Shown here: positions 1 through 16,131 of the stretch, piece after piece
Layout: each line of letters opens with the position of its first letter
Position numbering within the stretch: the stretch's first letter is position 1
Assembly (NCBI GenBank): GCA_016193065.1
Contig: JACPSX010000138.1
Span: forward strand, 1-16,131
DNA: 16,131 nt
From: Candidatus Tectimicrobiota bacterium
Lineage (GTDB): Bacteria; JACPSX01
Direction of reading: 5' to 3'
Position numbers and translations under genes: made by a program
Notes under the pieces: model-generated
Told to the model about the DNA's origin: nothing
Database searches by the model: none
What the model saw: only the letters and a program-made list of their open reading frames with translations

Positions 1-29
1 CTCGAAGGATTGAAGGGAGGTGAACCCAA

Positions 30-119
30 ATGAAGAAGCTGTACGTGGCCATTTTCCTGGCAGCGATGAGCGTGGCAGTTTACGTTCTTCCAGTCATGGC
101 GGACGGGGGCGGCGGTTAA
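30..119 (+). CDS. 29-residue exported small peptide
   Basis: A very short gene, not recognised as any family. The ATG follows a strong ribosome binding site (GGGAGGTGA at about 15-23). The product has a textbook signal-peptide layout: basic start MKK, a hydrophobic core of about 18 residues (LYVAIFLAAMSVAVYVLP), then a V-M-A cleavage site. Cleavage would leave only DGGGG. It could instead stay in the membrane as a single-span peptide. A strong intrinsic terminator lies 24 bases after the stop, so it ends its own transcript. The upstream context is outside the window. The ribosome binding site, signal-like sequence and terminator together make a real gene likely, but the role is unknown. Confidence 0.6.
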   Translation: MKKLYVAIFLAAMSVAVYVLPVMADGGGG

Positions 120-142
120 TTCCTCCCCACACCAAAGGATCC

Positions 143-183
143 AGTAAAGAACCCCAACCGGCTGGTTGGGGTTCTTTACTTTT
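143..183 (+). terminator. Intrinsic terminator after the small peptide gene
   Basis: A perfect 17-bp inverted repeat (143-159 with 164-180) closes a 4-base loop (GGCT). It has a GC-rich inner stem (AACCCCAACC/GGTTGGGGTT) and a run of T at 180-183. It separates the peptide gene from the solute-binding protein gene. The A/T-rich outer arms could let it work on both strands. Confidence 0.85.
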
Positions 184-208
184 CCCCAAGCTCAATAAAA
201 TCCAGTCC

Positions 209-237
209 TTGACCCACGGGAGGTAGTGTGGCAAGAT
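209..237 (+). promoter_or_regulatory. Possible sigma-70 promoter for the solute-binding protein
   Basis: TTGACC (209-214), a 17-base spacer and CAAGAT (232-237) lie just after the terminator and 37 bases before the GTG start. The -35 box is good and the -10 box is poor (3 of 6), so this is a tentative call. Confidence 0.35.
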
Positions 238-273
238 CCCTGAAAAAACGGATCGCCCCTGAAGGGAACCTCC

Positions 274-1932
274 GTGCGCCGATTGGTAAACTCCCTTTTC
301 TTCCTGGGCCTTCTTGCCCTCCTGTTGCTTCCCGCATGCAGCGAGGACAAAAAGACAGCGGGGGAAAATCTCTCGGTCTCCAAGCCCAGGCCGGGAGGCA
401 CCTTCCGTCGCCCTTTGCGCAACGATCCCTCGACGCTGGACCCTGCTCACATTACGGATGTCTACGGATCCACTGTCGCTCAGCAGCTCCACGAGGGGTT
501 GATCCAGTTCGACCAGAACCTCAACGTGGTGCCGGCTATTGCCCGTTCCTGGACAGCATCTCGGGACGGGCTCACATGGACCTTTGGCCTGAGACCCGGG
601 GTGCGCTTCCATCACGGGCGAGAAGTCATCGCGGAGGACTTTGTCTACTCCTTCCGCCGCATCCTAAGCCCCCGGACGAAGTCTGAGCTGACCTGGCTCT
701 TTGATCGCATCGCGGGAGCCCCGGAATACATGACTGGTAAGGCCAGCCAAGTCAAAGGACTCGAAGCCCTCGACCGATATACCTTGCGGATTCGACTTTC
801 GGAACCCTTTGCCCCGTTCATCACCCTCCTGGGGATGGCCCAAGCAAAGGTCGTCCCCCGGGAACTTGTGGAGGGCAAGGAATCGTTTTTCGCCAGCCAT
901 CCCGTGGGGGCGGGTCCGTTTCAATTTGCCGGTTGGGAGCGGGGGAAAACGATCCTCTTGGAGGCCAACGAGAACTACTACGAGGGGAGACCCTATCTTG
1001 ACCGCATTGAATTCCGGATCTATGCGGGTCTGCAAGACGAAAGGATCCTGGCTGATTTTGAGGCGGGGCAACTGGATGCCGGCTACATCCCCGGGGAAAT
1101 CGCCCCCCAAAAACTCCAAGAGATCCTGAACACGAAGAGATACCAGCACCTCCGCAAGCCGATCCTGAGTCTCCTCTTCTGGGGAATGAATACGACCAGA
1201 CCCCCCTTCAACGACCTCAGGGTCAGGCAGGCGCTGAATTTCGCTATCAACGTCAAAGCCATTAATGACTATGCCCGAAATGGCCGTTTCGTTCCCGCCC
1301 GTGGAATCCTCCCTCCCGGAATGCCAGGATTCGATCCGGAACTGCGAGTCTACGAGCATGACCTGGAAAAGGCCCGATCCTTGCTGGCCAGCGTGGGCGC
1401 CACAGCCCGAGCTGCACTGCCAGAGATTGAGCTCTGGTCAAACGACAACTCACTGGCGGCCCGGAGGGAGTATGAGGTCCTGCTAAAAAATCTCGAGGAC
1501 TTAAAGATCAAGGGGAAGATCAAACTGGTGCCTGACTGGCCCACCTATGAGGCCGCCCTGAAACGTGGCGATCCCCTGATCTACCGTTACGCCTGGTATG
1601 CCGACTATCCCGATCCCGACAACTTCCTCTACGTTCTCTTGACGCCAAGCAGCAAGTACAATTTCTCGCGCTACAGGAACGGCAAAATCACCGGCCTGCT
1701 CAGTACGGCCCGCCGGGAAACCGATTACCTGAAGCGGGTTTCCCTCTACCGCCAGGCGGAAAGGCAAATCATGGCAGATGCCCCCTGGGTCCCCATCTTT
1801 CATCACACCTTCGAGTATCTCCTCCATTCCTCCGTGAGGGGAATTGAGATCAATGCCCTGGGTGAGCGGTTCATTCCGATGAAGAAGGTCTGGTTTGCGC
1901 CGGGGAATCGAGAAGCTCGTCCCGGGAGCTGA
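274..1932 (+). CDS. ABC transporter solute-binding lipoprotein (family 5, peptide type)
   Basis: A 552-residue extracytoplasmic binding protein of the SBP_bac_5 (OppA/DppA) family, close to the usual 500-550 length. The GTG start follows AAGGGAA at a normal distance. The N-terminus is a lipoprotein signal with lipobox LPAC, so Cys22 would be lipidated; Ser follows, with no Asp retention signal. The family signature is clear: NDPSTLDPAH near 50, then EGLIQFD, and SRDGLTWTFGLRPGVRFHHG with AEDFVYSFRRI near 105-130. Later regions (VRQALNFAINVKAI, YRYAWYADYPDPDNFLY) are also typical. It would capture peptides or similar oligomers for import, but no permease or ATPase genes are in the window. Family 5 also includes nickel-, haem- and sugar-binding members, so the ligand is not proven. 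A histidine kinase gene follows directly. Confidence 0.93.
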   Translation: MRRLVNSLFFLGLLALLLLPACSEDKKTAGENLSVSKPRPGGTFRRPLRNDPSTLDPAHITDVYGSTVAQQLHEGLIQFDQNLNVVPAIARSWTASRDGLTWTFGLRPGVRFHHGREVIAEDFVYSFRRILSPRTKSELTWLFDRIAGAPEYMTGKASQVKGLEALDRYTLRIRLSEPFAPFITLLGMAQAKVVPRELVEGKESFFASHPVGAGPFQFAGWERGKTILLEANENYYEGRPYLDRIEFRIYAGLQDERILADFEAGQLDAGYIPGEIAPQKLQEILNTKRYQHLRKPILSLLFWGMNTTRPPFNDLRVRQALNFAINVKAINDYARNGRFVPARGILPPGMPGFDPELRVYEHDLEKARSLLASVGATARAALPEIELWSNDNSLAARREYEVLLKNLEDLKIKGKIKLVPDWPTYEAALKRGDPLIYRYAWYADYPDPDNFLYVLLTPSSKYNFSRYRNGKITGLLSTARRETDYLKRVSLYRQAERQIMADAPWVPIFHHTFEYLLHSSVRGIEINALGERFIPMKKVWFAPGNREARPGS

Positions 1933-1955
1933 CCCGGGGAAAGAGGAGGCGCCCA

Positions 1956-3842
1956 CTGCAATTTCGGTTTCGGGATCTCTCAATCCACACCAAGCTGGTG
2001 GTGGCGGTCTGTCTCCTGGTGGTTTTGCTGATCAGCGGGATAGCCGTCATTGTAGAACGGGGCGAGCGCCGCGCGCTCATTGACCAGGTGCGCAAGCGGG
2101 CTGTGGCCACGGCCAGCAATGTGGCCGCCGTGAGCACCAGCGCCCTGCTCACCTATAACTACGTGACCCTGGAACAAAACGCCGCCAGAGTGGCCCGGGA
2201 GGAAGACGTTCTCTATGTCATCATCCTGGACAGGGAAGGGAAGGTGGCCGCCCACAGCTCGCGGAGTGAATTGCAGGGAACCGTAATGGCAGATCCCGTA
2301 AGCCGCAGGGCCGGGGCCAGCCGAGAAATCCTGGTGCAGGCAGCGACCTTTTCTGGGACGGCTGATCCTCTCTACGATGTTGCCGTTCCCGTCTACATTA
2401 AAGAATCCCCTGAGAAATGGGGGACGGTTCGCGTGGGGATATCCTTGGGGCCCATGCGCAGGGCCATTGCCCGAAGCCGCCAGGGCATCGCTTTGATGGG
2501 CTTGGTGGCCATCGCCCTGGGGGGGGCCGGCGCCCTCTTGCTGGCTCGCCGAATCACCTCCCCGATTGCCCGGCTCGTGCACGGGGCGGTCGAGGTGGGA
2601 AAAGGAAACCTGGACCAGCAAATCCCTCTCTCTACCGGGGATGAGATCGGAACGCTGGCAAGAACCTTCAACGAAATGACAAACAACCTGCGCACCAGCC
2701 GTCTGTCCGTGGAGTCGGCGCACCGGGAGTTGAAGTCACAATACAAGGAGATTTCTTTTCTCAAGGACTACAACGACAATGTCTTAAAAAGCATGACCAG
2801 CGGCGTCCTTACGCTGGACCTGGGGGGGCGGATTGTCACAGTGAACCAGGCCGCTGTGCAGATCACGGGACTGGCCGCAGAGGATATGGTGGGAAAGCCG
2901 TGCGAACCCCTTTTTCCGGGAAGCCCCGAACTGCCGGAGGCCCTCCTGGACGTCCTCAGAAAAGAGCGCAGAACACCTCAGGTCATCCATCTGAGATATC
3001 CGCGCCCGGACGGCAAGACCCTGTTCCTGGAGATGACTACGGTGGGACTGCAGGAGGAGACCGGAAAGCTAATCGGGGCTCTCGGGGTCATCCGCGATCT
3101 TACCCACGAGCGCGAACTGGAGGAACAATTGCGGCGCGCCGACCGCCTAGCGGCCCTCGGCACGATGGCAGCAGGGATCGCCCACGAAATAAAAAACCCC
3201 CTAACCTCCCTAAAGACCTTCGCGCAGCTTTTTCCCAAGAGGTCCGGCGACCCTGGATTTCAGAAAAAATTTACGGAAATTGTCCCCCACGAACTCGAGC
3301 GCATTCATCTCCTCGCCGAGGATCTCATGGAGCTGGCCCGCCCCACTCAGATGCATCTTCGGCCCGCCGATGTCCACAGCCTGATCGACCGGGTCTTGAA
3401 GACCCACGAGGACATGATGAAGGGGCAGGGGATCGAGTTCCGCTTCCACCCCGAACCCACGTCCCATCCTCAGCCCCTCGTCGACCCGGAGTACCTCTAC
3501 CGCGCCTTGACCAACCTGGTCCTCAACGCAATCCAGGCCATGCCTGCCGGAGGGCTCCTTGAGATCCGAACCGGGGTCGAGGCTTTCACAAACGGGGATC
3601 GAGAAGATCCCCACTTCGTCCTCCACGTTCGGGACACCGGGACCGGGATCCCCGGGGACAAATTGGGAGATCTATTCACCCCCTTCTTCACCACAAAAGC
3701 AAAGGGGACCGGTTTGGGGCTGGCCATTACCCACAAGATCGTGGAAGGCCACGGGGGGCAGATCCGGGTCGAATCCAGGATGGGCATGGGCACCCAGTTT
3801 TCCGTGTCTCTTCCGCTGAGAGGAATCTCCCGCCGCATCTAG
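1956..3842 (+). CDS. Membrane sensor histidine kinase (HAMP-PAS, NtrB/ZraS-like), likely CTG start
   Basis: A two-component sensor kinase. The first ordinary start codon in frame is GTG at 1998, but that falls inside the first transmembrane helix and has no ribosome binding site. CTG at 1956 lies 6 bases after a perfect AGGAGG (1944-1949) and restores a cytoplasmic N-terminus (QFRFRDLSIHTK), giving 628 residues. Order of parts: transmembrane helix about 13-33, periplasmic sensor about 35-170, transmembrane helix about 176-198, HAMP about 199-250, PAS about 270-375, HisKA with phospho-acceptor His410 in AGIAHEIKNPL, then HATPase_c with LTNLVLNAIQAM (N box), DTGTGIPG, FTPFFTTKAKGTGLGLAI and GHGG. 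The H-box and F/G2-box style match NtrB/ZraS kinases, which usually pair with sigma-54 activators. No response regulator gene is adjacent. The downstream region carries a sigma-54 promoter and an NtrC-like site. Confidence 0.93.
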   Translation: MQFRFRDLSIHTKLVVAVCLLVVLLISGIAVIVERGERRALIDQVRKRAVATASNVAAVSTSALLTYNYVTLEQNAARVAREEDVLYVIILDREGKVAAHSSRSELQGTVMADPVSRRAGASREILVQAATFSGTADPLYDVAVPVYIKESPEKWGTVRVGISLGPMRRAIARSRQGIALMGLVAIALGGAGALLLARRITSPIARLVHGAVEVGKGNLDQQIPLSTGDEIGTLARTFNEMTNNLRTSRLSVESAHRELKSQYKEISFLKDYNDNVLKSMTSGVLTLDLGGRIVTVNQAAVQITGLAAEDMVGKPCEPLFPGSPELPEALLDVLRKERRTPQVIHLRYPRPDGKTLFLEMTTVGLQEETGKLIGALGVIRDLTHERELEEQLRRADRLAALGTMAAGIAHEIKNPLTSLKTFAQLFPKRSGDPGFQKKFTEIVPHELERIHLLAEDLMELARPTQMHLRPADVHSLIDRVLKTHEDMMKGQGIEFRFHPEPTSHPQPLVDPEYLYRALTNLVLNAIQAMPAGGLLEIRTGVEAFTNGDREDPHFVLHVRDTGTGIPGDKLGDLFTPFFTTKAKGTGLGLAITHKIVEGHGGQIRVESRMGMGTQFSVSLPLRGISRRI

Positions 3843-3877
3843 GAACTTCTTGAGCCCTTTGTGAACTCCTGACCGAC

Positions 3878-3903
3878 TGCACAAAAAATTGTGCACTTTG
3901 CAC
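3878..3903. promoter_or_regulatory. NtrC-like palindromic operator (putative enhancer site)
   Basis: TGCACAAAAAATTGTGCA (3878-3895) is a perfect 7-bp inverted repeat around AAAA. An overlapping second palindrome, GTGCA-CTT-TGCAC, spans 3891-3903. The spacing and half-sites resemble the known NtrC site (TGCACC, five bases, GGTGCA). It lies about 180 bp upstream of the sigma-54-type promoter, a normal distance for an enhancer. There is no T run after it, so a terminator is less likely. Confidence 0.55.
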
Positions 3904-4057
3904 AGTTTCACAACATGAGCGGAGCAGGAACTCCACGGGTTCTTTCCCCATCGCTCATCTACCTTTCACTATCTCTACAACAATTTATATATCAACTATT
4001 TCTAGCCAACTTCTGGTCCTCTCCCAGATGATCGTTTTTCTCCCAACTGGGGATAGC

Positions 4058-4074
4058 AGGTACGGTTCTTGCTA
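4058..4074 (+). promoter_or_regulatory. Sigma-54 (RpoN) type -24/-12 promoter
   Basis: AGGTACG-GTTC-TTGCTA matches the sigma-54 consensus TGGCACG-N4-TTGCW. Both invariant elements are present at the right spacing: GG at 4059-4060 and GC at 4071-4072, ten bases apart. Only the first T and the C after GG differ. Transcription would start near 4083, just before the ribosome binding site of the 82-residue gene. Confidence 0.65.
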
Positions 4075-4105
4075 ACTGTCAATTCGGAGAGGGGGAGGGA
4101 GAGAT

Positions 4106-4354
4106 ATGAAAACTGTCCGACATAATGGGGAAAAACTTTCTCCAAAATATACAATCCAGGGGTCCTTCTTCGTCCTGAAAGTCTACCAGCGGCCTGGACG
4201 AAAGGGAGATGTCGTTCATGTGGTTGAGACCACATTTCAGACGGGCGACCGGATCATCAGCGACGGGATGACGGCGGAGGAGGCAATCGGGCGAATGTAC
4301 AGCGCCCTGCCCCTCGCCATTGAATCAAGGGAATTGGGTGAACGGATTCGATAA
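4106..4354 (+). CDS. 82-residue protein of unknown function
   Basis: I do not recognise this family. The ATG follows a purine-rich ribosome binding site (GGGGGAGGGAGAG, about 4090-4102). The product is small, soluble, lacks cysteine and has no signal peptide. Residues 14-46 look like beta strands (YTIQGSFFVLKVYQ, DVVHVVETTFQ), and 48-82 look helical (TAEEAIGRMYSALPLAIESREL), suggesting a compact alpha/beta domain. It is preceded by a sigma-54-type promoter and a distant NtrC-like palindrome, and followed by a nested hairpin with a T run. It therefore looks like a single-gene unit, possibly an output of the kinase encoded just upstream. Confidence 0.7.
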   Translation: MKTVRHNGEKLSPKYTIQGSFFVLKVYQRPGRKGDVVHVVETTFQTGDRIISDGMTAEEAIGRMYSALPLAIESRELGERIR

Positions 4355-4374
4355 GAATCCCTATCGTCTTCCCT

Positions 4375-4445
4375 CCGGCCCCGGGGCTACGAGTCGACCT
4401 TCCGACTTACCCCCCAATGAGCTCTGGGGCCGGCCCTCCCTTTTT
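4375..4445 (+). terminator. Nested hairpin and T run, probable terminator
   Basis: The outer arms CCGGCCCC (4375-4382) and GGGGCCGG (4426-4433) can pair. Inside them lie a GGGG/CCCC pairing (4383-4386 with 4411-4414) and an AGTCG/CGACT stem (4392-4396 with 4403-4407). TTTTT follows at 4441-4445 after seven C/T bases. This layout is more elaborate than a simple terminator and could be a structured 3' element of the 82-residue gene's transcript. Confidence 0.45.
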
Positions 4446-4492
4446 GTTGGATGGAGATGAACCTGGGGAAGAACCGGAGGAGAGAATTTCCC

Positions 4493-5050
4493 ATGAAACG
4501 CTTCTCTATTCCCAGGATTGTTTCCGCCGCCGGTCTATTTATTCTTTGGATTATCAGCCCGGAGATCCTCTGGTCTCAGGAAGCTAGAGGCCAAATTCTG
4601 CAAGGCCAACTCAACATCAATCAAGCATCGGAAATGGACTTCCTGCGACTCCCGGGAGTCGGAGAGGTAACAGCCCGCCGGATCGTGTCCTACCGTCAAC
4701 GGGTCGGAGGATTCAAGTCAATTTTCGAGCTAAGACAGGTGAAAGGGGTGAGCAGCTCTTTGATCCAGCGCATTTCCCCTTACCTGACTCTGGCTGGAGA
4801 CTCCACCCTCAAGCGCCTAGTGGACCTGAATCAAGCCCCGGTCACGACCCTTTCCACCTTGCCCAATATCTCTCCGAAAAAAGCCCGGACCATTGCTTCC
4901 TGGCGAAAGGTAAACGGTGGGTTTCACAGGGTCGAAGACCTCCTCCTCGTCGGAGTCCTCTCCCCATCCGAGTTTGAGGAGTTGCGGGATTGGGTTCTCG
5001 TGGGCCCCATCCCTCTCCCCCGAACTCCGAGCCCCACAGCCAAGCCCTGA
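4493..5050 (+). CDS. ComEA-like protein with two helix-hairpin-helix units
   Basis: A 185-residue protein with an N-terminal hydrophobic segment (about 9-27, signal peptide or anchor) and two ComEA-type DNA-binding units. Unit 1 starts LNINQASEMDFLRLPGVGEV and has LPGVGEVTARRIVSYR at 53-68. Unit 2 starts VDLNQAPVTTLSTLPNIS and has LPNISPKKARTIASWR at 123-138. The tail is Pro-rich. ComEA proteins bind incoming DNA outside the inner membrane during natural transformation, normally with one such pair, so the duplicated form is unusual. In unit 2 the glycines of the hairpin (GVG) are replaced by NIS, so it may be structural. I chose the ATG at 4493 because GGAGGAGAG precedes it; an in-frame ATG at 4451 lacks a ribosome binding site. 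No other competence genes are nearby. Confidence 0.85.
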   Translation: MKRFSIPRIVSAAGLFILWIISPEILWSQEARGQILQGQLNINQASEMDFLRLPGVGEVTARRIVSYRQRVGGFKSIFELRQVKGVSSSLIQRISPYLTLAGDSTLKRLVDLNQAPVTTLSTLPNISPKKARTIASWRKVNGGFHRVEDLLLVGVLSPSEFEELRDWVLVGPIPLPRTPSPTAKP

Positions 5051-5310
5051 AGCCTACCCCCAGTCCGCACACTCCCCTCCGAGGGGGTAGCCCCCGCAGG
5101 CGACCTCACAGCGTTGCAGGAAGAGACCGGGTGTGCCCCGAAAGGGCGACTTAAAGTTTTGCAGGCGCCGCACCCTGAAGACTTGAACCTCCCCGCATTC
5201 GAAGCGCGACCGACCTGAAATCGTCCTCCCGCGCAAAAGTTTACCGGAGCCCCAAGGGGCACCCCGGTCTCCCATCTCATTATCTCTCCTGTCGCAAGCG
5301 CTTCGTGAGC

Positions 5311-5390
5311 CGGGTACCCATCCTGGGTGTGGGCACCCCGAGGAGTGAATGAGGGAGGGTAACAATTCCTCGATGATGAACCGGGAGTGG
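5311..5390. repeat. Dispersed repeat element, copy A
   Basis: It begins with CGGGTACCCA (5311-5320), then a GGGTG-TGGG-CACCC hairpin (5325-5338), then CCCCGAGGA ... ATTCCTCG (5336-5372) whose GAGGA and TCCTC arms pair, and a conserved tail TGATGAACCGGGAGTGG. Copy B at 12289-12385 has the same order with changes that keep the hairpins. Confidence 0.65.
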
Positions 5391-5409
5391 GCAAGGCGCA
5401 GCGGCCTCC

Positions 5410-5438
5410 TTGCTGACACCCCCTCCATATGCTAAGAT
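5410..5438 (+). promoter_or_regulatory. Possible sigma-70 promoter for nadK-recN
   Basis: TTGCTG (5410-5415), a 17-base spacer and TAAGAT (5433-5438, 4 of 6) lie 47 bases before the nadK start. The -35 box is weak. Confidence 0.35.
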
Positions 5439-5485
5439 CCCGCTCGTCTGCCGACACCTTCCTCATTGAAGGGCCAAGGAGAAAC

Positions 5486-6346
5486 ATGGAAGTCATCGGG
5501 GTCATCGCCAAGCCCTCCCGGGAAAACACCCGAAATGTTCTTGAGACCCTGCTCCCCTGGCTACGCCAGCGAACCCGCACGATTCTCATGGACAAGGATA
5601 CGGCTGCCACGGTTCAGGAAGCCTCCCCCTTGAGCCGATCCGAGGTGGCGCAGGAAGCTCAGTTGATGCTCGTCCTGGGGGGAGACGGCACTTTTCTCAG
5701 TGTGGCCCGCGTGATTGGTGAGCGGGGAACTCCAATCCTTGGCGTGAACTTGGGGAGCCTCGGCTTTCTCACCGAGATTACGCTGGAGGACCTATATCCC
5801 ACACTGGAGAAAGTCCTGGCCGGCGACTACCGCGTGGAGGAGCGCCTGATGCTGAGCGCTGTCCTCAGCGGCAGGGACCTGGATGCGACCCATCGGCTTG
5901 CCCTGAATGATGTGGTCATTAACAAGGGAGCCCTGGCCCGCATCATCCACCTAGAGACCCATATTAATCAACAATTCGTGACCACCTTCCGAGCCGATGG
6001 CCTCATCGTTGCCACTCCCACGGGATCAACGGCCTACTCCCTGGCAGCAGGGGGACCCATCGTCTATCCGACTATGGACGCCCTGGTCCTGAGCCCCATC
6101 TGTCCACACACTGTGACGAACCGCCCCCTGGTTCTCCCGGGAGACTGTGTTGTGGAGATTACCTTAAAAACCCCCAGCGAGAACGTGATGGTGACCCTGG
6201 ATGGCCAGGTGGGCTTCCCCATCCAGCATGAGGACACCCTGAAGGTACAGAGGGCTCAAAGCCGGATCCGCGTTGTGCAGCCGTACCGTAAGAACTACTT
6301 TGGGATCTTGCGCACCAAATTGAAGTGGGGTGAGGGTCCGCCGTAG
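5486..6346 (+). CDS. nadK: NAD kinase
   Basis: A 286-residue ATP-NAD kinase, which phosphorylates NAD to NADP in the cytoplasm; length is normal for the family. Diagnostic motifs are present: GGDGT at 65-69, GVNLGSLGFLTE (Gly-rich second motif), the NE/D-type segment ALNDVVINKG, and DGLIVATPTGSTAYSLAAGGP, which binds the nucleotide. An in-frame ATG at 5429 would add 19 residues (LRSRSSADTF...) with no family resemblance. The ATG at 5486 has AAGGAGA just before it and starts directly at the first beta strand (MEVIGVIAKPS), so I prefer it. recN follows after 21 bases, so the two are probably co-transcribed, a common bacterial arrangement. Confidence 0.96.
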   Translation: MEVIGVIAKPSRENTRNVLETLLPWLRQRTRTILMDKDTAATVQEASPLSRSEVAQEAQLMLVLGGDGTFLSVARVIGERGTPILGVNLGSLGFLTEITLEDLYPTLEKVLAGDYRVEERLMLSAVLSGRDLDATHRLALNDVVINKGALARIIHLETHINQQFVTTFRADGLIVATPTGSTAYSLAAGGPIVYPTMDALVLSPICPHTVTNRPLVLPGDCVVEITLKTPSENVMVTLDGQVGFPIQHEDTLKVQRAQSRIRVVQPYRKNYFGILRTKLKWGEGPP

Positions 6347-6367
6347 TTTTCCCAGACAAGGTGTAGG

Positions 6368-8077
6368 ATGCTCCGGGAACTGCGCATTTCAAACTTTGCG
6401 ACCATCGAGGACCTGGCTATGGAGTTCGGGCCGGGCCTGAACATCTTTACGGGGGAAACCGGGGCCGGAAAGTCCATTCTCATCGAAGCCCTGCAGCTTC
6501 TCCTCGGGCAGCGGGCTTCGACCACCTACATCCGCGATGGAGCCAGGCCCACCACTATTGAAGCCCTCTTTGAAGTTTCCGCCCCATCCCACCTGGGCGC
6601 CCAACTGCGGGATCTGGACATGGAGGGAAGCAGAGACGGAACGTTGGTGATCCGCAGAATCCTCTCTCCCGATGGCCGCAGCAAGGCCTACTGCAACGAG
6701 CACCTGACCACGCTGAGCACACTTCAGGCTCTGGGAAACTCGCTCGTGGAGATCCACGGACAGCACGAGCATCAGACCCTTCTCCATACAGACCAGCAGC
6801 GCGCCGTCCTGGACGAATACGGCGGGCTCCAGACCCTGCGCCAGCAATGGGCTTCCACCTTGGACCGCTACCACGAGATTTCCCGGCGCTGGCAGGACCT
6901 GGTAAACAGCGAGCGCCAGCGCGCCCAACGCTTGGACCTTTTGCGCTTCCAGAGCCAGGAGATCGACGGAGCAAACCTTCAGTCCGGGGAAGAGGAGGAA
7001 CTGCGGGGCGAGCGCCAGATCCTGCAGCATGCCCAGAAATTAGCCGAAGGGACCCGCACGATGTACATGGACCTCTACGAGGCGGAGGATTCTCTTCTGT
7101 CCCGGCTGCGCCGGGTTGCCGGGTCTCTCGGGGATATGGCCCGATTGGACCCCACTCTTTCTCCGACCCACCAGGAATGCGAGGCGGCCCTTTATCAGAT
7201 CGAGGAAGTGTCGCGGGCCTTGGGCCGCTACGGGGATCGGATCCGCCACGATCCGCACCGCCTCCAGGCCGTGGAAGACCGGCTGGCTCTCATCTCGGAT
7301 CTGAAGCGTAAATACGGAACCAGTATTCCCGAGATCCTCCAGTATCGGCAATCGATCCAAGAGGAACTCTTAGACTTGGAGAAAAGCGGGGAGGAGAGCG
7401 AAGCGCTACTCCGGGAGATCAACCTGCTGAAGGCTCAACTACGCGAGCAAGCGGCCGCTTTGTCCGGCCGGCGCCGGGAAAGTGCCCGCCAGATAGAGAT
7501 GGACATTGTTCGGGAGTTGGGAGAGCTGTGTATGGAGAAGGCGCAATTTCAGGTGCAAGTGACGGTTCTGCCCGCCGCAGACAGCCCCGTGACCTACGAA
7601 GGCCAACCCGTGCGGGCCACCCCCGGCGGGATCAACCATGTGGAATTCTTCTTTTCCGCCAACCCGGGGGAAGATCCAAAACCCCTAGCCAAGATTGCCT
7701 CGGGAGGGGAACTCTCCCGGGTCATGCTGGCTCTGAAAAATACCCTGGCCCGCGTGGATCGGACACCGGTTCTCATCTTTGACGAGGTGGACGCCGGGAT
7801 CAGCGGCCGGGTGGCCGAGAGCGTCGGGCGCAAGCTGAAGAGGGTGGCGGCTCACTCCCAGGTCTTCTGCATCACCCACCTGGCGCAAATTGCCAGTCAG
7901 GCCGACACCCATTTTCTGGTCATCAAGGAAACCCGCAAGGGGAGAAGCCTCACCCGGGTTCAATCCCTCACTTTGGAAGAACGAGTTGAAGAGATTGCCC
8001 GCATGTCCGGCGGCAAGAAGATCAGCGAAGCCACCCGCGAACACGCCCGCCAGATGCTGCGGGCCGGCTCCAAGTAG
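6368..8077 (+). CDS. recN: DNA repair protein RecN
   Basis: A 569-residue SMC-like ATPase that acts in double-strand-break repair in the cytoplasm; full length for the family. Walker A is GETGAGKS at 29-36, directly after the RecN-type start LRELRISNFATIEDLAMEF. The middle (about 150-380) is rich in Glu, Arg, Leu and Gln and fits the coiled-coil arms. The C-terminal head has the ABC signature SGGELSRVMLALK at 445-457 and Walker B LIFDEVDAGISGR with Asp472-Glu473, then CITHLAQIASQAD. ATG with a weak upstream AAGG-type site; translation may be coupled to nadK, 21 bases upstream. Confidence 0.97.
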   Translation: MLRELRISNFATIEDLAMEFGPGLNIFTGETGAGKSILIEALQLLLGQRASTTYIRDGARPTTIEALFEVSAPSHLGAQLRDLDMEGSRDGTLVIRRILSPDGRSKAYCNEHLTTLSTLQALGNSLVEIHGQHEHQTLLHTDQQRAVLDEYGGLQTLRQQWASTLDRYHEISRRWQDLVNSERQRAQRLDLLRFQSQEIDGANLQSGEEEELRGERQILQHAQKLAEGTRTMYMDLYEAEDSLLSRLRRVAGSLGDMARLDPTLSPTHQECEAALYQIEEVSRALGRYGDRIRHDPHRLQAVEDRLALISDLKRKYGTSIPEILQYRQSIQEELLDLEKSGEESEALLREINLLKAQLREQAAALSGRRRESARQIEMDIVRELGELCMEKAQFQVQVTVLPAADSPVTYEGQPVRATPGGINHVEFFFSANPGEDPKPLAKIASGGELSRVMLALKNTLARVDRTPVLIFDEVDAGISGRVAESVGRKLKRVAAHSQVFCITHLAQIASQADTHFLVIKETRKGRSLTRVQSLTLEERVEEIARMSGGKKISEATREHARQMLRAGSK

Positions 8078-8088
8078 CACACCCAGAG

Positions 8089-8131
8089 CGGGTACCCGCT
8101 TTGCGCACCCAAGACGGGTACCCGGGTTTTT
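8089..8131 (+). terminator. recN terminator made of two GGGTACCC palindromes
   Basis: CGGGTACCCG occurs at 8089-8098 and again at 8115-8124, followed by GGTTTTT to 8131. The two copies can pair as a 10-bp stem with a 16-base loop, or each can fold on itself. The T run gives termination in the recN direction. The site lies between converging genes (recN and the TrpB-like gene). Confidence 0.65.
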
Positions 8132-8141
8132 CAGCAGCTTG

Positions 8142-9515
8142 TCAGGAGACTTTGGGCAGGGACGCCAAATCCTTCAAAGCCCGGTCGATGGATTCCTGGG
8201 GAAGCTCGTAATCCTCCAGCTTCCCCGACAGGTACGCATCGTAAGCCCCCATGTCAAAGTGGCCGTGGCCGCTCAAGTTGAACAGGATCGTTTGGGCCTT
8301 CCCTTCCAGGCGGCAGCGCTCCGCTTCGTCAATGACCGCCCGGATCGCGTGGGCGCTCTCAGGAGCGGGGAGGATAGCCTCGGAGCGGGCAAAGGTGATT
8401 GCCGCCTCGAAAACCGGGTTCTGCAGGTAAGCCCGAGCCTCCACCAGCCCTTCCTTGACCAGTAAACAAACCAGGGGGCTGTCCCCATGATATCTGAGCC
8501 CCCCTGCATGAATCCCCGCTGGAACAAACTTGTGCCCCAGCGTGTACATGGCTACCAGGGGAGTTACCCCCACCGTGTCCCCGAAATCGTACGTATAGAC
8601 CCCTCGGGTCAGCGTCGGGCAGGCGGCCGGCTCCACGGCAATGGCCCGCAGTTGCTTGCCGTGAATTTTATCAGCCAGGAAGGGGAAGGACAGGCCGGCG
8701 AAATTGCTCCCCCCTCCGCAGCAGCCGATGACAATGTCGGGAGTCTCCCCCACGGCGGCAAGCTGTTTCTTGGCTTCCAAACCGATGACCGTCTGGTGGA
8801 GAAGCACGTGGTTGAGAACGCTCCCTAGCGAATAGTGCGTGTCGTCCCGCGTGGCCGCATCCTCAACCGCCTCACTGATGGCGATCCCCAGGCTGCCGGG
8901 AGAGTTGGGGTCCTCCGCCAGGATCTTTCGCCCCCCCTGAGTATCAGAACTTGGACTGGCAACCACCTTAGCCCCCCAAGTTTCCATCATGGAACGGCGA
9001 TAGGGTTTCTGATGATAGCTCACCTTCACCATGTAAACCTTGCACTCCAGCCCGAAGAAATTGCAGGCAAGGGCCAAGGCGCTGCCCCACTGGCCGGCTC
9101 CGGTTTCGGTACTGAGCCGCTTCACACCTTCCTTCTTATTGAAATAGGCTTGGGCAATGGCCGTGTTGGGCTTGTGGCTTCCGGCAGGGCTCACTCCCTC
9201 GTATTTGTAGTAGATCCGTGCCGGTGTTTTCAGCACTTCCTCCAGGCGCCGGGCCCGGTACAGAGGAGAAGGGCGCCAGAGGGTATAAATTTTGAGCACC
9301 TCTTCGGGGATATCGATCCAGCGTTCCTGGCTCACTTCCTGCAAGATCAATCCCATGGGGAAGAGCGGCGCCAGGTCATCCGGGCCGATGGGCTTCCCGG
9401 TGCCGGGATGAAGCGGGGGAGGAAGGGGACAGGGAAGATCCGCCGCAATGTTGTACCACTGCCGGGGAATCTCCTTTTCCTCGAGGAAAATTTTGGTGCT
9501 GGACGAATCTGCCAC
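8142..9515 (-). CDS. trpB: TrpB2-type tryptophan synthase beta chain-like PLP enzyme
   Basis: A 457-residue fold-type II PLP enzyme of the TrpB2 (TrpB-like) group, longer than classical TrpB (about 400). The cofactor lysine is Lys115 in GSHKPNTA, and the phosphate-binding loop is GCCGGGSN at 264-271. The segment [20 protein letters not shown] followed by [20 protein letters not shown] is characteristic of TrpB2. The GTG start has AAGGAGA eight bases before it. The family makes tryptophan from indole and serine; many TrpB2 proteins work without TrpA. No trpA or other trp genes are here. It is the last gene of a minus-strand group with an EutA-like protein and a cupin, so salvage of indole or a different beta-replacement substrate is possible. 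Confidence 0.92.
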
Positions 9516-9613
9516 GGGAAATCTCCTTTCTTGTCAAGAGGGAGTATGGCAGCGAATGCCAGTGATCCAACAGCGCGGTTATCAACCGGTCTTTGCAGCC
9601 GGACAGGGTCTCT

Positions 9614-11125
9614 TCAGCGGAACAGAAGAGACTTGATGACCACCGGCACCACCCCCACGTTTTCGATCTCCCGACCGATGTCGATATAGTCGAAATCCCG
9701 CAGTTCCACCTGATCAATGGAGACCACGTGGGAATCAGGAGCAAACTCATGGACCAGCAGGCTGCCCACCAGCCCTCCCACATCCGAGTCAAACACCATG
9801 ATGACAGGGAACTGGCGGTGGAAGCTCTTGGACAACCCCTGGGCAATCCCGGCGGCCAAAGGCCGGATGAGACTGTAGTCGGGCCCGTGATCCCAGTGGA
9901 TGGCCAGGGCAACCGGTTTCTCTCCATCCACCAGGTCAAAGCGTCGCAGGGATCTTTCCACGGCCAGGGAGACTTCTTCCGTGGTCAACGCATCTCCATC
10001 CAGATCCAGAGAAACCACCTGGACATTGTGCATGGGGAGAAGGTGCGGGTGGGTGAGAAAAATCGTGTTGCCGCTCACCTGGATAGTGAATTGGGAGGCG
10101 CCGATGACGGTGGCCCGGATTCTCTCTTTGGGTTCCTCGAGAACCCAGTGGGACCGGCGCTCCAGGTGTTCACGGATGGAGCGGGAGAGGTGACGGCCCA
10201 GATCCCCAAAGTCGCGGGTCTCGTAACCGTAAATGTACTCGGAGACCCCGCCCGAGAAGGTGATGATCTCCGCTTCCCGGTTCCGCTGCGGGGGAGGAGT
10301 GATCATCAAGAACTCCAGATTCCCGGTGAAGGGCTTACCCTCCAGGTACTGAAACAGAAGATCAGCCTGAGCCCGGGCAAAGATCTCCTTCTGGCTCTCG
10401 TCAAGCTGCTGGTCCAGATCCAGATTCAGGCCCACGCTGGCGGCAATGGCCTTTCCCGCCTCCTCCAGCCGGACAATGCGGTTCGTGTTATCCACGGCGA
10501 CCAGCCGCGCGCCCAGATTCACCGCGCAGGTCTCCACGATTTCCCCGTGGCGGGCAATGGCCACCTTGGTAGTCCCCCCTCCCACGTCCACATTCATGAC
10601 CGCCTGGCTTATGCCGCCCCGGGGCCGGGAACGCTCCACGGCGCCCGCCCCGTAAGTCGACAGTACAGCCTCCAGGTTGGGTCCCGCGGTGGCACAGACG
10701 AATTTTCCGGCCTCCTTGGCAAACAGGCTGGCAATCGCCTCGGCGTTTTCCTTGCGGACGGCCTCCCCGGTGACGATCAGGGCGCCGGTGTCGATCTGGC
10801 CCGGTTCCAGATTTCCCGACCGGTACGCTTCGTTGATATAGCGCCCCAGATGTTCCGTGTCGATCGTGGTCGTAAAGCGCCCCAAATAGGGGGTCAGGAA
10901 CACGGGAGACTGGTGGCTCACTTCCCGCTTGATGATCACGTAGCGGCTGGACAGGGCCAAGCCTTGGCGTCGCAACACGATATCCGAGAACGTGAGGTGA
11001 GAGGTGGTGGAGCCGATATCGATCCCGACGCTCTTGAGCTCGATCCACTCCGGCGTGTTGCGGGACATGAGATCGAGGAGTTCACCGTCCTCGTCGTGAT
11101 CGTGGCCGACAGGTCCCCAATGCAT
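9614..11125 (-). CDS. eutA: EutA-like reactivating factor (ASKHA ATPase)
   Basis: A 503-residue protein of the EutA family. EutA uses ATP to remove damaged cobalamin from ethanolamine ammonia-lyase (EutBC) and so revive it. The sugar-kinase/Hsp70-type fold is visible: phosphate-1 loop SVGIDIGSTTSHLTFS (DIGSTT at 36-41), phosphate-2 loop MNVDVGGGTTKVAI (Asp180), and the EutA-like GALIVTGEAVRKENAEAIA and FSGGVSEYIYG. The N-terminus is acidic and His-rich (HDHDEDGE), possibly metal-binding. The ATG has AAGGAGAT at 5-6 bases. It starts 10 bases after the cupin stop, so the two share a transcript; trpB2 follows after 98 bases. No eutB or eutC is in the window, so its client enzyme is unknown. Confidence 0.85.
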   Translation of the reverse strand: MHWGPVGHDHDEDGELLDLMSRNTPEWIELKSVGIDIGSTTSHLTFSDIVLRRQGLALSSRYVIIKREVSHQSPVFLTPYLGRFTTTIDTEHLGRYINEAYRSGNLEPGQIDTGALIVTGEAVRKENAEAIASLFAKEAGKFVCATAGPNLEAVLSTYGAGAVERSRPRGGISQAVMNVDVGGGTTKVAIARHGEIVETCAVNLGARLVAVDNTNRIVRLEEAGKAIAASVGLNLDLDQQLDESQKEIFARAQADLLFQYLEGKPFTGNLEFLMITPPPQRNREAEIITFSGGVSEYIYGYETRDFGDLGRHLSRSIREHLERRSHWVLEEPKERIRATVIGASQFTIQVSGNTIFLTHPHLLPMHNVQVVSLDLDGDALTTEEVSLAVERSLRRFDLVDGEKPVALAIHWDHGPDYSLIRPLAAGIAQGLSKSFHRQFPVIMVFDSDVGGLVGSLLVHEFAPDSHVVSIDQVELRDFDYIDIGREIENVGVVPVVIKSLLFR

Positions 11126-11135
11126 GGCGATCTCC

Positions 11136-12064
11136 TTACTTGTGATCCTTCGGGGACCAGGTCACCTGGAAACCGTTTTTCGCGCACTCGCTCTTAAAGA
11201 GGGCGTAAACGTCTTCGTCCTCATCCTCATACTCGATCTGGTCGCCGCCGAGTTTCACGCTCTTGGCGAGCTTCTCTTCCTCGGGCGCCGTACAGAACTT
11301 GCGGCTCCCCCAGCGCAAGGCCAGGTAGCGGGCCGGCTCCTTGCCCGTGTTGAAGTGCTGGTGCCACCAGCGATCCGGAGGAACCACCATGCTTCCCGCG
11401 TCCCAATCGAATTTCTCTTTCTTGCTCCCCTCGGGCCACAGCAGGGAATAGCCGTGGCCGTTGAGAATGATCACGTGGGCCCCGGGTCCGTGGCGGTGCC
11501 CCTTCTTGTAAGTGCCCACGGGAAATTCCGAGATATGGGCGCACATGGTATTGTTGGCAATCTCGAACATGACGTTGGTGCCGCCCGCGCCCCGCTCCTT
11601 CCACTCCAGAAGCTTGAAGTTGTAAACGTCGGCAACAAAATTTGTGTCCCAAACGCGACCCGGGTACGACTGGCCTTTTCCGGAGAAGAAGTCGTCCTCC
11701 CCGCTGTAGCGGTCGGTGAAGACGAAGTCGTTCTGGAAGATGAAATCGTAGTTGTGGAACATGTTCAGGATCAGGGGCATGTTCGTGCAGCACAGGAAGC
11801 GGGCCGGTTTATCCCCGGAACCGTTGAAGTGCTGGTACCAGGTGTTTAGAGGAGGAGAAAAGAGGCTCCCCTCCTGCCACTCGAAGGTCTGCTTTTTGCC
11901 CCCCTCTTTCCACACGGAGGTGGCGCCCAGGGTTTCAAAGGGATGTTCTTCATATCCCGGACCCCAAAGCCCGAAATGCTGTCGATCCCCTCCTCCTTGA
12001 TAAACTTCTGATAGGAAGTGAGCCCCCCCAGCATGGGGGTTGATTGGCTGATTGAGGAAACCAC
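11136..12064 (-). pseudogene. Double-cupin protein gene broken by an out-of-frame deletion
   Basis: The gene starts at GTG 12064, six bases after a perfect AGGAGG, and encodes 46 residues ending NIPLKPW (Trp codon 11929-11927). The reading frame then shifts: the rest continues in another frame from 11927 as GATSVWKEGGKK and runs 263 residues to 11136. The second half has two repeated cupin parts. The first (KEGGKKQTFEWQEGSLFSPP ... TWYQHFNGSGDKPARFL) matches the second (PEGSKKEKFDWDAGSMVVPP ... WWHQHFNTGKEPARYL). The second copy has its upstream metal motif (GHRHGPGAHVIILNGHG), while the first has lost it at the shift point. By internal alignment about 49 codons are gone. A GTG at 11915 could in theory start the intact part, but it has no ribosome binding site. 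Cupins of this type may be oxygenases or isomerases; the substrate is unknown. A sequencing or assembly error is possible. Confidence 0.75.
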
Positions 12065-12102
12065 GAACTGCCTCCTTTCTGATCCTCTCCTCACTAAGCC
12101 GG

Positions 12103-12126
12103 AAAGGCAGAACAGTTGCCTTTTTT
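12103..12126 (+). terminator. Hairpin and T run in the cupin operon leader
   Basis: AAAGGCA (12103-12109), a 7-base loop and TGCCTTT (12117-12123) form a stem, with six T at 12121-12126. Read on the plus strand this is a terminator, though no plus-strand gene precedes it. On the minus strand it forms the same hairpin in the leader RNA but without a U run, between the promoter and the start codon. Confidence 0.45.
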
Positions 12127-12187
12127 AGACCTGATTGAGTGTTACGGAGAGGTCCACTTACGGGGAACCTTCGAAAAATCCCGCGCT

Positions 12188-12216
12188 AGTCTATAAATCC
12201 AGGGGCGGCATGTCAA
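12188..12216 (-). promoter_or_regulatory. Sigma-70 promoter of the cupin-eutA-trpB2 unit
   Basis: On the minus strand, a perfect TTGACA (12216-12211), a 17-base spacer and TAGACT (12193-12188, 4 of 6) form a good promoter. Transcription would start near 12181, leaving a leader of about 115 bases before the GTG at 12064. The leader contains a hairpin (12103-12123) and a strong AGGAGG site. Confidence 0.7.
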
Positions 12217-12288
12217 GAAGTTTATCCGCCTTTCCCCGCCAGTTTCTGCGGGTCCGCGGAAAGGGGCTGACTTCCCACCCTTCGCTTC

Positions 12289-12385
12289 CGGGTACCCGCC
12301 TTGCGGGTGTTCCGCAGCGACCCCTTCGGGGCGCCCCCGAGGATTCGATAAGGAAAGAAATTCCTCGGTGATAAACTGGGGGCGG
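12289..12385. repeat. Dispersed repeat element, copy B
   Basis: It starts with CGGGTACCCG (12289-12298), then TGCGG-GTGTT-CCGCA and CCCC-TTC-GGGG hairpins, then CCCCGAGGA (12335-12343), an 18-base A-rich loop and TCCTCGG (12362-12368), then TGATAAACTGGGGGCGG. It matches copy A (5311-5390) in order and in the GAGGA/TCCTC hairpin. It ends close to the stop of the aldolase-family gene and may help end that transcript. Confidence 0.65.
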
Positions 12386-12391
12386 ACGAGG

Positions 12392-13072
12392 TCAGGGAAC
12401 GGCGTTGCAGAGCGTCCACACCCGGCCAATGGCCCGCTCCTCAATGCGGTATTTGGTCAGGGCCTCTTCAATTTCCTGGGGGGTTAAGGCTTGGGGCTGT
12501 CCCAGGCTCCAGGCCAGGTGGAGCCGCTTGGCGTTCTCCTCCAGGATAACCGAGCCTCCCACCATCTCCTCGATCGACCGGCCCACCACTACAGCTCCGT
12601 GGTTGCGCAACATCAGGGCTCGGCAACTGCCCAGGGCCTGCGCCATGCGCTCCGCCTGCTCCGGGAAGACGATTAACTGGGGATCCTCAAAAAAGGGGAC
12701 CCCCCGGTGGAAGATCGCTGCCGCAATATAGACCAGTACGATGCGTTTTCCCGTGGTGGCAAAGGCAGTGGCAAAAGGGGGGTGGAAATGAGCCACAGCC
12801 CCCACATCGGGCCTGGCCCGGTAAACGGCGCTGTGGATGATGACCTCCGCGGGAGGATTCAGGTCGGGGCTTAAGGAGCGGCCGTCCGGAGAGACCTCCA
12901 CCAGGGACTCCGGCCGGACCTCACCGCTGGGGATTTCCTTGGGGTTGATCAAGAGCCGCCCGGTACCCGGAACCCTGGCGCTTAAATGTCCGTACGCATC
13001 CAGTATCCCCTCCCGGTAAAGGAAGCGGCAAGCCTTGGCCAGTTTGTCCCTGTGGAGTTCCCGTTCGTCCAT
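12392..13072 (-). CDS. Class II aldolase/adducin family protein
   Basis: A 226-residue zinc enzyme of the FucA/AraD fold, normal length. Expected metal ligands are visible: His95 and His97 in AVAHFHPPFATAFA and His158 in LRNHGAVVVG; Glu76 (PPAEVIIH) is in the place of the catalytic acid. The N-terminal CRFLYREGILDAYGHLSARVP is also typical. Family members are sugar-phosphate aldolases, epimerases or decarboxylases; the sequence does not choose between them, although the FHRGVPFFEDPQLI stretch recalls the decarboxylase-type branch. The ATG has AGGAGAG before it. It follows the dienelactone-hydrolase-like gene after 27 bases in the same direction, so they are probably co-transcribed. Confidence 0.9.
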   Translation of the reverse strand: MDERELHRDKLAKACRFLYREGILDAYGHLSARVPGTGRLLINPKEIPSGEVRPESLVEVSPDGRSLSPDLNPPAEVIIHSAVYRARPDVGAVAHFHPPFATAFATTGKRIVLVYIAAAIFHRGVPFFEDPQLIVFPEQAERMAQALGSCRALMLRNHGAVVVGRSIEEMVGGSVILEENAKRLHLAWSLGQPQALTPQEIEEALTKYRIEERAIGRVWTLCNAVP

Positions 13073-13099
13073 CGTTCTCTCCTATCCCTGCTTTACTCC

Positions 13100-13972
13100 T
13101 CAGCTCTGCAGATTCTTCTTTAGAAAAACCATAGCCCGGGCCCAGGCATCCCGGGCCGCTTCGGGATTATACCGGCTCGGATTGGTCTCGTTGTGGAAAG
13201 CGTGCTGGGCCCCCGGATAAATCTTGATCTCGTAGAGCTTGTTGTACTTTTTCAGAGCCTCCTCCAGCTCCGGAACCTTGGAGGTAATCCCGGTATCCCG
13301 TTCACCATAAATTCCAAGAATCGGCCCCGGCAGGTTGCGGACCAGATCAATGGGGTTTGGGTTGCGGCCGTAGAAGACCACCGTGGCCGCGAGCTCCCGG
13401 TTTTGGGTGGAGAACAGCAGGGAATTGGCCCCTCCCCAGCAAAATCCGATCACCCCGATCTTCCCGGGTATTACGGTGTCAAGCCCTTTGAGATAGGTGA
13501 AGCTCGACTGCAGATCCTTTATTAGATCCGTGCTGGTTAGTTTGTTGATTGCCGCAATGGCGTCGTCCGGGTTGGTAAATTTGTCAGTGCCGCCCGCCCG
13601 CGAGAGCAGATCCGGAGCCAGGGCCGCCATCCCCTCTTTGGCAGCCCGGCGGGCCACGTCCCGGATGTGATCGTTGATGCCGCGGTTCTCGTGGATGACG
13701 ATCAGTCCGCCCCTTTTTCCGGCCGCCTTCGGACGGCTCAGGTAGCCGTGCATGGTGAAGCCATCGCCGGGGTATTCAACTGCGGACGAAATCAGGTTCG
13801 GATCGTCCGGCTCCACGACGGCAGCCACCGCCGGGTTAAACCGCAGAGATTCCACCAGAGTCGTGGCAGCTGCCGTACTGCCCAGAAGAATCGCTCCCTT
13901 CTGAATGAAACTCCGGCGGCTAATTGCTCCTTCCCCGTACTGTTCTACCAAGTTCTCAATGCTCCCTTCCAT
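13100..13972 (-). CDS. Dienelactone hydrolase family protein with Tat signal
   Basis: A 290-residue alpha/beta hydrolase. Residues 18-51 form a Tat-type signal (SRRSFIQKGAILLG, twin Arg 19-20, then an AVA cleavage region), so it is probably exported folded to the periplasm. The mature part matches dienelactone hydrolase: Glu95 in HENRG, nucleophile Cys178 in GFCWGG, Asp226 in GERD and His257 in AQHAF, a full Cys-Asp-His triad plus the Glu switch. Classical enzymes open dienelactones in chlorocatechol breakdown and are cytoplasmic; exported relatives have mostly unknown substrates. The ATG follows AAGGAGG at a good distance. It leads a two-gene unit with the aldolase-family gene. Confidence 0.92.
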   Translation of the reverse strand: MEGSIENLVEQYGEGAISRRSFIQKGAILLGSTAAATTLVESLRFNPAVAAVVEPDDPNLISSAVEYPGDGFTMHGYLSRPKAAGKRGGLIVIHENRGINDHIRDVARRAAKEGMAALAPDLLSRAGGTDKFTNPDDAIAAINKLTSTDLIKDLQSSFTYLKGLDTVIPGKIGVIGFCWGGANSLLFSTQNRELAATVVFYGRNPNPIDLVRNLPGPILGIYGERDTGITSKVPELEEALKKYNKLYEIKIYPGAQHAFHNETNPSRYNPEAARDAWARAMVFLKKNLQS

Positions 13973-14285
13973 GTCCCCCTCCTTTTCAGCGACAAAGCCA
14001 TGAACTGCTTTTCCCCCAAAAACGAATTCGACTTTCTGCGAATATGAAAATAACTCTCCGGGAGAGCTTCCGGTTCCCGTGACAGTTTTCTATCCACCAC
14101 TGAGCTGGGCGGGTTCCGTGGCTCCTGGAGGAATCCACCCCACAGGAGAATTCCCCTCGGCGCCTGCCATGGGACGGTTTCAAAAGCGGGTACCCGCGAA
14201 AGTAAGGAAACCCCCGAACATTGTCAAGGGATTTGAGGCATAATGAGGATCGGTTGAAACGCAATACAGTTCATGGAGTGAAACG
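13973..14285. other. Divergent intergenic region with a GGGTACCC palindrome
   Basis: No gene. GCGGGTACCCGC (14186-14197) is a perfect 12-bp palindrome of the dispersed family. On the minus strand TTGACA (14227-14222), 17 bases, then TACTTT could serve the hydrolase gene, with a leader of over 200 bases. The -10 box is poor. On the plus strand TTGTCA (14221) and TAATGA (14241) are only 14 bases apart, so no promoter for the nucleoside hydrolase is convincing. Confidence 0.5.
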
Positions 14286-15272
14286 ATGCCCATCCGAGTT
14301 ATCATAGATACGGATCCCGGAGTGGACGATGCGCTGGCTCTCCTTCTAGGTCTCCTCTCCCCCGAGCTTCAAGTGGAAGCCATCACCACGGTGTGCGGGA
14401 ACGTCTCGGTCGATATGGCCACCCGTAATGTTTTCCGCGTGCTCTCTCTTCTTGCGGAAAAACCGTGGCCACCAGTGGCCCGCGGGGCCGACCGTCCTCT
14501 CAAGAACGAACTCAAGACGGCTGCAGCCGTACACGGGGAAGACGGCCTGGGAAACCTGGAGCGGTACCAGCTCCCGGACAGCTCACCCCGCTATCCGGAC
14601 CCGGAAATTCTCCCCGCACCTCAGGGGGCCATCCCCCTGCTCTTCAATCTCCTGGACCGGTTTCCCGGAGAAATCTCACTGATCGCTCTGGGTCCCCTGA
14701 CCAACCTGGCCCAGGCCATCCTGCGGGATCCCGGACGCATGCAGCAGGTCGGGGAAATCATCCTAATGGGGGGCGCCATCGGAGTTCCCGGAAACGTCAC
14801 GCCCGTCGCTGAATTTAACATCTACACAGACCCCGAGGCAGCCCAGATTGTCTTTCGCAGCGGCCTTCCTCTCACCGTGGTCCCACTGGACGTTACCCGA
14901 CAGGTGCGCCTGACGCGGAAGGCGATCCTGGAAGAGATCCAACCTCTGGGGACGCGCATCGGGCAGTTCATTGTGGATTCCACTGCCTATTCCCTGGAGC
15001 TTTTTGAGCGCATCGAAGAGATTCCCGCCATCACCCTCCATGATCCCCTGGCCGTAGGAGTTGCCGTCGACCCGTCTCTGCTGAACCTGAAACCCCTTTT
15101 CGTGGACGTGGAGATCCAGGGAGAGATGACCCGAGGCATGACGGTGGCGGATCTGCGGCCCATCGCGGCAGACCTGAAAGCAAAACCAAACGCGAGAGTG
15201 GCGCGCACCGTCGACGGAAAACGGTTCCTGAACCTTTTCCGGGAGCGATTATGTCCGGAGTCCTCGTCCTAG
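14286..15272 (+). CDS. Inosine-uridine preferring nucleoside hydrolase
   Basis: A 328-residue cytoplasmic enzyme that splits nucleosides into ribose and a base; normal length. The calcium-binding N-terminal motif [12 protein letters not shown] has Asp10, Asp14 and Asp15. Further family marks are [23 protein letters not shown] (83-90), [25 protein letters not shown] (Glu176, Asn178) and HDPLAV (His252-Asp253), which completes the active site. The ATG follows GGAGTG. The C-terminus overlaps the ribokinase gene by 22 bases, so translation is likely coupled. The pair would release ribose and phosphorylate it. Base preference cannot be read from the sequence. Confidence 0.95.
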
Positions 15273-16131
15273 GAAGCGCCAACGCCGATTTCACCATTCA
15301 ACTGGAGTGCTTGCCGGCTCCGGGTGAAACCGTAGCCGGGGGGAAGCTCTCCACCTCCTGTGGGGGAAAAGGGGCCAACCAGGCCGTGGCGGCGGCCCGC
15401 GCCGGAGCCCGGGTCCGCCTCATCACCAAGCTGGGGCGGGACTCCAACGGAGAGCGTCTCGCGGGCCAACTGGCAGCGGCCGGGGTGGAGCCCGACGGGA
15501 TCCTCTGCGATGAAGATCATCCGACCGGTACCGCTTTTATCTTCGTGGACCGGCTTGGCAACAACCAGATCGCAGTGGCTTCCGGAGCCAACCACCACCT
15601 AAGCGTGGAAGATCTGCACAGCCTGAAAGCCCTGTTTGCAGGGATGAAGGTGCTCCTGTGCCAACTGGAAATTCCGCTGGCCACCGTGGCCTGCGGGCTG
15701 CAACTGGGAAAAGCCATGGGGCTTCAGACTATCCTGAACCCTGCCCCGTTCACCCCTCTTCCCCCGGAGCTGTGGACGCACGCCGACATCATCGTTCCAA
15801 ACCGTGGGGAAGCGGCAACACTTCTGGGGATTCTGCTGCCCGACATCGGGCAAGCGGCAGCGGCGGCCCGCTCCCTTCTCCGCCGCGAGGATCAGGAAGC
15901 GGTTATTACATTCGGAGACCAGGGAGCCCTCTGGGTTCACAAGGACGGCGCAACCCACATCCCGCCGTTCCGGGTAACTCCCATCGACACGACGGCGGCC
16001 GGCGACGCGTTTTGCGGGACGCTGGCCGCCCTTCTCGCCGAAGGCAAACCAATGCCGGAAGCCCTGCGCTACGCCTCGGCAGCCGGCGCTCTAGCCACCA
16101 CGGCACTCGGAGCCCAGGTCTCCCTCCCCTT
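15251..16131 (+). CDS. rbsK: Ribokinase (3' end outside window)
   Basis: A PfkB-family sugar kinase that turns ribose and ATP into ribose 5-phosphate. The frame is open from ATG 15251 to the window end, giving 293 residues; ribokinases are about 305, so only the last few residues are missing. Family motif 1 is [16 protein letters not shown] (38-53), and motif 2 is DTTAAGDAF with catalytic Asp252. Also seen are LGSANAD at the start, NPAPF and VPNRGEA. The start lies inside the end of the nucleoside hydrolase gene and is preceded by GGGAG. Other PfkB sugars are possible, but the nucleoside hydrolase neighbour supports ribose. Confidence 0.93.

Follow-up and report, generated by a model that had tools for sequence, protein, structure and literature searches.

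A recurrent TGCACA-N6-TGTGCA palindrome paired with -24/-12 elements suggests a dispersed sigma-54 regulon that includes a ComEA-family gene

The region between a sensor kinase gene and a ComEA-family gene in the window is, on balance, probably a promoter belonging to a sigma-54 regulon that is dispersed over the genome and serves DNA-uptake and type IV pilus functions. The window is the whole stretch of 16,131 nt that was analysed, contig C55 of a 2.9-Mb genome from Candidatus Tectimicrobiota, assembled in 294 contigs and 86% complete. Its features are as follows.

1956-3842, + strand: sensor histidine kinase with sCache_3, HAMP, PAS, HisKA, and HATPase domains, linked to the promoter by adjacency only
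3878-3895, no strand: enhancer palindrome TGCACAAAAAATTGTGCA, exact, arms 6 + 6 with N6, predicted to be a complete activator site
3890-3904, no strand: tandem link TGTGCA-N3-TGCACA with CTT as spacer and a third half-site at 3899-3904
4058-4073, + strand: putative sigma-54 -24/-12 promoter element AGGTACGGTTCTTGCT, differing from TGGYACRNNNNTTGCW at one position; the GG is at 4059-4060 and the GC at 4071-4072
4106-4354, + strand: p82, an open frame for 82 residues with a purine-rich ribosome site as read from the sequence, predicted first gene of the unit
4376-4432, + strand: predicted RNA hairpin of about -33 kcal/mol (z about -3.7 against mononucleotide shuffles)
4493-5050, + strand: ComEA-family helix-hairpin-helix protein (HHH_3, E 3.6e-32; TIGR00426, above cut-off)

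The palindrome is exact and lies where the first-pass annotation had placed it. The overlapping second palindrome described there is present as TGTGCA-CTT-TGCACA and ends at 3904, not at 3903; its fourth half-site, at about 3911-3916, is degenerate in the window. Eight exact copies of TGCACA-N6-TGTGCA were observed genome-wide, with 0.06-0.14 expected from base composition (P about 4e-12 or less), together with three copies at one mismatch and two of the backwards-read pattern at up to one mismatch. Arm spacings of 0-12 were scanned in the contigs read, and copies occurred at N6 only; the linked TGTGCA-N3-TGCACA was found there four times, with N3 as the sole spacing. As the contigs with sites were picked for N6, the unbiased counts are the genome-wide ones, and these include four exact linked copies, each at a locus with the 18-bp palindrome. 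In full, the tandem spans 39 bp as a double palindrome, which is perfect at contig C279. Sites repeat at 21 bp, which is two helical turns and fits two dimers bound side by side. A motif search at three mismatches was noisy, with 914 matches vs 572 in the control.

The element AGGTACGGTTCTTGCT carries GG-N10-GC within TGGCACG-N4-TTGCW at one mismatch. It is the top -24/-12 match in the window, with 14.5 of 19.6 bits and the next match at 12.7, as scored by a simple matrix built from the known consensus with weights set by us. It follows the palindrome by 180 bp, and the earlier description of an element about 180 bp on with exact GG and GC spacing was right, its coordinates being within one base. 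A transcription start is expected at about 4084 from the position of the element. At up to two mismatches, the consensus occurs six times in the window with four expected; the window alone is unremarkable, and the case is carried by the genome-wide recurrence of the sites and by their pairing. At four of six loci, the site has an element of at least 14 bits no more than 200 bp away (P about 1e-5 against background):

C55 (the window): 180 bp from the palindrome, 14.5 bits
C67: 122 bp from the palindrome, 16.5 bits
C259: 115 bp from the palindrome, 14.0 bits
C294: 117 bp from the palindrome, 16.5 bits

All four elements are downstream of the palindrome and each is aimed at the next start codon. 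The background rate was taken from 135 kb of contigs of the same genome, mostly picked for carrying activator genes and themselves rich in -24/-12 elements in the matrix scan. The background is therefore likely overstated, and the P value for the pairing is conservative. A weaker element (10.7 bits, exact GG-N10-GC) lies 98 bp from the palindrome on C228, ahead of a YifB/ComM gene. On C279, the best element is on the opposite side of the enhancer and not well placed, and none was found near the second C228 palindrome (3167-3184). The sites thus have the features of enhancers for sigma-54 activators: they are dyads, usually in tandem, 80-200 bp before a -24/-12 element, and recurrent at promoters. 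Since the same arrangement recurs genome-wide, the reading of the window element as a genuine sigma-54 promoter served by an activator site upstream, proposed already in the first-pass annotation, is well supported by sequence.

The first gene behind this promoter, p82, had been called uncharacterised, in agreement with the homologue search: no relatives were found in the contig library, viral contigs, Pfam, NCBIfam, or PHROGs, and PDB sequences and plasmids gave matches only at E 0.1 or worse. A single-sequence model has a beta sheet and a C-terminal helix, with pLDDT 75 and a wide spread between models. The fold search returned nothing convincing (best Foldseek E 0.6), the best VIA Z, 6.2, is no higher than chance arrangements can give, and no fold is claimed. 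A HicB-like identity was considered and dropped. Third-position GC is 0.58 in p82 and 0.63 in the ComEA gene vs 0.71-0.75 in neighbouring genes. The ComEA gene starts 138 nt after p82 and is likely the second gene of the unit, presumably co-transcribed with p82, so the earlier picture of a unit with just an orphan small protein as its output probably does not hold; ComEA behind p82 and the regulon had both been missed. The ComEA protein has, by eye, an N-terminal hydrophobic, signal-like segment as in this family, and it scores below the cut-off of the full-length model TIGR01259. Between the two genes sits the predicted hairpin. Its T-run begins several bases past the stem, so it is not a canonical terminator, and it is not listed in the terminator scan, whose limit is exceeded by the loop. 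It may be an attenuator of read-through into ComEA.

Genes behind the other sites were identified by family. On C294, a gene for a type IV pseudopilin of GspH/FimT type is followed by a gene for a PilB-type ATPase, with PilY1 upstream. The C259 gene encodes PAS and a class III nucleotide cyclase, and the C228 gene is YifB/ComM. The C67 target (878-2281, minus strand) is a short RHS-core gene whose product has an RHS-repeat core between a signal-like N-terminus and a C-terminus to which no family was assigned. The gene that follows encodes a small protein that looks secreted and belongs to no known family, and the two products may be an effector/immunity pair. Sites were thus observed ahead of a unit with a ComEA-family gene in second place, ahead of YifB/ComM, where the promoter is weak, and ahead of a pseudopilin/PilB locus. 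These targets point to DNA uptake dependent on type IV pili, and YifB and cyclases have other roles too. ComEC is encoded elsewhere in the genome, on a 4-kb contig without a palindrome site. The second C228 palindrome, also exact, is flanked by the ends of two convergent genes, and neither a promoter nor a target is apparent nearby. At C279 (4115-4516, minus strand), the perfect double palindrome is upstream of a 60-residue ORF between convergent genes; the ORF has cysteine pairs and is zinc-ribbon-like.

According to the proposed mechanism, a single activator of the NtrC family would bind the 18-bp palindromes as dimers, usually side by side at the 21-bp pitch. From sites 115-180 bp upstream of the -24/-12 promoter, it would loop to sigma-54 RNA polymerase and open the promoter. 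In the window, this would turn on p82, and ComEA via read-through; the same activator would act on the pseudopilin gene next to pilB, the PAS-class III cyclase gene, and the gene of the secreted RHS-core protein, and probably on YifB/ComM. What we infer from this arrangement is a single activator for all sites, their dependence on sigma-54, and DNA uptake as the output. Several points speak against the regulon: the failure to find rpoN, the hairpin between p82 and ComEA, the ComEC contig without a site, and the two palindromes at C228 (3167) and C279 that it leaves unexplained. In addition, YifB is widespread and not specific to competence, and its -24/-12 element is weak. The rpoN gene was not found by PF04552 or PF00309 in the 86%-complete assembly; as 15 strong activator matches are present, an assembly gap is the most likely reason.

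The genome has 15 strong matches to sigma-54 activators, several with their own neighbouring kinase, and none was found beside a palindrome among the contigs examined. The regulator on C105 is the first candidate, because it is nearest to NtrC (547.8 bits against TIGR01818 ntrC, just missing the cut-off of 558.6) and has a DNA-binding domain that matches both Fis and the NtrC domain and whose recognition helix contains RNTLRKK; NtrC's box, though, differs in length from the sites here. It is conceivable, if rather unlikely, that this NtrC-type regulator, encoded beside a soluble PAS kinase, runs the same sigma-54 regulon under nutrient stress, with DNA uptake as one output of starvation. Its near-miss with the NtrC model and its NtrC/Fis-like domain are consistent with this, as is the TGCAC half-site, which is that of NtrC. 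The strict 18-bp length of the sites argues against it, as do the lack of nitrogen genes at the exact sites examined and the lack of a palindrome site on the C105 contig. The same half-site is the part of the earlier NtrC-like label that stands, but the length is not: NtrC boxes are 17 bp long (PMC8743547, PMC4987338), whereas all eight exact copies are 18 bp with N6 and do not fit TGCACCAnnnTGGTGCA. The NtrC enhancers of enteric bacteria resemble the sites in their TGCAC half-sites and their position far upstream of the -24/-12 promoter; they differ from the tandem sites with 21-bp pitch found here, the targets of which are of the pilus/DNA-uptake type, not nitrogen genes. Judged by its sequence, the operator is neither a 17-bp NtrC box nor the TGACA-N5-TGTCA type of pilA.

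The first-pass annotation read the unit as a local circuit, with the kinase next door phosphorylating a sigma-54 activator and p82 as the output; this reading is improbable now. The kinase is indeed of the NtrB/AtoS class by profile matches, as claimed, with AtoS scoring best at far below its cut-off. Its gene ends 36 bp ahead of the enhancer, and among the contigs examined from the same genome, a PilS-like kinase encoded on C61 is its nearest relative. The enhancer, though, occurs on at least five other contigs with no such kinase beside the site, so that proximity to the kinase is not required; the window was found to have no response regulator, and ComEA comes after p82. The tie between kinase and sites is one of position. 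Lower still we place the chance that the palindromes are sites of a dimeric regulator that is not of the AAA+ type, such as a CRP-type protein, with the -24/-12 elements incidental. Palindromes with N6 are common in other regulator families, and CRP-type proteins use N6 spacers; two sites have no well-placed -24/-12 element, and the missing rpoN would fit as well. Such a regulator does not account for the strong elements within 200 bp at four of six loci, which face away from the palindrome toward the gene and lie at an enhancer-like distance. The sigma-54 regulon for uptake and pilus functions is preferred.

Among known systems, the AtoC enhancer of E. coli atoDAEB consists of two inverted 20-bp sites, GCTATGCAGAAATTTGCACA (PMC3118216). 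It is similar in having a pair of neighbouring sites ahead of a sigma-54 promoter, with a TGCACA element inside, and AtoS, against which the window kinase scores best, is the kinase of AtoC. Length and layout of the enhancer differ, however, the AtoS match is far below cut-off, and the targets here are unrelated to short-chain fatty acids. Transformation of Acinetobacter needs PilSR (PMC8088505), and control of pilA by PilS-PilR and sigma-54 has in common with the present regulon the sigma-54 promoter and pilus-linked genes; pilA here carries TGACA-N5-TGTCA instead, and the TGCACA regulon looks like that of a second activator. In Ralstonia solanacearum, rpoN1 is needed for competence, which was explained via pilA and PehR, with a sigma-54-dependent activator proposed at pilA (PMC4371752). 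Competence is under sigma-54 there as well, but the sites found here precede ComEA, pseudopilin, and YifB/ComM genes. In Vibrio cholerae, comEA and comM are co-regulated via QstR (PMC6237807), and the QstR/TfoX regulon likewise joins these two genes, plus genes for attacking neighbours; the Vibrio system runs on a LuxR-type regulator, not on sigma-54, and the RHS-core protein is only a putative toxin.

Sigma-54 control of competence thus has precedent; what would be new is the placement of the sites ahead of comEA and comM. No description of one sigma-54 operator shared by p82-ComEA, YifB/ComM, and pseudopilin promoters came up in the literature searched, which is no proof of absence. The link between sigma-54 and competence has so far been mainly through pilA; if the regulon is real, a sigma-54 activator runs the DNA-uptake programme itself (p82-ComEA, pseudopilin, cyclase, and probably YifB/ComM), and both p82 and a poorly sampled lineage gain a role open to testing. 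The operator is sufficiently specific to serve as a query for this regulon, and for its activator, in other genomes. Also weighing against the regulon, 12 genomes reached via a NAD kinase search have four exact palindrome sites in total, all single, with no tandem copy and no strong -24/-12 element adjoining. The kinase-p82-ComEA block is absent in the genomes nearest by NAD kinase, Rokubacteria with at most 55% identity, where RecN is present. A broader idea, which we regard as a long shot, is that an activator other than the regulator of pilA acts via one double-palindrome operator to switch on uptake (ComEA, ComM, and minor pilus) along with cyclic-nucleotide signalling and a secreted RHS-core protein. 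Sigma-54 would then join the release of DNA from neighbours to its uptake, and p82 would be a new uptake component.

The pilA promoter on C161 (35-82 and 188-203) has its own -24/-12 element, TGGCATGAGGGTTGCT, and upstream of it two TGACA-N5-TGTCA palindromes at a 33-bp pitch, a type absent from the rest of the roughly 200 kb read. With these different palindromes, pilA seems to be under another activator, and the TGCACA operator is not simply a general pilus operator. A one-mismatch TGCACA-type site at C161:348 was set aside as chance because it is at the start codon and pilA carries the other palindromes.

On C191 (2249-3262, minus strand), a sigma-54 activator gene beside a membrane kinase is apparently frameshifted or truncated before the DNA-binding domain, and a strong -24/-12 element (minus strand, 1720) comes after it. 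For the ORF of the window kinase, CTG 1956, which is preceded by AGGAGG, is a more probable start than GTG 1998. The kinase gene forms an operon with the upstream gene of an SBP_bac_5 solute-binding lipoprotein (274-1932), which suggests a binding-protein-assisted sensor.
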